Below are positions 1 to 64,000 of a stretch of 64,000 bases of DNA, in pieces. This DNA is from Planctomycetota bacterium. GTDB lineage: Bacteria; Planctomycetota; UBA11346. The notes beneath the pieces were generated by a model. It saw only the letters and a list, made by a program, of their open reading frames with translations. It was not told the DNA's origin and made no database searches. The stretch lies in the NCBI GenBank assembly GCA_014193115.1, contig BJHQ01000004.1, forward strand, positions 248,001-312,000, given 5' to 3'. Position numbers and translations under genes: made by a program. How positions within the stretch are numbered: position 1 is the stretch's first letter; each line of letters starts with the position of its first letter.

Positions 1-367
1 TCAGACGACAGGCGATCAGCTTGGGCACCGCGTCGCTGATCCCTACCACCACCGGAACCGGTTTGATCGCTCGGCCGGTGGCCAGGGTTTCGTGCAGCTC
101 GCGGCCCAGGGCGAAAATTTCTTCGGCATAATCCTGGACCAGTCTGCCAGTGGCGGTCAGGCGAAGACGCCGGCCGTCACGTTGGAACAACTCAGTGCCC
201 ACCGCCTGCGCCAGGCTGCGCAATTGTTCGCTGACCGTCGGCTGGGAGACCCTCAGGACGATGCAGGCCCGGGCGATCGAGCCCTCGCCGGCAACCGCCC
301 AGAAGGCCCGCAGGTGGTGATAGTTCAGCTCCGGGAGGGTCCGGCGAGGTCCGCTGTCGGTGGCCAT
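1..367 (-). CDS. LysR-family regulator, NhaR-like (partial)
   Basis: Open reading frame on the minus strand starting at the ATG complementary to 365-367 and running off the left edge without a stop; about 122 residues are visible. The start of the protein reads MATDSGPRRTLPELNYHHLR, followed by a LysR-type winged helix-turn-helix (FWAVAGEGSIARAC, then SQPTVSEQLRSLAQAVG, then LFQRDGRRLRLTATGR). The ELNYHHLRAFWAVA opening and the linker towards VPVVVGISDAVPKLIA resemble NhaR, the activator of the sodium/proton antiporter gene nhaA. The effector-binding domain lies mostly outside the window. It is divergent from the HPF-like gene. LysR membership is seen in the sequence; the NhaR assignment is by resemblance. 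Confidence 0.8.
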   Translation of the reverse strand, partial: MATDSGPRRTLPELNYHHLRAFWAVAGEGSIARACIVLRVSQPTVSEQLRSLAQAVGTELFQRDGRRLRLTATGRLVQDYAEEIFALGRELHETLATGRAIKPVPVVVGISDAVPKLIACRL

Positions 368-424
368 GCGGCTATCCTGGGGAATGACTGGACTAAGGAA
401 ACAGCCGCTATCGGGTCGTTGATC

Positions 425-441
425 CATCGGAATATCCGATG
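425..441. promoter_or_regulatory. Dyad in the divergent LysR/HPF intergenic region
   Basis: A perfect 7-base inverted repeat CATCGGA-ATA-TCCGATG lies between the divergently transcribed LysR-type gene and the HPF-like gene. LysR regulators commonly bind dyads in such divergent spacers, so this is a candidate operator. A small transcript hairpin is the alternative. Confidence 0.35.
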
Positions 442-512
442 AGATGTTCTACCCCTTCCGATTTCCACCCGCATCTCCCGGTTCCACGATTCCGACCTCA
501 GGAGACCGTCTC

Positions 513-824
513 ATGGACATCCACCTCACCACCCGCCACCTCGACCGCACTCCAGCCCTGGTCGACCTGGTTCAGCGCCGGGCAGCCTTCGCCTTTGCGC
601 GCTTCGCCACCCTGGTCCGCGCCGTCGAGATTCGCCTCGCCGACACCAACGGACCCCGCGGAGGCGCCGATATCGCCTGCCTTGCCCGCCTTCGTCTGGT
701 CGATGGTGGCGATGTCCTGGTCGAGGGCTCGGCGTTGTCTCCAGAGTCCGGGGCTACCGCCTCCATCGACCGTCTGGCAGGCCGGCTGCGCCGGCTGATC
801 GATCGGCGTCACGAACATCGTTGA
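513..824 (+). CDS. HPF/RaiA-like ribosome-associated protein
   Basis: Protein of 103 residues resembling the sigma-54 modulation/ribosome hibernation (HPF/RaiA) domain: an N-terminal MDIHLTTRHLDRTPALVDLV strand-helix, then RLADTNGPRGGADIACLARL and a C-terminal arginine-rich helix. Proteins of this family bind the 30S subunit and dampen translation in stress; this short form lacks the dimerising C-terminal domain of long HPF. The ATG at 513 is chosen because AGGAG at 500-504 sits 8 bases upstream; an in-frame upstream ATG at 444 has no such site. It precedes the YugP-type peptidase gene by 24 bases, so co-transcription is likely. Confidence 0.75.
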   Translation: MDIHLTTRHLDRTPALVDLVQRRAAFAFARFATLVRAVEIRLADTNGPRGGADIACLARLRLVDGGDVLVEGSALSPESGATASIDRLAGRLRRLIDRRHEHR

Positions 825-848
825 ACAACCATCACCAAGGATCTCGCC

Positions 849-1574
849 ATGATCGATATCATCTTTCTTGCCATCGCCGGCGGCACCATGCTGTTGTCGC
901 TGGGGGCCGCCGCCCTGGTGCGATCACGGGTTGCCGAGGCCCAACAGGTTCAAGCCGGGGGCGGGTTCACCGGGGCCGAGGCTGCTGCTCAAATCCTCCG
1001 CCACAGCAGACTCGAAGGTCTGAGCATCGTCGAGCACGAAGGTGTGCTCAGCGACCATTATAACCCAATGACCCGGACCTTGGCGCTCAGTCATGCGGTC
1101 TACCACGGCCGCGACGCCGCAGCCGTGGGCATCGCGGCCCACGAGGCCGGCCACGCCATCCAGCATGCCCAGGGCTATGCTCCGATGTGGCTGCGCAGCC
1201 TGTTGGTGCCTGCTGCAAATCTCGGATCGATGCTGGGGCCTTGGCTGGTCATCGCCGGCATCGCCTTGGGAGCCGCCCAGCAGGCCGTCCCGGGCCTCGG
1301 CTGGTGGTTGGCGGCGGCCGGCCTCGGTCTGTTCGGGCTCGCAGCGCTTTTCACCGTGGTGACCCTGCCGGTGGAATTCGATGCCTCGAACCGGGCCAGG
1401 GAACTGTTGCGGGAGTACCGTCTGGTCGGCCACAACGGCGAGGACGCCCGCCAGGTCGACCGGGTCCTGACCGCGGCAGGCTTGACCTATGTCGCCGCCG
1501 CCGCGACGTCGGTTCTCTGGCTGCTGTACTGGGCCTGGCAGGCTGGATTCCTCGGCGGCAACCGCGACCGCTGA
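849..1574 (+). CDS. YugP-type neutral zinc metallopeptidase, membrane-anchored
   Basis: Protein of 241 residues with the zinc-protease signature HEAGH at residues 98-102, preceded by the DHYNP motif near 69-73, typical of the Zn_peptidase_2/YugP family. Membrane segments are visible at about 5-25, 115-140, 150-173 and 215-233, so the catalytic part lies against the membrane. Length matches the family. The substrate is unknown. It lies between the HPF-like gene and the TerC gene on the same strand with short spacers. Confidence 0.88.
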   Translation: MIDIIFLAIAGGTMLLSLGAAALVRSRVAEAQQVQAGGGFTGAEAAAQILRHSRLEGLSIVEHEGVLSDHYNPMTRTLALSHAVYHGRDAAAVGIAAHEAGHAIQHAQGYAPMWLRSLLVPAANLGSMLGPWLVIAGIALGAAQQAVPGLGWWLAAAGLGLFGLAALFTVVTLPVEFDASNRARELLREYRLVGHNGEDARQVDRVLTAAGLTYVAAAATSVLWLLYWAWQAGFLGGNRDR

Positions 1575-1605
1575 TCCATCGATCACCGAAACTGGGAGCC
1601 GCATC

Positions 1606-2610
1606 ATGCACCTCGATTTGACCGTCTTCGCGGTCTTCAATCTCTTTGTCCTGGCGATGCTGGCTCTCGACCTTGGGGTCTTCCATCGCCAGGCGCATGT
1701 CGTCTCGACCCGTGAGGCCCTGGTCTGGAGCGGGGTGTGGTTCGTCCTGGCGATGCTGTTCAACCTGCTGATTTGGCAGCAGCCGGGTTGGTTTTTCGGT
1801 CCAGCCCAGGTGGAGGCTGCGATCGCCTCCGGAGATCTGGCAGCGGGCTCAGGACTGGCCCAGTTGGGGGTCCTTCGTTCCGAAGAATTCCTGGCCGGGT
1901 ATCTGATCGAGAAGGCGCTCTCCACCGACAACGTGTTCGCCATCGCAGCGATCTTCACCATGTTGTCGGTGCCGGCCGTCTATCAGCACAAAGTACTGTT
2001 CTACGGCATCGTCGGGGCGCTGGTGCTGCGGGCGATCTTCATCTTCGCCGGGGTCGCCCTGATCCAGCAGTTCGCCTGGATCATCGTGGTGTTCGGGGTT
2101 TTTCTGCTGTGGACCGGGATCCAGATGGCGTTGCCCCACAAGCCGGTCGAGGTCCGGGAACACTGGTTCCTGCGGCTGTGCCGGCGGTATCTGCCGGTGA
2201 CCGACGGCTACCGAGAAGACCGTTTCCTGGTGCGCGAAGGCGGGCGGCTGATGGCGACCCCGCTGCTCTTGGTGGTGCTCATGGTGGAGTTCACCGATGT
2301 GGTATTCGCGGTCGAATCGATCCCGGCCATCCTCGCCATCACCGATGATATCTTCATCGTCTATACCTCGAACGTCTTTGCGATCCTCGGCCTGCGTTCG
2401 CTGTTCTTTGCCCTGGCGGGAATGACCAAGGCCTTCGCCTATCTCAAGTACGCCCTGGCCGGGATCCTGGTGTTTGTCGGGGTCAAAATGCTGCTCCATC
2501 TGTGGGCGATCAAGGTGCCGATTGAGCTCAGTCTCGGCATCATCGGAGGAATGCTGGCGGCAGGGATCGTGGTGTCCCTGCTGCGCGTCCGTCCGGGATC
2601 GAGTCCTTGA
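1606..2610 (+). CDS. TerC/Alx-family integral membrane protein
   Basis: Protein of 334 residues with about seven to nine membrane helices and the TerC-family hallmarks: LDLGVFHRQAH near the N-terminus, EFLAGYLIEKALSTDNVFAI in the middle and VEFTDVVFAVESIPAILAIT further on, with conserved acidic residues inside helices. Members (Alx, MeeF, TerC) are implicated in manganese/metal export and in tellurite or pH response. The ATG at 1606 is preferred over upstream in-frame codons because it follows a GGGAG-like site and starts at the conserved first helix. Last gene of the leftmost plus-strand group. Confidence 0.88.
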   Translation: MHLDLTVFAVFNLFVLAMLALDLGVFHRQAHVVSTREALVWSGVWFVLAMLFNLLIWQQPGWFFGPAQVEAAIASGDLAAGSGLAQLGVLRSEEFLAGYLIEKALSTDNVFAIAAIFTMLSVPAVYQHKVLFYGIVGALVLRAIFIFAGVALIQQFAWIIVVFGVFLLWTGIQMALPHKPVEVREHWFLRLCRRYLPVTDGYREDRFLVREGGRLMATPLLLVVLMVEFTDVVFAVESIPAILAITDDIFIVYTSNVFAILGLRSLFFALAGMTKAFAYLKYALAGILVFVGVKMLLHLWAIKVPIELSLGIIGGMLAAGIVVSLLRVRPGSSP

Positions 2611-2710
2611 GTGAAAGGGCTGCGGCCTGCAAGGCTCAGTTTGGTGCAGATTGCAATCATGGGCGCACCCAAGGACAGCTTGAGCGCCTTGCAAATTCGT
2701 TTTCTCCATG

Positions 2711-2955
2711 GCGGAAAGCAGGCGTCCCGTAGGGACGCCGTGAGATGAGCCCGGGGTTTCAACCCCGGGCATCATTGCCTGTTCAGGACCCAGTCCCGTA
2801 GGGACGGTTGAGCCCGGCTGATCACTATGAGCGCTCCCTTGCGGGCTGAAGCCCACAGAGAATTCAGCCGCCCCGACGGGGCTTCCCATGCCAACCATTC
2901 TACCCGGTGCTGAAGCACCGGGCTGGTATCTTGGCGTCCCTACGGGACGCCCACG
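2711..2955. repeat. Composite palindromic repeat, copy A
   Basis: A 245-base stretch made of successive hairpins: GCGTCCCGTAGGGACGC, then CCCGGGGTTTCAACCCCGGG, TCCCGTAGGGA, a GGGCTGAAGCCC stem, GCCCCGACGGGGC, a CGGTGCTGAAGCACCG stem, and finally GCGTCCCTACGGGACGC. The outermost two hairpins are near-identical. The same array, in the same order, recurs at 10321-10570 and 10657-10903. Similarity extends weakly into the flanks (CTTGAGCGC upstream, GTTGAAAA downstream). It fills most of the 424-base gap between the TerC gene and the convergent pyruvate kinase gene, where it could also act as a bidirectional terminator. Confidence 0.85.
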
Positions 2956-3034
2956 TTGAAAATTACTTAAGTTGTTTTGCGCGAGCCCAAAGGACTCGGC
3001 GCGGTGATCCCTTGGAAAAACGCAGGCGGTGGGT

Positions 3035-4522
3035 TCAGACCTGATGGATCTTGATGGTGTTGGCGCCGCTCTTGCTGACCCCCGCGAGCACCACCACCAA
3101 GTCGCCATCCTTGAAGATGTGGTGGCGCAGGCATTCATCGATTCCGGCCTCAAGCTGGTCCTGGGGATCTTCGCGCTGCGGCACCAGCAGCGGCACCAGG
3201 CCCCAATAAACACTGAGCTGGCGCCAGGTGGTGATGTCGTAGCACATCGCCACCACCGGACGCTCTGGCCGGCGTTTTGACAGCAGCTGGGCTTTGCCCA
3301 GATCATTGCTGAAGACCACGATGCCGGCGGCGTTGAGTTCCCGCGCCAGGTGGTCAGCAGCGCTGGCCATGGCATAGGTCTGGGCATCGAACAGCTGACA
3401 GGACTTATCGACCTTGACCGCTGGCATGTACGCGCTGCCTTCGGCTTCGACCGCGATCCGCATCATCTCGGCCACGGCCTCGACCGGGTGCTTGCCGGTG
3501 GCGGTCTCGCCCGACAGCATGATCGCGTCGGATCCGTCGAAGATCGCGTTGGCCACGTCGCTGGTCTCGGCCCGGGTCGGGATCGGGTTCTCGATCATCG
3601 ATTCGAGCATCTGGGTGGCGGTGATCACCAGCTTGCCCAGGCGGTTGGCCCGGGCGATCAGCTCCTTTTGCACCACCGGCAGCTTCTGGGTGCTGATCTC
3701 GATCCCGAGATCGCCCCGGGCCACCATGATGCCGTCGGCTTCAGCGAGGATTTCATCAATGTTCTGGACGGCTTCGGGTTTCTCGATCTTGGCGATGATC
3801 GGGATCGCCCGGCCCGATTCCGCGATGCGGTGCTTGACGTTGCGCACGTCCCGGGCGGTGCGGACGAAGGACAGGGCGATGTAGTCGACCTCGTGGGCGA
3901 TCGCCCAGGCCAGGTCGTTCTTGTCTTTTTCTGAAAGCGACGGGGCGCTGACCTTGGTCCCGGGAAGGTTGATGCCCTTGTTGTTGCGGAGCAGGCCGCC
4001 GACGGTCACCGAGCAATGGATGTCGTCGCCGTCGAGGTCTTCGACGGTCAGCCGGATCCGGCCATCGTCGATCAGGAGCACGGCGCCGACGCTGAGATCC
4101 TGGGCCAGGCCGGGATACGTGGTGCCGACCCTCGTGGCGTCGCCTTCGGGGCAATCGGCGACGGTGATGGTGATCGGGGAGCCGGCTTTCAGTTCCACCG
4201 GCCCGCCTCCTTTCAGCCGTCCGGTGCGGATTTTCGGTCCTTGCAGGTCGGCGAGCACCGCCACCGGGCGCTCCATCTCTTTCGACAGTTTGCGCACCAA
4301 GTCCAAACGCTGGAGGTGGTCGGGGTGGTCGCCGTGGCTCATGTTCAGCCGGCAGACGTTCATCCCGGCGTGGAACATGTTCTTGAGGATCGCTTCACTG
4401 GTCGAGGCCGGTCCGATGGTCGCGACCACCTTGGTCCGCTTGCGCGCCCGGGCGGTGAGGGTCCCCTTGCCGGCACCAGCATTCGGGTTGAGGAAGTACG
4501 CGGTCATGGTCGCTGCGTGCAT
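3035..4522 (-). CDS. pyk: Pyruvate kinase
   Basis: Converts phosphoenolpyruvate and ADP to pyruvate and ATP, the last step of glycolysis; cytoplasmic, normally a tetramer. The 495-residue product has the family motifs in order: KVVATIGPAS, NMSHGDH, the active-site lysine region AKIEKPEAVQN (about residue 245), MVARGDLGIEI (about 266), ITATQMLESM and DGSDAIMLSGETA, then a C-terminal allosteric-type domain. Length is normal. The ATG at 4522 follows AGGGG seven bases upstream; an in-frame ATG at 4552 adds ten residues and is the alternative. It is divergent from the DHH phosphoesterase gene. Confidence 0.95.
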   Translation of the reverse strand: MHAATMTAYFLNPNAGAGKGTLTARARKRTKVVATIGPASTSEAILKNMFHAGMNVCRLNMSHGDHPDHLQRLDLVRKLSKEMERPVAVLADLQGPKIRTGRLKGGGPVELKAGSPITITVADCPEGDATRVGTTYPGLAQDLSVGAVLLIDDGRIRLTVEDLDGDDIHCSVTVGGLLRNNKGINLPGTKVSAPSLSEKDKNDLAWAIAHEVDYIALSFVRTARDVRNVKHRIAESGRAIPIIAKIEKPEAVQNIDEILAEADGIMVARGDLGIEISTQKLPVVQKELIARANRLGKLVITATQMLESMIENPIPTRAETSDVANAIFDGSDAIMLSGETATGKHPVEAVAEMMRIAVEAEGSAYMPAVKVDKSCQLFDAQTYAMASAADHLARELNAAGIVVFSNDLGKAQLLSKRRPERPVVAMCYDITTWRQLSVYWGLVPLLVPQREDPQDQLEAGIDECLRHHIFKDGDLVVVLAGVSKSGANTIKIHQV

Positions 4523-4620
4523 GTGGTCACCCCTGCCTTCCGGCGGTGGCAAGCTAGACCTCCGCCTTCGCCAGCGCCAGGGCCTTGGCGTGCAGCATCG
4601 CGTCCTGACGATCCCCGCAG

Positions 4621-5652
4621 ATGAGTCTTCACAATGCTGTTGCAGCCCTGGCTGCCGCGGATCAGGTCATCCTCACCACCCACGTCGGCCCAGATGGCGA
4701 CGGCATCGGCACCTGCCTGGCGCTGCGGCTGGGGCTGGAGGGTCTGGGCAAGCGCGTCCGGCTGATTTTCCCCGGCAAGATTCCAGCGACGTACCGGTTC
4801 CTGCCCGGCTTCGACCAGATCGTCGGCATCAAGGACGATACCGCGGCCACTGCGCTGGTGCCCGAGATCGCAGCCACCGCAGCGACCGTGGTGCTGTCAT
4901 GTGATGCCGGCGACCTGCGCCGGCTGGGCCAGGTCCAGCCGATCGTGGCGGCGGTGCGCGCGGCCGGCGGCAAGCTGATCAACCTCGACCACCATGCCAC
5001 CAACGATCGCTTCGGCGATATCAATCTGGTGGACGTGGCCGGCGAATCATCTGGCGTCGTTGCCGACGAATTACTGGCCGCGATCCACCTGCGTGCCGGC
5101 CGCACCTGGCAACCCGGTGTCGAAGCCGCCGCCTGCCTCTACACCACGATCATTTACGACACTGGCCGGTTCATGCACAGCAACACCACGCCGCGCTGCC
5201 TGCGCTGGACCGCGGCGCTGATGGAATGCGGCATCGATGCCTCGGCAATCAACCGGGCCCTGACCTACACCCGCACCGCCCAGGACATGCAGGTGCAACG
5301 GCTGGCCCTGGAACATTTGGCGGTGGATGCCGAGACTCCCGGGCTGGCCGGGATCACCCTGCGTCGGGCCGCCATCGACACCATCGGCGACCCGGAGGAC
5401 TGGGGTGATCTGGTCGAGCTGCCGCGGACCCTCGCCGGCAACCAGGTCGCCTTTGTGCTGCGCGAGACCAAAGATGGCAAGATCCGCGCCAGTCTGCGCA
5501 GCAACCCGCCGCTGGCGATCAGCGGCGTGGCCATGGGCTTTGGCGGCGGCGGCCACGCCCAAGCCGCCGGCTTCACCGCCGAAGGCAAGCTCGATGACCT
5601 GCTGCCGCTGCTCCTGCCCAAGCTGCGGGCGGTGCTCGGCAAGCCGTCCTGA
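4621..5652 (+). CDS. nrnA: DHH/DHHA1 phosphoesterase, NrnA-like (oligoribonuclease / pAp phosphatase)
   Basis: Protein of 343 residues with the DHH-family metal motifs: HVGPDGDGIG (21-30), LSCDAGDLRRLG (about 92-103) and NLDHHATND (121-129), and the DHHA1 substrate motif GGGGHAQAAG (308-317). This layout matches NrnA, which degrades short oligoribonucleotides and dephosphorylates pAp with manganese. The first motif has H-x-G-P instead of the commoner H-x-N-P. It starts with ATG 99 bases from the divergent pyruvate kinase start. The Gfo/Idh gene follows after 33 bases, so they may be co-transcribed. Family certain; exact substrate inferred. Confidence 0.88.
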   Translation: MSLHNAVAALAAADQVILTTHVGPDGDGIGTCLALRLGLEGLGKRVRLIFPGKIPATYRFLPGFDQIVGIKDDTAATALVPEIAATAATVVLSCDAGDLRRLGQVQPIVAAVRAAGGKLINLDHHATNDRFGDINLVDVAGESSGVVADELLAAIHLRAGRTWQPGVEAAACLYTTIIYDTGRFMHSNTTPRCLRWTAALMECGIDASAINRALTYTRTAQDMQVQRLALEHLAVDAETPGLAGITLRRAAIDTIGDPEDWGDLVELPRTLAGNQVAFVLRETKDGKIRASLRSNPPLAISGVAMGFGGGGHAQAAGFTAEGKLDDLLPLLLPKLRAVLGKPS

Positions 5653-5685
5653 CCGTCGTTCCTGTCCACCCAATCCAAATCACCC

Positions 5686-6864
5686 ATGACCATCTCGCCT
5701 CCACTGCGCTTCGGTATCATCGGCCTCGGCAACATGGGCGCGGCCCATGCCGACAGCCTGCTCGCCCGCAAGATTCCGCGGGCTGAGCTCGCCGCGGTCT
5801 GCGACGTCGAAGCTGAACGGATGAACCGGTTCGCCGGCGGTCAGGTCAAGGCGTTCAGCACGGCCGAAGCCCTGATCAAGTCGCGCACCTGCAACGCCGT
5901 GCTGATCGCCACCGCCCACTACGAGCACACCACGCTGGGCATTGCCGCCCTCGCCGCCGGTCTGCACGTCATGGTGGAAAAGCCGATCTCGGTGCACAAG
6001 GCCGACGCCGAGCGCCTGATCGCCGCCTATGAGGCACGGCCCGACAAGGACCAGGTGTTCGCGGCGATGTTCAACCAGCGCACCGATCCCAAGTACGTGA
6101 AGTTGAAGCAGCTCATCGATACCGGCGAACTCGGAGAAATCCGTCGGATTTCCTGGATCATCACCGACTGGTTCCGCAGCGAGGCCTATTACGCGTCGGG
6201 CGGCTGGCGGGCGACCTGGAAGGGCGAAGGCGGCGGCGTCCTGATCAACCAATGCCCGCACCAGCTCGACCTGATGCAGTGGCTGTTCGGCCTGCCAGTG
6301 CGGGTCCGGGCCCACGTCGCCCTGGGCAAATGGCACCAGATCGAGGTCGAGGACCAGGTCACCGCCTATCTCGAATACGCCAATGGCGCCAGCGGCGTGT
6401 TCATCACCACCACCGGCGAAGCCCCGGGCACCAACCGGCTCGAAGTCGCCGCCGAGCGCGGCCGGGTGGTGATCGAAGAGGGCAAAATCCGCTGGACCCG
6501 CAACACCGTGCCGATGAGCGAGTACAGCCGCACCACCAGTGAACGATTCGGTCGGCCGGATACCTGGCAGGTCGAGATCCCGACCAATGGCAATGGCGGC
6601 CAACATGTCGAAATCCTCCAGAATTTCACCAATGCGGTGCTCGACGGGAAACCGCTGATCGCCCCCGCTGGTGAAGGCATCCGCTCGGTCGAGCTGGGCA
6701 ACGCGATGCTGTTGAGCGGGCTCACCGACAAGACCGTCGATCTGCCCCTCGACGGCAAGGCCTATGAGAAACTGCTGAAAAAGCTGATCGCCGATTCCAA
6801 GGCCGAGAAGAAGACAGGGAAGACCGTGAGCAGCGACGATTTCAGCAAGTCCCACACCCGCTGA
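5686..6864 (+). CDS. Gfo/Idh/MocA-family NAD(P)-dependent oxidoreductase
   Basis: Protein of 392 residues with a Rossmann fingerprint GIIGLGNMG (10-18), the family motif VEKPIS (about 97-102) and a C-terminal alpha/beta domain containing GGGVLINQCPHQLDLMQWLF, where the histidine is the usual catalytic base. Such enzymes oxidise or reduce sugars and cyclitols. The C-terminus carries a lysine-rich tail unusual for the family. It is followed 14 bases later by a TIM-barrel sugar-phosphate isomerase, a pairing common in sugar or inositol catabolism. The substrate cannot be told from sequence. Confidence 0.88.
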   Translation: MTISPPLRFGIIGLGNMGAAHADSLLARKIPRAELAAVCDVEAERMNRFAGGQVKAFSTAEALIKSRTCNAVLIATAHYEHTTLGIAALAAGLHVMVEKPISVHKADAERLIAAYEARPDKDQVFAAMFNQRTDPKYVKLKQLIDTGELGEIRRISWIITDWFRSEAYYASGGWRATWKGEGGGVLINQCPHQLDLMQWLFGLPVRVRAHVALGKWHQIEVEDQVTAYLEYANGASGVFITTTGEAPGTNRLEVAAERGRVVIEEGKIRWTRNTVPMSEYSRTTSERFGRPDTWQVEIPTNGNGGQHVEILQNFTNAVLDGKPLIAPAGEGIRSVELGNAMLLSGLTDKTVDLPLDGKAYEKLLKKLIADSKAEKKTGKTVSSDDFSKSHTR

Positions 6865-6878
6865 ACGCAGGAACCCGC

Positions 6879-7658
6879 ATGAAATCCTCCCAGATCGCTG
6901 CGCAGCTCTACACCCTGCGCGACCACTGCAAGACCACCGAGGCCTTCGCCCGCAGCCTGCGCCGGCTGCGCTCGATCGGCTATACCGCGGTCCAGATCAG
7001 CGGGGTCGGTCCGATCCCGCCGGCCGAACTGCGCTCGATCAGCGCCGGTGAAGGACTGACGATCTGCGCCACCCACGAGTCAGGGAAAAGCATCTGCGAG
7101 ACGCCGCAAGCCGTGGTCGATCGGCTGGCGGCCCTGGGCTGCGCCTATACCGCTTATCCGTTTCCTCACGTCCCACTGACCACGCTGGCCGAGGTCGAAG
7201 CCCTGGCCAGGCAGCTTGACCACGCCGGAGCGGTCCTGCGCGCCGCCGGCCAGGTGCTGTGCTACCACAACCATCAGCACGAGTTCCGCAAAGTCGCCGG
7301 ACGCACCATCCTCGAATGGATCTATGATCTGACCGCTCCGGCCAACGTCCAGGGCGAGCCGGACACCTATTGGGTGCAGCTTGGCGGCGCCGATCCGGTG
7401 GACTGGTGCCAGCGGCTCAATCGCCGGCTGCCGTTGATCCACCTCAAAGATTACCAGATCGTCCCCGGCGCCGACGGCAAAGGCAGCGCGGTGACGATGT
7501 GCGAGATCGGCAACGGCAACCTCGATTGGGCGCGCATTCTGAAGTCCGCCGAGGCCAGCGGCTGCCGCTGGTTCATCGTCGAGCAGGATGTCTGCCCGGC
7601 GGATCCCTTCGATTCGCTGCGGCAAAGCTGGGACTACCTGCAACAGTTCACCGCCTGA
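6879..7658 (+). CDS. Sugar phosphate isomerase/epimerase (xylose-isomerase-like TIM barrel)
   Basis: Protein of 259 residues of the AP-endonuclease-2/xylose-isomerase-like TIM-barrel family: start MKSSQIAAQLYTLRDHCKTT, the metal-binding strand YHNHQHEF (about 129-136), HLKDYQ and the C-terminal FIVEQD. These histidine and acidic residues bind a divalent metal for aldose-ketose isomerisation or epimerisation. Length is typical. It lies 14 bases after the Gfo/Idh oxidoreductase and the two probably act on one substrate. The EboD-like gene follows 95 bases later on the same strand. Confidence 0.85.
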   Translation: MKSSQIAAQLYTLRDHCKTTEAFARSLRRLRSIGYTAVQISGVGPIPPAELRSISAGEGLTICATHESGKSICETPQAVVDRLAALGCAYTAYPFPHVPLTTLAEVEALARQLDHAGAVLRAAGQVLCYHNHQHEFRKVAGRTILEWIYDLTAPANVQGEPDTYWVQLGGADPVDWCQRLNRRLPLIHLKDYQIVPGADGKGSAVTMCEIGNGNLDWARILKSAEASGCRWFIVEQDVCPADPFDSLRQSWDYLQQFTA

Positions 7659-7753
7659 CCCTGTCGGTCGGCTGCGCAGCGACGAGCGGCGCTGTGCAGC
7701 ATCGGCGCACAGCTGGGGCTCAACCCTTCGCCGCCCGCTTGGTATGAACCTGC

Positions 7754-8953
7754 ATGGAAACGCCCGCATTTCAGGTCACCGCAGCCTGGCGGTTCCGTTT
7801 GCACACCACCGCGGACGCCTTCGCGCCCGACGCGGGTGAGCTGCTCGGCGAGCTGCGCCGCGATACCCCGGATGGGCGTACGGCCCGGGCGATCGTGGCG
7901 ATCGATGAGGGCGTCTTGCGCGCCGCACCTGAAATGCCCGGCCGCATCCATCGCTGGTTCCTGGCCAACGAAGGCGCTGGTGTGCGCTTGGCGGCCGCAC
8001 CGATTGCAATTCCGGCTGGCGAAGTCGCCAAGGACGGCTGGGCCCTGGTCGATCGCATCGCCCGGACTTGCGCCGAGGTCGGCTTGTGCCGGCATTCCTA
8101 TGCCATCGCCATCGGCGGCGGCGCGGTGCTCGACGCCGTGGGCTTCGCCGCCAGCCTGATTCACCGGGGCCTGCGCCAGATTCGCCTGCCGACCACCACC
8201 CTGGCCCAGTGCGATGCCGGCTTGGGCGTGAAGAACGCGGTGAACTTCTGCGGTCAGAAGAACTTTCTCGGCACCTTCACGCCGCCCCAGGCGATCATCA
8301 ACGATCGCAGTTTTCTGCCTCGCCAGGACGACCGCAGCTGGCGGGCCGGCATCGCCGAGGCGGTGAAGGTCGCCATCATCAAAGATGCTGCGTTCATCGG
8401 CCGACTGGCGGAACTGGCTCCGGCCATCGCCGCCCGCGATCTGCCCGCCCTGGCCGAGGCCATCGATCGCTGCGCCGCGCTCCACCTCGACCACATCACG
8501 TCCGCCGGCGATCCCTTCGAACAGGGCTCGTCGCGTCCGCTGGATTTCGGACATTGGTCCGCCCACCGGTTGGAGGTCCTCAGCGGGCACCGCCTGCTCC
8601 ATGGCGAGGCCGTGGCCATCGGCGTCGCCCTCGACCTCGGCGCAGCGGTCGGCCTGGGATACATCGCCCAGGCCGACGCCGAGCGCTGCCTGGACATTTT
8701 GCGCACCGTCGGCTTCCGCTTGTGGGATGAATGCCTCGATCTGCGCGACGCCCACGGCCGCCGCCGGGTGCTGGCCGGCCTGGATCATTTCCGTGAACAC
8801 CTCGGCGGCGACCTGACCCTGGCCATGCCCGACGGCCTCGGTCGACGGCAGGACATCCATCAGCTGACTGACGCGACCTTCGAATCAGCCTGCACCTGGC
8901 TGCGCGCCCGCCAGCGATCGAATCAGGCTGCGCCGGTGATTGTCGCCCGCTGA
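7754..8953 (+). CDS. EboD-like 3-dehydroquinate synthase homologue
   Basis: Protein of 399 residues of the sugar-phosphate cyclase superfamily. Visible motifs are GGGAVLD (121-127, NAD binding), PTTTLAQCDAGLGVKNAVN (146-164), GIAEAVKVAIIKD (199-211), DFGHWSAH (264-271) and HGEAVAIG (283-290). The variants AQCDAGLGVKNAVN and FGHWSAHRLE are closer to EboD than to canonical AroB (which has MVDSSVGGKTGVN). EboD belongs to the eustigmatophyte/bacterial ebo cluster linked to export of a secondary metabolite precursor. None of the other ebo genes is visible nearby. A dedicated cyclase with another substrate is the alternative. Family sure; role inferred. Confidence 0.82.
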   Translation: METPAFQVTAAWRFRLHTTADAFAPDAGELLGELRRDTPDGRTARAIVAIDEGVLRAAPEMPGRIHRWFLANEGAGVRLAAAPIAIPAGEVAKDGWALVDRIARTCAEVGLCRHSYAIAIGGGAVLDAVGFAASLIHRGLRQIRLPTTTLAQCDAGLGVKNAVNFCGQKNFLGTFTPPQAIINDRSFLPRQDDRSWRAGIAEAVKVAIIKDAAFIGRLAELAPAIAARDLPALAEAIDRCAALHLDHITSAGDPFEQGSSRPLDFGHWSAHRLEVLSGHRLLHGEAVAIGVALDLGAAVGLGYIAQADAERCLDILRTVGFRLWDECLDLRDAHGRRRVLAGLDHFREHLGGDLTLAMPDGLGRRQDIHQLTDATFESACTWLRARQRSNQAAPVIVAR

Positions 8954-8966
8954 ACATCAGTTCAGC
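8949..8966. terminator. Hairpin at the end of the EboD-like gene
   Basis: Perfect 7-base stem GCTGAAC-ATCA-GTTCAGC overlapping the stop codon. It lacks a following T-run, so it is at best a Rho-independent-like or processing hairpin. Confidence 0.35.
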
Positions 8967-9022
8967 CGGGATCAAATTGGTGGTATGAAGGAACCGCTTG
9001 GACACGATGCAGTCCAAGCGCC

Positions 9023-10276
9023 ATGGCTCCTGATCCCGCTGCCATGAAGCGCCGCCGTTGGTGGATCGCTGGCGCGACCATCGGTGGCATGCTGCTTGTG
9101 TTCGTAACGGTCTTTTTCCTTTGGTTGTTCAGCACGGCGGACCTGGATGCGGTCGATGCTCGGGCGCGCAGTCTCGGTCTGCCGGCGAATTTCGACGAGG
9201 CGAAATTGCCGCTCAGCCCGCCCGAGGACGTGGCGAAGTGGGATGCAGTCGTGGCGGCTTTGGCGAAGTGCCCTCGATGGAAGCCAAATGATAGGACTGA
9301 ATGGTATGGTCCAAGCGTTGGTGAACCGATCCCCGATGGCGCTCTGAAGCATCTTGTCGCACAGAAAGCTCAGCTGAAAACCTTGTTTTCCGCAGTCGAT
9401 GACTTGCCGGAAACAGGTGTGTGGCTGCGCGACGGGGCTGGCTTCGATCAATCGCATCAGGGTCTTTCCCACTATTTCCTTATCCAGGTACTTGCTCAAG
9501 CTTTGGTGCTGCCCGGAACCGAGGCGGAAATGGCGGAACGATTGCTGAGAACAGCTTGTATCGCTCCGAGCGGCTATCCTTCGCACCACGGGTTCCAACA
9601 CCGGATTTCGATGATGAGAATGGCGATTTCTCCACTGTTTTCGGTCGAATTCACAGGAAGTGAACGGGCTCTATTGGTTCGTGAATCCGATAAGCTAATG
9701 TCATGCCTTGCGGCTTGGCCGTGGTATCGGTCCGAATATCTTCGTCAGCGTGCTTGGCTGAGTGCGCTGGGATTAAACGGAGATTCCCTGTGCCAAACCT
9801 TATCGATGAAACGCTATCCTGGGGATTGGCTCATCGCCACGATGGACTTGCGAATACATCGATCAATGTATCTGGAGAAAATACAGGACATATCAATGGA
9901 CATCCGCGTTCGTCCAATGATTGACACTTATATTCGGGCAATTGCCAGCTGCGATTCGAGAGGTCCTTTGAAATACTCCAGGCTTCGTGATATTGCTTTA
10001 TGGGATTCAATTGTCTTTGCAATTCACAAGCAGTTGGTGCTCCAAATGAAACTGGCGGTTCTTCATTCCGAACTTACCGGTGAGCCGTGGCCCGTGGATC
10101 CCTTCGATGCCAAGGGCGGGTCGGTGCGTCAACTGATCAAAGATGGCCAGTTGATCGGGGTTTATTCCATTGGAATAAACCAGATCGACGATCATGGGGA
10201 CCAGAACCTCGATAAGGTGCTGAAGCTCAGGCCGCGTCCTGCCCCAGTCGATGCGAAGCCTCCTGGCGGGCGTTAG
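9023..10276 (+). CDS. Membrane-anchored protein of unknown function, PVC-type C-terminal motif
   Basis: Protein of 417 residues that I do not recognise as a named family. A basic N-terminus (KRRR) precedes a single membrane helix at about 15-37, so most of it probably lies outside the cytoplasmic membrane. The C-terminus contains PWPVDPFDAKGG, then VYSIGINQIDDHGDQ. This DPF...YS.G....DDHG pattern recurs at the end of many uncharacterised planctomycete/PVC membrane proteins. Codon use in the second half is more AT-rich than in its neighbours. ATG 9044 is an alternative start. It is flanked downstream by two copies of the palindromic repeat. Confidence 0.7.
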   Translation: MAPDPAAMKRRRWWIAGATIGGMLLVFVTVFFLWLFSTADLDAVDARARSLGLPANFDEAKLPLSPPEDVAKWDAVVAALAKCPRWKPNDRTEWYGPSVGEPIPDGALKHLVAQKAQLKTLFSAVDDLPETGVWLRDGAGFDQSHQGLSHYFLIQVLAQALVLPGTEAEMAERLLRTACIAPSGYPSHHGFQHRISMMRMAISPLFSVEFTGSERALLVRESDKLMSCLAAWPWYRSEYLRQRAWLSALGLNGDSLCQTLSMKRYPGDWLIATMDLRIHRSMYLEKIQDISMDIRVRPMIDTYIRAIASCDSRGPLKYSRLRDIALWDSIVFAIHKQLVLQMKLAVLHSELTGEPWPVDPFDAKGGSVRQLIKDGQLIGVYSIGINQIDDHGDQNLDKVLKLRPRPAPVDAKPPGGR

Positions 10277-10320
10277 GGAGAGCTCAAACACCTTGAGCAC
10301 ATGACCGAGCTGTTTTGCGC

Positions 10321-10570
10321 GGCGAAAAGCAGGCGTCCCATAGGGACGCCACGAGATGAGCCCGGGGTTTCAACCCCGGGTATCATGGCCCGTTCAGGAC
10401 CCAGTCCCGTAGGGACGGCTGAGCCCGGTTGACCACTATGAATGAACGCTCCCTTGCGGGCTGAAGCCCGCAGAAAATTCAGCCGCCCCTACGGGGCTTC
10501 CCCTGCAATCCATCCGATCCGGGGCTGAAGCCCCGGGCTGGTATCGGAGCGTCCCTACGGGACGACCAAG
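10321..10570. repeat. Composite palindromic repeat, copy B
   Basis: Second copy of the hairpin array, running from GCGTCCCATAGGGACGC through CCCGGGGTTTCAACCCCGGG, GTCCCGTAGGGAC, a CGGGCTGAAGCCCG stem, GCCCCTACGGGGC and CCGGGGCTGAAGCCCCGG to GCGTCCCTACGGGAC. Together with copy C it fills the 650-base gap after the 9023-10276 gene. Copies B and C start 336 bases apart and share an upstream leader (CTTGAGC..ATGACC), so they look like a tandem duplication of a roughly 336-base unit. Confidence 0.88.
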
Positions 10571-10656
10571 TTGAAAACCGCTCAAATTGTTCTTTTGCGA
10601 TCCCTGTTAGGGCGCACGTAAAAACATCTTGAGCGCATGACCTTGTTATTTTGCGC

Positions 10657-10903
10657 GGCGGAAAGCAGGCGTCCCATAGGGACGCCACGAGATGAGCCCA
10701 GGGTTTCAACCCCGGGTATCATGGCCCGTTCAGGACCCAGTCCCGTAGGGACGGCTGAGTCCGTTTGACCACAATGAATGAACGCTCCCTTGCGGGCTGA
10801 AACCCGCAGAAAATTAAGCCGCCCCTACGGCTTCCCAGGCAATCCATCCGATCGGGGCTGAAGCCCCGGGCTGGTATCGGAGCGTCCCTACGGGACGCCC
10901 ACG
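10657..10903. repeat. Composite palindromic repeat, copy C
   Basis: Third copy, 336 bases downstream of copy B, with scattered point differences. One hairpin is damaged (GCCCCTACGG lacks its closing bases), while the outer GCGTCCC..GGGACGC hairpins remain intact. It ends just before the stop codon of the WbaP-like gene on the minus strand and could terminate that transcript. Confidence 0.87.
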
Positions 10904-10929
10904 CGAGCCCTTAGGTAGAGAGCTCCGAC

Positions 10930-12345
10930 TCAATACGCGCCCTTGCCGGCCACCGCTGCCCAGGGCGTGCGGGCCAGTACGACCAGATCGAGCCACACCG
11001 ACCAGTTGCGTACATAGTACGTGTCGAGGGCGACGCGTTGGCCATAGCCGGTGTCGCTGCGGCCTGACACCTGCCACAGGCCGCTGACGCCGGGGCGCAC
11101 CTGGCAATACAGGTCGAAAGCCTCGCGGTACTTGGCGGTCTCGGCCTGGACGATCGGGCGCGGGCCGACCAGGCTCATGTCGCCGACCAGCACGTTGAGG
11201 AATTGCGGCAGTTCATCGATCGACAGGCGGCGCATCACGGCCCCCAGCCGGGTCACCCGCGGATCGTCCTTCAGTTTATGGTCGGCTTCCCACTCGGCGC
11301 GCAGTTCGGGATGGGATTCCAGGTACGAAGCGAGAATCTGGTCGGCGTTCGGGATCATGGTCCGGAACTTCCAGCAGCCGAACTCGCCTCCGCCCTGGCC
11401 CATGCGGCGTTGGCGGTACAGCAACGGTCCGGGATTGAACAGCGGATTGATCAGCAGCAGGCCCGCGGCGACCAGCGCGGTGCCAGCGAGCAGCGGTAGC
11501 ACCAGCACGATGTCCATGGCCCGTTTGACCAGGCGCGGACCAGGCAGCAGCAAGTTCTGGCGGACCTCAAGACCGAGGACGCCACCCAGGTCCCGGGCGG
11601 CGACCCACAAGGTCGGCAGGCCGTGCAACACCGGCAGGATCACGACGTGGCCGAAGCCCTTGGCCGGGCCGGTGAGCACCGTCAGCAGCCGTTCGTGGGC
11701 GACGCCGGGCATCGCGATCAGCACATGGGTGGCGCCGCTGGAGCGGCGATGCGCGTCGGCTTGGTCGAGCCCGCCAAGCACCGGCACTCCGCCGAGGTCG
11801 CCATGGGTGGCTGGTTCATCGTCGAAGGCTGCGAGCGCCTTGTAGCCGACGCCTGGCCGGCGGTGCAGTTCGGCCACGACCAGGGCGCCGGTCCGGCCGG
11901 CGCCGAGGAGCAGCGCGGGAACGCCCCACCACGGGCGATGGGCGCAGGCTCCGCGCACCGCAGCCCGGGCGAGGGGGACCAGCGCCAGCGCGGCCAGCCA
12001 GGTGCCAAACAGCAACGTGCGTGGTGGCAGGCTGCCCCGGGCGAAAAACGTCATCGCGCCGAGCAGCAGGATGACCAGCGTCGTCGCCTGGCTCAGCCGG
12101 CGCAGCTCGTCGGCGGCGGTGTGGGGGATGCCGGGGTAGAGTCCCGAACCCGCATAGGCGGCAATGAACAGGCCGAACAACGGCAAGTAAGCGAGCACCT
12201 GGCCGAGATTCAGGTCGCTGTCGAACAGCAGGCGGAACGCGATGCCAATGCAATAGGCCGCGACCAGCGCGGCGACATCGGTGGCGACCAGGGCGGCGCT
12301 GGTCAGCAGCGGGCTGGGACGAAGAATTCGGGTCGCGTCAGACAT
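10930..12345 (-). CDS. WbaP-type undecaprenyl-phosphate sugar phosphotransferase
   Basis: Starts glycan synthesis by moving a sugar-1-phosphate from a nucleotide sugar to undecaprenyl phosphate in the inner membrane. The 471-residue product has four or five N-terminal helices, a central Rossmann-like part (LLLGAGRTGALVVAELHRRPG), a further hydrophobic segment (AMDIVLVLPLLAGTALVAAG) and the catalytic PGT domain with WKFRTM, DELPQFLNVLVGDMSLVGPR (about 377-396) and VRPGVSGLWQVSGR. The layout is that of polyisoprenyl-phosphate hexose-1-phosphate transferases. The ATG at 12345 is chosen because upstream in-frame codons run into a non-coding inverted-repeat element. Confidence 0.92.
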   Translation of the reverse strand: MSDATRILRPSPLLTSAALVATDVAALVAAYCIGIAFRLLFDSDLNLGQVLAYLPLFGLFIAAYAGSGLYPGIPHTAADELRRLSQATTLVILLLGAMTFFARGSLPPRTLLFGTWLAALALVPLARAAVRGACAHRPWWGVPALLLGAGRTGALVVAELHRRPGVGYKALAAFDDEPATHGDLGGVPVLGGLDQADAHRRSSGATHVLIAMPGVAHERLLTVLTGPAKGFGHVVILPVLHGLPTLWVAARDLGGVLGLEVRQNLLLPGPRLVKRAMDIVLVLPLLAGTALVAAGLLLINPLFNPGPLLYRQRRMGQGGGEFGCWKFRTMIPNADQILASYLESHPELRAEWEADHKLKDDPRVTRLGAVMRRLSIDELPQFLNVLVGDMSLVGPRPIVQAETAKYREAFDLYCQVRPGVSGLWQVSGRSDTGYGQRVALDTYYVRNWSVWLDLVVLARTPWAAVAGKGAY

Positions 12346-12363
12346 CTCGGCGGCAACCGGATG

Positions 12364-12486
12364 AACCGCCAAGGCGCCAAGACGCCAAGGAAAAACCTGG
12401 AAAAAATTCCGCTGTCTGGACCAAATGGGTGCGGATGAATTTTCCTGAGACCTTCCACCAGGTGGCGCTTTGGCACCTTGGCGGTT
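12364..12486. repeat. Short element with imperfect inverted-repeat ends
   Basis: About 123 bases bounded by inverted arms at 12364-12390 and 12461-12486. Twenty-one of the first 24 bases match when one arm is reverse-complemented. The arms themselves are built of repeated CGCCAAG-type units (CCGCCAAGG, CGCCAAGA, CGCCAAGG). The interior is AT-rich and non-coding. It occupies the spacer between the WbaP-like gene and the glycosyltransferase gene. It resembles a MITE or a REP-like palindromic unit. Confidence 0.7.
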
Positions 12487-12518
12487 CCTCAATGGCGTCA
12501 TCCCGGTTCATCGGTGGA

Positions 12519-13667
12519 TCATCCCCTCAGCACCGGTTGCGGCAATGACGGCGCCGGCCGGCCCAAGGCCGCGGCGAAGGCGTCCCAACGCGCGCCGATG
12601 AACTCCGCCATGCGCTGCTGGAAACGGTGCCTGGCGAAGGTCGCCGCGTGGGCGGCGATGGCAGCCCGGTCGAAACCGGCGTCGTCGCTCAGGAACCGTT
12701 CGATCGCCGCCGCCACCACCAGTGGATCCTGGCGATCGAAGAACCGTCCGGTCGTGCCGTCGATCACGCTGTCGAGGATGCCGCCCCGGCCATAGGCGAT
12801 CACCGGCGTGCCGCAGGCCATGGCCTCGACCGGTGCAATGCCGAAATCCTCCTCGGCGGCGAACAGAAATGCCCGGGCCGATCCAAGATGCTTCGCCAGA
12901 TCGCCGCCCGGAACAAAGCCAGGCAGGGTGACATTCGGCCCGGCCAGCGAGCGGCAGCGAGCCAGCTCCGGGCCTTCGCCGATGCAGATCAGGTACTGAT
13001 TGGGCAAGTGGCGGAAGGCTTCGACCAGCACATCCAGGCGCTTGTAGGGCACGAACCGTGAGGCAGTGACGAAGTTCGTACCGCCCGAACCGATGGGAAA
13101 ACGCTCGCAATCCACCGGCGGTGGAATGACCGCGGCGACCTCGCGGCCCCAGCAGGCGCGGATCCGCCGGGCGATGAACCGGCTGTTGGCGATCAGCGCA
13201 TGGGGCCGAGCGGCCGACAGCGCATCCCAGTCGCGCAGGCGGTCGAGCTGGCCGCGCACCAGCGGACGCATCAGCCACGGCACGCCGGCCAGGTAGCGCG
13301 GACCGGCATCCCAGGCATAGCGCATCGGCGAATGGATGTAGCTGATGTGGAGCGTGTCCGGTCCGACCACCACGCCTTTGGCGACGCAGTGGCTCGACGA
13401 AATCACCAGATCGTAACCAGAGAGATCCAACGCTTCGATCGCCCGCGGCATCCACGGCAGGAAGGCTCGGAACCGGCTGCGGGCCAAGGGCCAGCCTTGC
13501 AGCCAGGTGGTGTTCACCGGACGGCCAAGGCGGGCGCGGTCCGCGGGTTTCAGTGCATCCACCACCGCGAACAGATCGGCCTGGGGGAACAGCTCGGCCA
13601 GGGCGAGGAAGACCTGCTCCGATCCGTAGATCGATGCCAGCCATTCGTGGACCAGGGCGATGCGCAT
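12519..13667 (-). CDS. Glycosyltransferase family 4
   Basis: Protein of 382 residues with a GT-B fold of the GT4 family. The N-terminal acceptor domain starts MRIALVHEWLASIYGSEQVF. The donor domain shows SRFVPYKRLDVLVEAF and EEDFGIAPVEAMACGTPVIA, the E-x7-E nucleotide-sugar motif. It retains the sugar anomeric configuration and adds one residue to a lipid-linked oligosaccharide. ATG 13667 is chosen because homology begins there; upstream in-frame sequence is low-complexity arginine-rich and looks non-coding. It lies upstream of the WbaP-like gene on the same strand and is divergent from the flippase. Confidence 0.9.
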   Translation of the reverse strand: MRIALVHEWLASIYGSEQVFLALAELFPQADLFAVVDALKPADRARLGRPVNTTWLQGWPLARSRFRAFLPWMPRAIEALDLSGYDLVISSSHCVAKGVVVGPDTLHISYIHSPMRYAWDAGPRYLAGVPWLMRPLVRGQLDRLRDWDALSAARPHALIANSRFIARRIRACWGREVAAVIPPPVDCERFPIGSGGTNFVTASRFVPYKRLDVLVEAFRHLPNQYLICIGEGPELARCRSLAGPNVTLPGFVPGGDLAKHLGSARAFLFAAEEDFGIAPVEAMACGTPVIAYGRGGILDSVIDGTTGRFFDRQDPLVVAAAIERFLSDDAGFDRAAIAAHAATFARHRFQQRMAEFIGARWDAFAAALGRPAPSLPQPVLRG

Positions 13668-13807
13668 GCAGAAGAGATCGGGGAACGTGGCCGGCGCCGA
13701 GCGGTCGCCGCGAGGCAAGGCAACGTGCGCTCTGGATCGTCGCTGTCCACCAGATCCGGACCTCGCCCAGCCCCTAGCCCCGCGCCCCTGGTCCCTAAGC
13801 ATCCGTC

Positions 13808-15148
13808 ATGCGTCTGACCGGTGGCGAGCGCACCGCCCTCATCTATGGCCTGGCCGGCATCATCGGGAAAAGCGCCGGCCTCGCGATCATCCCGCTCCTG
13901 GCCTTGTTCCTGAGCCTGGACGAGGTCGGTCGCTGGGCCGAGCTGACCGTGCTACGCATCCTGTCGGCCGCGGTGGGAACCGCCTGCCTGGACGCATGGC
14001 TGACCCAGCGTTTCCACAAACAGGAAGACAGCGTTCGTCAGGCTTTTGCCGCCGGCTGCGTGCTGCTGGCTTGGCGTTGGAGTCTGATCGTCGCCCTGCC
14101 CGGGGTGCTGATCGCCGGCCTTGCAGCCGCTGATCTGATCGCTGCGCACTGGCTGTTATGGGGGCTGGTCGGCGCGGCCTCGGCCCTGGGCGGGGCCAGC
14201 ACGGTCGGTCTGTCGCTGCTCAGAATCACCGAAAAGCCCAAGATTTTCGCGGTGCTGAATGGCCTGGTCGGGGCGGTCAGCGTGGCGTTGTGCTGGGGCA
14301 CGGTGGCCGCGGCGGGATGGGGCTTGTGGGGCGTCGCGGCGGGCACGCTGCTGCCGTGGGTCGGTGCGTCCGTGTGGTTCGCCTGGACCTGTCGAGGTGG
14401 TCAGGCGTCGTGGACCGACGCCAGCGGATTCACCTGGCGCACCATGCCCTCACGGTTGCTGTCGGAGGTCTCCACCCAGGTCGATCGCCTGGTGCTCGGC
14501 ATCTTCGTCAGCGATCGCGCCTTGGGGCTCTATGACCTCGCCCTGCGCACCGCCGGCGCTGTCGGCATGGTCCAAGGATCGCTGAAGAACACCTTGATGC
14601 CGACCTGCCTGCGCCGGCTGGCCGAAGGCAAGCCGATCGCCGCCACGTTGCGTCAAGGCGGCCTGGCCCTGTTGGCCGCAGGGTTCGCTGTGGTCGCTGG
14701 AGGCGTCGTCCTTGCCCAGCTGCGGCCGGAGTGGCGCGAGTCGGCAGTCTTCCTGCCCGGAGCGGTGGCGGTGCAGTGCTGGTGGTTCGCCGGGGCTGCC
14801 AATGGCATCGCCAGCTACCACGCCGGATTAGTCCGATTGCAGGCTTTTCTGCCACTGGTCACCTTGCCGCTGATCACGGCTGGGATGGCGGTCGGATTGG
14901 CTTCCGGCGGCATCTGGGGCGGGCAGTGGTTGCTGGTGGCCGGGACCGCCGCCGGAGTCCTGGTCACCGAGCGGGCGATCCGTCGGTCGCGTCCGGATCT
15001 TCCAGGCAATGCCTGGCTTTTCCTGGAGATGGGCATCGCGTCGGCCTTGCTGCTCGGCCTGTCCCTGCTGCCGTGGTGGGCGGGTTGCGGCGCGGCATTG
15101 GTGTCATCGGCCATCGCCGGCGGCTGGTATGTCTTGCGGCGCCGCTGA
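13808..15148 (+). CDS. Oligosaccharide flippase, Wzx-like
   Basis: Protein of 446 residues, almost wholly hydrophobic, with about 12-14 membrane helices and few charged residues, fitting the polysaccharide-transport (MOP/Wzx) superfamily that flips undecaprenyl-linked repeat units across the inner membrane. The start MRLTGGERTALIYGLAGIIG, with the next helices IIPLLALFLSLDEVGRWAEL, resembles flippase openings. It is the first of two flippases in the window (the other is at 46015-47367). It begins a plus-strand group with the oxygenase-like gene and the surface-carbohydrate gene. Confidence 0.82.
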   Translation: MRLTGGERTALIYGLAGIIGKSAGLAIIPLLALFLSLDEVGRWAELTVLRILSAAVGTACLDAWLTQRFHKQEDSVRQAFAAGCVLLAWRWSLIVALPGVLIAGLAAADLIAAHWLLWGLVGAASALGGASTVGLSLLRITEKPKIFAVLNGLVGAVSVALCWGTVAAAGWGLWGVAAGTLLPWVGASVWFAWTCRGGQASWTDASGFTWRTMPSRLLSEVSTQVDRLVLGIFVSDRALGLYDLALRTAGAVGMVQGSLKNTLMPTCLRRLAEGKPIAATLRQGGLALLAAGFAVVAGGVVLAQLRPEWRESAVFLPGAVAVQCWWFAGAANGIASYHAGLVRLQAFLPLVTLPLITAGMAVGLASGGIWGGQWLLVAGTAAGVLVTERAIRRSRPDLPGNAWLFLEMGIASALLLGLSLLPWWAGCGAALVSSAIAGGWYVLRRR

Positions 15149-15169
15149 ACCGTCAACGATTCACCGCAG

Positions 15170-16132
15170 ATGCTGAAACGCCTGGTCCGGCCCATCTATC
15201 ACGGCCTGCGCTCGCTGATCGCCCGCCCCGCAGCCAGACAGATGGTGGATGCTTATACCGAACACCATCGCACCGCCCAAGAGGTCTACCGCCGGGCTGG
15301 CGGGATGGGCGCCGGCATCGCCCTCGACAAGGTCGGCGTGCGGGTGCAGCTGCCCAGCGATCCCGGACCGGTGTCGCTGCCCGCGGATTGGCTGGAGCGC
15401 GTCCGTCGGGTCGGGGTCGCCGCCGCCGCCAGTTTCGATCGTTCAGAGGCATGTCTTTTCCAGCCCAAGCTGGATCGCATCGGTCTTCCAGCCACCACTG
15501 CTGAGATCCCGGCGGTCCAAAAAAAGCAGGTTATTGCAGCAAATCTACGGGATCCCTTGACGATCGACGGCCTTGCCGCCTTGGCCGAGCCGCTGGCGAG
15601 AACGATCGAAGACAGCATCTACGGCAGCTTCGCCCTGATCGATAAGGTCTACATCTACCGCAACCTGGTGTCGGCGATCGACGACCAGGTGTCATGGCGT
15701 TGGCACTACGACAACCATCCTGATCAGATCATCAAGGCGATGATCTATCTCACCGATGTGGCCGAGGATGCCTGCCCGTTCGAATACTTGCGTGGCCAGC
15801 GCGATGCAGCACGGATCGCGCCCCTGCCTCATGCTGCCGACACCTGGATTTCTCCAGCGCGTCTGGCGGAGTGGACCGGGCGTGGCTACCGTCCGGTCAA
15901 GGCGGTCGGCCCGGCCGGCACCATCGTGCTGTTCGACGACAATTGCCTGCACAAGGCCAATCAGCCGGAGCGCATCCATCGCGATGTGGTGGTGTTCCAG
16001 TTCCGCCCGGCCGATTTCAAGCCTGAGCGTCCGATCGATCCGCGCTGGACCGGGTCCTTCCTGGCTGAAGACGTGAACCCTGATCCCGCGGTCTACCGGG
16101 TGCTGCCCAAGACCCGGACCTATTCCGACTGA
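15170..16132 (+). CDS. Putative 2-oxoglutarate/Fe(II) oxygenase (PhyH-like)
   Basis: Protein of 320 residues. The core carries a possible iron-binding triad H179-x-D181 (in WRWHYDNHPDQ) and H261 (LFDDNCLHKAN), with R271 ten residues later as a candidate 2-oxoglutarate ligand (RIHRDVVVFQF). The spacing fits the double-stranded beta-helix of phytanoyl-CoA-dioxygenase-like enzymes. If so, it would hydroxylate or desaturate a sugar, lipid or small precursor in the cytoplasm. It lies 21 bases after the flippase and its stop is one base from the next start, so it belongs to the glycan operon. The triad is my reading and the substrate is unknown. Confidence 0.6.
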   Translation: MLKRLVRPIYHGLRSLIARPAARQMVDAYTEHHRTAQEVYRRAGGMGAGIALDKVGVRVQLPSDPGPVSLPADWLERVRRVGVAAAASFDRSEACLFQPKLDRIGLPATTAEIPAVQKKQVIAANLRDPLTIDGLAALAEPLARTIEDSIYGSFALIDKVYIYRNLVSAIDDQVSWRWHYDNHPDQIIKAMIYLTDVAEDACPFEYLRGQRDAARIAPLPHAADTWISPARLAEWTGRGYRPVKAVGPAGTIVLFDDNCLHKANQPERIHRDVVVFQFRPADFKPERPIDPRWTGSFLAEDVNPDPAVYRVLPKTRTYSD

Positions 16133-16133
16133 C

Positions 16134-17471
16134 ATGCGCGTCCTGCTGCTGGTGGACCATAAGTGGAGGGATTTGCCGGGCGCAGCCTGGCTGGCCCTGG
16201 CCGGCGAACGTCGTGGGCACCGAGTGCGGCTGGTGCGCAACGGTTTCCACTGGGAAACTGCTTGGCGGTTGCGGCCCGATGTGGTGGTCGTCAACCACCT
16301 GCTCGAAGCGCCCCACCGGCAGCAGATGATGGCCCTGGCCCAACTTGGTGTCGATACCGTGGTGCTGCCCACCGAGGGCATCCCGACCCTGACCGGCGTC
16401 CGTGATCTGCATGCCGGGGTCGGGGCCGATTATTCCTCGGTGGCCCGTTTCTGCGCGTGGAACCAGCCGATGCACGATCGCATGGTCGAACTGGGCGTGA
16501 TGCCGGCGGAGCGCATCCCGGTGGTCGGCGTGCCGCGCTTCGATCTGTATCGGCCGCCACTTGATCGATTGCTGCCCGATCGGCGCAGCGTGTGCCAGAC
16601 CTTCGGCCTTGATCCGAACCGGCCGGTGGTGGTGTGGGCCACCAATTTCCCAGCCGCAGGAAGCTGGGAGCGTGACCCGTATTTCTATCGCCATGATTGG
16701 CGCCGTCTCGGACTCGACCGAACCCTCGGTGATTGCGAGACGTTTTGCCTCGCAGACATCCGTTGCCGCGACGCGTCTTTGGCGGCGGTTTGCAGTCTTG
16801 TCGAACGGATGCCGGCGGTGCAGGTGCTGGTGAAGCCCCATCCGGGCGATGATCTCGGGTGGTTCCGCAAGCACATGGCGGGATTCCCGACCGGCCGGGC
16901 GGCCCTGGTCGAACAAGCCTACATCTGGGAGGTCCTGCCTGCCGCCGACGTCCTGGTCAAACGATCGTGCACCACCGGAGTCGAGGCGTGGATCCTGGGC
17001 CAACGCACCATCGAACTGCAACCCGATCCGGCGATGCATTATTACAGTCCTGAGCACGCTGCCGGATCGCACATGGCGACCGATGCCGATGCGCTGGTCA
17101 GGCTGGTCACAGCGGCGATCGCCGGCGAACCGGAATCTCAGTCGGTGCTTGCCGCTCGCCAGGCCTTCATCAGCCGCTGGTGCTTCCGCGCCGACGGCCG
17201 ATCGACCGAACGGTTCCTCGATGTGTTGGATGGTTTGGCGGCAGAGCGGGCCGCGGCCGGCCGCAGCCCAGCAGCCCCGGATCGGTGCGCGTTCCAGGCG
17301 CCGATCATGCGGGTGATGCGCCAGGCGGTGCTCTCCTTCCACGATTACCGCCTGCACGACCGGCGTCTTTACGGCAGAAGCGGCCTCGATCGCCTGGGCC
17401 GCCTGGACAAATGGCACCGCGACCGGGACGCCGAACCGTGGTTCGACCGGATGGATCCGCTCTTCGCCTGA
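16134..17471 (+). CDS. Surface carbohydrate biosynthesis protein (GT-B-like)
   Basis: Protein of 445 residues resembling the surface-carbohydrate-biosynthesis family (GT-B-like, related to CDP-glycerol/KpsS-type transferases). Visible segments are MRVLLLVDHKWRDLPG, VVLPTEGIPT, VVWATNFPAAGSW, the donor-domain VLVKPHPGDD and VKRSCTTGVEAWILGQRTIE. It probably transfers a sugar or activated alcohol phosphate in the cytoplasm. Its ATG is one base after the oxygenase stop, so translation is coupled. It converges with the KpsS-like gene, with only ten bases between stops. Confidence 0.72.
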   Translation: MRVLLLVDHKWRDLPGAAWLALAGERRGHRVRLVRNGFHWETAWRLRPDVVVVNHLLEAPHRQQMMALAQLGVDTVVLPTEGIPTLTGVRDLHAGVGADYSSVARFCAWNQPMHDRMVELGVMPAERIPVVGVPRFDLYRPPLDRLLPDRRSVCQTFGLDPNRPVVVWATNFPAAGSWERDPYFYRHDWRRLGLDRTLGDCETFCLADIRCRDASLAAVCSLVERMPAVQVLVKPHPGDDLGWFRKHMAGFPTGRAALVEQAYIWEVLPAADVLVKRSCTTGVEAWILGQRTIELQPDPAMHYYSPEHAAGSHMATDADALVRLVTAAIAGEPESQSVLAARQAFISRWCFRADGRSTERFLDVLDGLAAERAAAGRSPAAPDRCAFQAPIMRVMRQAVLSFHDYRLHDRRLYGRSGLDRLGRLDKWHRDRDAEPWFDRMDPLFA

Positions 17472-17481
17472 CCCAGTCCGT

Positions 17482-18918
17482 TCAGGTTTCCAACTGCTTC
17501 GCTGCCAAGGCGAAACCTGCAGCGGATGTCGCCAGTTTGGCTGCGTCTGCGGTATAGAGCTCGCCGGGAACCGTCGCGGCCCAGCACGTACCAAGGAACC
17601 GGGCCAGCCGTTCCTCATCCGGCCGCGCCGCGCCGGCGATGGCTGCTGCTACCGCCTGCTCAGGTGTCTCGACATCGGTGGTCAGCCCGGCTCCGCGGTA
17701 AAACGAAGCACCAAGCGTGATCACTGGCAATCCCGCCATCAATGATTCGAAGCCGACCTTGCTGTTGACCGTCACCACCGCCTGGGCCTGTCTGGCCAGC
17801 ACCAGGCTGTTCAGGTGGGGCGGCGCCAGGACCAGTTTCCCCCCGGCAACCAGGCGTCTGAGCGGCTCGACATCGTAGCTGCCGATGGCTGCGGGATGTT
17901 CCTTGGTCACCACGGTCCAGCCATCGGGCAGGGCCGCCGTCAGGCGCTCCAGCAGCTTCATCTGGTCGAAGCACTGCGGGCAGCGGAAGGTGAGCTGCAC
18001 GTCCCACGGCACGTGCAGCGGATAATAGATGAAACGGCTGTTTGGCGCAGGCACGGAATAACTGCCGCGCAGACGGCGGCTGCGCAACAGGCGGCGGAGC
18101 TGCTCCACCGCCTGGGGACGGATGGCCGAGAACTCCTCGGTGCGGCGGAGCAGGAAAGCCCTGCTGAATTTGTTCCAGAACCGACTGAGGAAATCCACGC
18201 TGAGGATCTTGCCCAGGCTGGCTGCCTTGAAGAACAGCTGATCCTTTTCCGGCATCAGGAAGGCCGGCTGGGCGAGGAACGCGCGCCGCGCCTGGTCGGC
18301 CTTGGCGATGGCCTCGTCATCTGGTCGGATGCCGAGGATGTCGACGAAGAAGCTGTCTCGGGTGAACAGCAGGCGGCCAGGAAACATACCCGGCTCCATC
18401 GACAGGTGCGGCGTGCCGGCAAGACGGCACCACGCGCGCAGCGCCAGGATCGATGCGAAGCCACCGAGCTCCTGGACCACCGGAACGTGTCTGCGATCCC
18501 GGAGCAACGATTCGATCGCGAGCAGCCGGCGCCAGAACTTGAGCCTGGTTGCCGCGGCGGACAGCCGGTTGTTGACCTGTTCGTGCAAGAGTTGCCAGGC
18601 TTCGGGCGGGCGGCCGAAATGCTCGGCGGTCGCGGTTTCGTCGATCCGTTCCGGAATCGACCGCAGCGCCTTCTGCACCGGCAGGAAGGGCATGCCCTCT
18701 TTGACGCACAGCTGATCGGCGATCTCGTTGAAACTGAGCAACGTCGTCCGCCGCCACGGCCAGCCCGGTTGGCGGGAACAATCAATGTAATAGCGGGCAT
18801 CCCGCACCGCGAGCACGGCGATGATGACTTGTTCCTCGGGGGCTTCGCCCCCGCGGCCCTGCGGGCCTGTTCCAGCTCTGCTTCGCTCCGCGCTGCGCAG
18901 GCCGCACGCCTTCGGCAT
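17482..18918 (-). CDS. Capsule polysaccharide protein, KpsS/KpsC-like transferase
   Basis: Protein resembling the capsule_synth family: the donor-type motifs VTKEHPAAIGSY and TVNSKVGFESLMAGLPVITLG lie in the last 150 residues, before the C-terminal AAAIAGAARPDEERLARFLG. KpsS/KpsC enzymes add Kdo linkers to capsule lipid anchors; related proteins serve other glycans. The start is uncertain. The frame stays open upstream to 19266, but 18837-19069 is a run of hairpins reading as low-complexity protein. I give the ATG at 18918; GTG 18816 sits at the first credible domain sequence (VLAVRDARYYID), and ATG 19020 or 19089 are other options. Last gene of the long minus-strand unit. Confidence 0.72.
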   Translation of the reverse strand: MPKACGLRSAERSRAGTGPQGRGGEAPEEQVIIAVLAVRDARYYIDCSRQPGWPWRRTTLLSFNEIADQLCVKEGMPFLPVQKALRSIPERIDETATAEHFGRPPEAWQLLHEQVNNRLSAAATRLKFWRRLLAIESLLRDRRHVPVVQELGGFASILALRAWCRLAGTPHLSMEPGMFPGRLLFTRDSFFVDILGIRPDDEAIAKADQARRAFLAQPAFLMPEKDQLFFKAASLGKILSVDFLSRFWNKFSRAFLLRRTEEFSAIRPQAVEQLRRLLRSRRLRGSYSVPAPNSRFIYYPLHVPWDVQLTFRCPQCFDQMKLLERLTAALPDGWTVVTKEHPAAIGSYDVEPLRRLVAGGKLVLAPPHLNSLVLARQAQAVVTVNSKVGFESLMAGLPVITLGASFYRGAGLTTDVETPEQAVAAAIAGAARPDEERLARFLGTCWAATVPGELYTADAAKLATSAAGFALAAKQLET

Positions 18919-19069
18919 GCTGCCGCCTAGCGGCGGCGCCTGCTCCGCCCCCCGGCCTTTGTCGCAGCTCGATTCCGCCAGCTTCGATGACGGAATCGAA
19001 GGCGGATGGGCTTCGCCCATCGTATCCGCCCACCGCTGCTCGGCGGCCGTCCCGTCGCTGTGCGACGGG
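18837..19069. repeat. Hairpin-rich insertion
   Basis: A 233-base run of GC-rich perfect hairpins with three-base loops: CGGGGGC-TTC-GCCCCCG (18837-18853), GGCCC-TGC-GGGCC (18855-18867), GATTCCG..CGGAATC (18971-18997), GATGGGC-TTC-GCCCATC (19005-19021) and CCCGTCGC-TGT-GCGACGGG (19051-19069). It sits between the SGNH-type gene and the KpsS-like gene and stays open in the latter's frame. It looks like a REP/mobile palindromic cluster rather than protein sequence. Confidence 0.75.
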
Positions 19070-19103
19070 TCCCTGGGAGCCTCTGGCATGGGCGGGGCAT
19101 GGT

Positions 19104-20177
19104 TCAAGGTCGGGACCCTGCGGCAACCATCCCGGCCAAGGTTGGGCAAGCTGCCACCAGGCGGCCGACCAAGATCGCATAGGCATCTTCGTCGGCATGG
19201 TAGCCATCCATGGCATGCTCGTCGCCGAGACCGAGCTCGGCCAGATCGCTGGCATCGACCAGGCATCCGCCGTGGCGGCCCAGGATGATGGAAACCTCAG
19301 CCGGAAGACGGTCGAGGTAGGCGTAGGCACCTCCTTTGGCCGGATCGTGCATCTCTGCCCAGATGCTGTGGGCGAACGGCGGCAAAAAGCCGGCGATGAC
19401 GATGCCTTTCACGTCGCACCACGTCGCGACACGGTCGAGCTCCTTCAGCATGTCCGGGTCGGGCGCGGTTCCGGTCTCGAATTTGTCGCCACCGCTGGCG
19501 ATGCGCTGCCTGGCCTCTTTGAGCCGTTCATCGAGAGGGACTTGCTGCCATGGTCGCGGCGGCGCACCTTGCCGTTCGTAAGCGGTGCTGCCGTCGATCC
19601 GGTACCCTCCAAGCCGATTGATCGCCGCCAGGCCGATGCGGTCACCTGCGGCGATGAACGGATCGAAACGTTGCTGCGCCAGGCCTTTCCAGACCTCGGG
19701 CCAGTGGTTGAACACCACCTGATCCGCAGCGGGATCTTCCAGAGCCGGCGGAATCACGGCGAGGTGGCGCCTCTGCCAGCCCGCATGGAAGAAATTCTGG
19801 TCCAGACCAAGGATCAGGACCTTGGGCAATTGTGGGGAGCGCTCCAGGAATGGCCGGACGTCGGCCAAGCTGGTGATCCCGAAGCCGGCGTTGACGAAAG
19901 TTGCCGGCTTCAACCAGGTGCCACGGATCACCGCGGTGCGCGATGTCCCCAGAGCAAGCACCTGTACCGGCCCGTGCTGTCGAATCAGTTCGAGCTTGAA
20001 CGCCGCAGCTTGGTGGCGGAAGGCCGGCCAATACCGGAAGGCATCGTCATCGATTGGCCTGGAGGTGGCTTCACGCACCACCGCTACTGCTGGCATCCAC
20101 TCGCCGGAACGATGCAGTATCAGCCAAGGGATGCCGATGAGCAGCAGCAGAGGGAGCAGGAATAGGAGGCGGCGCAT
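19104..20177 (-). CDS. SGNH-hydrolase-like partner of the MBOAT acyltransferase
   Basis: Protein of 357 residues with one N-terminal membrane helix or signal anchor (about 4-21), so it is periplasmic. VLALGTSRTAV (GTSR at 77-80) supplies the probable nucleophile-type block, and DGYHADEDAY near residue 324 supplies a D..H pair as in SGNH/GDSL esterases. In alginate, peptidoglycan and teichoic-acid acylation systems (AlgJ/X, PatB, DltD) such proteins complete transfer of acyl groups delivered by an MBOAT protein. Two bases separate it from the MBOAT stop. Role inferred from motifs and context. Confidence 0.7.
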   Translation of the reverse strand: MRRLLFLLPLLLLIGIPWLILHRSGEWMPAVAVVREATSRPIDDDAFRYWPAFRHQAAAFKLELIRQHGPVQVLALGTSRTAVIRGTWLKPATFVNAGFGITSLADVRPFLERSPQLPKVLILGLDQNFFHAGWQRRHLAVIPPALEDPAADQVVFNHWPEVWKGLAQQRFDPFIAAGDRIGLAAINRLGGYRIDGSTAYERQGAPPRPWQQVPLDERLKEARQRIASGGDKFETGTAPDPDMLKELDRVATWCDVKGIVIAGFLPPFAHSIWAEMHDPAKGGAYAYLDRLPAEVSIILGRHGGCLVDASDLAELGLGDEHAMDGYHADEDAYAILVGRLVAACPTLAGMVAAGSRP

Positions 20178-20179
20178 GA

Positions 20180-21628
20180 TCAGAACTGAAAATAGATGAA
20201 ATCACGGCGGCCATAGGTTCCCAGCAGCAGCACCGCCAGGATCAACCCGTAGTAGACCGGCCAGCGCACCCACCGCGATTGGCGATGGAAGATCGCTGCC
20301 CAACCATGGCGAAGGTGACAATACTCAACGACATGCACCGCGATCGCCAGGAATGCCGCCGTCTGGACTGCAAATCTGGTCGCACCGCTTTCGGCAATGG
20401 TGCGCAGCGGCTTCAGGCCAACGTGCCACGGGTCGATCATGGCGGCCAACATGTGCGCGGCGTCAGTCGCGGATGCCGCCCTGAAGAACACCCAGGCGAC
20501 CGTGACTGTGGCCACGGTGAGCAGCCAGCCGAGCAGGTTTCTGACCAACGCAATGCGTCCGCTGCTCAGCGGAAACCGTTTTTCCCAGGTTGCCGCTATC
20601 AGGAAAGCTGTTCCGTGGATCAGTCCCCAGATGACAAAGGTCCAAGCCGCGCCATGCCACAGGCCGCTGATCGCGAACACGGTCAGGATGTTCACGGCCC
20701 AGCGCCACGCCGGCACGCGGTTCCCGCCAAGGGGCAGGTAGACGTAGTCACGAAACCAGGTCGACAGCGAGATGTGCCAGCGCCGCCAGAAGTCGGTCAA
20801 CGAGGTGGCCAGGTACGGCAACCGGAAATTCACCATCAGCTCATACCCAAGGCACCGCGCCGCACCTCGGGCGATGTCGGAATACCCGCTGAAATCAGCC
20901 CAGATTTGCAGAGAGAACGCCAGTGAGACGAGGATCAGTGATGGCGCTGACAGTTCCTGCCAATGACCGAAGCCATAATCGCAGAAGGGGGCCAACGTGT
21001 CGGCGATGGCCATTTTTTTCAGTAGACCCCACAGGATCAGCTGCATGCCGCTGGTCAGGTTGCTCGGGTGTCGGTGCGGTCCGGCCATGAATTGGGGCAG
21101 CAGGTTTTGTGGACGCTCGATCGGGCCGGCCACCAGCTGCGGGAAGAACATCACGTAGAGTGCGTAACGCAGCGGATCGCGTTCCGCCGGACAGGTGCCG
21201 CGATGGACCTCAATGACATAGGCCAGGCTCTGGAAGGTGTGGAAGGACAGCCCGATGGGCAGGAGGATGCCGAGGGCCGCCACCGGATAGTTCCAGCCGA
21301 TGGCGGCAGCCAACGTCTGCAGATTGACCGCCATGAAATCAGCATATTTGAAGACAGCCAGGATGCCCACAGTGACCGCGATCGAACCAGCCAGCCACCA
21401 GGTGCGGATGCGGTGATCGCTGCTGGCGGCAATGGCCCGGCCGGCCACATAATCGACCGCGATGGTCGTTGCCAGAATCAGCAGATAGACCGGGATGAAG
21501 GCCATGTAGAACCAGCAGCTGGCAACGAGCAGCCAGAGCTGGCCGGCCCGCACCCGGTTGCTGAGACCGCGGTCGACGACCAGCACCAGGGCGAAGAACC
21601 AGACGAACTGCCAGCTGTTGAACAGCAC
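20180..21628 (-). CDS. MBOAT family O-acyltransferase (AlgI-like)
   Basis: Integral membrane protein of 482 residues and about ten helices, carrying the AlgI/DltB-type motifs FWRRWHISLSTWFRDY (280-295) and GLWHGAAWTFVIWG with the invariant histidine near 325. It moves acyl (usually acetyl) groups across the inner membrane for O-acetylation of exported polysaccharide. It pairs with the periplasmic SGNH-like protein encoded immediately downstream. It starts with ATG 13 bases after the NeuB-like stop. The acylated sugar is probably part of the glycan made by this locus. Confidence 0.9.
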   Translation of the reverse strand: MLFNSWQFVWFFALVLVVDRGLSNRVRAGQLWLLVASCWFYMAFIPVYLLILATTIAVDYVAGRAIAASSDHRIRTWWLAGSIAVTVGILAVFKYADFMAVNLQTLAAAIGWNYPVAALGILLPIGLSFHTFQSLAYVIEVHRGTCPAERDPLRYALYVMFFPQLVAGPIERPQNLLPQFMAGPHRHPSNLTSGMQLILWGLLKKMAIADTLAPFCDYGFGHWQELSAPSLILVSLAFSLQIWADFSGYSDIARGAARCLGYELMVNFRLPYLATSLTDFWRRWHISLSTWFRDYVYLPLGGNRVPAWRWAVNILTVFAISGLWHGAAWTFVIWGLIHGTAFLIAATWEKRFPLSSGRIALVRNLLGWLLTVATVTVAWVFFRAASATDAAHMLAAMIDPWHVGLKPLRTIAESGATRFAVQTAAFLAIAVHVVEYCHLRHGWAAIFHRQSRWVRWPVYYGLILAVLLLGTYGRRDFIYFQF

Positions 21629-21641
21629 GACCGACGTGGGT

Positions 21642-22508
21642 TCAGCGGGCGATCTTGCGTTTGAGCTTGCTGCGCTGGGGTTGTTCGATCGGCAGCAGCT
21701 CTTCGGGCTTGTACGACAACGCCTTGGCCACGGCCTTCATATCCCGGCAGATGCGGCGCAGTCCTTCGGGCTCCAGGCTGGCGGCATGGTCGGTGCCCTT
21801 CCAGGTCCGATCGAGGGTGAAATGGCGCTCGATCCATTCCGCGCCGAGGACGAACGCTGCGGTATCCACGGCGATGCCCAGGTGATGTCCGCTGAAGCCG
21901 ATGGCCTTCACCCGGTCGCCATAGGTTTCGCGCAGCCGGGTCAGTTCGAGCAGGCAGATCTGCTCGAAGGGCACCGGATAGCCGCTGGTGCAGGCATAGA
22001 CCACGAGGCGTTCACGCGCTTGATTGGCGAAGAAGTCGATCAGCGCCCGTTCTTCTGCCCGGGTGGTCATGCCCAGCGACACGTGGATATCGCCGCGATA
22101 ATCGTCGCGCAGAATCCGCAGTAATTCGAGGTCGGTATTGCACGCCGAGGGGACCTTGATGAAGCGCGGATCAAGGCCGACGATCTCACGGGCCGAGGTG
22201 CAGTCCCACACGCTGGTTGCATAGTCGATGCCGACATGGCGGCAGTGGCGCTGCAGATGGGCATGCTGCTCGATGGTGAACTCAAGGAATTCGCGGTGTT
22301 CGCCATAGGTCGAGCCATAGGCGTGCATCGGATTGGGATGCGGGGCGGCAAATTCCTCGGGCGTCAGCAGTTCGCGGTTGCAGCGCTTCTGGAACTTGGC
22401 CACATCGGCGCCGGTGAGTTTGGCCATCGCCACCAATTGCTCGGCGATCTGCAAGTCGCCTTTGTGGTTGCAGCCGATCTCGGCGATGACGGTGGCGGGT
22501 GTACGCAT
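21642..22508 (-). CDS. Short NeuB-family nonulosonate synthase
   Basis: Condenses phosphoenolpyruvate with a six-carbon amino sugar or sugar phosphate to a nine-carbon nonulosonate. The 288-residue product has the NeuB TIM-barrel motifs VIAEIGCNHKGD (7-18), VAKFQKR, KVPSACNT and IERHFTLDRTWKGTDHAASL. It stops where the barrel ends and lacks the C-terminal antifreeze-like (SAF) domain of typical NeuB and PseI, which are about 60 residues longer. It lies 87 bases after the CMP-sugar synthetase/HAD fusion, suggesting a matched pair. Neu5Ac, Kdn or a legionaminate-type product cannot be told apart from sequence alone. Confidence 0.82.
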   Translation of the reverse strand: MRTPATVIAEIGCNHKGDLQIAEQLVAMAKLTGADVAKFQKRCNRELLTPEEFAAPHPNPMHAYGSTYGEHREFLEFTIEQHAHLQRHCRHVGIDYATSVWDCTSAREIVGLDPRFIKVPSACNTDLELLRILRDDYRGDIHVSLGMTTRAEERALIDFFANQARERLVVYACTSGYPVPFEQICLLELTRLRETYGDRVKAIGFSGHHLGIAVDTAAFVLGAEWIERHFTLDRTWKGTDHAASLEPEGLRRICRDMKAVAKALSYKPEELLPIEQPQRSKLKRKIAR

Positions 22509-22595
22509 CAGAGGTCCCTGGCTATCGCAAGTGGCGTTCGTGGGCGGGATGCTGGCGCCGATCTGTGATCCGCCAAGTCTCGAAGTCGTCCCGAA

Positions 22596-23744
22596 TCAGT
22601 GGACTCGGGACGATCGGATCAGGTCGGCGAAAGCCCGGACGCAGCCGCCGCCGCCAGGTTGAGCGAAAATCCGGTCGGCTGCCGCCTGCACTTCAGGATC
22701 GGCGTCGGAGGGGCAGGCGCCATAACCGCACAGACGAAGCGCCGGCAGATCATTGAAATCGTCGCCGATATAGGCCACCTGGTCGAGCCCGATGCCGAGG
22801 TCGGCGCACCACCGGCGCAGCACGGCGACCTTGTCCTTGGATCCTGGAGCATAGCGCTCGATCTTCAGCTTGCGCATCCGGGAGTGCACCGACGGGGAAT
22901 CCTCGGCGGTGATCACGCCCAGCTCGACGCCCGTTTCCTTCTTCAAGCGCAGCATGCCGGCGGCGTCGCGGGTGTTGAATTTCTTCAGGGCTTCGCCGTC
23001 TGGGCCATAGAACATGCCGCCATCAGTCAGGGTCCCATCGACATCGGTGGCGAGCAGCTTGATGTTGGCCAGCCGATGCTGCTTGGCCTGCTCCAGAAAG
23101 GTTTCGACCACCGGCCAATCCTCGGGCTCGTCGATCTCAACTGCGCTTTCCGCAGGCATCTCCACCGCCACGGTCGACGCGCCGAGCCGGCAGCCGGTGG
23201 CCAGCCAGGACTCCCGGGTGGTCAGATAGAACGCGCCGTTCTCCATCAAATGCCCGGCGAAGTCCTGGCGCCGGGGACGGCGGAGGGGATCATAGTTCAC
23301 CGGTTTGGCCAGATTGCCGACCGTTTCCCACAAGAAACGTTTCTGCCTGACCACGGACAAGGCGCTGGTGGCGCCAGCTTCCTTCCGCTTGCGGAAGCCG
23401 TCGGCCAAGTCGCCAGCGGTGAGCAGCGGACTGGTTGCCTGGATCAGCACCAGATCGTCAAAAGCACCCATCTTCGGCAACGCATCGTGGATCACCGACT
23501 CGGTGCTGGCGGTGGCAGTGGCGGTCGCCGGATCGCGATCCAAAACGGTCACGCCGGGGATCAGCGCGGCGACGCGGGCGATGGCCGGATCGTCGGTCGA
23601 GACATACACCCGGTCGATCAGCGGACAGCCGGCGGCGGCGCGCAAGGTCCAATGGATCAACGGGCGTCCGGCGATCGGTTTGAGATTCTTCCCAGGAATC
23701 CCCTGGGATCCGCCACGGGCGGGAATGAGGGCGACGGCGGTCAT
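22596..23744 (-). CDS. CMP-nonulosonate synthetase fused to KdsC-like HAD phosphatase
   Basis: Two-domain protein of 382 residues. The first 220 are a cytidylyltransferase (NeuA/PseF/KdsB group) with LIPARGGSQGIPGKNLKPI (6-24) and LIQATSPLL. Residues about 226-382 are a HAD phosphatase of the KdsC type with DVDGTLTDGGMFY (234-246), NTRDAAGMLRL and YIGDDFNDLPAL. It would remove a phosphate from a nine-carbon sugar phosphate and activate the product with CMP. Such NeuA-HAD fusions exist in other bacteria and in animal CMAS. It lies four bases upstream of the short NeuB-type synthase's spacer and downstream of pseI, all on one strand. Confidence 0.88.
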   Translation of the reverse strand: MTAVALIPARGGSQGIPGKNLKPIAGRPLIHWTLRAAAGCPLIDRVYVSTDDPAIARVAALIPGVTVLDRDPATATATASTESVIHDALPKMGAFDDLVLIQATSPLLTAGDLADGFRKRKEAGATSALSVVRQKRFLWETVGNLAKPVNYDPLRRPRRQDFAGHLMENGAFYLTTRESWLATGCRLGASTVAVEMPAESAVEIDEPEDWPVVETFLEQAKQHRLANIKLLATDVDGTLTDGGMFYGPDGEALKKFNTRDAAGMLRLKKETGVELGVITAEDSPSVHSRMRKLKIERYAPGSKDKVAVLRRWCADLGIGLDQVAYIGDDFNDLPALRLCGYGACPSDADPEVQAAADRIFAQPGGGGCVRAFADLIRSSRVH

Positions 23745-24859
23745 GGTTGAGCCATTGCCGGAGCCAGCAGCTCCCAGGCAAGCGGGGTACCGGCAGCCAC
23801 GGCGCGCACGAAGCGGCGGCCGAGCACCTCATCGGCGTGACGGGTGTGCAGCCCGTGACCTGGGCGGATCGAGCGGACATTGCGTTCGGTGACCGCCTCG
23901 CCTGCCGCCACGTCAGCGACCACGAACAGCGAACGACGCAGGATCCGACTGCCGATTTCCTTGGGCGACGGCGTGAAGCGCACCCGGCCCAGAGCCTGCT
24001 CGGCGCTCCGCACCATCCGGGCCATCACGGCGAATTCAGCGGGTTCCAGCGAGAACGCAGCGTCAGGGCCGCCATCGCTGCGGCGCAGCGTCAGATGCTT
24101 CTCGATAATCGCCGCGCCCAGAGCCACCGCCGCCACCGGCACGCTGGCCCCGTCGGCTCCGCCATCGAGGGGGAACAGCGTGTGGTCGGACAATCCGGCG
24201 ATGCAGTCGAACGCCGAGGCCAACTGTGGAATGGTGTGGAGGTCGACCTCATCCGCCGGCGTCGGATAGGCGCTGGTGCACTTCAACAGGGCGAGCTGGG
24301 AACAACCAGCAGAACGGGCGGTGCGGACCGCTTCGTCGATCTCGGCCAGGGTGGCCATGCCGGTGGACATGATGACCGGCAGGCCGGTGGCTGCGCAGCG
24401 CCGGATCAGGGGCAGATCGACCAACTCAAAGCTGGCAATCTTCCACGCTGGAACGTCGAGCGACCGTAGGAAATCCACCGCGCTGGTATCGAACGGCGAG
24501 GAAAAACAGGTCAATCCCAGGCTTTTCGCTTCCGCCATCAGTGGCGCGTGCCACTCCCACGGGGTCATCGCCTCGGCGTACAAATCATGGAGCTGACGGC
24601 CATCCCATCGGGTGCCGGAGGCGATGCGGAACTCAGGCCGGTCGCTGCGGATGGTGATGGTGTCAGGCGTGTAGGTCTGGAGCTTCACGGCATCGGCGCC
24701 CGCCGCCGCCGCCGCCCGGACCAACTCCATCGCCCGATCCAGCGATTGTCCGTGGTTGGCTGACAGCTCAGCGATCAGATAGGTCGGATGGCCCGGCCCG
24801 ATGGCCCGGCCGGCGATGGGAAACCCGGTCATACCCGATGCTAGCCGCGATTGGCTCAC
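23741..24859 (-). CDS. pseI: Pseudaminic acid synthase
   Basis: Condenses 2,4-diacetamido-2,4,6-trideoxy-L-altrose with phosphoenolpyruvate to pseudaminic acid. The 372-residue product has IAELSANHGQSLDRAMEL, VKLQTYTPDTITI, WKIASFELVDLPLI and IEKHLTLRRSDGGPDAAFSL, and a C-terminal SAF/antifreeze domain (RRSLFVVADVAAGEAVT..RSIRPGHGL). These are PseI hallmarks and length is normal. ATG 24859 or 24832 can start it; both lie in the short divergent spacer shared with the VapB-like antitoxin, whose operator pair is at 24880-24902. It overlaps the CMP-synthetase/HAD gene by four bases. Confidence 0.92.
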   Translation of the reverse strand: MSQSRLASGMTGFPIAGRAIGPGHPTYLIAELSANHGQSLDRAMELVRAAAAAGADAVKLQTYTPDTITIRSDRPEFRIASGTRWDGRQLHDLYAEAMTPWEWHAPLMAEAKSLGLTCFSSPFDTSAVDFLRSLDVPAWKIASFELVDLPLIRRCAATGLPVIMSTGMATLAEIDEAVRTARSAGCSQLALLKCTSAYPTPADEVDLHTIPQLASAFDCIAGLSDHTLFPLDGGADGASVPVAAVALGAAIIEKHLTLRRSDGGPDAAFSLEPAEFAVMARMVRSAEQALGRVRFTPSPKEIGSRILRRSLFVVADVAAGEAVTERNVRSIRPGHGLHTRHADEVLGRRFVRAVAAGTPLAWELLAPAMAQP

Positions 24860-24879
24860 GGAATCGGTCGGTCGCTAGC

Positions 24880-24902
24880 GTGTACACGGGATCAGTGTAC
24901 AC
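24880..24902. promoter_or_regulatory. Paired GTGTACAC operator
   Basis: Two perfect palindromes GTGTACAC at 24880-24887 and 24895-24902, starting 15 bases apart, just upstream of the antitoxin ATG at 24910 and 21-48 bases from the possible pseI starts on the other strand. Paired palindromes directly before an antitoxin gene are the usual autoregulatory operator of VapBC-type systems. Confidence 0.7.
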
Positions 24903-24909
24903 TGATTTC

Positions 24910-25128
24910 ATGCTTCAGAACCTGACCATCTCTGCCGATCCCGCTGTCATCGCTCTCGCCCGTCAGCGCGCCGCGAGTGAACACACGACGCTTAACGCGG
25001 TCATCCGCCGGTTCCTGGTCGAATTCGCCCGGACGGATCGCAGCGCCGACTATGATGCGGCGATGGCGGCGCTCGGGCGGGTGCGTTCAGGAGGCCGGTT
25101 CACCCGCGACGAGGCCAATGCCCGGTGA
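24910..25128 (+). CDS. VapB-like antitoxin
   Basis: Protein of 72 residues. Its N-terminal LQNLTISADPAVIALARQRA, then HTTLNAVIRRFLVEFAR, fits a ribbon-helix-helix DNA-binding antitoxin, and the C-terminal tail (GRVRSGGRFTRDEANAR) would thread into the toxin. ATG 24910 is chosen because homology begins there; the in-frame ATG at 24838 would run through the operator. Its stop overlaps the toxin's GTG start, the usual coupling. It lies on the strand opposite to the surrounding pseudaminate genes. Confidence 0.78.
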   Translation: MLQNLTISADPAVIALARQRAASEHTTLNAVIRRFLVEFARTDRSADYDAAMAALGRVRSGGRFTRDEANAR

Positions 25129-25541
25129 GATATTTTCTCGATACCGATATTCTGGTGTACCAGTTTGATGACACGGCTCCGGACAAGCAGCGCCGGGCCA
25201 GGACGCTGGTGCGCGATGCACTCGGCGGTGGCGAGGGCGTCATCTCGGGTCAGGTGGTCAACGAATTCTGCAATCTGGCGCTGCGCCGATTCGCCAAGCC
25301 GTTCACCGCTGGCCAGTGCCAGACCTATTTTGACCAGGTGCTCGCTCCGCTCTGCCAGGTGGGATGGAGCGATGACTTGATCCGTCGCGCCTTGCAGATC
25401 GCCGACCGATGGCAGGTCGCCTGGTACGATGCGCTGATCGTCGCAGGGGCACAATCGGCCGGAGCGAATGTGCTGTATTCCGAGGATTTCCAGGCTGGCG
25501 CGAAATTTGGAGTGGTGACGGTGCGCAATCCGTTCACTTGA
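25125..25541 (+). CDS. PIN-domain (VapC-like) toxin
   Basis: PIN-fold ribonuclease of 138 residues. Acidic catalytic residues are visible: D6 and D8 (FLDTDILVYQFD), E47 (VVNEFCN), D102 (WYDALIVAGA) and D121 (LYSEDF), the normal VapC spacing. It starts with GTG overlapping the antitoxin stop. Its 3' end overlaps the 3' end of the convergent PseG-fusion gene by 8 bases. VapC toxins cleave tRNA or rRNA when the antitoxin is degraded. The module may have been inserted as a unit in the nonulosonate operon. Confidence 0.88.
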   Translation: MRYFLDTDILVYQFDDTAPDKQRRARTLVRDALGGGEGVISGQVVNEFCNLALRRFAKPFTAGQCQTYFDQVLAPLCQVGWSDDLIRRALQIADRWQVAWYDALIVAGAQSAGANVLYSEDFQAGAKFGVVTVRNPFT

Positions 25542-26961
25542 CGGCCCAACGCAAGATCTGGGCGCTATGGCCGCGCACCGTGGTCGTACCGGCTGGGACA
25601 AAACCAGCTCGGGAAAAGGCCCGTAAACTGGCCGGATTGTCCGGCATGATGAGCGCATGAATGGTCGCGGCGAGGTGGCCGGCCGTCATCCTGCGGCAGG
25701 CGGCTGCAATGGCTTTTGCGGCCAGACCACGTCCCCGATGGCTGGCGGCGAGGGTCAGGTGGATCAGCGCAGGTCCGTCATGGTGTTCAGGCAGGTCGCA
25801 GCGGATGACTCCTGATGGAATACCGTCGGCATCCTCGGCGATCCACATCCGTTGCGTGGCGTCGTTCAATTTCGCGGTGAACCAGCGGTGATGGTCATCG
25901 GTAGAGATCTCGCTGCGACCGAACGAGGCTGCCCGGGTGATCGGGTCGTTGGCCCAATCCAAGGTGCTCAATGCGTCGTCGGCATCCGCAGGCCGCAGGC
26001 CAAGTCCGGTCACGGCGGCCTCCAGGGCCGATACCACCCGAGCTGCGCCGTGGCCATCGACCAGCCTCTGGCCGCGCACGCTGCGGCTGCGGCGGAGTTC
26101 GAGATCAGCGGCAAGCTCCGCGACTGCTTTGGTTAACCCCGCCTCGTCGTCGACCACCTCAGCCAGATCGTCCCGGGCGAGCCGCCGCGCCACTGGTTCC
26201 TGATTGTCGGCGATGGCCATCGCGATGCACGGGACCCCGAGCGCCAGCAGCTCAAGAACCGTCGAACCGGCAGCGGCTACGACCAGATCGGCTGCGGCCA
26301 AAGTCGTGGCCATGTCGGCCACGTCGACCAGCACCTGTGCGTCGAGCGCCGAGCAGTCCCGACGAAGCTGCGCCAGACGAGGATTCGCTGCCCCAGCGAT
26401 GACCTGGATTTCGGCGGTGGGCAGCGCCTGACGGACCGCGGCCACCGTGGCAGCGGTTCGTCCGTCGGGATCAGCTCCGCCGAGGGTGACGATGACCCGT
26501 TGCACGGTGCTGATCGGACCCGCCTGAACGCCAAGGAATTCTGGTCTGAGCAGGGCGAAGCGCGGGCCGAGCAGCCAACGTCCGGTGCTGCGCGGAGGAA
26601 TCGCGTCCGCGGCATGGAGATTCGGATTGAGCACGACCGCGGCTTGCGGATGGCGATCGGCGAGCGGCGGTGCCGCATCGTCCACAGTCAACACGGGAAC
26701 TGGGCAGGCGGCGCTCTCGGCTGGCGTGAAATGGTAACCATCGAAGACCACGGCATCGACCGCCGCGGATTCGGCCGACCACGCAATGCCCAGTTTTTCA
26801 AGCCGTTGCGGCAACGATCCTGGAAGATGAGACGATTTCCAGGAAACCTGATGACCGGCAGCGATCAGCGCTTGGCCCAAGGCCAAGGAGCGCATGGCGT
26901 GGCCCAGGCCGATTGCCGGGCCGGCTTCGGCTCGCAGCTCGATCCGCAACGAATCACTCAC
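25534..26961 (-). CDS. PseG hydrolase fused to PseH-like GNAT acetyltransferase
   Basis: Fusion of 475 residues joining two consecutive steps of pseudaminic acid synthesis. The first 325 residues are the GT-B-like UDP-sugar hydrolase PseG (RAEAGPAIGLGHAMRSLALG with H21, then TLGGADPDGRT, VAAAGSTVLELLALGVPCIA), which removes UDP from UDP-2,4-diacetamido-2,4,6-trideoxy-altrose. Residues about 330-475 are a GNAT domain (LAASHRGRGLAAKAIAAA is the acetyl-CoA loop), matching PseH, the N4-acetyltransferase. The order of the fused domains is opposite to reaction order. It overlaps the SpsF-type gene by four bases. Its 3' end meets the toxin gene. Confidence 0.9.
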   Translation of the reverse strand: MSDSLRIELRAEAGPAIGLGHAMRSLALGQALIAAGHQVSWKSSHLPGSLPQRLEKLGIAWSAESAAVDAVVFDGYHFTPAESAACPVPVLTVDDAAPPLADRHPQAAVVLNPNLHAADAIPPRSTGRWLLGPRFALLRPEFLGVQAGPISTVQRVIVTLGGADPDGRTAATVAAVRQALPTAEIQVIAGAANPRLAQLRRDCSALDAQVLVDVADMATTLAAADLVVAAAGSTVLELLALGVPCIAMAIADNQEPVARRLARDDLAEVVDDEAGLTKAVAELAADLELRRSRSVRGQRLVDGHGAARVVSALEAAVTGLGLRPADADDALSTLDWANDPITRAASFGRSEISTDDHHRWFTAKLNDATQRMWIAEDADGIPSGVIRCDLPEHHDGPALIHLTLAASHRGRGLAAKAIAAACRRMTAGHLAATIHALIMPDNPASLRAFSRAGFVPAGTTTVRGHSAQILRWAVK

Positions 26962-27680
26962 ACCGGCTTTTGGACGATGTCGCGGTTCAAGTCGGCCCAG
27001 TCAGGATGGCGAGCGAGCACCTGCAAGGCGTCGGCGTATTCCCAACCACCACCACCGAGCTCTAGGTAAAACCGATCAGCGAGGTCGAAATCAGACGGAG
27101 TATCGACGGTCCAGCGCAAGTGGCTGCGATCGTCTGGCTGCCAGACATCGCGCAGCCGGTAGCGGTCCGGTCGTCGCCAGATGAACGGTGTCACGTGTTC
27201 GCGTTCACTTGGCTCCACGGCCTCGGCCGCCGCCTGATCGAGGGCCGCTCTGGTAAAGACTTCCGTGTCGAGACCACGGGGAAAAGTGCGGCGATGGCAA
27301 TTGCTGGCGTAATCGCATCCGCCCGCCAACGCCGCGCCGAGAACAAAGGCCGACACCGCCGGCGACAGCAATGGGCAATCGCTGGTGATGCGGATCACCC
27401 AATCAGCCTGGGATTCAGCGGCTGCCAGGTGGTAACGGGACAGCACATCATCAGCGGATCCACGGACGCAGCGCACCCCATGGCCTGCGCACCAGGCGAC
27501 GATCGGCGATTCCTCAGGCAAAACGGAGGTCGCTACCACGACCTCGTTGACGGCCGGGATGCGCAGCGCCCGTTCGACCACCCGGTGCAGCATGGGCGCA
27601 CCGGCGAGCGGTTTCAGCACTTTTCCTGGAAGACGGGTCGAGCCCATGCGTGCCTGGATGATCGCCACGACCCGGGTCAC
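26958..27680 (-). CDS. SpsF-type cytidylyltransferase (probable CMP-pseudaminate synthetase, PseF role)
   Basis: Protein of 240 residues of the SpsF/NeuA nucleotidyltransferase group: VVAIIQARMGSTRLPGKVLK (4-23) binds the nucleotide, RITSDCPLLSPA and GLDTEVFTRAAL follow, and RWTVDTPSDFDLA closes the fold. SpsF-type enzymes often replace PseF within pseudaminate clusters. It overlaps pseC by four bases upstream and the PseG fusion by four bases downstream. The other cytidylyltransferase in the locus is fused to a HAD domain, so this one is the better candidate for CMP-Pse. Confidence 0.85.
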   Translation of the reverse strand: MTRVVAIIQARMGSTRLPGKVLKPLAGAPMLHRVVERALRIPAVNEVVVATSVLPEESPIVAWCAGHGVRCVRGSADDVLSRYHLAAAESQADWVIRITSDCPLLSPAVSAFVLGAALAGGCDYASNCHRRTFPRGLDTEVFTRAALDQAAAEAVEPSEREHVTPFIWRRPDRYRLRDVWQPDDRSHLRWTVDTPSDFDLADRFYLELGGGGWEYADALQVLARHPDWADLNRDIVQKPV

Positions 27681-28816
27681 AACACCTCCGTGACGGCCTG
27701 GCGCACTGCCGCAATCGAGCTGTCCACCTCGTCATCGCTCATTTTGGGGAAAATTGGCAGCGAGACGCAGCGGGCAGCGAAATCTTCCGCCACTGGGCAG
27801 ATCCCAGCCCGGTACCCCAGCTGCTGGTAATAAGGATGCAAATACACTGGCCGATAGTGGACCTGAACACCCAGGCCGAGGGCACGCAGACGCTCGAAGA
27901 ACGGACGGCGTCGGCTGGCTTCCTGGACTCGGACCACCCATAGGTGGTATCCATGGGATGAGTCGTCGGTATGCGCCGGGAGCCGAAGGCGCCCTGTGCA
28001 TTCGCGCAGTCCCTCCCGGTAACGCGCTGCGATGGATCGCCGCCGGGCGATGAACTGGCCGAGCTTGGCGACCTGCGAACAGCCAAGCGCACACTGAAGA
28101 TCGGTGATCCGATAATTGTAGCCGAGCTCGTGCTGCTCGTAGTGCCAGGGGCCCTCATCGGCCATCAAGTCAGCGGGGTCGCGGGTGATGCCATGCGTTC
28201 GGAACTGAGCTGCACGTTTGGCCCAGCGAGGGTCACTGGTGACCACGGCGCCGCCTTCGCCGGTCGTGACCGGTTTGACCGGATGGAAGGACAGCGCGGT
28301 GAGGTCTGCCAACGTGCCGACCTTTCCTCCGCGCGGACCGCAGGCGCCAAAACTATGCGCGGCATCCGCCACGAGGATCAGTCCGTGTCTAGTCGCCAAC
28401 ACTCGAAATGCCTGATAATCCGCAGTCTGACCGGCGAAATCCACAGGAACGATGAGTTTTGTTCGATCGGTAACCGCTGCTGCCGCAGCCTGTGGATCGA
28501 GGCAGCCGGTTTCCGAGCAGACATCGGCGAATACCGGTTTGGCGCCCAGGTAGAGTGCGGCGTTCGCGGTGGCGGCGAAGGTCAACGGGCTGGTGACGAT
28601 CTCATCGCCTGGACCGAGCCCAGCAGCGAAATAGGCGCAGTGCAACGCTGCTGTGCCGCTGTTGACCGCCACCGCATACGCCGCGTCGCTTGCCGAGCAG
28701 ATCGCCTGCTCGAATGCCGCGACCGCAGGTCCGGTCGTCAGCCAGTCGCCGCGCAGGCAGGCGGCAACCGCTGCGATGTCGTCCTCATCAACCCATTGGC
28801 GACCGTAGGGGATCAT
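27677..28816 (-). CDS. pseC: UDP-4-amino-4,6-dideoxy-N-acetyl-altrosamine transaminase
   Basis: PLP aminotransferase of the DegT/DnrJ/EryC1 family, 379 residues. Visible are VNSGTAALHCAYFAAGLGPGD, VADAAHSFGA and the Schiff-base lysine K181 in LSFHPVKPVTTGEGGA. Its place between pseB and the SpsF/PseG genes, with four-base overlaps downstream, identifies it as the PseC step: adding an amino group at C4 of the UDP-4-keto-6-deoxy-altrosamine made by PseB. Length is typical for PseC. Confidence 0.92.
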   Translation of the reverse strand: MIPYGRQWVDEDDIAAVAACLRGDWLTTGPAVAAFEQAICSASDAAYAVAVNSGTAALHCAYFAAGLGPGDEIVTSPLTFAATANAALYLGAKPVFADVCSETGCLDPQAAAAAVTDRTKLIVPVDFAGQTADYQAFRVLATRHGLILVADAAHSFGACGPRGGKVGTLADLTALSFHPVKPVTTGEGGAVVTSDPRWAKRAAQFRTHGITRDPADLMADEGPWHYEQHELGYNYRITDLQCALGCSQVAKLGQFIARRRSIAARYREGLRECTGRLRLPAHTDDSSHGYHLWVVRVQEASRRRPFFERLRALGLGVQVHYRPVYLHPYYQQLGYRAGICPVAEDFAARCVSLPIFPKMSDDEVDSSIAAVRQAVTEVL

Positions 28817-28865
28817 CGACTCTGGTCCGAATTTCAGGAGGCGTGGGGATCGATCGTTGGCACTC

Positions 28866-29849
28866 TCAGCTGGCCACCATCGTGCGCAGCTGGTCCACCG
28901 TCAGCCACTGGTCGTTGCCGTCGCTGGTATAGGCGAAATCCTCGCGCACCGGTTTGCCACCGAAATCAAGGTGGGGGAACCAGTCCATCTCCGGGGTGAT
29001 GACATAGGCATCGCCGAGGTCGCGGGTACGGCGTGCGTCGTGGACGCTGATCATCTCTTCGTGCAGTTTTTCGCCGGGCCGGATGCCGACAATCTCCTGG
29101 CGGGCGGTGGGGGCCATCGCCGCAGCCAGGTCGGTCACTTTCATCGACGGGATCTTCGGGACGAAAATTTCGCCGCCACGCATCCGCGCAAGGTTATCCA
29201 TGACGAAGCGCACGCCCTGGGACAGGGTAATCCAGAACCGGGTCATGCGCGGATCGGTGATCGGCAGCACGCCGCTCTTGGCGCGCTCGGCGAAGAACGG
29301 AACCACACTGCCCCGGCTGCCCACGACGTTCCCATAACGGACGACGGCGAATCGGGTCTTGGTGCCGCCGGCATAGGCATTTCCCGCTACGAACAGCTTA
29401 TCGCTGACCAGCTTGGTGGCCCCATAGAGGTTCACCGGGCTCGACGCTTTGTCGGTAGACAGGGCGATGACCTTTTCGACGCCCTGGTCGATGGCGGCCT
29501 CGATGATGTTCTGGGCGCCACTGATATTGGTCTTCACTGCCTCGAAAGGATTGTATTCAGCCGCCGGGACTTGCTTCAAGGCCGCGGCATGGACCAGCAG
29601 ATCGACCCCGTGGCAGGCGCGTTGCAGGCGTGGCAGATCGCGGACATCGCCGATGAAGAAGCGCAGCCGGTGTTCCCCCGGATGGAGCTGCTGCATCTCG
29701 TACTGCTTGAGCTCGTCCCGGCTGTAGACCACCACCCGCTTGACCGCGGTGGTGCTCAGCACAGTCCGGATGAATTGTTTTCCGAAGGATCCGGTGCCAC
29801 CGGTGACCAGCACCGTGCGGCCGTCGAACAGGGAGGAAGCATCAGCCAT
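28866..29849 (-). CDS. pseB: UDP-N-acetylglucosamine 4,6-dehydratase (inverting)
   Basis: First enzyme of pseudaminate synthesis: dehydrates UDP-GlcNAc at C4/C6 and inverts C5. The short-chain dehydrogenase fold shows TVLVTGGTGSFGKQFIR, the VHAAALKQVPAAEYNPFEAV stretch, STDKASSPVN (the catalytic S-T-D-K group) and YGATK, with VRYGNVVGSRGSV. Product of 327 residues from ATG 29849, which opens the domain (MADASSLFDGRTVLVTGG); ATG 29885 adds twelve residues and is the alternative. It is 49 bases upstream of pseC. Confidence 0.92.
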   Translation of the reverse strand: MADASSLFDGRTVLVTGGTGSFGKQFIRTVLSTTAVKRVVVYSRDELKQYEMQQLHPGEHRLRFFIGDVRDLPRLQRACHGVDLLVHAAALKQVPAAEYNPFEAVKTNISGAQNIIEAAIDQGVEKVIALSTDKASSPVNLYGATKLVSDKLFVAGNAYAGGTKTRFAVVRYGNVVGSRGSVVPFFAERAKSGVLPITDPRMTRFWITLSQGVRFVMDNLARMRGGEIFVPKIPSMKVTDLAAAMAPTARQEIVGIRPGEKLHEEMISVHDARRTRDLGDAYVITPEMDWFPHLDFGGKPVREDFAYTSDGNDQWLTVDQLRTMVAS

Positions 29850-29889
29850 GGGTGGCGCAGCATCGCGCACCTCGCCTGGTGGCAACCCG

Positions 29890-31026
29890 TCAGGCGGCGC
29901 GACGGCGATCGAGGACCTTCAGCATCGCGCGGGGCACACCATGGTCAGGGGTATGGGGCCGACGACCCGCGAGGGGGTCGTGATGATCGAGGACAGGGAC
30001 ATCGGATGACTGGGTCTCAAGAACATGGGCGAACACCGCTTTGGTCGCCAGTGCACATGTCCGCCACTGAAAACGCCTGGCTTGCTCGAAACCACGGTGC
30101 TGCAAGGACTTCCGAAGGCTCTGATCCAAAGTGATCGTGCGCAACCCCGCCGCGATCGCCCCAACATCCTTCGGGTCGATCAGTAGCGCAGCATTGCCGA
30201 GGGTTTCGGCGAGTGCTCCAGCGCGAGAGGAGAGGACTGGAACGCCACTGGCCATGGCTTCAAGCGGTGGCAATCCGAACCCCTCGTAGAGCGACGGATA
30301 GGCGAATGCTGTGGCATTTGCCAACAAGCCGGGCAATTCGGCTTCAGGGACCCGGCCAATGGCGCATGTCCGCGGAGGCAAGGGAAGTGCTTGCTCAGGA
30401 TAGATCAGTCGTGAGCCCTCTCCACCGGCCAGAACCAGGCCCAGATCGGGATCGAGCGATGGCGAGATGGTCTGCCAAGCGTGAAGCAGACGAGGAAGAT
30501 TCTTCCTGGGTTCAAGAGAGCCTAAGCACAGGATATAGCGCCGGAAAGGTAATTTCGGAGCTCCTCCGGCGTCGGGGCGGAAATGGGAGCACACGCCCAA
30601 ATGCACGACATGAACCCGACTTGGCTCGACCTCGGTCATGGCCAGCAGACGATCCCGGGTGAAGCGGGAATTGACGATCACGGCGCGGACCCGGCGGACC
30701 AGTCGGGGCATGAGCCATCGGTACCAGTGACCGAAGCCATCGCGGTAGCACTGAGCCTGATCGAACATGGCCAGATCATGGACCGTGACTACCTGGTTGC
30801 GCACGGCCAAAGGACCGGTGTTCCCGGGGGACCATAGCAATCTGCCATACACCTTGGACGGCAGCACGGTCTGCTCCCAGAGATGGCCAAGCTTGCCGCG
30901 CAGGTTGAGCCAAGGACCAGCCGGAGCGACCTCGTCTGCTAATTCCCGAAGCATTTCAACGGTATAACGCTGAACCCCGGTCAATGGGGCGGTGATATTC
31001 CGGGTGTTGACCAGGATGGCCGCCAT
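29890..31026 (-). CDS. Glycosyltransferase family 4
   Basis: Protein of 378 residues of GT4: N-terminal LVNTRNITAPLTGVQRYTVE, then VTVHDLAMFD, VVHLGVCSHF, ILCLGSLEPRKNLPRLLHAW and YEGFGLPPLEAMASGVPVL with the E-x7-E motif. GTs with the TGVQRYT opening often act on mannose- or rhamnose-type acceptors, but donor and acceptor cannot be read here. It is the first structural gene after the NusG paralogue in the minus-strand unit and five bases beyond the nearest possible pseB start. Confidence 0.88.
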   Translation of the reverse strand: MAAILVNTRNITAPLTGVQRYTVEMLRELADEVAPAGPWLNLRGKLGHLWEQTVLPSKVYGRLLWSPGNTGPLAVRNQVVTVHDLAMFDQAQCYRDGFGHWYRWLMPRLVRRVRAVIVNSRFTRDRLLAMTEVEPSRVHVVHLGVCSHFRPDAGGAPKLPFRRYILCLGSLEPRKNLPRLLHAWQTISPSLDPDLGLVLAGGEGSRLIYPEQALPLPPRTCAIGRVPEAELPGLLANATAFAYPSLYEGFGLPPLEAMASGVPVLSSRAGALAETLGNAALLIDPKDVGAIAAGLRTITLDQSLRKSLQHRGFEQARRFQWRTCALATKAVFAHVLETQSSDVPVLDHHDPLAGRRPHTPDHGVPRAMLKVLDRRRAA

Positions 31027-31069
31027 AGCTGGTCATCGGATACGCGGAAGCGGTTTCCGCAACCGTGGG

Positions 31070-31666
31070 TCATTCCACCACGTCGTCGGCTTCCACCGCG
31101 TCGGCAGCGATGGACACGGCAACGCAATGGCCGAGCAGGTCGATATTGACTACAAGCTCGAGAGCGGTAGCGCGCCTGCGTACTACACCGCGACAACCAG
31201 CGAAGGTTCCGTGGCGCACCACCACGGTCTTGCCTGGAACCAGTTCTGGCCTGACCACGACTTGGCCCTTAGATGCAGAGACCATGGCGCAAAGGGCGGC
31301 CAGCTCTTTGCTAAATACACTGGTTTCAGGAGGTTCGAGCAAGCGTACGATCTTCCCTGTTTGCCAGAGAGTTTCCTTCAGCGAATGACCGGCGTGGATG
31401 AAGATGTAGCCGCCAAGCAAAGGAACGAGACCGACTTGCGTCCCTTTTCCCCGGTAGCGTCGGACCCGTTTCTCAAAAAGACCGAGACTGGAAATGCCCA
31501 ACTTTTCTAATAACGAAATGACTTTTCGTTCACATCGTGGGTAGCAATGCCCAACCATCCAGGGAGTGGAAGGCAAATGTGACGAAAACCCATGGGGCCA
31601 TTCAATGATCACAGAAGAGCGATCGACCAACCGATGTGACTTTGCGGTTGGTGCGTCGGCAGGCAT
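31070..31666 (-). CDS. NusG paralogue (RfaH/UpxY-like transcription antiterminator)
   Basis: Protein of about 198 residues with an N-terminal NGN-type domain (PWMVGHCYPRCERKVISLLE, then GLVPLLGGYIFIHA) and a C-terminal KOW segment (VPGKTVVVRHGTFAGCRGVV). Specialised NusG paralogues bind RNA polymerase and let it read through long polysaccharide operons. It sits at the 5' end of the minus-strand unit (GT4, pse genes, acyltransferase, capsule gene), where UpxY/LoaP genes are commonly found. The start is uncertain: ATG 31666 is given, and the frame is open to a TTG at 31750. No good ribosome site is visible. Divergent from the SLBB export gene. Confidence 0.8.
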   Translation of the reverse strand: MPADAPTAKSHRLVDRSSVIIEWPHGFSSHLPSTPWMVGHCYPRCERKVISLLEKLGISSLGLFEKRVRRYRGKGTQVGLVPLLGGYIFIHAGHSLKETLWQTGKIVRLLEPPETSVFSKELAALCAMVSASKGQVVVRPELVPGKTVVVRHGTFAGCRGVVRRRATALELVVNIDLLGHCVAVSIAADAVEADDVVE

Positions 31667-31750
31667 CGCTGAAAATCGAGAATCTCGCATCAGACGATTC
31701 AAGCTAGACTGAAAGGGAATTGATGCCAGCCTACGCTTTGGCCGAGACAA

Positions 31751-31953
31751 AATGTTCCATATGTTTCACTCCCGTGATGATTCCCGAAGATCATTACATC
31801 GGCCTTTGCTCGGGACTTGCGTGCTCTAGGCGGCCCAGCAAGGTCCCCCGCCCGCCCATCTGTAGGTGATGGGGCATCGGGAGAGGCCCCCAGGCCACGC
31901 GCGCGAAGCGCGTCTAAACATCATCAGCGAAAAAACAAAAATGAGACTTTTGC
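31751..31953. promoter_or_regulatory. Divergent control region between two long glycan operons
   Basis: About 200 bases separate the minus-strand NusG-paralogue gene from the plus-strand SLBB export gene, so promoters for both units must lie here or inside the start of the NusG gene. A stable hairpin ACGCGC-GCGAA-GCGCGT at 31897-31913 precedes the SLBB gene by 40 bases and would sit in its leader RNA. I could not assign -35/-10 boxes or a JUMPstart/ops motif with confidence. Confidence 0.5.
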
Positions 31954-34509
31954 ATGAATAAGTTCTTCAATGTAGTCATAATGCTGATGGTATCGGCTTT
32001 TGCGGCCGAACCTGTGTTTATTCCAGCAAATGGGGCGGGGGGAATGCCTGCCCCGGTAAGTCCATTCGGTCCGGCATTTGGACCTCCAGGAACAGGAGCT
32101 GCTTCGGGGCAAGGCAATCAGGTATCGATACCGTCAGCACTGTCACTTGGTTCATCAACCCCGGCGGCGCTCGCTCCGAATGAAACTGAAGAAAAAAGCA
32201 GGGAAAAAAAAAGAACAGCAAACGCCTGGTCGTGGTTTTCCCGTTCCCAAGAAGCACGCAGACTCGGTGAAAACATCCTCAAAGGCATGGGCAGCAATCC
32301 TCGTCCTGTGACCGCAGATTACCTCATTCAGCCAGGCGATATCGTCAGGATCGTTGCCTGGGGTGGGGCGACCATAAATGTGCCAGTTCCGATAGATGCA
32401 GCAGGAAATTTGCCCGTACCGGAATTCGGCATGGTGCCAGTGATGGGGAAGACAGCGATGGAGGCTCAGGTATTGGTGACCAACCTCCTTCGTAGTTTCC
32501 TGAAAAACGCCGGATGTGTGATCGGCGTTGAACAATCTCAAGCGGTTCCCATTTTGGTGACTGGCGAAGTCCGCAAGGCTGGACCAATGGTCATCCCCGC
32601 CGGCGCCGGTGTGGTTGAGGCCCTCAGCATAGCGGAAGTACTTGATCAAGGATCGCTCCGGCAGATCAGGGTGACCCGACCTGGCGGCAAGCCCGAAATG
32701 GTGGATGTCTACCGAATCCTCCTGGATGGTGAGCTTGAGGGCGCGAAGTCCCTGCCATCAGGGACCATCGTGCATGTCCCCCTGGCTGGTCCCCATGTTC
32801 TGGTGTTCGGATCCGTGCGACGGGCAGAGCGGTTATCCACCGCGCCGTTGCAGGGCTCTGGTTTACAGGCAGGAATTGCTGGCGTTCCTCGTCCTGCTGA
32901 TTTGCCGCCGCCCAAGGATCAATTTGCGGGTGTCATGGTCGAACTGCTTCCTGGCCAACGTCTAGACGAGGCCATAAAGCTGTCCGGCGGGATGGAGATG
33001 GAAGCAGATCCCATGCAAATACGCCTGGCCAGAGAGGAAGATCAGGGGCAGCTCATGAGCCAATGGACACTGGAACAACTAGCAAGCATGCCGGCAAAAA
33101 GTGGGGATAGGCTTTTGGTGCCTGAAAGAACCAGCATCGAACGCCGATGGCAAAAGGTTCAGGTGCTCGGATCGGTCAGGACGCCGGGTCTCTATCCCTT
33201 GCCAGCGAAGGCGCGAGTTCAGGAACTGCTCGAACTGACCGGCGGTCTCTTGCCCGAAGCGGATCCTGATAAAATCATGATCCGACGACGTCTGTCCAAA
33301 TCGCAGGGGGTTGAACTGATGGAAAACATAACCCTGCCAGCCTATGAAACCTTGATTGGCCCGGTGGCCATGGATGCGTTGATCGAACCGGGTGACGTTG
33401 TTACCGTTCTCCCCAAGACCCGGTTGGAGGATTCCACGATGTGGGTCGCGATTTCTGGCGCGGTGCTTCGTCCGGGGAAATATCCCTTGCTGCCAGGTAT
33501 GCGGGTGTGGGAGCTGCTCTTGCTTGCCGGGGACGTCCAATCCGATGCTCGTTTGGAAATCACTGATTTGATTCGGCTCAAGATCGATGGTGAGGGAAGG
33601 ACCAACGCTGAGCGATCTGTGATCGATTTGCGACCAGTCATAACCGGAAAGGATTTTGGGCCGCTCTTGAAAAACCAGGACCAGATCGTCGTAAGAAGAC
33701 GCCAGGATGAACGGGTAAAATTCACAGTCATGGGAGAAGTCAGTGCACCAGGAGAGTACATCCTGCCATCTGGGACCACGTTGGGTCAGGCCATGCGGAT
33801 CATCGGCGGAATGACGCCGCGAGCGTTTCCCCAGGGAGCGAAATTTTTCCGAATGGCTGAAAAGGATATTCAGAATGAGCATCTCAGGCATCTGGCAGAA
33901 CGTCTCCAATCGACTGTGGCAGTGAATGAACGCCAGTCGGCGACCATCGAATCGGAAAAGGATCAGAAGGATTTCGAGCGAACCTTGAATGTTCAACGCG
34001 CAGAATTGACCCGCATCCAGACCGCGACAGCAACCGGGCGGCTGTCAGGAATTCGTTTGAATGAACTTTCTACCGAAGATAAGACCCAAGACTTACTCCT
34101 CGCTGATGGCGATCGGATCGAAATCCCCATCCGCCCAGGTAGCATCCGGATCCTTGGCGAGGTGAATACGCCAGGCAGTTTAATCTGGTCGGACGGAATC
34201 CGGCCTGAACAGGCGATCGCGTTGTCGGGTGGTTTTACTCGTCAGGCCGACAAAGACCTGATGTTCGTGGTCAAGGCTGATGGTAGCGTGGTCAGCAACG
34301 AAAATTCTAGCGGGGTTTCCTGGGACCCGCGGCAGCGGCGCTATGTTCGCAGTCGGGCTGGATCCTTGGTGCTTGCTGAGGGGGACGCGGTCATCGTCCC
34401 GCCAGATTTGCGCTACACCCCGAGCAATCTCTCCTTGTTGCGTGACTGGACCCAGGTTCTGTTCCAGATCGCCGCTACCGCTGGTACCGTGGCGGTGTTG
34501 GCCCGATGA
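31954..34509 (+). CDS. Polysaccharide export protein with SLBB domains (Wza-like, long)
   Basis: Protein of 851 residues with a signal peptide (MNKFFNVVIMLMVSAFAAEP). A Poly_export domain begins near DYLIQPGDIVRIVAWGG, followed by IDAAGNLPVPEFGMVPVMGK, and several SLBB beta-grasp repeats follow (for example VLGSVRTPGLYPLPAKARV, AISGAVLRPGKYPLLPGMRV, VMGEVSAPGEYILPSGTTL, ILGEVNTPGSL). This builds the outer-membrane/periplasmic export channel. It is about twice the length of E. coli Wza because of the extra SLBB repeats; a hydrophobic stretch closes the protein. It opens the plus-strand unit and overlaps the Wzz-like gene by four bases. Confidence 0.92.
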   Translation: MNKFFNVVIMLMVSAFAAEPVFIPANGAGGMPAPVSPFGPAFGPPGTGAASGQGNQVSIPSALSLGSSTPAALAPNETEEKSREKKRTANAWSWFSRSQEARRLGENILKGMGSNPRPVTADYLIQPGDIVRIVAWGGATINVPVPIDAAGNLPVPEFGMVPVMGKTAMEAQVLVTNLLRSFLKNAGCVIGVEQSQAVPILVTGEVRKAGPMVIPAGAGVVEALSIAEVLDQGSLRQIRVTRPGGKPEMVDVYRILLDGELEGAKSLPSGTIVHVPLAGPHVLVFGSVRRAERLSTAPLQGSGLQAGIAGVPRPADLPPPKDQFAGVMVELLPGQRLDEAIKLSGGMEMEADPMQIRLAREEDQGQLMSQWTLEQLASMPAKSGDRLLVPERTSIERRWQKVQVLGSVRTPGLYPLPAKARVQELLELTGGLLPEADPDKIMIRRRLSKSQGVELMENITLPAYETLIGPVAMDALIEPGDVVTVLPKTRLEDSTMWVAISGAVLRPGKYPLLPGMRVWELLLLAGDVQSDARLEITDLIRLKIDGEGRTNAERSVIDLRPVITGKDFGPLLKNQDQIVVRRRQDERVKFTVMGEVSAPGEYILPSGTTLGQAMRIIGGMTPRAFPQGAKFFRMAEKDIQNEHLRHLAERLQSTVAVNERQSATIESEKDQKDFERTLNVQRAELTRIQTATATGRLSGIRLNELSTEDKTQDLLLADGDRIEIPIRPGSIRILGEVNTPGSLIWSDGIRPEQAIALSGGFTRQADKDLMFVVKADGSVVSNENSSGVSWDPRQRRYVRSRAGSLVLAEGDAVIVPPDLRYTPSNLSLLRDWTQVLFQIAATAGTVAVLAR

Positions 34510-35801
34510 GCACCTCCAAGGACCTGAGCGCCTCCGCACCGCGCTCACGATCGCTTGTGGACCCAGCCACTGGAGCTCACGTAGAAATCGTCTATGCGCT
34601 GCCCTCTGAACTAATGGCCGGGCAGCCAGCAGCTGCCGAAGATGGCCTATCACTAGCGGATCTTTGGAAGCGCATTTACGCATTAAAGTTTCTTGTCATT
34701 GGGGTGACCCTGGTTTGTGCGGCTCTAGGCGTAAGCGTTGCGCTTATCCTGCCCAATTCCTACACGGCGCAGGTCACCGCACTTCCTCCAGACAGCGGTG
34801 GAGGTGGTGGTATCGGTGCATCACTCGGACAGTACTCCGATCTGGCATCGATGGCGGGTATCAGCCTGCCGGGTGGTGGCGGTTCGGCCGAGGAAATTCT
34901 GGCCATTCTGGGCAGTCGTACTCTGGCAGACGTCTTGGTCGACGAGTTCAAGCTGAAGGATTATTATCAGAAAAATGCCCAGGATCCCAAACGAGATGAT
35001 TTGATCCGCGCTTTTCTCAAGGATTTTTCGAGCAAGCAGGACAAGAAGACGACCCTCATCACCTTCCAGTACACCCACGAATCGCCCCAGATCGTGGCTG
35101 ATCTGGCAAACCGGGCCTCTGTTTTGTTGCAGGATATCTTCAACCGCATCCACCAGGGCACCTCGCGCCGCGAACTCGCCTTCCTGGAAGGCCGCCTCTC
35201 CATGGCAGAGAAAGACCTTCTCGCCGCCCAGGAAAAACTAGCCGCCTTCCAGCTTGAACACCGGACCTTTCAGCTTGAGGATCAGGCGAAGGCCACGGTT
35301 GAGGCCATTGGCCAGCTCCAGGGTCAGCTCATCGGTCAACAGGTTGAGTTGCGAGCCCTGTTGGCAAGCAAGGCCTCACCGGACAATCCAGAGATCACCT
35401 TGCTCAAGGAACGGATCGAAGGCCTGGCAAAAGCTATCGACAAACTCATCGGAGTCTCGGTACCTGGCGGAGCAGCAGCAGGCGGTGGTGTGCTCGTGGG
35501 GCTTGGCGACTTGCCTGAATTAGCGGTGCGCTACGTCGGCCTGTACCGCGAAGTAAAGAAAAACGAAGCCCTGGTCACCACGCTCACCGCCCAGGCGGAA
35601 AGCTCGCGCATTGCCGTGGTGCGCGAGAATGAGGCCATTATCATCATCGACCGGGCTCAGGTGCCCGATCAGAAGAGCGGTCCGAAGCGTGCGCTGATCA
35701 GCATCGCGGCGACGTTGCTCGGCGTCATCCTTGGCATTGGTCTGGCCTTGGTCATTCGCGGGAATCAACGGCGTCTCTCCCCTGGAGACCGACTTACATG
35801 A
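34506..35801 (+). CDS. Wzz-like polysaccharide chain-length determinant
   Basis: Protein of 431 residues with the two-helix polysaccharide co-polymerase layout: membrane segments at about 62-83 (FLVIGVTLVCAALGVSVALI) and near the C-terminus (ALISIAATLLGVILGIGLAL), with a long periplasmic coiled-coil part between (helices around ELAFLEGRLSMAEKDLLAAQ). It sets chain length with Wzy and links to the SLBB channel. No kinase domain follows and no separate tyrosine kinase is seen. Start overlaps the SLBB stop (ATGA). Confidence 0.88.
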   Translation: MSTSKDLSASAPRSRSLVDPATGAHVEIVYALPSELMAGQPAAAEDGLSLADLWKRIYALKFLVIGVTLVCAALGVSVALILPNSYTAQVTALPPDSGGGGGIGASLGQYSDLASMAGISLPGGGGSAEEILAILGSRTLADVLVDEFKLKDYYQKNAQDPKRDDLIRAFLKDFSSKQDKKTTLITFQYTHESPQIVADLANRASVLLQDIFNRIHQGTSRRELAFLEGRLSMAEKDLLAAQEKLAAFQLEHRTFQLEDQAKATVEAIGQLQGQLIGQQVELRALLASKASPDNPEITLLKERIEGLAKAIDKLIGVSVPGGAAAGGGVLVGLGDLPELAVRYVGLYREVKKNEALVTTLTAQAESSRIAVVRENEAIIIIDRAQVPDQKSGPKRALISIAATLLGVILGIGLALVIRGNQRRLSPGDRLT

Positions 35802-36166
35802 CCGTCGGCCCGATGGCGATCCGGTCGATGACGGCGACCGGCTCGCCCGCCTCGCGGATCGTTTGGCTTGCGGCCATCGCACCCTTCGATTACCCGTCAG
35901 GGTCGCAGCAACGATCTGCGCCGACGCCTGGCAACCATGCCCGGAGTGACCGTGACCCGCTGGAGCCTGGCGACATGACCGTCTCTCGATCTGGGGGCGA
36001 CGGCGTCCCGTCGACCAATTTTCCCAGGAAGCCAAGCGCATTATCAATTTCCTGCGATGACCCCATTGCCATTTCTGCGAATTTCATTCGTAGATTTCAT
36101 CACGTGCCAGCCCGGCTCCCCAGCGCTGTCGTAATAGCCAAAAGTTTTATTTGCCCATCCCCATGA
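35798..36166 (+). CDS. Hypothetical small protein, or remnant of a decayed gene
   Basis: This 360-base stretch between the Wzz-like and epimerase genes holds an open frame of 122 codons whose ATG overlaps the Wzz stop (ATGA) and whose stop overlaps the epimerase ATG (ATGA). That arrangement suggests a translated link in the operon. The product (with ARSDRDPLEPGDMTVSRSGG) matches nothing I recognise. An overlapping frame also reads plausibly (DDGDRLARLADRLACGHRTL) until a stop at 35947-35949, so a frameshifted old gene is the alternative. No function is offered. Confidence 0.35.
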   Translation: MTVGPMAIRSMTATGSPASRIVWLAAIAPFDYPSGSQQRSAPTPGNHARSDRDPLEPGDMTVSRSGGDGVPSTNFPRKPSALSISCDDPIAISANFIRRFHHVPARLPSAVVIAKSFICPSP

Positions 36167-37167
36167 TCCTCGTCACTGGCGCCGCCGGATTTATTGGTTC
36201 GCATGTTTGCCACCGCCTGCTCGACGCCGGTCGGCCGGTGCTGGGCCTGGACAACCTCAACGCCTACTACGACCCGGCTTTGAAACAGGCCCGCCTGGAT
36301 CGGCTGCTTGCCCGTCCCGCTTTCACTTTCGCCAAGGTGGATATTATCGATCGCCAGGCCATGCCGGCATTTTTCGCCCACCATCAGCCAACCCGGGTGG
36401 TCCACCTGGCGGCCCAGGCCGGCGTCCGCTACAGCCTGGAAAACCCCCACGCCTACGCCGACGCCAATCTGACGGGATTTCTCACCATCCTCGAAGGCTG
36501 CCGAGCGGTACGCTGTACTCATCTCGTTTACGCCAGTACCAGCTCGGTCTATGGCCTGGACACGGCCATGCCCTTCAGCGAGCACCAGCTCGCCGACCAT
36601 CCGATCACCCTGTATGCGGCCACCAAGCGCGCCAACGAACTGATGGCGCACAGCTATGCGCATCTCTTCGGCCTGCCCTGCACGGGTCTGCGTTTTTTCA
36701 CGGTCTATGGCCCCTGGGGACGACCGGACATGGCGCTGTTCAAGTTCACCAAAGCCATGCTCACCGGCGAGCCGATCGACATCTACAACCACGGAAGCAT
36801 GGTCCGGGACTTCACCTACGTCGACGACATCGTCGAAGGCATCGTCCGCATCCTCGACCGCCCTGCCGCATCTGCCACGACCTTCGATCCGGCCAAGCCC
36901 GACCCGGCGCTCAGCTCGGCTCCCTGGCGGGTTTACAATATCGGCAACAGCCAACCGGTCGAATTGCTCCGCTACATCGACGCGGTCGAGTCGGCGCTTG
37001 GCGTGAAGGCCATCCGCCGCTTCCTGCCCATGCAGCCGGGCGACGTGCCAGCCACCCAGGCGGATACGAGCGATCTGGCCCGGGACGTCGATTTCCGCCC
37101 GGACACCACAGTAGAAGAAGGTGTACGCCGGTTCGTTGGTTGGTATAGGGAATACCATCGGAAATGA
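36163..37167 (+). CDS. NAD-dependent UDP-sugar 4-epimerase (UDP-glucuronate epimerase-like)
   Basis: Extended short-chain dehydrogenase of 334 residues: MILVTGAAGFIGSHVC is the NAD-binding start, VVHLAAQAGVRYSLENPHAY, YASTSSVYGL and LYAATKRANELMA (YxxxK) follow. The AGVRYSLENP block and GPWGRPDMALFKFTKAMLTG resemble UDP-glucuronate 4-epimerases (CapI/GlaKP), making UDP-GalA from UDP-GlcA. ATG 36163 begins at the conserved strand; a TTG at 36151 could add four residues. A small gene follows with a four-base overlap. Confidence 0.9.
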   Translation: MILVTGAAGFIGSHVCHRLLDAGRPVLGLDNLNAYYDPALKQARLDRLLARPAFTFAKVDIIDRQAMPAFFAHHQPTRVVHLAAQAGVRYSLENPHAYADANLTGFLTILEGCRAVRCTHLVYASTSSVYGLDTAMPFSEHQLADHPITLYAATKRANELMAHSYAHLFGLPCTGLRFFTVYGPWGRPDMALFKFTKAMLTGEPIDIYNHGSMVRDFTYVDDIVEGIVRILDRPAASATTFDPAKPDPALSSAPWRVYNIGNSQPVELLRYIDAVESALGVKAIRRFLPMQPGDVPATQADTSDLARDVDFRPDTTVEEGVRRFVGWYREYHRK

Positions 37168-37406
37168 TCACTGCGGCGACCCTGGACGACGGTATGACGA
37201 CCGACCTACGCACTCGATTCCTGTCGGTGGAGGATCTCGATCTGACCACCTTGTCTGATTCAGACTTCATGGCCCTGTCAGCTGCTGCCTTGCGCGAACA
37301 GCAAAAGACCAATGACGCAGATCGGCACATCTACCACCATGGCTGCATTGCAGTCGAACCAGGATATGAACACTTGCTCCCGTTGATACGTAGCGGATTG
37401 CTGTGA
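37164..37406 (+). CDS. Small hypothetical protein
   Basis: Eighty-residue acidic protein whose ATG overlaps the epimerase stop (ATGA), suggesting coupled translation. It contains LSVEDLDLTTLSDSDFMALS and a histidine-bearing DRHIYHHGC stretch. There is no membrane segment and no family I recognise. It lies at the left edge of the lower-GC block. Real but unassigned is my best reading; an accidental frame is possible. Confidence 0.5.
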   Translation: MITAATLDDGMTTDLRTRFLSVEDLDLTTLSDSDFMALSAAALREQQKTNDADRHIYHHGCIAVEPGYEHLLPLIRSGLL

Positions 37407-37508
37407 TTGGCCGCATGAATCATGGTGCGTAAATTTATTTTTTGATATGCTGCGTTCAATTTTATGTGTGTAACGAACGCCAACAAGACATATTCAACGT
37501 AGGACCCT
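37407..37508. promoter_or_regulatory. AT-rich spacer, possible internal promoter
   Basis: A 102-base AT-rich gap opens the lower-GC block. TTGATA followed after about 15 bases by TATGTG is a weak promoter-like pair; the spacing is short, so the call is tentative. An internal promoter here would serve the mannuronate genes. Confidence 0.25.
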
Positions 37509-38840
37509 ATGCCCCATCCCACAGATCACCTCGTGGACGAGCTTATTTCCCGTCATACCTCAATTGCAATAGTAGGACTGGGCTACGTGGGGCTTCCATT
37601 AGCGCTTTGTCTGGCTCGTCATTTTAGAGTCATAGGTTTTGATCTCAATCAGATGAAGGTTGCTGCCTTGCAAGCGGGTCGCGATCCAATTGGCGAATGC
37701 GGGGACGAAGCAATTGCCTCACGTCTTGCCGATGGTTCTTTTGTTGCTACTACTGACGCCGCCGCGCTAGCAGGATGTCGGTTCATCATTGTAGCGGTAC
37801 CCACTCCGGTTGATCGTGCCAAACGTCCAGACATGAGTCCCTTGGTTGGTGCCAGTACCACTGTGGGTCGGTATTTGGGTAAAGGCACCGTAGTGGTCTA
37901 CGAAAGCACAGTCTACCCCGGAACTACTGAGGAAGTTTGCATTCCGGTGGTGGAGCAAATGAGCGGTTTGAAGGTTGGAGCCGACTTCGCATATGGATAT
38001 AGCCCGGAGCGGATAAACCCTGGTGATCGTGAACATACTGTTGATAAAATTCGCAAAGTCGTATCGGGAATGGATACAGCAACCTGCGACTGCGTTGCGG
38101 CTGTTTATGGCACTGCCATAACAGCAGGCGTATATGCAGCGGCTTCAGTTAGAGTTGCCGAAGCAGCAAAAGTAATTGAAAATACTCAGCGTGATCTCAA
38201 TATCGCGCTAATGAACGAGTTGGCACTGATTTTTCACCGTATCGGCATTGATACTGGCGATGTTCTTGCCGCAGCAGGAACTAAATGGAATTTTCTGTCA
38301 TTCAAGCCTGGGTTAGTGGGTGGACATTGTATTGGAGTAGATCCATATTATTTAACTCATAAGGCGGAGGAGGCAGGTTATCATCCACAGGTTATCCTTG
38401 CCGGACGCCGCATTAATGATGGTATGGGCGCATGGGTTGGCCAGGAATGTGTGCGCCTTCTATCCCAGTCAGGCAGACCTATCGCTGGAGCAAGGGTTTT
38501 AGTGCTGGGACTGACCTTTAAAGAAGACTGCCCAGACGTTCGCAATACCAAGGTTGTGGATATTATTGAGGAATTGCGTCGCTTTGGCTGCCGCCCCATC
38601 GTCTGCGATCCCGTAGCTAATGCGAATGAAACTCGTCATGAATATGGCATTGATCTGCTTCCTTTAGTTCCCTTGCCGGCATGCGATGCTATCATTCTCG
38701 CTGTAGCGCATCGTCAGTTTAAGGACCTGCCACTTGAGGAAATTTCTCGAGCCTGTGCTAACGGTCCAGTACTGGACGTGAAAGGGATGCTGGACCGCAA
38801 GCAAGCGACCCGTGCTGGTATCCATCCTTGGCGGATGTGA
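37509..38840 (+). CDS. UDP-N-acetyl-hexosamine 6-dehydrogenase (WbpA/WbpO/TviB group)
   Basis: NAD-dependent UDP-sugar dehydrogenase of 443 residues: Rossmann motif IVGLGYVGLPLALCLARHF (21-39), VPTPVD, YESTVYPGTTEEVC, the catalytic cysteine C274 in GGHCIGVDPYYLTHKAEEAG, and GLTFKEDCPDVRNTK. It oxidises C6 of UDP-GlcNAc (or GalNAc) to the uronic acid, first step of the diacetamido-mannuronate route that continues at 39940. Sequence style fits WbpA/TviB rather than UDP-glucose dehydrogenase. Codon use is more AT-rich than in upstream genes. Length normal. Confidence 0.9.
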   Translation: MPHPTDHLVDELISRHTSIAIVGLGYVGLPLALCLARHFRVIGFDLNQMKVAALQAGRDPIGECGDEAIASRLADGSFVATTDAAALAGCRFIIVAVPTPVDRAKRPDMSPLVGASTTVGRYLGKGTVVVYESTVYPGTTEEVCIPVVEQMSGLKVGADFAYGYSPERINPGDREHTVDKIRKVVSGMDTATCDCVAAVYGTAITAGVYAAASVRVAEAAKVIENTQRDLNIALMNELALIFHRIGIDTGDVLAAAGTKWNFLSFKPGLVGGHCIGVDPYYLTHKAEEAGYHPQVILAGRRINDGMGAWVGQECVRLLSQSGRPIAGARVLVLGLTFKEDCPDVRNTKVVDIIEELRRFGCRPIVCDPVANANETRHEYGIDLLPLVPLPACDAIILAVAHRQFKDLPLEEISRACANGPVLDVKGMLDRKQATRAGIHPWRM

Positions 38841-38842
38841 CT

Positions 38843-39928
38843 ATGCCCCCTGCGGCTCAACCACACGTTGCGGTGATTGGCGGTGGCATCAATGGTGTCA
38901 TGTCAGCTTGGATGCTCGCACGCGATGGAAATAGAGTAGATTTGTTTGAACGTCGAAGTCTCATGGGCGAAACGTCCTCTGCTTCAACTAAACTGTTACA
39001 TGGAGGCCTCCGGTATCTTGAACATGGATCGTTCCGTTTAGTACGCGAGGCACTACGCGAACGGGCTTGGTGGATAAGCCAGGCCCCCCAAATTGCAGGT
39101 AGATTGCGAGTAATTCTACCAATTTGGAAATGGTCGCGGCGCCCACGTTGGATAATCGATATTGGTATGCGGCTTTATTCCCACCTGGCTGGTTCCGCGA
39201 GTCTCGGACCTCATAGTTGGATGAGCAGTGCCCAGCTTCTGAAGATTGCTCCCCACCTGCGCAACGAGGGTCTAATGGGGGGTTTTAGTTTCTGGGATGG
39301 GAAAATGGACGACCGAGCGCTCGGTCTTTGGGCGGCATCGCGTGCTCACGCCGCTGGAGTGAGCATACAGTCAGGTCGGCAGGTAGATCGAATAAAATTG
39401 GATGGAAGCCTCATCATGAATGGTTTGACTCAGCGATATGATCATGTTGTGAATTGTGCTGGCCCCTGGGCACGCAGCTTACTTGACCGCAGCGGCATTA
39501 GATCTCGTCATGATCTGGACTTGGTGCGTGGAAGCCACTTAGTCTTTGATCGCAAAATTGAAGTCGGTGTCCTCGCTGAAGTCCCAGATAGCCAACGCAT
39601 AGCCTTTCTTTTACCTTGGAAGAGTGGGTCTCTGCTCGGTACCACCGAGGTACGCCAGAAAATAGACGAACCTATTATCTGTTCTGAGAAAGAGCGGGCG
39701 GACCTCATTGCTTTTCACGACAGTATATGTAGAGTGCCATTACACCTAAATGAGATTCGGTCGACCTTCGCTGGTCTCAGGCCTTTAGTGCGAAGCGCAG
39801 ACGATCCAAGCCGCGCTACTCGTGAGTATGTACTAGAGCGCCAAGGCGCAATTCTTACCGTATTCGGCGGTAAATGGACCACGGCCCGTCGGCTGGGTCT
39901 GCAGGTAGCACGTACCCTTCGGAGTTAA
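38843..39928 (+). CDS. GlpD-like FAD-dependent oxidoreductase, lacking the C-terminal domain
   Basis: Protein of 361 residues with a dinucleotide-binding start HVAVIGGGINGVMSAWMLAR, the glycerol-3-phosphate-dehydrogenase signature STKLLHGGLRYLEHGSF, and the closing FAD loop VFGGKWTTARRL. Aerobic GlpD is over 500 residues; the C-terminal DAO_C domain is absent here. It sits between the UDP-sugar 6-dehydrogenase and WlbA genes, so a role in sugar-nucleotide oxidation or in polyol-phosphate oxidation for the glycan is possible. It starts two bases after the dehydrogenase stop. Family certain; substrate unknown. Confidence 0.8.
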   Translation: MPPAAQPHVAVIGGGINGVMSAWMLARDGNRVDLFERRSLMGETSSASTKLLHGGLRYLEHGSFRLVREALRERAWWISQAPQIAGRLRVILPIWKWSRRPRWIIDIGMRLYSHLAGSASLGPHSWMSSAQLLKIAPHLRNEGLMGGFSFWDGKMDDRALGLWAASRAHAAGVSIQSGRQVDRIKLDGSLIMNGLTQRYDHVVNCAGPWARSLLDRSGIRSRHDLDLVRGSHLVFDRKIEVGVLAEVPDSQRIAFLLPWKSGSLLGTTEVRQKIDEPIICSEKERADLIAFHDSICRVPLHLNEIRSTFAGLRPLVRSADDPSRATREYVLERQGAILTVFGGKWTTARRLGLQVARTLRS

Positions 39929-39939
39929 ACACCCCATCC

Positions 39940-40998
39940 ATGCGCCACTCCCCCATTACAGATCGCCGGATCCGGTTTGCCCTTGCGGGCTGCGGACGGA
40001 TTTCCCCTAACCATGTCGGAGCATTGAAGCAGCATGCTGACCGTGCCGAACTAGTGGCAGCCTGCGACACCGATTCGGCGGCGCTGGCATCCGTTGTCAC
40101 CGGAAATTCTGGGGTACAGGGATTTCAATCACTAACGGATTTGTTAGCAGCACGATTAGCAGATGTGGTAGTCTTGGCAACGCCCAGTGGGTTGCACTCG
40201 ACGCAAGCCGTCCAGTGCGCCAGAGCCGGTGTCCATGTTATGACAGAAAAGCCAATGGCTACCCGGTGGGTTGACGGAAAAGCGATGGTGGCGGCCTGTG
40301 ATGCAGCCGGCATTCACCTGTTTGTGATCAAGCAAAACCGTCGCAATGCGACACTTCAACTGCTAAAACGTGCGGTGGAACGTAAGCGGTTTGGGCGAAT
40401 TTATATGGTGACAATAAACGTTTTTTGGCAGAGACCGCAGTCGTATTATGATTCGGCTAAATGGCGAGGTACGTGGGAATTCGACGGTGGGGCATTCATG
40501 AACCAAGCTAGCCACTATGTTGATCTCATCGATTGGCTCATCGGCCCGGTGGAAAGTGTTTTTGCATATACTGGCACTTTGGCACGCGATATCCAAGTCG
40601 AAGACACGGGGGTCTTGGCAATTAAATGGCGCTCTGGCGCAATGGGTAGTATGAATGTTACGATGTTGACTTATCCGAAAAATCTAGAAGGAACTATAAC
40701 TATCATTGGAGAAAATGGTACGGTGCGCATCGGGGGTTTGGCAGTAAACGAGATTCAGCATTGGCAGTTTGCCGACAGCGATCCAGATGATGCATTGGTT
40801 AAGAATGCGAGTTATCAGACCACTTCAGTGTATGGTTTCGGCCATCCTATGTATTATGATAATGTTATTAAGGTTCTTCGCGGCGAAGCAGATCCAGAGA
40901 CTGATGGAAGAGAAGGGCTGCGCTCCCTTGAGGTTCTCATTGCAGCATACACAAGCGCCAGAGATGGAAGAAAAATTTCACTTCCACTGGAGCACTGA
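39940..40998 (+). CDS. wlbA: UDP-GlcNAc-uronate 3-dehydrogenase, WlbA/WbpB-like
   Basis: Gfo/Idh/MocA-family enzyme of 352 residues: [20 protein letters not shown] is the NAD motif, [10 protein letters not shown] the conserved EKP block, and [20 protein letters not shown] with its histidine fits WlbA/WbpB. These enzymes oxidise C3 of UDP-GlcNAc-uronate, which WlbC then aminates. The neighbouring acetyltransferase, aminotransferase and 2-epimerase support the call. ATG 39940 opens the domain; upstream codons lack similarity. Confidence 0.88.
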
Positions 40999-41000
40999 TA

Positions 41001-41561
41001 ATGAGCTCAACGATACACCCATCGGCAATCATCGATTCAGGAGCTATACTCGGTGAAGGAACTCGAGTTTGGCATTGGGTGCATATATGTGCTGGTGCAC
41101 GCATAGGCCGAAACTGCTCATTCGGCCAAGGGGTGTTTGTTGGTAATGTTACTATTGGCGACGGTGTCAAAGTGCAAAATAACGTTTCGATTTACGATGG
41201 CGTTACCATTGAAGATGAAGTGTTTTGTGGGCCATCTATGGTTTTTACCAATGTTTATAATCCGCGCAGTCATATTGTGCGTAAGCATGAATATAAACCG
41301 ACTTTGGTAAGACGACGTGCGTCAATTGGCGCAAATGTCACTATTGTTTGCGGCACAACCATTGGAACTAATGCCTTCATCGGAGCCGGTGCGGTGATTA
41401 ACCGTGATGTACCTGATTTTGCCTTAATGGCTGGAGTGCCAGCGCGGCGCATTGGATGGATGTGCGCCTGCGGCGTCAGACTTCCAGCGAGTGACATCAG
41501 TATGTGTCAGGCATGCAGTACTACCTATCGTATCGCAGAAGGGGTATGTACGCCATGCTAA
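41001..41561 (+). CDS. wlbB: UDP-3-amino-GlcNAc-uronate N-acetyltransferase, WlbB/WbpD-like
   Basis: Left-handed beta-helix acetyltransferase of 186 residues: hexapeptide repeats run from [20 protein letters not shown] through [20 protein letters not shown] and [20 protein letters not shown]. The C-terminal cysteines (CACGVRL, then [18 protein letters not shown]) may bind zinc. WlbB/WbpD acetylates the 3-amino group using acetyl-CoA, giving UDP-diacetamido-glucuronate. It begins two bases after wlbA and overlaps the aminotransferase start by seven bases. Confidence 0.88.
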
Positions 41562-43015
41562 TCACCGACCTCTTGCTTTCACCAACATGCGTTGGCGAAG
41601 CCCTGCACGATCCCCATGGTGCATCAGCGGCGGCACTTACCCGGGCTAAATTGTCAGGTATTCGCTGCTGGTTAGCCGTCGGCGCGGTGGGCGTCTATCG
41701 CACGGTTGCGCCATCTTTAACGGGCCTCGCCGAACTGGCGGCGGACTGTCAGTGGTTAAGTGCTTTATCTTGCGATGTTGATCTTCAAGAAGACGATCCC
41801 ATAGGTAAAATTTTGACTCGCGGATTAATTCGCCTCGGACCAAATAGTCATTTACTTGGACGCCGCAATAATGAGCTCACGCCGGAAGCTTTGATTGCGC
41901 TATCTCTAGACGCTCAGCCTATTGCCTTTATTGATCTAGCCCGGCAACAGGATAATATTCGGCCAGACTTGGAACGGCGCATCCATGCAGTGTTACGGCA
42001 TGGCCATTACATTATGGGCCCAGAAATTGCAGAGTTGGAAGCAAGGTTGGTTGAATATGTCGGCGTAAAGCACGCCATCACCTGCGCCAGCGGCACAGAC
42101 AGTCTGGAGATCGCCATGCGGGCCCTGGGTATAGGTCCCGGCGATGAAGTGATCACCACACCCTTCACCTGGATTAGTACGGCCGAAACCATTGCCCAGG
42201 TCGGGGCCAAGCCGGTCTTTGTCGATATAGAGGAAGCTTTCTTCAATATCAATATCGATCTGATTGAGTCTGCCATCTCGCCGCGCACCAAGGCGATCAT
42301 GCCGGTCAGTTTGTTCGGTCAGATGCCCGACTATGAGCGTATCAACGCTATTGCCACCAAGCATGGCCTGCCGGTCATCGAGGACGGTGCGCAATCCTTC
42401 GGCGCCACGCAACGCGGACGTCGCAGTTGCAGGGTGACCACCATCGGGTCGACCAGTTTCTTCCCCGCCAAGCCCCTCGGCTGCTATGGCGACGGCGGCG
42501 CCCTGTTCACCGACGACGACTCCCTGGCGACGCGGATGCGCGCCATCCGCACCCATGGCGGGGAAAAACGGCATCATCATCCCTATATCGGCATGAATGG
42601 CCGTCTGGACACCCTGCAAGCGGCAATCGTGCTGGCCAAGCTGGAGAGTTGGGACGACGAGGTGAATCAACGTGGTCGGATTGGGGCGAACTACACGGAC
42701 CAGCTGCGTGGTCATGGCAGTCTCATTCCGCCCGGCGTGATGGCAGGCAATACCCATGTCTATGCCCAATACACCATCCGCAGTCCCCGACGCGATGCCG
42801 TGGCTGAGAAACTGAAGGCCGCCGGCATCCCCACGGCCGTGTACTATCCCAAATGCTTGCACGAACAGCCGTGCTTCGCCTCGTGTGGATACCGGCTGGG
42901 TGATTTTCCGGAGGCGGAACGTGCGAGTCGTGAAGTGCTCAGTCTGCCGATGCATCCGGATCTGGAAGAAACGACCCAGCAACGCATCCTGGCGGTCTTG
43001 GCGGAAAGCGCATAA
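41555..43015 (+). CDS. WlbC/WbpE-like aminotransferase with extra N-terminal domain
   Basis: Fusion of 486 residues. From about residue 126 it is a DegT/DnrJ/EryC1 PLP aminotransferase ([60 protein letters not shown], and the Schiff-base lysine in [20 protein letters not shown]), the step that aminates C3 before WlbB acts. The first roughly 125 residues ([60 protein letters not shown]) are not part of that family; the fold looks faintly PIN-like. Composition shifts from AT-rich to GC-rich within the gene near 42060. ATG 41555 overlaps the wlbB stop. Confidence 0.82.
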
Positions 43016-43027
43016 AGGGTGCATGCG

Positions 43028-44080
43028 ATGAAGATCGTCACCATTGTCGGCGCCCGCCCGCAATTCATCAAGGCCGCCCCCGTGAGCCGCGCCCTGCGGG
43101 AGCGCCATCAGGAGATCCTTGTTCACACCGGCCAGCATTACGATGACAACATGTCCGGGGTGTTCTTCCGGGAACTGGGGATCCCCGAACCCGAGGTCCA
43201 CCTGGGGGCCGGTGGCGGATCCCATGGCGCCCAAACCGCCGCCATGTTGACCGGCATCGAAGGCGTGCTGCAGCGCGAACGCCCCGACCGGGTGCTGGTC
43301 TACGGCGATACCAATTCCACACTCGCCGGCGCCCTGGCTGCGGCCAAGCTCCATGTCCCGGTCGCCCATGTCGAAGCCGGCCTGCGCAGTTTCAATCGCC
43401 GCATGCCCGAAGAGATCAATCGGGTGGTCACCGACCACCTCAGCGACCTGCTCTTCTGCCCCAGCGAGATCTCGCAACGTCATCTGGCGGCTGAGGGCAT
43501 CGTCTCCGGCGTGCATGTGGTGGGCGATGTGATGGCCGATGCTCTGTTGAACGCGGCGCGTCGAGCCGACGCCTCGCAGATCCTGATCCAGCACCAGCTC
43601 TCCCCCCGTTCCTACGTCCTGGCCACTGTCCATCGGGCCGATAACACCGACGATGGCGTCCGGTTGGCTGCCATCCTCCAGGCGTTCGCCGACATTGGCC
43701 GTACCATCCTGTTCCCGGTCCACCCGCGCACCCGCAAGGCGATCGCCGCCGCCGGACTGTCCGTGCCATCGAATGTCCGCCCCTGCGAGCCGCTCGGTTA
43801 TCTGGATCTGGTCAGGGCCCTGCGCGATGCCGACTTGGTGTTGACCGATTCAGGCGGTCTGCAAAAGGAGGCCTATTGGCTGTCGGTCCCCTGCATCACC
43901 TTGCGCGATGAGACCGAGTGGGTCGAGACGGTCGAGACCGGTTGGAACCGCATCGTCGGTGCCGACCGGGCGGCCATCGTGGCGGCGGCGGCCGATGGCC
44001 GACGTCCCGGCGACCATCCAGCCTTGTATGGCGGCGATGGACAGGCAACGGGTAAGTTAGTGGGGCTGATCCAGGGATGA
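43028..44080 (+). CDS. UDP-N-acetylglucosamine 2-epimerase family (WecB/WbpI-like)
   Basis: Hydrolysing/non-hydrolysing UDP-sugar 2-epimerase of 350 residues: IVTIVGARPQFIKAAPVSRA, VHTGQHYDDNMSG, VYGDTNSTLAGALAA, VAHVEAGLRSFNRRMPEEIN and LTDSGGLQKEAYWL. In this cassette it most likely acts as WbpI, turning UDP-diacetamido-glucuronate into the mannuronate isomer. A WecB role (UDP-ManNAc) cannot be excluded, and ManNAc could also feed the NeuB route. ATG 43028 follows 12 bases after the aminotransferase stop. Confidence 0.9.
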   Translation: MKIVTIVGARPQFIKAAPVSRALRERHQEILVHTGQHYDDNMSGVFFRELGIPEPEVHLGAGGGSHGAQTAAMLTGIEGVLQRERPDRVLVYGDTNSTLAGALAAAKLHVPVAHVEAGLRSFNRRMPEEINRVVTDHLSDLLFCPSEISQRHLAAEGIVSGVHVVGDVMADALLNAARRADASQILIQHQLSPRSYVLATVHRADNTDDGVRLAAILQAFADIGRTILFPVHPRTRKAIAAAGLSVPSNVRPCEPLGYLDLVRALRDADLVLTDSGGLQKEAYWLSVPCITLRDETEWVETVETGWNRIVGADRAAIVAAAADGRRPGDHPALYGGDGQATGKLVGLIQG

Positions 44081-44280
44081 CGGATTGTGATCTGCCTTGC
44101 CTGTACCAGGCCCCTCGTCAAACCGGACGTCCAGGCTTCCCGCGTCCGACTTTCGAATTCGCCCTGCTGTGCCACCCATCCGGGATCAATCTTGTCGCTG
44201 GAAAACCTCCCATGTCAGTTCACCAACCAGTTGCTGACCATCGCTTACGCCTCGCCAGGGTGGGCTCCGGTCCACTAACA

Positions 44281-45831
44281 ATGCCACCATCAATGCATTC
44301 CCGTGGATTGGGGTGTCTTCTCGTTATGGCCATACTGGTCGGATGTCACGAAGACAGTAAGGTTCCAGAGAAACAGAGCATAGTTGTAGCTCCGGTTGAG
44401 ATGTTGCGGGAAAATGGTAACGGTTGGTTTCAAGACCTGACGATCAACGCACATGCCACCTCCGGATTGGCAGTTTACCGCAGCGTATTGACGAACAACG
44501 CATTTTTCACGGGTGAATCTCTGGAAATCACCGCCGAAGGCGACATTGTTATTTCTTTTAATCAACCGGGTGATCATCAGTATGCGCCCGCCGATCCGGT
44601 CACCATACAGATACATGCTGAAACTAACGTCTCACGCCTGTGGCGGACCGTGCTCCGGCCTTACTTGGCCGATCCGCTATGGTTACCGCGCGACGTGTAT
44701 GATGCCGGACATGCGATGATGATGCCAGTGCTCGCAGCGCATGATCGCCAGCGTTCCGACTGGCAGCACGACCTGCGCGAACATTACAGGCGCTTCATGT
44801 CTGATCGGGCAGCGCTCGATTCGGGTCTACTCAATCGCCTGCAGTATCTGAATACCTTCGCCGTGTTTCTCTCCTTGTCGACTGGTACCAATAGCGATAA
44901 CGAAATTCGTGACCAGGTCGAGTACCTGACCGCCGAATGGCACAGGGCCTGGTTTCTGCCTGCGTGGCAATGGGGGCGCACGCCTTTTCCTGGCGGTATG
45001 CCCGAGCGCATCGCTTGGAAACTTACCACTCCCAATCCTTCACTCACCTATTACCGAGCCATCATCGATGAGGAAGAGTTTGGTTTGGCGATCGCCTCTA
45101 GCCTCATTGTCGCCCGACGCAAACTGGGCATGGCGGATGATCCTGACATGATCGCTGCCCTGGCTTGGGCTGGCACGATTTATCGTGATGAGATGGTGGC
45201 CCATCCTGATGGAGGCATCATCTTTCAACCAGGAGTATATCGCGATCATCGCGACTATCAATATGCTGGCCACCAGGTGCTGGCCCCATCGCTTCCACCA
45301 AGCCCGGTTGATGGAATCGGTCCGGACACCTCACATAGCCACCGCACACTAGTATTCCTCAGGCAACACACGATGGCGGCGCAGTTGCTGGGCCAAGATG
45401 CAACGGTATTCATCCGGACAGCGCGTGGCTTTGCACAGCGCTTTCGTTGCCTGCTGAACGAACGGACCTTGAATGGGCGTCGTTTCTGGTCGACGGTCAA
45501 CTATACCAGCGGTCATGATGGCTTGTACCGCTATCGCTATGTGACCACGTCGGAATCCGGTTATGGCCCTGGTGAACTGAGTGGAACCATGACATTAGGC
45601 TGGTGGGGAGGTAACGCAGATGGTGGACTTGCTGACTTCTACGGAGATATGCTGACAACCTTTCCGCTGTCAGAGGCTGCAATACGCCTCTATGTGGGTC
45701 CAAATACGACCCGAGTCAGGCATCCCATGATGACCTGGCCAACGTTCTTCAACAACGGCTTTGCTGAACTCCTGGTGCGTTTGGCGTCTGGGCAGAGGGC
45801 TGGACGCAGGCTTGTGTCGACAAATGGCTGA
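44281..45831 (+). CDS. Predicted lipoprotein of unknown function
   Basis: Protein of about 516 residues with a lipoprotein signal: MHSRGLGCLLVMAILVGC ends in a lipobox (LVGC). The mature part is rich in aromatic residues and has alternating helix-like blocks (LQYLNTFAVFLSLS, YRDHRDYQYAGHQV, YGDMLTTFPLSEAA), reminiscent of alpha/alpha-barrel polysaccharide lyases or epimerases, but no named family is recognised. It could act on the glycan in the periplasm or at the outer membrane. Start chosen at ATG 44281 (44293 also possible). Context is the polymer export part of the operon. Confidence 0.6.
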   Translation: MPPSMHSRGLGCLLVMAILVGCHEDSKVPEKQSIVVAPVEMLRENGNGWFQDLTINAHATSGLAVYRSVLTNNAFFTGESLEITAEGDIVISFNQPGDHQYAPADPVTIQIHAETNVSRLWRTVLRPYLADPLWLPRDVYDAGHAMMMPVLAAHDRQRSDWQHDLREHYRRFMSDRAALDSGLLNRLQYLNTFAVFLSLSTGTNSDNEIRDQVEYLTAEWHRAWFLPAWQWGRTPFPGGMPERIAWKLTTPNPSLTYYRAIIDEEEFGLAIASSLIVARRKLGMADDPDMIAALAWAGTIYRDEMVAHPDGGIIFQPGVYRDHRDYQYAGHQVLAPSLPPSPVDGIGPDTSHSHRTLVFLRQHTMAAQLLGQDATVFIRTARGFAQRFRCLLNERTLNGRRFWSTVNYTSGHDGLYRYRYVTTSESGYGPGELSGTMTLGWWGGNADGGLADFYGDMLTTFPLSEAAIRLYVGPNTTRVRHPMMTWPTFFNNGFAELLVRLASGQRAGRRLVSTNG

Positions 45832-46014
45832 CTTTGATTTTTGAATTACAAAATAGTGATCGCAATTAAATAGGACTTTTAATGCGATACAAATCCATGT
45901 TGCGCATTGATTTTGTCCACTGGAACAGAGACGCAAAAGAAAATGCAAAATTATCCATTGGTACAGTGCGGAACCAAATGAATATGCCTGATGAGATCGT
46001 GCTAGTTGCGCTGC

Positions 46015-47367
46015 ATGTCTGGTCCTGATTTGTCTACTGGATTCGGCGAAAATCATCCACACGGCAGTGCTGACTCACCTCAAGCACCTCCGCCTTCTCT
46101 TCGGCGCTTGATGCGGGCCGCGATCGGCCTCGGTGGAGGCGCTGCCATTGGGCATGCCGTCACCATAGCCGCAATGCCCCTGGTCGCGGTTCTCTACGGG
46201 CCAGAAGCTGTCGGAGCGTGGGGCGCATGGCTGGCCTTGGCGGGGATCATCGGCGTCGTCGCCTGCTGTCGCTATGATACGGCCATCGCCCTTCCTGCAT
46301 CTGATCGCGAGGCCATCCATGTCGCGCTGCTGGCGGTGTTGCTTGCCGTCCTCGTCTGTGGCCTGACTGCGATTCTGGTTCCGATCATCCTGCTGGCCGG
46401 AATCCCCGGACCCTGGCATACTCAAGGGGTGGCTTTGGGCTGGGTGCCCCTCGGCGCCTTGGTGCTGGCTTGGGTCATGGTGGCAACTCAGTGGCTCGCC
46501 CGTGTGCATGCGGTAAGTAGCCTGGCCGCTGCCAAGATCTGGTGCGGGGCGGTCACCGCAGGTCTGCATTTAGTGCTTGGCCTGCTCGGGGCCGGTGCAC
46601 TCGGGTTGATAGCGGGTGATGTCGGCGGGCGTTGTGCCGGATTATGGGGGAGAACCCGTCAGGCATGGCGCGACCACGCCGCCGAAATAGCGCATACCCA
46701 ACCTTCAGATCTATGGAATGCCGCCCGTCGCCATCGCGTTCACGCCCTCTGGATGACCCCGACGACGCTCATCGACGGCATCGGTCAGCAGGTTCCGCTG
46801 CTGTGCATCCTGTCATTCTATGGTGACGCCGTCGGTGGCCAGTTCGCCCTTGCCCAGCGCATGATGGCCCTGCCGGCGGCATTGCTGGGGCAGAGCATTG
46901 CCCAGTTTTTCCTGCCCATGATGGCGCGGGCGCACCGTCACGCCGATGGCAGTGCGATCCGCCTCTTCCTTGGCCTGAGCGGTGTCCTCGCCGGGTGTGG
47001 CGTGGCGGTGCTGACGGCGATGTCACTGGTCACAGCAGACAGGATCAGCTTCGTGCTCGGATGGGAGTGGCGCGACATGATGGTATTCGTCACGCCGTTG
47101 GCTGTGCTGACCGCAGCCGCCCTGGTCGCGAGCACCGTCAGCCAGACGGCTATCGTCTTGGGCGGGCAGCGGTGGTACGCTATGTGGGTGACCCTGCGTC
47201 TACTTGCTGTCGCCACGGGGATGTGGCTGGGTGATCAGTGGGATGGCGTGCATGGCGCCGTTTGGGGGATGTGCGTGGCGGGATGTGTGAGTTATGGGGT
47301 ATTGTGGGGGGTGATGGTGTGGGGGTTGGCGAATTCAAGCGCAGGTCAAGCCAAGCCATGCACCTGA
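46015..47367 (+). CDS. Oligosaccharide flippase, Wzx-like (second)
   Basis: Hydrophobic protein of 450 residues with about 12 membrane helices, an N-terminal proline-rich stretch (SADSPQAPPPSLRRLMRA) and Wzx-type pattern GPEAVGAWGAWLALAGIIGV, ending SVLAGCGVAVLT and related helices. It flips lipid-linked repeat units to the periplasm, where Wzy polymerises them. It is followed by the Wzy-like gene overlapping by about ten bases. With the flippase at 13808 the window has two. Confidence 0.82.
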   Translation: MSGPDLSTGFGENHPHGSADSPQAPPPSLRRLMRAAIGLGGGAAIGHAVTIAAMPLVAVLYGPEAVGAWGAWLALAGIIGVVACCRYDTAIALPASDREAIHVALLAVLLAVLVCGLTAILVPIILLAGIPGPWHTQGVALGWVPLGALVLAWVMVATQWLARVHAVSSLAAAKIWCGAVTAGLHLVLGLLGAGALGLIAGDVGGRCAGLWGRTRQAWRDHAAEIAHTQPSDLWNAARRHRVHALWMTPTTLIDGIGQQVPLLCILSFYGDAVGGQFALAQRMMALPAALLGQSIAQFFLPMMARAHRHADGSAIRLFLGLSGVLAGCGVAVLTAMSLVTADRISFVLGWEWRDMMVFVTPLAVLTAAALVASTVSQTAIVLGGQRWYAMWVTLRLLAVATGMWLGDQWDGVHGAVWGMCVAGCVSYGVLWGVMVWGLANSSAGQAKPCT

Positions 47368-48707
47368 GGACGATGCGCAGTCCAATCGGCGGAAGCGATC
47401 CGTGGCCACTGCCGCGGATCGCCGTGGCCACTGCCTATGTTGCCTATGCGGTATTGGTGGCCTGGGTCTATATGACTTCAGGATTTACGGATCTCTGGGG
47501 TTATTATTACTTTTCTCTTGAAGCCACGCCGATGCTCATGGTTTTCGACGCGGTTGCGGTGGCGATTCTAGCATTTTTCTCGCCCTCATGGGCCAGGCCG
47601 TCCGCTGCCATGCTGCACATGACCCTTGCACTTATTGTTGTCCCGTCCTGCGTTTTGCATGCTTGCGGTGGGTATTCTACCTGGTTCATCACGGTTACAT
47701 TTCTAGGATATGCGTCAATTCTTCCCTTTCAATTCATTGCGTCACCGCGGGCAAGTGGCTCTGGTGGTTTGCACATGGGTACCGTAATCCTTTACTTATT
47801 GGTGTTTTGTCTATTAGTTTTCGGATACATTTTTTTCACATCGGGGACCAAGCACTTCAACATGAGCATAGCGGATGTGTACGATCATCGCCGTGAAGCC
47901 GCGGAGGATCTGCCGGGCATATTCGGGTACCTTACCGCGATGACGGGCAAGTCGGTAATTCCGATTCTGCTTGTTTTTGGGCTCGTACAGAAACGCGTCG
48001 TCATAGTTGCTGTGGCCATCTTTTGTGGCGCCATGCTTTTTGCCTTGACATCCCATAAAGGCCCATTGTTCATGCCGATTTTTGTGATATCCATGTATTA
48101 CATGGCTGACATGTATCGCCACAATTCAAATCAATTTATCTTGTTGCTCGCCTTTGCCGTTTGCGTCTTTCTTGGAATGTCTTGGTGGGACTTCCATCAG
48201 GCCTCCACTGAACAAGGGTTGCCGTTGTTTGGAAATCTGACCTATAGGCGGATACTTTTAGCTCCGTCGATGCTCAATGGATTATATATTGAAGCATACA
48301 GCCAGAATTATTTCTATCAGTTATTTTCACACAACTCGTTTACATTTGGCCTGATCGACAATTTGAACAACGGACAACCACCGACGCTTATAGGCGCTCT
48401 TTATTTCCATGATGACACGAACGCCAATACAGGTTTTATAGGATCAGGATATTCACAGGCGGGTGTGGCAGGCATCGTCATTTATGGGCTGGCTATAGGA
48501 GGCTACGGATATATTGCTGATGGCTTGGCAGCAAAGCATGGCCTCCCAGTTGTCATGGCATGTTTGCTCATGCCCATGAACACCATGACGACAACGTCCG
48601 ATTTTCCCGGGACATTGCTTACACACGGCGCATTACTATCTATGATTATTATTTTCATAAGCCGGGCAGATAGAAAAACACCATTCTGGATTTCCGTTAA
48701 GAAATAA
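47358..48707 (+). CDS. O-antigen/capsule polymerase, Wzy-like
   Basis: Multi-pass membrane protein of about 449 residues with ten or so helices and few other marks, as is usual for Wzy. A large periplasmic loop lies around FHQASTEQGLPLFGNLTYRR to NLNNGQPPTLIGALYFHDDT. Late helices show VIYGLAIGGYGYIADGLAAK. Adjacent Wzx and Wzz-like genes support the role of joining repeat units. Lower GC than neighbours, as is common for wzy. The start is uncertain: ATG 47358 overlaps wzx; ATG 47373 is possible. Confidence 0.75.
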   Translation: MHLRTMRSPIGGSDPWPLPRIAVATAYVAYAVLVAWVYMTSGFTDLWGYYYFSLEATPMLMVFDAVAVAILAFFSPSWARPSAAMLHMTLALIVVPSCVLHACGGYSTWFITVTFLGYASILPFQFIASPRASGSGGLHMGTVILYLLVFCLLVFGYIFFTSGTKHFNMSIADVYDHRREAAEDLPGIFGYLTAMTGKSVIPILLVFGLVQKRVVIVAVAIFCGAMLFALTSHKGPLFMPIFVISMYYMADMYRHNSNQFILLLAFAVCVFLGMSWWDFHQASTEQGLPLFGNLTYRRILLAPSMLNGLYIEAYSQNYFYQLFSHNSFTFGLIDNLNNGQPPTLIGALYFHDDTNANTGFIGSGYSQAGVAGIVIYGLAIGGYGYIADGLAAKHGLPVVMACLLMPMNTMTTTSDFPGTLLTHGALLSMIIIFISRADRKTPFWISVKK

Positions 48708-48714
48708 TACCAAC

Positions 48715-49815
48715 ATGCACTGTGTCCACCTCACCTCCGTCCACCCCCGCTACGACACCCGCATCTTTCTCAAGGAGTGTCGCAGCCTTGCCCGTGCTGG
48801 GCATCACGTGACGCTGGTCGTCGCGGACGGTAAGGGGGATGAACGGAAGGAAGGGGTGCGCATCATCGATGTCGGCGTGTCATGCGGACGCCTGCGGCGG
48901 ATGCTTGGGGCGACCCGCCGGGTGCTGGCGGCGGCCCGCAAGTTGGATGCCGATGTCTACCATCTTCATGATCCTGAACTGCTGCCTGCCGGCGTCGCGC
49001 TGAGCCGCATGGGGAAGGACGTCATCTTTGATGCCCATGAGGATGTGGGCAAGCAGATGCTCTCGAAGCCGTATCTGAACGCGCCTTTACGCCAATGTTT
49101 GGCCTTGGGTTATAACGCATACGAACGAAGCCGGATTCGACGCTTTGCGGCAGTTGTCACTGCGACACCGGCCATCGCGGCGAAATATGCACAGATGCAT
49201 CCGCGTGTACTGGCCATCAACAACTACCCCATGGTGGATGAATTGCATGCAGGAGTAAATGCCGGGGTGAAACGCGCTGCGCTATGCTATATAGGTGGAA
49301 TATGCCGAATCAGGGGCATTGTGGAGGTCATCAGGGCGCTCAATTTGACCAAACACTCCGTCCGCCTGCTTCTTGGTGGGTCCTTTTCCGATTCCGAAGA
49401 CGAGGTTCGACGGATGGCTGGATGGACCATGGTTGATCAATTGGGTCACATCGACCGCAGGCGTGTGCAGCAGGTCATGTCACAGGCCGTGGCTGGGCTG
49501 GTGACATTCCATCCGGAGCCGAATCACTTGGATGCCCAGCCGAACAAAATGTTCGAATACATGTCTGCCGGTCTACCCATCATCGCCTCCAACTTCTCAC
49601 TCTGGCGTGAGATAATCGAAGGCAACCGCTGTGGCATTTGTGTCGACCCCTTGGACCCGTCGGCCATTGCCACAGCCATTGATACCCTGGTGTCAAACCC
49701 GGCTTTGGCACAAAAATACGGCGAAAATGGCCGAAAGGCAGTGGTCGAGCAGTACAATTGGGCAAACGAGGAAAGCAAACTGGTCAACTTGTATAGGGGA
49801 CTCACCCGATCATGA
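48715..49815 (+). CDS. Glycosyltransferase family 4
   Basis: Protein of 366 residues of GT4: N-terminal CVHLTSVHPRYDTRIFLKEC, VYHLHDPELLPAGV, VIFDAHEDVGKQM and the donor motif region NKMFEYMSAGLPIIASNF. The opening HxxSxHPxxDxRIFxKE is that of GT4 transferases acting on GlcNAc or related lipid-linked sugars. It starts seven bases after the polymerase stop. Confidence 0.88.
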   Translation: MHCVHLTSVHPRYDTRIFLKECRSLARAGHHVTLVVADGKGDERKEGVRIIDVGVSCGRLRRMLGATRRVLAAARKLDADVYHLHDPELLPAGVALSRMGKDVIFDAHEDVGKQMLSKPYLNAPLRQCLALGYNAYERSRIRRFAAVVTATPAIAAKYAQMHPRVLAINNYPMVDELHAGVNAGVKRAALCYIGGICRIRGIVEVIRALNLTKHSVRLLLGGSFSDSEDEVRRMAGWTMVDQLGHIDRRRVQQVMSQAVAGLVTFHPEPNHLDAQPNKMFEYMSAGLPIIASNFSLWREIIEGNRCGICVDPLDPSAIATAIDTLVSNPALAQKYGENGRKAVVEQYNWANEESKLVNLYRGLTRS

Positions 49816-49976
49816 TTTCTTCAGTGATTTTCATTCGTTCGCACCATATCACAGACTTGTTTCGGTTCGCCATGGGCGCGGTTGTAGCCTTTGCTTAGTG
49901 GTGGCCAGAAAAAATATGGTAATTGAAATAATTGTTATGCGCATTCTGTCAATCATCATGGAAAGGGGTTGAGTTA

Positions 49977-51257
49977 ATGCGTATTTGGCTTGCCACGGTT
50001 GGAGAACCGATACATGCTGACGGGGAATCAGTAAGATTGCTCCGTACCGGCATGCTCGCACAATACTTGACAGATGTCGGGCACACGGTTGTTTGGTGGA
50101 ATTCTGATTTCAATCATCATACCAAAAAACATCGCTTCGGAAAGGATTCGCAAATGGATTTTGCTCCGAAGGGGAGGCTGTGGCTTCTGCATGGCAGGGG
50201 ATATAAGTCACATGTTTCTCTGGCACGTATTCAAGACCACTTGGAGGTGGCGTGTGCATTCCGCAAGCATGCGGAAATTTCTCAGCCACCCGAAGTCATA
50301 GTGGCGGGATATCCAACTATAGAGCTTAGTGCTGAGTGTGTTTCATATGCCCGCAAACGCAACGTTCCTGTGGCGCTTGACATCCGCGATGCTTGGCCGG
50401 ACATTTTCCTGGAAGCAGTGCCAAACGTCATCCGACCAATCGCTAAAATGGCATTGCGTCCGTATGATAGATACGCAGGTCGAGTGCTTTCGGGTGCCTC
50501 TGCATTAGTAAGTCTAACGGAACCATTTTTGAACTGGTCGCTAAACAAGGCCCAACGGAGGAGGCATTCCTTTGATGCAGTTATCCCAATGACGTATCAA
50601 ATAGAATACAATCACCTCGGCGCTACGACAACCAACACAACCTTGATTGAAGGGGATGTTGACCCATGCCAGCACTTCATCGTGTGTCTATTTTGTACTT
50701 TTGGTAGGCAGTACGACATCGGCACTATAATTTCGGCCGCTAGGTTGCTAGAGGATCGAGGAGTTTTAGATGTACGTTTCGTCCTCTGCGGCCTTGGGGA
50801 AGGTCTTGGCCAATGGAGGAAGTTGGCCCAAGGTGTTCGTTCGGTGATATTCCCTGGATGGCTAAACAAAACAAAAATAAACGAGGTGATGTTGGCATCG
50901 TCAGTTGGATTGGCCCCTTATTTCCCAGAGCGTAACTTTATTGGGAATATACCGAATAAACCCATAGAGTACATGTCCGCAGGTCTGCCAATCGTTTCGT
51001 GTTTAGATGGTTTGCTTGCAGATATCATACGGCGTGAGGAAATTGGATTCAATTATAAGGCCGGTGATCCCGGCTCATTGGTAAATGCAATAAGTGATGC
51101 GCGGGCAGACCGAGGGCGCCTGGCGCATATGGGTGCACGAGCGAAGGGTCTGTTTGCCCAACAATTCCGCCCTGAAATCGTCATGGAGCAGTACCACCAA
51201 TTCATCCTCCGCCTTGCCGCCACGCGGTCAAGGACAACCCGCAAGAGTCAATCATGA
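49977..51257 (+). CDS. Glycosyltransferase family 4 (lower-GC)
   Basis: Protein of 426 residues, GT-B fold of GT4: MRIWLATVGEPIHADGESVR, DIRDAWPDIFLEAV, FCTFGRQYDIGTIISAARLL and IPNKPIEYMSAGLPIVSCLD. WbuB-like transferases with the DIRDxWP motif add an amino-6-deoxy sugar. Codons are visibly more AT-rich than in the genes on either side, suggesting separate transfer. ATG 49977 is chosen for the AGGGG site 8 bases upstream. Stop overlaps the TylF-like start by four bases. Confidence 0.87.
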   Translation: MRIWLATVGEPIHADGESVRLLRTGMLAQYLTDVGHTVVWWNSDFNHHTKKHRFGKDSQMDFAPKGRLWLLHGRGYKSHVSLARIQDHLEVACAFRKHAEISQPPEVIVAGYPTIELSAECVSYARKRNVPVALDIRDAWPDIFLEAVPNVIRPIAKMALRPYDRYAGRVLSGASALVSLTEPFLNWSLNKAQRRRHSFDAVIPMTYQIEYNHLGATTTNTTLIEGDVDPCQHFIVCLFCTFGRQYDIGTIISAARLLEDRGVLDVRFVLCGLGEGLGQWRKLAQGVRSVIFPGWLNKTKINEVMLASSVGLAPYFPERNFIGNIPNKPIEYMSAGLPIVSCLDGLLADIIRREEIGFNYKAGDPGSLVNAISDARADRGRLAHMGARAKGLFAQQFRPEIVMEQYHQFILRLAATRSRTTRKSQS

Positions 51258-52009
51258 ACACCACGGAACATGTATTCCGGACCCCGAGTGAAGTCAGCGC
51301 AGCTGAACGCACAGCGAACACCTTCTCCCGTAATCCGGACAGTACGACGATCAAGCTTGATAATTTTCCGAAGTATGCTCGGCGTGTTCCGCTCAAACGG
51401 TTTCTGGCGATGTACGAGATTTTTAAACGGATCCTGCCGGTGAAAGGGTCTATTGTCGAATGCGGTGTCTTCCGTGGCTTTGGCACCATGTCGTGGGCCA
51501 AACTGAGTGCGATCCTTGAACCGGAGAACCTCACCCGTCGTATCTACGGATTCGACACCTTTGCAGGCTTTCCGTCCCTGGCACCGCAGGATGTCAGCGC
51601 CAATCCCAATAGCCCAAATCAGATCGGTGACCTGCACGCAAATAGTCATGATGAACTGCTGGAACTGATCGCGGCCTACGATCAGGATCGCTATCTGGGC
51701 CACATCCCCAAGGTCGAACTGATCAAGGGCGACATCTGCCAAACCATCCCTTCCTTTTTGCAGAGCCATCAGCACCTGCTGGTCAGCATGCTGTTCCTCG
51801 ACATGGACCTCTACGAGCCGACGCTGGCCGCGCTCAAGGCCTTCGTGCCACGCATGCCGGCTGGCGCCCTTATCGTGTTTGACGAGTTAGACAACCCGAA
51901 GTGGCCGGGTGAAACCCTGGCGATGCTGGAGCATGCTGCCGGTCGTCCGTTGCGCCTGCAACGCCTGGAGTGGGATCCCTACATCGCCTTTGCTGAGGCT
52001 GGTGCATGA
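51254..52009 (+). CDS. TylF/MycF-family O-methyltransferase
   Basis: SAM-dependent methyltransferase of 251 residues similar to TylF/MycF/NovP: GSIVECGVFRGFGTMSWAKL is the SAM-binding loop, YGFDTFAGFPSLAP follows, and LLFLDMDLYEPTLAAL matches the metal-binding D-x-D stretch used to activate a sugar hydroxyl. It probably O-methylates a sugar of the glycan. Four-base overlaps on both sides show tight coupling with the glycosyltransferase and the next methyltransferase. Confidence 0.85.
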   Translation: MNTTEHVFRTPSEVSAAERTANTFSRNPDSTTIKLDNFPKYARRVPLKRFLAMYEIFKRILPVKGSIVECGVFRGFGTMSWAKLSAILEPENLTRRIYGFDTFAGFPSLAPQDVSANPNSPNQIGDLHANSHDELLELIAAYDQDRYLGHIPKVELIKGDICQTIPSFLQSHQHLLVSMLFLDMDLYEPTLAALKAFVPRMPAGALIVFDELDNPKWPGETLAMLEHAAGRPLRLQRLEWDPYIAFAEAGA

Positions 52010-52788
52010 AACTGCGATTCAGCCAGATCACCGAGACACCCGGTATCGGCGCGACCCGCGAGCAATTGGCGATGATGGCGACGCGCTACGGATTGGCAGC
52101 CCATCATGCCGGCACAGGGCCGATTTTGGAGGTTGCCTGCGGGACGGGCATCGGTCTTGGCCTGTTGGCAGATGCGGCTGGCAGCGTCATAGGCAGCGAC
52201 ATTGACCCGGACAATGTGCGTATCGCCACCGACAATTGGGCCGATGACAAGCGTATCCAGGTTGCTGTGGGTGATGCGGCGAAGTTGACCTTCTCGGATG
52301 GCGCGTTCACCGCTGTTGTCTGTTTCGAAGCGTTGTACTACTTCCCGGATCTTCCGCGATGCATAGCCGAAATGGTGCGCGTCCTGCGGCCCGGCGGGAA
52401 GCTCATCCTTTGCACAGTCAATCCGGGCTGGTCTGGTTTCAACCGAAGTCCTTTTTCCCGCGAATACCCGACGCCAGCCACGCTTTCAACGATGTTAATG
52501 TCCTTAGGCTGCCGTGTCGAGGTGCTTGGCGGCTTCCCTGACCGTCCGCGCGGCTTTGTATCGCGCATGATAGGGATCATCCGCTCAATTGCGGTACGCT
52601 TACACCTGATCCCGGGCTCGATGCGCGGCAAGGAAATGCTGAAAAAGATATTCCTGGGTGGAACGGTTCCGATGCCTACCCGCCTAATTCGTGACACCGC
52701 CCCCACTGAACTATTGCTGCCATTGAGTATTGACACTGCCACCGCCCCGGTAAAAGTATTCTACCTTGTCGCCACGAGGCCCGCATGA
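52006..52788 (+). CDS. Class I SAM-dependent methyltransferase
   Basis: Methyltransferase of 260 residues with motif I ILEVACGTGIGLGLLADAAG, a second acidic residue in GSDIDPDNV, and the post-motif region AVVCFEALYYFPDLPRCIAE. The fold is of the Methyltransf_11/UbiE-like type. The acceptor is probably a sugar or lipid-linked intermediate. ATGA overlaps join it to the TylF-like gene before and the aminotransferase after. Confidence 0.82.
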   Translation: MKLRFSQITETPGIGATREQLAMMATRYGLAAHHAGTGPILEVACGTGIGLGLLADAAGSVIGSDIDPDNVRIATDNWADDKRIQVAVGDAAKLTFSDGAFTAVVCFEALYYFPDLPRCIAEMVRVLRPGGKLILCTVNPGWSGFNRSPFSREYPTPATLSTMLMSLGCRVEVLGGFPDRPRGFVSRMIGIIRSIAVRLHLIPGSMRGKEMLKKIFLGGTVPMPTRLIRDTAPTELLLPLSIDTATAPVKVFYLVATRPA

Positions 52789-53897
52789 GTCACAACATCC
52801 CCTTCTTCAACTATCCCGCCCTCTTCACCAACGAAGAGGAGGAACTGGTCCGCATCTTCCGGGATGTTGGCCGGCGCGGCGCTTTCATCCTGCAGCAGGA
52901 TCTGGCGGATTTCGAGAGCGAACTGGCCCGGTATGTCGGTTGCCGCTTCGCCGTTGGCGTGAACAACGCCACCGATGGCCTGCATTTCGCCTTGGTCGCC
53001 GGAGGCATCAAGCCGGGCGATGAGGTGATCGTGTGCAGCCACACCATGCAGGCGACGGCGGCGGCCGTGCACGCGGCCGGAGGCATCCCGGTGCCGGTCG
53101 AGGTTGGCCCTGACCGCTGCATCGATCCGGCTGCCATCGAACCGGCGATCACGCCACGCACCCGGGCGGTGATGCCGACCGACCTAAATGGGCGCACCTG
53201 CGACATGGATGCCATCCGCGACATCTGCCAGCGTCGCGGCCTGCTGTTGTTCGAGGATGCCGCCCAGGCGCTGGGTGCGAAGTATGAGGGCAAGTCGGCC
53301 GGCACCTTTGGCATAGCCGCAGCGATCAGCTTCTACCCGGCCAAGACCCTCGGCTGCCTGGGCGATGGCGGCGCGGTGATCACTGATGATCCCGAGGTGC
53401 ATCGTGTACTGCTGCAGTTGCGCAGCTTCGGCATGGATGACAGTGGCGAATGCCAGCGCTGGGCCCTGAACAGCCGCCTTGACAACCTGCAGGCGGCGTT
53501 CCTGCGCCATCGCCTGCGGGCCTACGACGGGGTGGTCGCACGGCGACGTGTCATCGCGGCGCGGTACCATGCGCGCCTTGTCACGCTGCCGCGCGTCGGG
53601 CTTCCCCCGGCCCCTGATGCGGATGCCCGCTGGTTTGACATTTATCAGAACTACGAGATTGAGGCAGATCTGCGCGACGGACTGCAGGCGCATCTCAAGG
53701 CCGCCGGCATCGGGACGCTGATCCAGTGGCGAGGCCGTTCGATCCACGGCCAGCTCAAGCTGGGGTTCACCCAGGACCTGCCGCGTACCGACCGTTTCTT
53801 TGCCCGTTGCCTGATGCTGCCGCTGAACATGACCATTACAGATGCCGATATCGATATCGTATGCGATGAGATCGAGGCATTCTACCGTGGTCGTTGA
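52785..53897 (+). CDS. DegT/DnrJ/EryC1-family sugar aminotransferase
   Basis: PLP enzyme of 370 residues: VGVNNATDGLHFALVAGGIK, MPTDLNGRTCDMDAI, FEDAAQALGAKYEGKSAG and SFYPAKTLGCLGDGGAVITD with the Schiff-base lysine. Such enzymes aminate keto-sugar nucleotides. Here it is followed with overlap by a split transketolase, an uncommon combination that may make an unusual amino or branched sugar. Start overlaps the methyltransferase stop by four bases. Confidence 0.9.
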   Translation: MSHNIPFFNYPALFTNEEEELVRIFRDVGRRGAFILQQDLADFESELARYVGCRFAVGVNNATDGLHFALVAGGIKPGDEVIVCSHTMQATAAAVHAAGGIPVPVEVGPDRCIDPAAIEPAITPRTRAVMPTDLNGRTCDMDAIRDICQRRGLLLFEDAAQALGAKYEGKSAGTFGIAAAISFYPAKTLGCLGDGGAVITDDPEVHRVLLQLRSFGMDDSGECQRWALNSRLDNLQAAFLRHRLRAYDGVVARRRVIAARYHARLVTLPRVGLPPAPDADARWFDIYQNYEIEADLRDGLQAHLKAAGIGTLIQWRGRSIHGQLKLGFTQDLPRTDRFFARCLMLPLNMTITDADIDIVCDEIEAFYRGR

Positions 53898-54720
53898 CCA
53901 TCCGTCCTGCCTGGGGAAGGATACGCGGCAGCTTGCCAAGGCGATCCGCCTGCACTGCCTGCGTATGACGTCCACTGGCGGCAGCAGCCATATCGGATCC
54001 TGCTTGTCCATTGCCGATATCCTGGCCGTGCTTTATGGCCGATGCCTGCGGGTCGAACCGTCCCAACCCAAGCACCCGGGGCGCGACCGATTTATCCTCA
54101 GCAAGGGTCATGCCGGTGCGGCGGTGTATGCGACGCTGGCTGAATGTGGCTTTATGCCAACGGCTAAACTCGCAACCCACTACCAGGACGGTAGCGACCT
54201 GAGCGGCCATGTCAGCCACAAGGGGATACCGGGAGTGGAACTGTCGACCGGCAGCCTCGGCCATGGCCTGGGCGTGGCGGCGGGCATGGCCTTGGCGGCA
54301 CAGCAGTCGGGTCAACCGCATCGCGTCGTCGCCCTGCTGTCCGACGGCGAGTGCGACGAGGGCTCGAACTGGGAGGCAATCCTGTTCGCCGCCCACCACC
54401 GGCTTGACCGCCTTTTGGCGATCGTCGATTACAACAAGATCCAAAGCCTGGATGAGGTGGACAAGACGATCCGACTCGAGCCATTCACGGCGAAATGGGA
54501 AGCCTTCGGCTGGGAGGTCCGCCGCTGCGACGGCCATGATCACGAGGCCATGGCTGCCGCTTTCGCTCCGTCACGCGAACGGCGCCCGGTCGTCGTCATC
54601 GCCGATACGATCAAAGGCAAGGGCGTTTCGTTCATGGAACACCAGGTACTGTGGCACTACCGCACCGCCCGCGGCGAGGAGTTCTCTGCCGCGCTGCTCG
54701 AACTTGAGGCGCAGTCATGA
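53887..54720 (+). CDS. Transketolase N-terminal subunit
   Basis: Thiamine-diphosphate-binding half of transketolase, 277 residues: GGSSHIGSCLSIADILAVLY, GRDRFILSKGHAGAAVYATL, LSTGSLGHGLGVAAGMALAA, the ThDP/metal motif LSDGECDEGSNWEA and VDYNKIQSLDEVDKT. The C-terminal half is the next gene. Start chosen as GTG 53887, six bases after GAGG, overlapping the aminotransferase stop; ATGs at 53842 and 53866 lie inside that gene. Such split pairs in glycan loci probably move a two-carbon unit onto a sugar other than the pentose-phosphate substrates. Confidence 0.9.
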   Translation: MVVDHPSCLGKDTRQLAKAIRLHCLRMTSTGGSSHIGSCLSIADILAVLYGRCLRVEPSQPKHPGRDRFILSKGHAGAAVYATLAECGFMPTAKLATHYQDGSDLSGHVSHKGIPGVELSTGSLGHGLGVAAGMALAAQQSGQPHRVVALLSDGECDEGSNWEAILFAAHHRLDRLLAIVDYNKIQSLDEVDKTIRLEPFTAKWEAFGWEVRRCDGHDHEAMAAAFAPSRERRPVVVIADTIKGKGVSFMEHQVLWHYRTARGEEFSAALLELEAQS

Positions 54721-55655
54721 GAGATACCTTCATCGCACGGTTGCTGCGGCACGCCCTGGCCGATCCGAGCATCGTGCTAATCACCGGTGATCTTGGGTTC
54801 AAAGTATTCGATGAGTTCCGCGCCAAGTGTCCCGGACAGTTCCTGAATGCGGGTGTGGCCGAGCAGAACATGACCGCGATCGCTGCGGGCATGGCGCTGG
54901 AGGGGCGCATTGTCTTCACCTATAGCATCGCCAATTTTTCGACGCTTCGCTGTCTTGAGCAGATTCGCAACGACGCCTGCTATCACGGGGCGGCTGTCAA
55001 GGTGGTGTCGATTGGCGGGGGCTTCAGCTATGGGTCGCTGGGCATCAGCCACCACGCCACCGAGGATCTGGCCATCATACGCAGCTTGCCCGACATCACG
55101 GTGTTCTCTCCAGGCGATTTGTGGGAGGCGGCTGAGGCGACCAGCGCGTGCATCGCGACCTCAGGCACCTGCTACCTGCGCCTCGACAAGGCAGCTGGCA
55201 AGCCGACGTACCGTGAAGGCGACCTCTTCGTGCCTGGCCGCATGCGCACCGTACGCGGCGGCACCGACGTCTGCGTGGTCGTGACCGGCGGTATCCTAGA
55301 AGAAGCCCAGGCCGCAGCGGATACGCTCGCCACCGAAGGCATCTCAGTCCGCATCCTGAGCGCGCACACCATCCGCCCACTTGATGCCGAGGCGGTGGTC
55401 GAGGCTGCCCGATCGTGCACGGCGATGCTGACGCTGGAGGAGCATACCTTGCACGGCGGACTGGGCGGCGCCGTCGCTGAGGTGCTGCTGGATAACGGCG
55501 TCATGCCGCGGCGGTTTCGTCGCCTTGGGCTGGCCGGGACCTTCTCCAGTATCGTCGGTTCACAGGTCTATCTGCGTCAACGGTATGGCATTGACGCCCG
55601 TGCCGTCGCCGAGGCGGTGCGCTCCACACTAGCGGGGCCAACATGCGCCGTCTGA
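54717..55655 (+). CDS. Transketolase C-terminal subunit
   Basis: Second half of transketolase, 312 residues: the pyrimidine-binding domain (LITGDLGFKVFDEFRAKCPG, NAGVAEQNMTAIAAGMALEG with the catalytic glutamate, VKVVSIGGGFSYGSLGISHH) and the C-terminal transketolase domain (VVVTGGILEEAQAAADTLAT). It forms the active site with the preceding subunit, joined by a four-base overlap. Length is normal for split enzymes. Confidence 0.9.
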   Translation: MRDTFIARLLRHALADPSIVLITGDLGFKVFDEFRAKCPGQFLNAGVAEQNMTAIAAGMALEGRIVFTYSIANFSTLRCLEQIRNDACYHGAAVKVVSIGGGFSYGSLGISHHATEDLAIIRSLPDITVFSPGDLWEAAEATSACIATSGTCYLRLDKAAGKPTYREGDLFVPGRMRTVRGGTDVCVVVTGGILEEAQAAADTLATEGISVRILSAHTIRPLDAEAVVEAARSCTAMLTLEEHTLHGGLGGAVAEVLLDNGVMPRRFRRLGLAGTFSSIVGSQVYLRQRYGIDARAVAEAVRSTLAGPTCAV

Positions 55656-56374
55656 TCGACATCCTTGCTTCCTTCATCGGACTGCTGGTCCTTGCCCCGG
55701 TGCTGGCCGTGTTCTGCCTGCTGGTATGGCTGCAGGATTTCCACGGGCCGTTCTACATTGCACCGCGCGTCGGACGCGATGGACGCAGCTTCCGCATGGT
55801 CAAGCTGCGCTCGATGGTGATCGGCGCCGACAAGGTTGGCTCCTCCTCCGGCAACGACGACCGTCGCATCACCTGGATCGGTAGGTTGATCCGCAAGTGC
55901 AAGCTAGACGAGTTCACTCAGTTATGGAATGTATTGAGGGGTGACATGAGTCTGGTTGGACCGCGTCCGCAGGTGTCTTGGGCAGTCAAGGAGTACACAC
56001 TTGTCGAGCAACGCCTGGTCACTGTCCGCCCGGGTATCACCGATCCGGCAAGTATCGTATTTGCTGATGAGGGCGATATCCTTACTGGTGCTGTCGACGC
56101 AGACCTTCTTTATAGCCAAATCATCCGACCTTGGAAAAACCGCATGGCGTTGCTGTATGTAGAGCATGGAGGTGTTGGTAGTTATCTGTGGCTGATTATA
56201 GCCACATTTATTTCCGCAGTTTCACGACGCACAGCCCTTGACATGGTACATCATCAGTTGAAACGATGGGGGGCGGACAAGACTGTATTAGAAGTGGCGC
56301 GTCGTCACGGTCCCCCTCCAGCCGCACCACCGCCAGGCGCGGTTGATGTGATTGGCTCTATAAATAGGACGTAG
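55643..56374 (+). CDS. Short initiating sugar transferase (PglC/WcaJ C-terminal type)
   Basis: Polyisoprenyl-phosphate glycosyl-1-phosphate transferase of 243 residues: one N-terminal re-entrant/membrane helix (ILASFIGLLVLAPVLAVFCL), FRMVKLRSMVIGADKVGSSS, then KLDEFTQLWNVLRGDMSLVG with GPRPQV. It lacks the large N-terminal membrane domain of the WbaP-like protein at 10930, so the window encodes two initiating transferases. A proline-rich tail ends it. Start overlaps the transketolase stop by 13 bases. Confidence 0.88.
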   Translation: MRRLIDILASFIGLLVLAPVLAVFCLLVWLQDFHGPFYIAPRVGRDGRSFRMVKLRSMVIGADKVGSSSGNDDRRITWIGRLIRKCKLDEFTQLWNVLRGDMSLVGPRPQVSWAVKEYTLVEQRLVTVRPGITDPASIVFADEGDILTGAVDADLLYSQIIRPWKNRMALLYVEHGGVGSYLWLIIATFISAVSRRTALDMVHHQLKRWGADKTVLEVARRHGPPPAAPPPGAVDVIGSINRT

Positions 56375-56585
56375 ATAATTTGAATCATATTGATCATGAA
56401 ACTTCAAGCCGGATGCCTTGTTGGATGTGCGCCTTTAAGGCGACCCATGATTATCAAACGAACAATAGTTATCGATTTTAACAGAATTGCGTCACGAATT
56501 AATACGATTTAATGATAAAAACGATTCGAATGATTAAAGTAAATACAATTGCGGAAGCAGGACTTCAGTTTGTAATGACATCAAT
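56375..56585. other. AT-rich intergenic spacer with a small hairpin
   Basis: No gene in these 211 bases. A hairpin CGCCT-TTA-AGGCG at 56430-56442 and AT-rich stretches suggest a transcript boundary or internal promoter before the CapD/WbpM-like gene. Composition is lower-GC than the operon upstream. Confidence 0.35.
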
Positions 56586-58541
56586 ATGAATAAAAGTCCA
56601 ACAACTGCTGTCATGCTCTCCGCGAAAATGAGCACTGATTTTGACACACTCCGGGCGCATGATCGGAAGTCGGCATCTTCGGTGATACTCATTCGTTTCT
56701 TACAGGCGACTTGGCTGGTCGTCGATCTTATTTGTTTTGCTATGACGTTCATTTTTGTCATGTGGATGCTTGAACTGCCTATTTCGGAGATGATGTATGT
56801 TCCTTTGTCTCTTTGTGTTCTGGTCAGGCTAGCAGTTTTCATAAATATCGGCATGTATCGGTCGGTTTTGCGGTATAGTGGAATTCATACTCTGACCATA
56901 ACGTGTGTGGGCATAGGTGTGGGCAGTGTAGTGGCCATTGGAGCTGAAAAAATCATTGGAAATATAAATAGAGTGCCGTCGTTGGGCAATGTATTTTATG
57001 TCTTCGAGGCCCTTTCGGCGATCGCTCTTTGCGGAGGAACGAGACTGTTTGGTCGCATGGTGCTCGAATCGTGTTGGCGGCGTGACGGAACTCGCGCAAT
57101 CATTTATGGAGCAGGAGATCTGGGTGAACTGACCTTACGGACGCTTCGACGTTTACCGGGTTGGCATCCGATTGGATTCATGGATGATGATCCAAAGAAA
57201 TCCGGCTTGATGATCCACGGATTCCCTGTCTTGGGTACAGTGAGTGATCTCGACAGGATATGCAAAAAGTATAAACCAAAAGCAGTGTTTGTTGCGATAT
57301 CAAATCTTGATTCGGCTGTTGCGCGTCAGTTCTGTCGAGATGGTATGCTTCGTGACCTTCGTGTGACGGTTGTTCGCGGAGTCGAATCTGATGGCGCGAC
57401 GTTGCGGATGCGTGATCTGAAATTTGAAGATTTGCTGCCGCGCCTTTCTCGATCTCTCGATGCAGCACCGGTCAAGACCATGCTGAGTGGACGTTCGGTC
57501 ATGGTGACGGGCGCCGGTGGGACGATCGGGTCTGAACTCTGTCGTCAGATCGCTTCCATGCAGCCATCGCTATTGGTTGTTTTGGATCACAGCGAATTCA
57601 ATCTCTACCAAATCGAACAATGCCTTCGCGATCAATTTCCTGATCTTGCGCTCATCCCGATTCTTGATGATTTGCAACATCGTGAGACCTTGGATCGATA
57701 TTTGGGGCTGCATCGTCCACAGGTGGTTTTCCACGCTGCCGCCTATAAGCATGTTCCATTGGTGGAGGCAAATCCTTATCGTGGCGCAGAAAATAACATT
57801 GGCGGATTCGCAAATCTTTTGCAAGCCTGTGACGATGCTGCCGTTGAACGCCTGGTCCTGATTTCGACGGATAAGGCTGTTCGGCCAACCAACATCATGG
57901 GGGCTACTAAACGAGTTTGCGAGCTCTTGCTTCAGAATACACCGGTGACCACAACGCGATTGTGCGCCGTGAGATTCGGCAATGTGCTGGGTTCTTCGGG
58001 TAGTGTCGTGCCCAGATTCCTTGAACAGATTTCAGCTGGCGGACCTGTTACCGTCACCCATCCCGACATCACTCGCTATTTCATGTTGGTGCCAGAGGCC
58101 GTTTCGCTGGTGCTGCAGGCCGGCGCAATGGCGAGTCACGGTGAAATATTCATTCTTGATATGGGCGAGCCCGTTAGAATCGCTGATCTTGCCCGACAAT
58201 TGATCTACATGGCGGGAAAGCGCCCAGGAGTTGATATAGAGATTAAGTATTCCGGTCTTCGTCCTGGCGAAAAATTATATGAGGAACTGCTTATGGATGA
58301 AAGTGAACGAGGCACTCCAATCCAGAGTATCACCGTTTCGCGTCCTACATTGGTGAACTGGCCGACGCTCCGAGATGACTGCCAGCGGCTTCTCGATGCC
58401 TGCACCGCGTGCGATCAGGGAAAGTTTGCGACAGCCCTGCGTGCCGTCGTTCCCGAATGGACCCCCAATCCGGACATGGCCGCGGCTCTTGATCGTGAAA
58501 GGAATCGGGCATCAGGTCGATTCAAGGAAGTTCATCACTGA
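56586..58541 (+). CDS. Membrane-bound nucleotide-sugar 4,6-dehydratase (CapD/WbpM/FlaA1-like)
   Basis: Protein of 651 residues: four N-terminal membrane helices (from about 33), a CoA-binding-type Rossmann domain (AIIYGAGDLGELTLRTLRRL) and the C-terminal dehydratase domain (SVMVTGAGGTIGSELCRQIA, FHAAAYKHVPLVEANPYRGA, LISTDKAVRPTNIMGATKR). It makes UDP-4-keto-6-deoxy-HexNAc, precursor of 6-deoxy amino sugars such as bacillosamine, QuiNAc or FucNAc. This gives a second dehydratase besides PseB. Stop overlaps the CTG start proposed for the next gene. Confidence 0.9.
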   Translation: MNKSPTTAVMLSAKMSTDFDTLRAHDRKSASSVILIRFLQATWLVVDLICFAMTFIFVMWMLELPISEMMYVPLSLCVLVRLAVFINIGMYRSVLRYSGIHTLTITCVGIGVGSVVAIGAEKIIGNINRVPSLGNVFYVFEALSAIALCGGTRLFGRMVLESCWRRDGTRAIIYGAGDLGELTLRTLRRLPGWHPIGFMDDDPKKSGLMIHGFPVLGTVSDLDRICKKYKPKAVFVAISNLDSAVARQFCRDGMLRDLRVTVVRGVESDGATLRMRDLKFEDLLPRLSRSLDAAPVKTMLSGRSVMVTGAGGTIGSELCRQIASMQPSLLVVLDHSEFNLYQIEQCLRDQFPDLALIPILDDLQHRETLDRYLGLHRPQVVFHAAAYKHVPLVEANPYRGAENNIGGFANLLQACDDAAVERLVLISTDKAVRPTNIMGATKRVCELLLQNTPVTTTRLCAVRFGNVLGSSGSVVPRFLEQISAGGPVTVTHPDITRYFMLVPEAVSLVLQAGAMASHGEIFILDMGEPVRIADLARQLIYMAGKRPGVDIEIKYSGLRPGEKLYEELLMDESERGTPIQSITVSRPTLVNWPTLRDDCQRLLDACTACDQGKFATALRAVVPEWTPNPDMAAALDRERNRASGRFKEVHH

Positions 58542-59662
58542 GCACTGCGCGATCTCGTTCCATTCTGATTGATTGCCTACCTTTGCGGGGTCAGCTAACA
58601 GGAGTTGGTCGGTATACGTGGGAAGTAGCGAGCCGGCTGCCGGGACGTATGCCTGGATGGTCTTTTGATTATTGGTATGGCTGGAAGAGTAGGCAGCTGA
58701 TCAACAAGCCATTCCCGGAAATGCGTGCATTAGGGAAAATTCCTCTGGTGAGGGGGCTGGCAAGGCGTTTAGCGCGAGCGATGAATGCTGTGCGTCCTAG
58801 GTCGGACACTGACCTGCTTTTTGCAACAAATCATGTCATTGAGCCGGAATTGCATGCTCGTCGATCTGTTTTGACGATTCACGACTTGTCGGTGTATGAG
58901 CATCCGGAATGGCATCCCGCGGAGCGAATTGCATGGTTTACCCGTTACGGGATTCCTGCAATTGCCTCGGCTGATCGTATCGTTACGGTTTCTCAGACTG
59001 TGGCACGGGCTGTGATGGATAAATTTCATGTCCCACGAACCCGAGTGGTTGCGATTCCGCTAGGTGTCGATCGGGATCGGTTTTCCCCAAGACCTTCGCT
59101 TTCGCTGATGAGGCAATTCGGCATTGACAGGCCATTCGTATTGTCTATCGGCACCTTGGAACCTCGGAAGAATCTTGGTGTCCTATTGGATGCTTGGATT
59201 TTGTTGCCGGAAGCAGTGCGGAAGTCGCATAGTTTGGTGTTGGCGGGTGGAGATGGTTGGAATAATGTAGATTTGCGGGCTCGTTGCGAATCAACCCAAG
59301 GGGTTCGCTGGTTGGGGTACATTGACCATGAAGCGATGGTCGCCCTCATGTCTGGTTGTTCCGCTTTCGTCTATCCCTCCCGCTATGAGGGTTTTGGACT
59401 GCCGCCGTTGGAGGCAATGGCATGTGGTGCACCGGTCATTGTATTTGATTATCCACCTATGCCTGAGATCAGCGGCCCAGGTGCCTTGGTGGTTCCCGGC
59501 TCCGGGGGTGCCGAGGCCTTATCCGCAGGTCTGGTGTCATTATTGAACGATTCCGAAATGTCTGGCGCGCTTCGTCGTCGTGGCGTGGCACATGCTGCCC
59601 TGTATTCCTGGGAATCGACTGCTGACGCTACGGCGAAGGTCCTGAAAGAAGCTGGAGGCTGA
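58538..59662 (+). CDS. Glycosyltransferase family 4, probable CTG start
   Basis: GT4 protein of about 374 residues. The conserved opening is ILIDCLPLRGQLTGVGRYTW; later ILSIGT-type donor motifs read LSIGTLEPRKNLGVLLDAWI and RYEGFGLPPLEAMACGAPVI. The first ordinary start (TTG 58583) would cut into that opening. CTG 58538 is in frame, overlaps the dehydratase stop as CTGA (the ATGA analogue) and follows AAGGAAG by seven bases, so CTG initiation is proposed. It probably adds a mannose-type residue. Confidence 0.85.
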   Translation: MSTARSRSILIDCLPLRGQLTGVGRYTWEVASRLPGRMPGWSFDYWYGWKSRQLINKPFPEMRALGKIPLVRGLARRLARAMNAVRPRSDTDLLFATNHVIEPELHARRSVLTIHDLSVYEHPEWHPAERIAWFTRYGIPAIASADRIVTVSQTVARAVMDKFHVPRTRVVAIPLGVDRDRFSPRPSLSLMRQFGIDRPFVLSIGTLEPRKNLGVLLDAWILLPEAVRKSHSLVLAGGDGWNNVDLRARCESTQGVRWLGYIDHEAMVALMSGCSAFVYPSRYEGFGLPPLEAMACGAPVIVFDYPPMPEISGPGALVVPGSGGAEALSAGLVSLLNDSEMSGALRRRGVAHAALYSWESTADATAKVLKEAGG

Positions 59663-59685
59663 CCAATGCCAGGTGGGTTGATTTC

Positions 59686-60741
59686 ATGATTCTTACCGCG
59701 GTGGCGCCAATCAGGGTAGCGGATGTCGGTGGGTGGACCGATACCTGGTTCGCTGGACATGGCAGGGTGTGCAATCTGGCCGTCTATCCATATGTTGAGG
59801 TCCAGGTTGCTTGTTTGCCACGGGCGATTGATTTTCCCCGGGTCCAGGTCCATGCGGAGAACTACGGGTTGCGGTTCTCCATTGAAGATATCGACCGGGC
59901 CTATGATAAACTTCCTCTGCTTGAATGTGCTTTGCGCAGGCTCGGGATTCCTGATCACCTTCGCCTTGAAGTGAGTTTGCATTGTGAGGTTCCGCCAGGG
60001 GCGTCGACCGGAACGAGTGCTGCGGTGTCGGTTGCCATCATTGCGGCTTTGGATCAGTTGAATCCCGGTCGCCGTACGCCATATGAGATCGCCCGCTTGG
60101 CACATCAAATTGAAGCGGAGGACCTTGGTCTGCAAAGCGGAGTTCAAGACCAGCTATGCGCCGCATATGGCGGTATCAACCTGATTGAAATCACCGCTTT
60201 TCCCAACGCCTCCGTATCTCCAGTCCCTGTTCCCAACAGCATCTGGTGGGAATTAGAACGTCGCCTGGCCTTGGTGTATGTTGGCAAGCCTCATCAATCC
60301 TCAAAGGTACATCAGGAAGTTATTCGACATATGGGTGATGGAGCTTCGAGTAATTCGCGATTGGAGCGGCTTCGAGGTCTAGCTCTGAAGGCGAAGGATG
60401 CGCTGGCTCTAGGAGATTGGTCGATGCTTGGTGAGGTCTGGAACGAAAATACCCAAGTGCAGCGTGAGCTGCATCCGGCCCTGGTATGTTCTGATTTCGA
60501 AAAGGTCATTTCCATCGCCAACGACCATGGCTGCTTGGGCGCGAAGGTAAATGGAGCTGGCGGTGACGGCGGATCGGTGACTGTGCTGTGTGCCGGCCGG
60601 TCCGATGCTAAGCGCGCCATGCTTCGCAATATGGTTCAAGCAGGATACTGTCCCATTCCGATTTACCTTGCGCGTCAAGGCTTGCGGGTATGGAGTGACC
60701 ATGGTAGATCCCACCCCGGTTCGGCCCTGGACAGGCTCTAG
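59686..60741 (+). CDS. GHMP-family sugar kinase
   Basis: GHMP kinase of 351 residues: the ATP loop VPPGASTGTSAAVSVAIIAA and the substrate segment PIRVADVGGWTDTWFAGHGR, with the closing motif KVNGAGGDGGSVTVLCAG. This organisation is that of heptose-7-phosphate kinase (HddA) or fucose/galactose kinases; GGWTDT favours the HddA/fucokinase group. It would phosphorylate the anomeric carbon of a sugar for nucleotide activation. No matching nucleotidyltransferase is in the window. Starts 23 bases after the glycosyltransferase. Confidence 0.85.
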   Translation: MILTAVAPIRVADVGGWTDTWFAGHGRVCNLAVYPYVEVQVACLPRAIDFPRVQVHAENYGLRFSIEDIDRAYDKLPLLECALRRLGIPDHLRLEVSLHCEVPPGASTGTSAAVSVAIIAALDQLNPGRRTPYEIARLAHQIEAEDLGLQSGVQDQLCAAYGGINLIEITAFPNASVSPVPVPNSIWWELERRLALVYVGKPHQSSKVHQEVIRHMGDGASSNSRLERLRGLALKAKDALALGDWSMLGEVWNENTQVQRELHPALVCSDFEKVISIANDHGCLGAKVNGAGGDGGSVTVLCAGRSDAKRAMLRNMVQAGYCPIPIYLARQGLRVWSDHGRSHPGSALDRL

Positions 60742-60764
60742 ACTGGTTTCACCATCGTCGCCCT

Positions 60765-62288
60765 ATGCTAGTGAAATTTCCCTGGTTTCGTTTCCCGGTT
60801 AGCTGCTTGCTGCTCACAGGAATGCCAGTGCTTTCCTTCACTCAGGAGGGCACATCGGATTTCCTCGTCCAAGAAGATGTTGTTGATTATGGTTGGGGTT
60901 CTCGTCGGCTCAGTCTTGAGGATCTCAGTGCCTCAAGCGGAACGAGCCGGTCGATCCAGCAGGTAGAGGAGGGATGGTGGGGTGAAGCCCAGCTGGAACT
61001 GGGAAGTGGCGGTTTAGCCGCCGCGTACCGTCGTCCCGGGGAACGTCCGCTGGAAAGCGGTTCCCAGGTTTCGGCGGTGGGTACGCTGCATGCTGCGTGG
61101 GGGCCTTTATTTCTCAGTTTCCGTCCGGAATATTTGATTTCCTTGTCCGACAAGGGGAATCAGAAGGTACCAGACGGCGATGCCCGGCAGGAATGGCTTT
61201 CGAACGACAAGGAGCAAGGCCAACATCTCGCTCGGATCCAGCCGGTGTGGCGAGGCACAGCCGGTGTCGCTGGGCTTGGTCATGTATTGGTGTTCAGCAA
61301 TGAGGATTTCCAGTGGGGTGACGGAATTTTCGGTGGTTTATTGTTTGCTCGGCGCTGGCGCGGGTTCCCTCATGTCGCTGTCATCCCGCAACGTGCATGG
61401 CGGTTGGATGAGGTTATCGGCATTCCATCACATGTGAGCTATGAGGCTGTCTATGGCGGCCTGACTGCCGATCGGGTCAAAGGTGATAATCCGACCAGGG
61501 TGCTTGCTTTTCGCGGGGCGTTGCGTTTTTGGGATACCACCTTTTCTGGCAATGTGTCCGTACAGCATGGTGGGCCAGGGCAGCACACGCCTGGCATCAC
61601 AAAAATGTTCCAGTTCGAAACTGGTCGTGAAAATCGGGATGAGGAAACGAATCGAATCATATCATTTGGCATCCGTCAATCAATCGGCGGACAATTTGCA
61701 TTATCGATCGAATACGGTTTGGACGATTGGAATGCAACGTATAAATCTTCAGGAAATCTTCCTGATCTTGGGCAGCTCGGCTATCTGAATCCGCAATCAG
61801 CAGCTTGGATCATCACTGCTGATTGGCTAGCTGTCGCTGGTGATGAAGATTGGCGAGTTGCAGCGGAATGGTTCCGTAGCGAAGGCTATTATTACGCCCA
61901 TGGTCGTTTTGTCGCCTGGAGTGACCACGAAGCCGTGATTTCTCATCCCGACGGTGGTAATGCCAATAGCGTGCGTTTCATGTTGCAGCACCTGCTCGAA
62001 GATGGCGGACGCCTTGATGTTTTAGGAACCTGGCGACGACTCGGTTGGCGTAATGGCCATAGTCCTGGTAATACATCGTGGTCTGGGCGCAACGGCCAGC
62101 CTGGCACAACCACGGTGGCTGAGCGGGAATGGGACATGATTCAAATTGCCCTAAGGCGATCCTCGCCAATTCGCTACGGTGAGCTTGTTGGCGATATTGG
62201 AATCGAACTGCACGATAATTACCGCTTCGATGCTGGCCGCAACCGTCTGGGTGGTTGGCTGACGACCGGGTTTCGCACGCGCTTCTGA
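60765..62288 (+). CDS. Wzi-like capsule assembly outer-membrane protein
   Basis: Protein of 507 residues with a signal peptide (FRFPVSCLLLTGMPVLSF) and beta-strand-rich body of alternating polar/aromatic residues (GTLHAAWGPLFLSFRPEYLI, RALRFWDTTFSGNVSV-like strands, ending WLTTGFRTRF with a C-terminal aromatic). Fits the capsule_assemb_Wzi family, beta-barrels that bind capsule at the cell surface. Its presence supports a capsule-type polymer and a diderm host. Stop is two bases from the next gene's GTG. Confidence 0.85.
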   Translation: MLVKFPWFRFPVSCLLLTGMPVLSFTQEGTSDFLVQEDVVDYGWGSRRLSLEDLSASSGTSRSIQQVEEGWWGEAQLELGSGGLAAAYRRPGERPLESGSQVSAVGTLHAAWGPLFLSFRPEYLISLSDKGNQKVPDGDARQEWLSNDKEQGQHLARIQPVWRGTAGVAGLGHVLVFSNEDFQWGDGIFGGLLFARRWRGFPHVAVIPQRAWRLDEVIGIPSHVSYEAVYGGLTADRVKGDNPTRVLAFRGALRFWDTTFSGNVSVQHGGPGQHTPGITKMFQFETGRENRDEETNRIISFGIRQSIGGQFALSIEYGLDDWNATYKSSGNLPDLGQLGYLNPQSAAWIITADWLAVAGDEDWRVAAEWFRSEGYYYAHGRFVAWSDHEAVISHPDGGNANSVRFMLQHLLEDGGRLDVLGTWRRLGWRNGHSPGNTSWSGRNGQPGTTTVAEREWDMIQIALRRSSPIRYGELVGDIGIELHDNYRFDAGRNRLGGWLTTGFRTRF

Positions 62289-62290
62289 CA

Positions 62291-64000
62291 GTGCTCGTGG
62301 TGCCTTACTTTGTCGCGGCGACCGCGCTTCTAGCGGTGCTGTGGCTGGGCGCGGTTCCTTCTTTGGCCTGGCCGCTGCTTGGATTTGTTGATATTGGCCA
62401 ATGGCTCGACCTGGGTTGGCAGGCGGCTTATGGTGTACACTGGTCCCCTTTGCCTGTCCTTATCCTTGGGCAGGCCGGATCATTGATGCCTTACCCAGGT
62501 GGCGAGGCTTTCCAGCCATGGTGCCTGGAGCGCGATTTTTTCACAGCGTTCCTGCTGACCTGCTGTGGACCGGGACCGTGGCCGCAATGGCACTGGCTTA
62601 TTGGGGTACTTGCGTCCTTTTTCATCATCCGCCAGGTCGCTCTCCGCGACCTCGGCCCGGGCCGGGCCTGGCTTCTTGCCGGGCTCGCTACGTTTGGTAA
62701 TTGCTATGCGTTGTTGCGGTTGCCAGTCCACTTGAACATTGCGGCCTGTCATTGGTTGAGTGTCGTGCTCGTGGTAGATTCGTTAATTTTATGGCGTATC
62801 GGACAGCAGCGGAGAATTCCTTGGGATTTGGTGTATTTACGAATCGCGTTTTCTGCACTCTGTTTTGGTCTTGATCCATCTTATGTTTGCGGTGCCAGCA
62901 TAACCATCGGTATCGCGGTTCTGAGCTGTATATGTGCCGTCGTATTTTGGCGCTGTAGATGGCATCATCGACGTTGGAAAGCTTTTTTCCGAGCAGCATT
63001 ATCCGGACTGGACCGCTCGGTTTGGCCGCGCCGTCTAGCATTTACGGCAATCATTCTAGTCATCGGCATTTATCTCCCTTCGTTACTATCGATCGTCATT
63101 GAAGTCAGGTCATTTGATTTTAGCGGCGTTCCTGCCGGTGCTTGGTGGACCTCTCCTCTGCGGCTGCTTTTGCCGATTCTGCCGAGCACCAATCTGTTCA
63201 TTCTTGGTGATGTACCTGAATTCGCATGGGACGGCAGCCCTGGGTTGGCAATATTGCTACTTGCGGCTAGTGGTTTGATTGCCGGTGGTCGGCGGTCGCT
63301 CTGCTTTCTCCCCTTGATTTTTCTGATCTTGGCTGCCGCCTGCATCCGTCCGGATGGCTGGTGGAATTGGCAGGTGCTGCCATGGCATGGCTTTTGCCGA
63401 GTTGGTCCTCGTGCATTATTGATCGTCGTTCCCATCGCGTCGACCATTGGCCTTCTTGCGTGGCCTTGGATCGTTCCCGGGATCCGCATGTGGATTGCTC
63501 CAGTTTTGCTCATGGTGTTTTCTGCGGAGGCGAGTACTGCATTTTCATGCCGTTTACCAGTAAATCAAACTTGGCTGCCATCCAACGACTTCACCAATCT
63601 GATGGTGGAAATCAGAGCGTCGCCCGGCGCGGCTGTGCTAGACGTTCCGCCGGTGATTGTTGGTGGAAACGGGGTCGGTGTTGGGCTCCCTTCCCTTCCG
63701 ATGATCCTTGATTCGCAAGCATCGTTGTCGGTCTTTCATGGGAAACAGGTCGTATCCGCCTATCGTGGCCGAATTCACCCTCAATCAATTGCCTCGCATC
63801 TTGATAGCGGATGGGATCGATGGATCGATTTGCTCTGCCGCGGACCTCCTTCGAATGCTCCGCCTGCCGCCCAAAACCGATACCTTGATCAGGCGACGGA
63901 TTTCGCGCAGGCACTGAGCAGGCGGATTCATGCTTCCGGCATGCTCGTGTATCCGCAGCTGCTTGATTCACAGGTGCATGCTGCTTTCATTCGGCGATTC
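62291..64000 (+). CDS. Large multi-pass membrane protein (partial at right edge)
   Basis: A frame without a stop from GTG 62291 to the right edge (570 codons). About ten or more membrane helices (VVPYFVAATALLAVLWLGAV, LVYLRIAFSALCFG, AFTAIILVIGIYLPSLLSIV, LAILLLAASGLIAGG, ALLIVVPIASTIGLLAWPWI) precede a soluble part after about residue 430, beginning NQTWLPSNDFTNLMVEIRAS. The plan resembles YfhO/GT-C-type integral glycosyltransferases, which use lipid-linked sugars outside the membrane. I cannot name it further. It continues the same operon two bases after Wzi. Confidence 0.75.
   Translation, partial: MLVVPYFVAATALLAVLWLGAVPSLAWPLLGFVDIGQWLDLGWQAAYGVHWSPLPVLILGQAGSLMPYPGGEAFQPWCLERDFFTAFLLTCCGPGPWPQWHWLIGVLASFFIIRQVALRDLGPGRAWLLAGLATFGNCYALLRLPVHLNIAACHWLSVVLVVDSLILWRIGQQRRIPWDLVYLRIAFSALCFGLDPSYVCGASITIGIAVLSCICAVVFWRCRWHHRRWKAFFRAALSGLDRSVWPRRLAFTAIILVIGIYLPSLLSIVIEVRSFDFSGVPAGAWWTSPLRLLLPILPSTNLFILGDVPEFAWDGSPGLAILLLAASGLIAGGRRSLCFLPLIFLILAAACIRPDGWWNWQVLPWHGFCRVGPRALLIVVPIASTIGLLAWPWIVPGIRMWIAPVLLMVFSAEASTAFSCRLPVNQTWLPSNDFTNLMVEIRASPGAAVLDVPPVIVGGNGVGVGLPSLPMILDSQASLSVFHGKQVVSAYRGRIHPQSIASHLDSGWDRWIDLLCRGPPSNAPPAAQNRYLDQATDFAQALSRRIHASGMLVYPQLLDSQVHAAFIRRF

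Follow-up and report, generated by a model that had tools for sequence, protein, structure and literature searches.

We identified a compact GlpD-type FAD protein, here named GlpDs, that is encoded inside a UDP-uronate cassette of a Planctomycetota bacterium and recurs directly beside wlb genes in at least three phyla. GlpDs most likely catalyses a commonplace reaction in an unexpected setting, and its location suggests, although it does not prove, a part in disposing of the reducing equivalents of the sugar pathway. We tentatively propose, at somewhat less than an even chance, that it is a compact glycerol-3-phosphate (G3P):quinone dehydrogenase, possibly serving as the arm by which electrons leave a G3P/DHAP shuttle that reoxidises NADH from the sugar dehydrogenases. 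The gene lies in a stretch of 64,000 nucleotides (the window), in whose coordinates the cassette and its surroundings read:

36151..37167, + strand: NAD-dependent epimerase/dehydratase family protein, upstream of the cassette (Pfam, NCBIfam)
37509..38840, + strand: UDP-sugar 6-dehydrogenase, the closest model being the TviB-type UDP-GlcNAc 6-dehydrogenase at 463.7 bits against a cut-off of 592 (Pfam, NCBIfam)
38843..39928, + strand: GlpDs, compact GlpD-type FAD oxidoreductase of 361 aa without the C-terminal domain (ORF, Pfam, NCBIfam, PDB match, AlphaFold model)
39940..40998, + strand: WlbA-type UDP-GlcNAcA 3-dehydrogenase, nearest PDB entries 3q2i and 3q2k (Pfam, PDB comparison)
41001..41561, + strand: WlbB-type hexapeptide acetyltransferase (Pfam, NCBIfam, neighbourhood comparison)
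41504..43015, + strand: WlbC-type DegT aminotransferase with the DegT domain from about residue 154, after an N-terminal extension of ~130-140 aa (Pfam, neighbourhood comparison)
43019..44080, + strand: non-hydrolysing UDP-GlcNAc 2-epimerase family protein, WlbD/WbpI-like by position (TIGR00236 above cut-off)

Such a gene set turns UDP-GlcNAc into UDP-ManNAc3NAcA. The upstream 6-dehydrogenase gene stops at 38840 and the ATG of glpDs (38843; an alternative TTG start is at 38828) begins 2 nt later; its stop codon occupies 39926-39928 and the ATG of wlbA follows 11 nt past it, a spacing from which we infer that glpDs and the cassette genes form one operon.

The initial annotation described a truncated GlpD-like flavoenzyme within a UDP-uronate cassette, and this observation is real. 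The protein matches Pfam DAO with 162 bits, and its best NCBIfam model is GlpD NF008899, at 245.7 bits over profile positions 8-375 of 508 and below the equivalog cut-off of 360 bits. Among PDB entries, E. coli GlpD 2qcu matches best (residues 6-363 of the 501 in the chain, E 5e-44). The AlphaFold model (pLDDT 92.2) superposes on the same entry with a Z of 42.1 over 346 residues, spanning chain positions 3-371 of 499; Pfam, the PDB match and this superposition together place GlpDs in the DAO-type FAD fold with GlpD as the nearest solved relative. As the superposition stops near 371, ~130 C-terminal residues of the ~500-aa GlpD are missing. The shortness is not a local truncation, since the C-terminus falls at a similar position in the short relatives, and the open frame together with a conserved family excludes a chance ORF. 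We found no second GlpD-like match in the window genome and no GlpDs match in E. coli genomes. GlpDs shares with GlpD (2qcu, and 2r4e with DHAP) the FAD/DAO fold over the whole model and the HGGLRYLE and FGGKxTT stretches, but differs in its 33% identity, the lost domain, a clade of its own and its place in sugar operons. The type 2 G3P oxidase (Mycoplasma GlpO, 4x9m) also has the DAO fold and a similar length (Z 32.9), but is only 16% identical, and its model NF033460, which has a cut-off of 460 bits, gives 25.8. A shortened G3P dehydrogenase with a CoxG anchor is described from Sulfolobus acidocaldarius; it is reported to reduce quinones but, unlike GlpDs, to resemble a truncated GlpA with CoxG as a partner (PMC11962113). 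A Pfam scan of 37 proteins encoded in the neighbourhood of GlpDs gave no CoxG match.

GlpDs is a short family set apart from GlpD. Our set comprises 40 loci. Scanning named genomes gave 28 of them; the others are the window, those of G019 and G021 from the window's family, the plasmid record L063 and those of another eight genomes, all from one order (G340, G376, G385, G388, G407, G453, G471 and G539). The scan was queried with patterns from the window protein, so the 28 loci lean to its near relatives; L058 is a ~50-residue fragment at a contig end, and L054 and L055 hold truncated or broken genes. Complete members are about 345-390 aa long and 41-61% identical to the window protein. In the same searches they scored above 240 bits, whereas other GlpD-type proteins, mostly of at least 490 aa, stayed below 190, and they form a single clade with support of 100/100 in a tree of 31 rows and 100/99 in one of 39. 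The scores of this family stay below the cut-off of NF008899, the GlpD model now in use. A 390-aa protein of G051 beside a GDPD gene (L015/L062) fell outside the clade and was removed from the counts, and the ORFs of 449-861 aa at L051-L053 were rejected as fusions, their extra N-terminal stretch overlapping an MFS transporter in another frame.

The linkage, for which the initial annotation proposed a survey of wlbA neighbourhoods, recurs elsewhere: 13 of the 40 GlpDs loci, the window included, lie in wlbA clusters, and in all 13 the direct neighbour of GlpDs is a wlb gene. The arrangement varies. The order ugd-glpDs-wlbA is found in the window and L039, wlbA-glpDs-wlbB in five loci (L046, L050, L056, L143 and L151) and wlbA-wlbB-glpDs in two (L042 and L055); L045 has glpDs-wlbB with a full wlbA further upstream, L040 has wlbC-glpDs, and in L034 and L036 GlpDs is divergent from a wlbA whose product is 44% identical to that of the window. 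Where the host has a name, it belongs to the Planctomycetota, the Chlorobiota or the beta- or gammaproteobacteria; Crenobacter luteus is a culturable holder of a wlb-linked GlpDs, whereas that of Quisquiliibacterium has no wlb link. Two further loci, L037 and L165, have GlpDs immediately 5' of wlbC, and in L035 about 2 kb separate it from a wlbB, itself preceded by a WbpB-type gene. Four loci (L061 and the closely related L048, L049 and L057) have an adjoining GDPD gene, whose product releases G3P. The remaining 20 loci, annotated in part, have no common partner beyond close kin; several GlpDs genes adjoin housekeeping genes (putA, CTP synthase, phosphoglucomutase, malic enzyme). We left L047 out of the wlb-linked count: two Gfo/Idh genes upstream in this locus cluster with WlbA, yet the genome has no WlbA at E 1e-60, and a WbpB-type gene is on another contig. 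We found no link of GlpD to WlbA or diacetamido sugars in the open-access papers searched, which does not prove its absence, and no mention of WbpB in PMC6286764.

The joining of GlpDs and wlb genes was probably repeated, as GlpDs distances do not follow those of WlbA while WlbB distances do. In Mantel tests over the 13 loci, WlbA and WlbB distances correlated with r 0.84 and WlbA and WlbC with 0.64 (10 loci), whereas GlpDs gave r 0.11 with WlbA (p 0.28), 0.23 with WlbB (p 0.13) and 0.26 with WlbC (p 0.17); the WlbC values are approximate, since the row for the window was another DegT gene (52785-53897). Against this, the 6-dehydrogenase, run as a control, was likewise uncorrelated with WlbA (r -0.12 over 8 loci). 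On the GlpDs tree, linkage to wlb genes, with wlbC-only loci counted, takes a minimum of 11 changes; on the WlbA tree, linkage to GlpDs takes no fewer than 5. One WlbA branch of nine (L039, L040, L045, L046, L050, L055, L056, L143 and L171; support 95) comes entirely from GlpDs genomes, eight of the nine having been sampled because of GlpDs. GlpDs thus seems to have been recruited to wlb operons more than once, as an optional accessory and not a core step.

We compared the substrate pocket at twelve GlpD-numbered sites (50, 54, 55, 233, 254, 270-272, 317, 332, 354 and 356), part of which we take to line the pocket in the GlpD structure. They read HRYHRTTERRKT in all 37 complete GlpDs, whatever the gene context, and the two truncated rows agree at all 9 sites that they hold. 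E. coli GlpD has the same residue at 11 of the 12, the sole difference being D272E. In E. coli L-2-hydroxyglutarate (L-2-HG) dehydrogenase, LhgD, the sites read HYYYMSSGRSQN, with the alignment uncertain at three of them; most differ, and GlpDs lacks the residue pattern of LhgD. R54, R332 and K354 of GlpD are kept in GlpDs and absent from the aligned places of LhgD in both alignments made, although the two give different LhgD residues at 332, 354 and 356. The comparison was not blind, as some sites were picked after an earlier alignment had shown conservation, and the identity between gene contexts is firmer than the predicted substrate contact of each site. No column cleanly separated wlb-linked from other GlpDs (the best separation was 0.75, with mixed residues), and no WlbA column showed a fixed difference between WlbA with and without GlpDs. 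Together with the GDPD linkage and the exclusion with other GlpD-type genes described below, the identical pocket sites make G3P the probable substrate, in the wlb operons too. Of two outcomes that the initial annotation held against its own idea, absence of co-occurrence elsewhere is contradicted by the linkage, while the second, plain G3P activity, would be expected from the sequence.

The WlbA of the window scored 595.7 bits to 3q2i and 566.8 to 3q2k, which we take to be the C. violaceum and B. pertussis WlbA, against 37.8 to 3o9z and 30.0 to 3oa2, presumably WbpB entries; the WlbA of L036 was also nearest to 3q2k and 3q2i. The C. violaceum and B. pertussis enzymes are reported to be sequential, whereas P. 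aeruginosa WbpB works by a ping-pong mechanism with 2-oxoglutarate (PMC10622841). The earlier premise that WlbA needs 2-oxoglutarate does not fit a protein nearest to the sequential class; judged by its class, the window WlbA would release NADH without 2-oxoglutarate, and that NADH would need another route of reoxidation. The synthesis of UDP-ManNAc3NAcA-type sugars leaves NADH from its dehydrogenase steps, for which organisms with WbpB pay with 2-oxoglutarate. P. aeruginosa WbpB is reported to make D-2-HG that D2HGDH recycles, the loss of D2HGDH lowering O-antigen (PMC8651671). The couple thus resembles our proposal in having a dehydrogenase clear the reduced co-product of a WlbA-class step, but works by 2-oxoglutarate/D-2-HG chemistry.

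A G3P dehydrogenase found repeatedly in wlb operons is a concrete candidate answer to the NADH disposal that accompanies a sequential WlbA, and a G3P/DHAP shuttle would be its simplest use there. The 6-dehydrogenase would yield two NADH per sugar and a sequential-type WlbA one, giving three per UDP-GlcNAc3NAcA. A putative cellular GpsA would reduce DHAP to G3P, GlpDs would oxidise sn-G3P to DHAP on FAD, and the electrons would pass to the membrane quinone pool, the presumed acceptor, without the C-terminal domain of GlpD. We consider this shuttle role in wlb operons possible but short of an even chance. The earlier suggestion of cofactor recycling is thereby plausible in an indirect form, whereas the direct recycling of 2-hydroxyglutarate does not agree with the R54, R332 and K354 pattern. 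A stronger version is unlikely, though not negligible: WlbA and GlpDs may form a dedicated redox relay in which WlbA NADH is discharged onto DHAP, on WlbA directly or via GpsA, and the G3P is burnt by GlpDs into the respiratory chain. Sugar-nucleotide operons would then have taken up this central-metabolism shuttle more than once, in place of 2-oxoglutarate/D-2-HG.

The main alternative, which we regard as a substantial possibility despite also standing below even, is that the cell simply has no G3P dehydrogenase besides GlpDs, which would act in the turnover of phospholipids and glycerophosphodiesters. Its place in surface-sugar loci would then reflect their being hot spots of gene transfer, and it would be uncoupled from the sugar pathway. 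We surveyed 250 genomes of one order, drawn regardless of GlpDs except for the centre G306, itself picked as a GlpDs holder; GlpDs was present in 10, another GlpD-type match only in 114, and WlbA in 29. None of the 10 GlpDs genomes had another GlpD-type match, against 114 of the 240 others (p 0.002), an exclusion that favours the alternative. As at most 8 candidates per genome were scored, a second GlpD could be missed in G407, G388, G471 and G539, while all candidates were scored in the other six; the 114 matches were taken without an individual full-length check and include a few open frames below 450 aa (e.g., G386, G430 and G551). Among the 28 named GlpDs genomes, three (G299, G311 and G319) had an extra GlpD-type match and 12 a WlbA match (E 1e-60). 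The GDPD and housekeeping neighbours point the same way, as do the 27 of 40 loci outside wlbA clusters, which count against a role in the sugar pathway, and the 26 of 29 WlbA genomes of the order without GlpDs, 23 with a GlpD-type match elsewhere and 3 with neither. The pairing of GlpDs with wlbC in L037 and L165, whose genomes yielded no WlbA or WbpB, likewise weighs against the proposed shuttle. A G+C content of 0.50-0.52 at 38-42 kb of the window could reflect imported DNA, though it is equally low at 48-52 kb.

The positional data are harder to reconcile with an uncoupled gene: GlpDs does not just share the locus but directly adjoins a wlb gene in every wlbA-linked case, in several gene orders and at least three phyla. 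In the 250 genomes, too, the association is carried by gene position and not by presence. GlpDs was found in 3 of 29 WlbA genomes and 7 of 221 without WlbA (p 0.096, not significant), but in all three genomes having both, they share one cluster, adjacent in G385 and G453 and with wlbB between them in G306. The WlbA genomes are also enriched for any GlpD-type or GlpDs match (26 of 29 versus 98 of 221, p 2e-6; ~14 expected from a size model with 38 WlbA-negative genomes). This speaks against the alternative but is suggestive only, as shared ancestry was not removed; genome size alone was allowed for, on a small sample, and the co-occurrence may reflect lifestyle or ancestry. WbpB, present in 3 of the 250 genomes, was too rare to serve as a control. 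Among 294 genomes of the window's phylum, WlbA and GlpDs were each found in 2 and together only in G000; G019, a GlpDs holder, was outside this draw. At E 1e-100 the window genome, which is 94% complete, yielded no glycerol kinase match, so growth on glycerol is an unlikely purpose of GlpDs there; the kinase was present in 4 of 13 wlb-linked GlpDs genomes and 16 of 26 others (p 0.096, not significant).

Oxidation by GlpDs of WlbA-made 2-hydroxyglutarate back to 2-oxoglutarate is improbable. It has the P. aeruginosa couple as a precedent, L-2-HG dehydrogenase has the same fold (Z 31.5, 14% identity) and one GlpDs locus, L035, contains a WbpB-type gene, but the window WlbA is nearest to the sequential class and LhgD lacks the arginines and lysine that GlpDs retains. 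D2HGDH belongs to another flavoprotein family than GlpDs, and sn-G3P matches L-2-HG in handedness, whereas the product of WbpB is D-2-HG. Very improbable is the earlier idea that GlpDs oxidises a polyol phosphate destined for the glycan, suggested by gene position: G3P oxidation would remove the polyol-phosphate donor, and no polyol-phosphate transferase was found among eight cassette proteins scanned with Pfam and NCBIfam. Least credible is action on the UDP-sugar, with GlpDs as an FAD 3-dehydrogenase working alongside WlbA or in its place, for although no WlbA or WbpB was found in the genomes of L037 and L165 (WlbA at E 1e-60 in G301 and 1e-100 in G407, WbpB at E 1e-20), the completeness of these genomes is not given, apparent IS21-type transposition genes (by eye) lie beyond wlbC in L165, WlbA is present in 13 loci, the pocket sites equal those of GDPD-linked GlpDs and no residue marks the wlb-linked members.

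Other features of these clusters deserve mention. The cassette is followed by a 584-aa protein (44077-45831) for which neither Pfam (E 0.001) nor NCBIfam (0.01) gave a match, and genome G000 has a second wlbA-wlbB-wlbC cluster without GlpDs (L070; G000:C1:449001-467000), its WlbA being 73% identical. The Candidatus Thiosymbion genome of L039 (G303) has three WlbA places of near-equal score, each at 69% identity, perhaps repeated cassettes or assembly copies. An apparent integral-membrane acyltransferase (by eye) fills the slot between wlbA and wlbB, without GlpDs there, in L127 (9081-10184), L129 (6827-7981) and L171 (2540-4519). N-terminal extensions of WlbC occur in the window (41504-41920), L040 (6320-6781), L055 (9413-9883), L056 (9847-10314) and L143 (11129-11599). 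No PIN match was found in the extension in the window or L070, whereas those of L143 and L055 score above the Pfam PIN_3 cut-off and those of L040 and L056 match below it, a PIN-like domain being fused to the sugar aminotransferase in part of these clusters.
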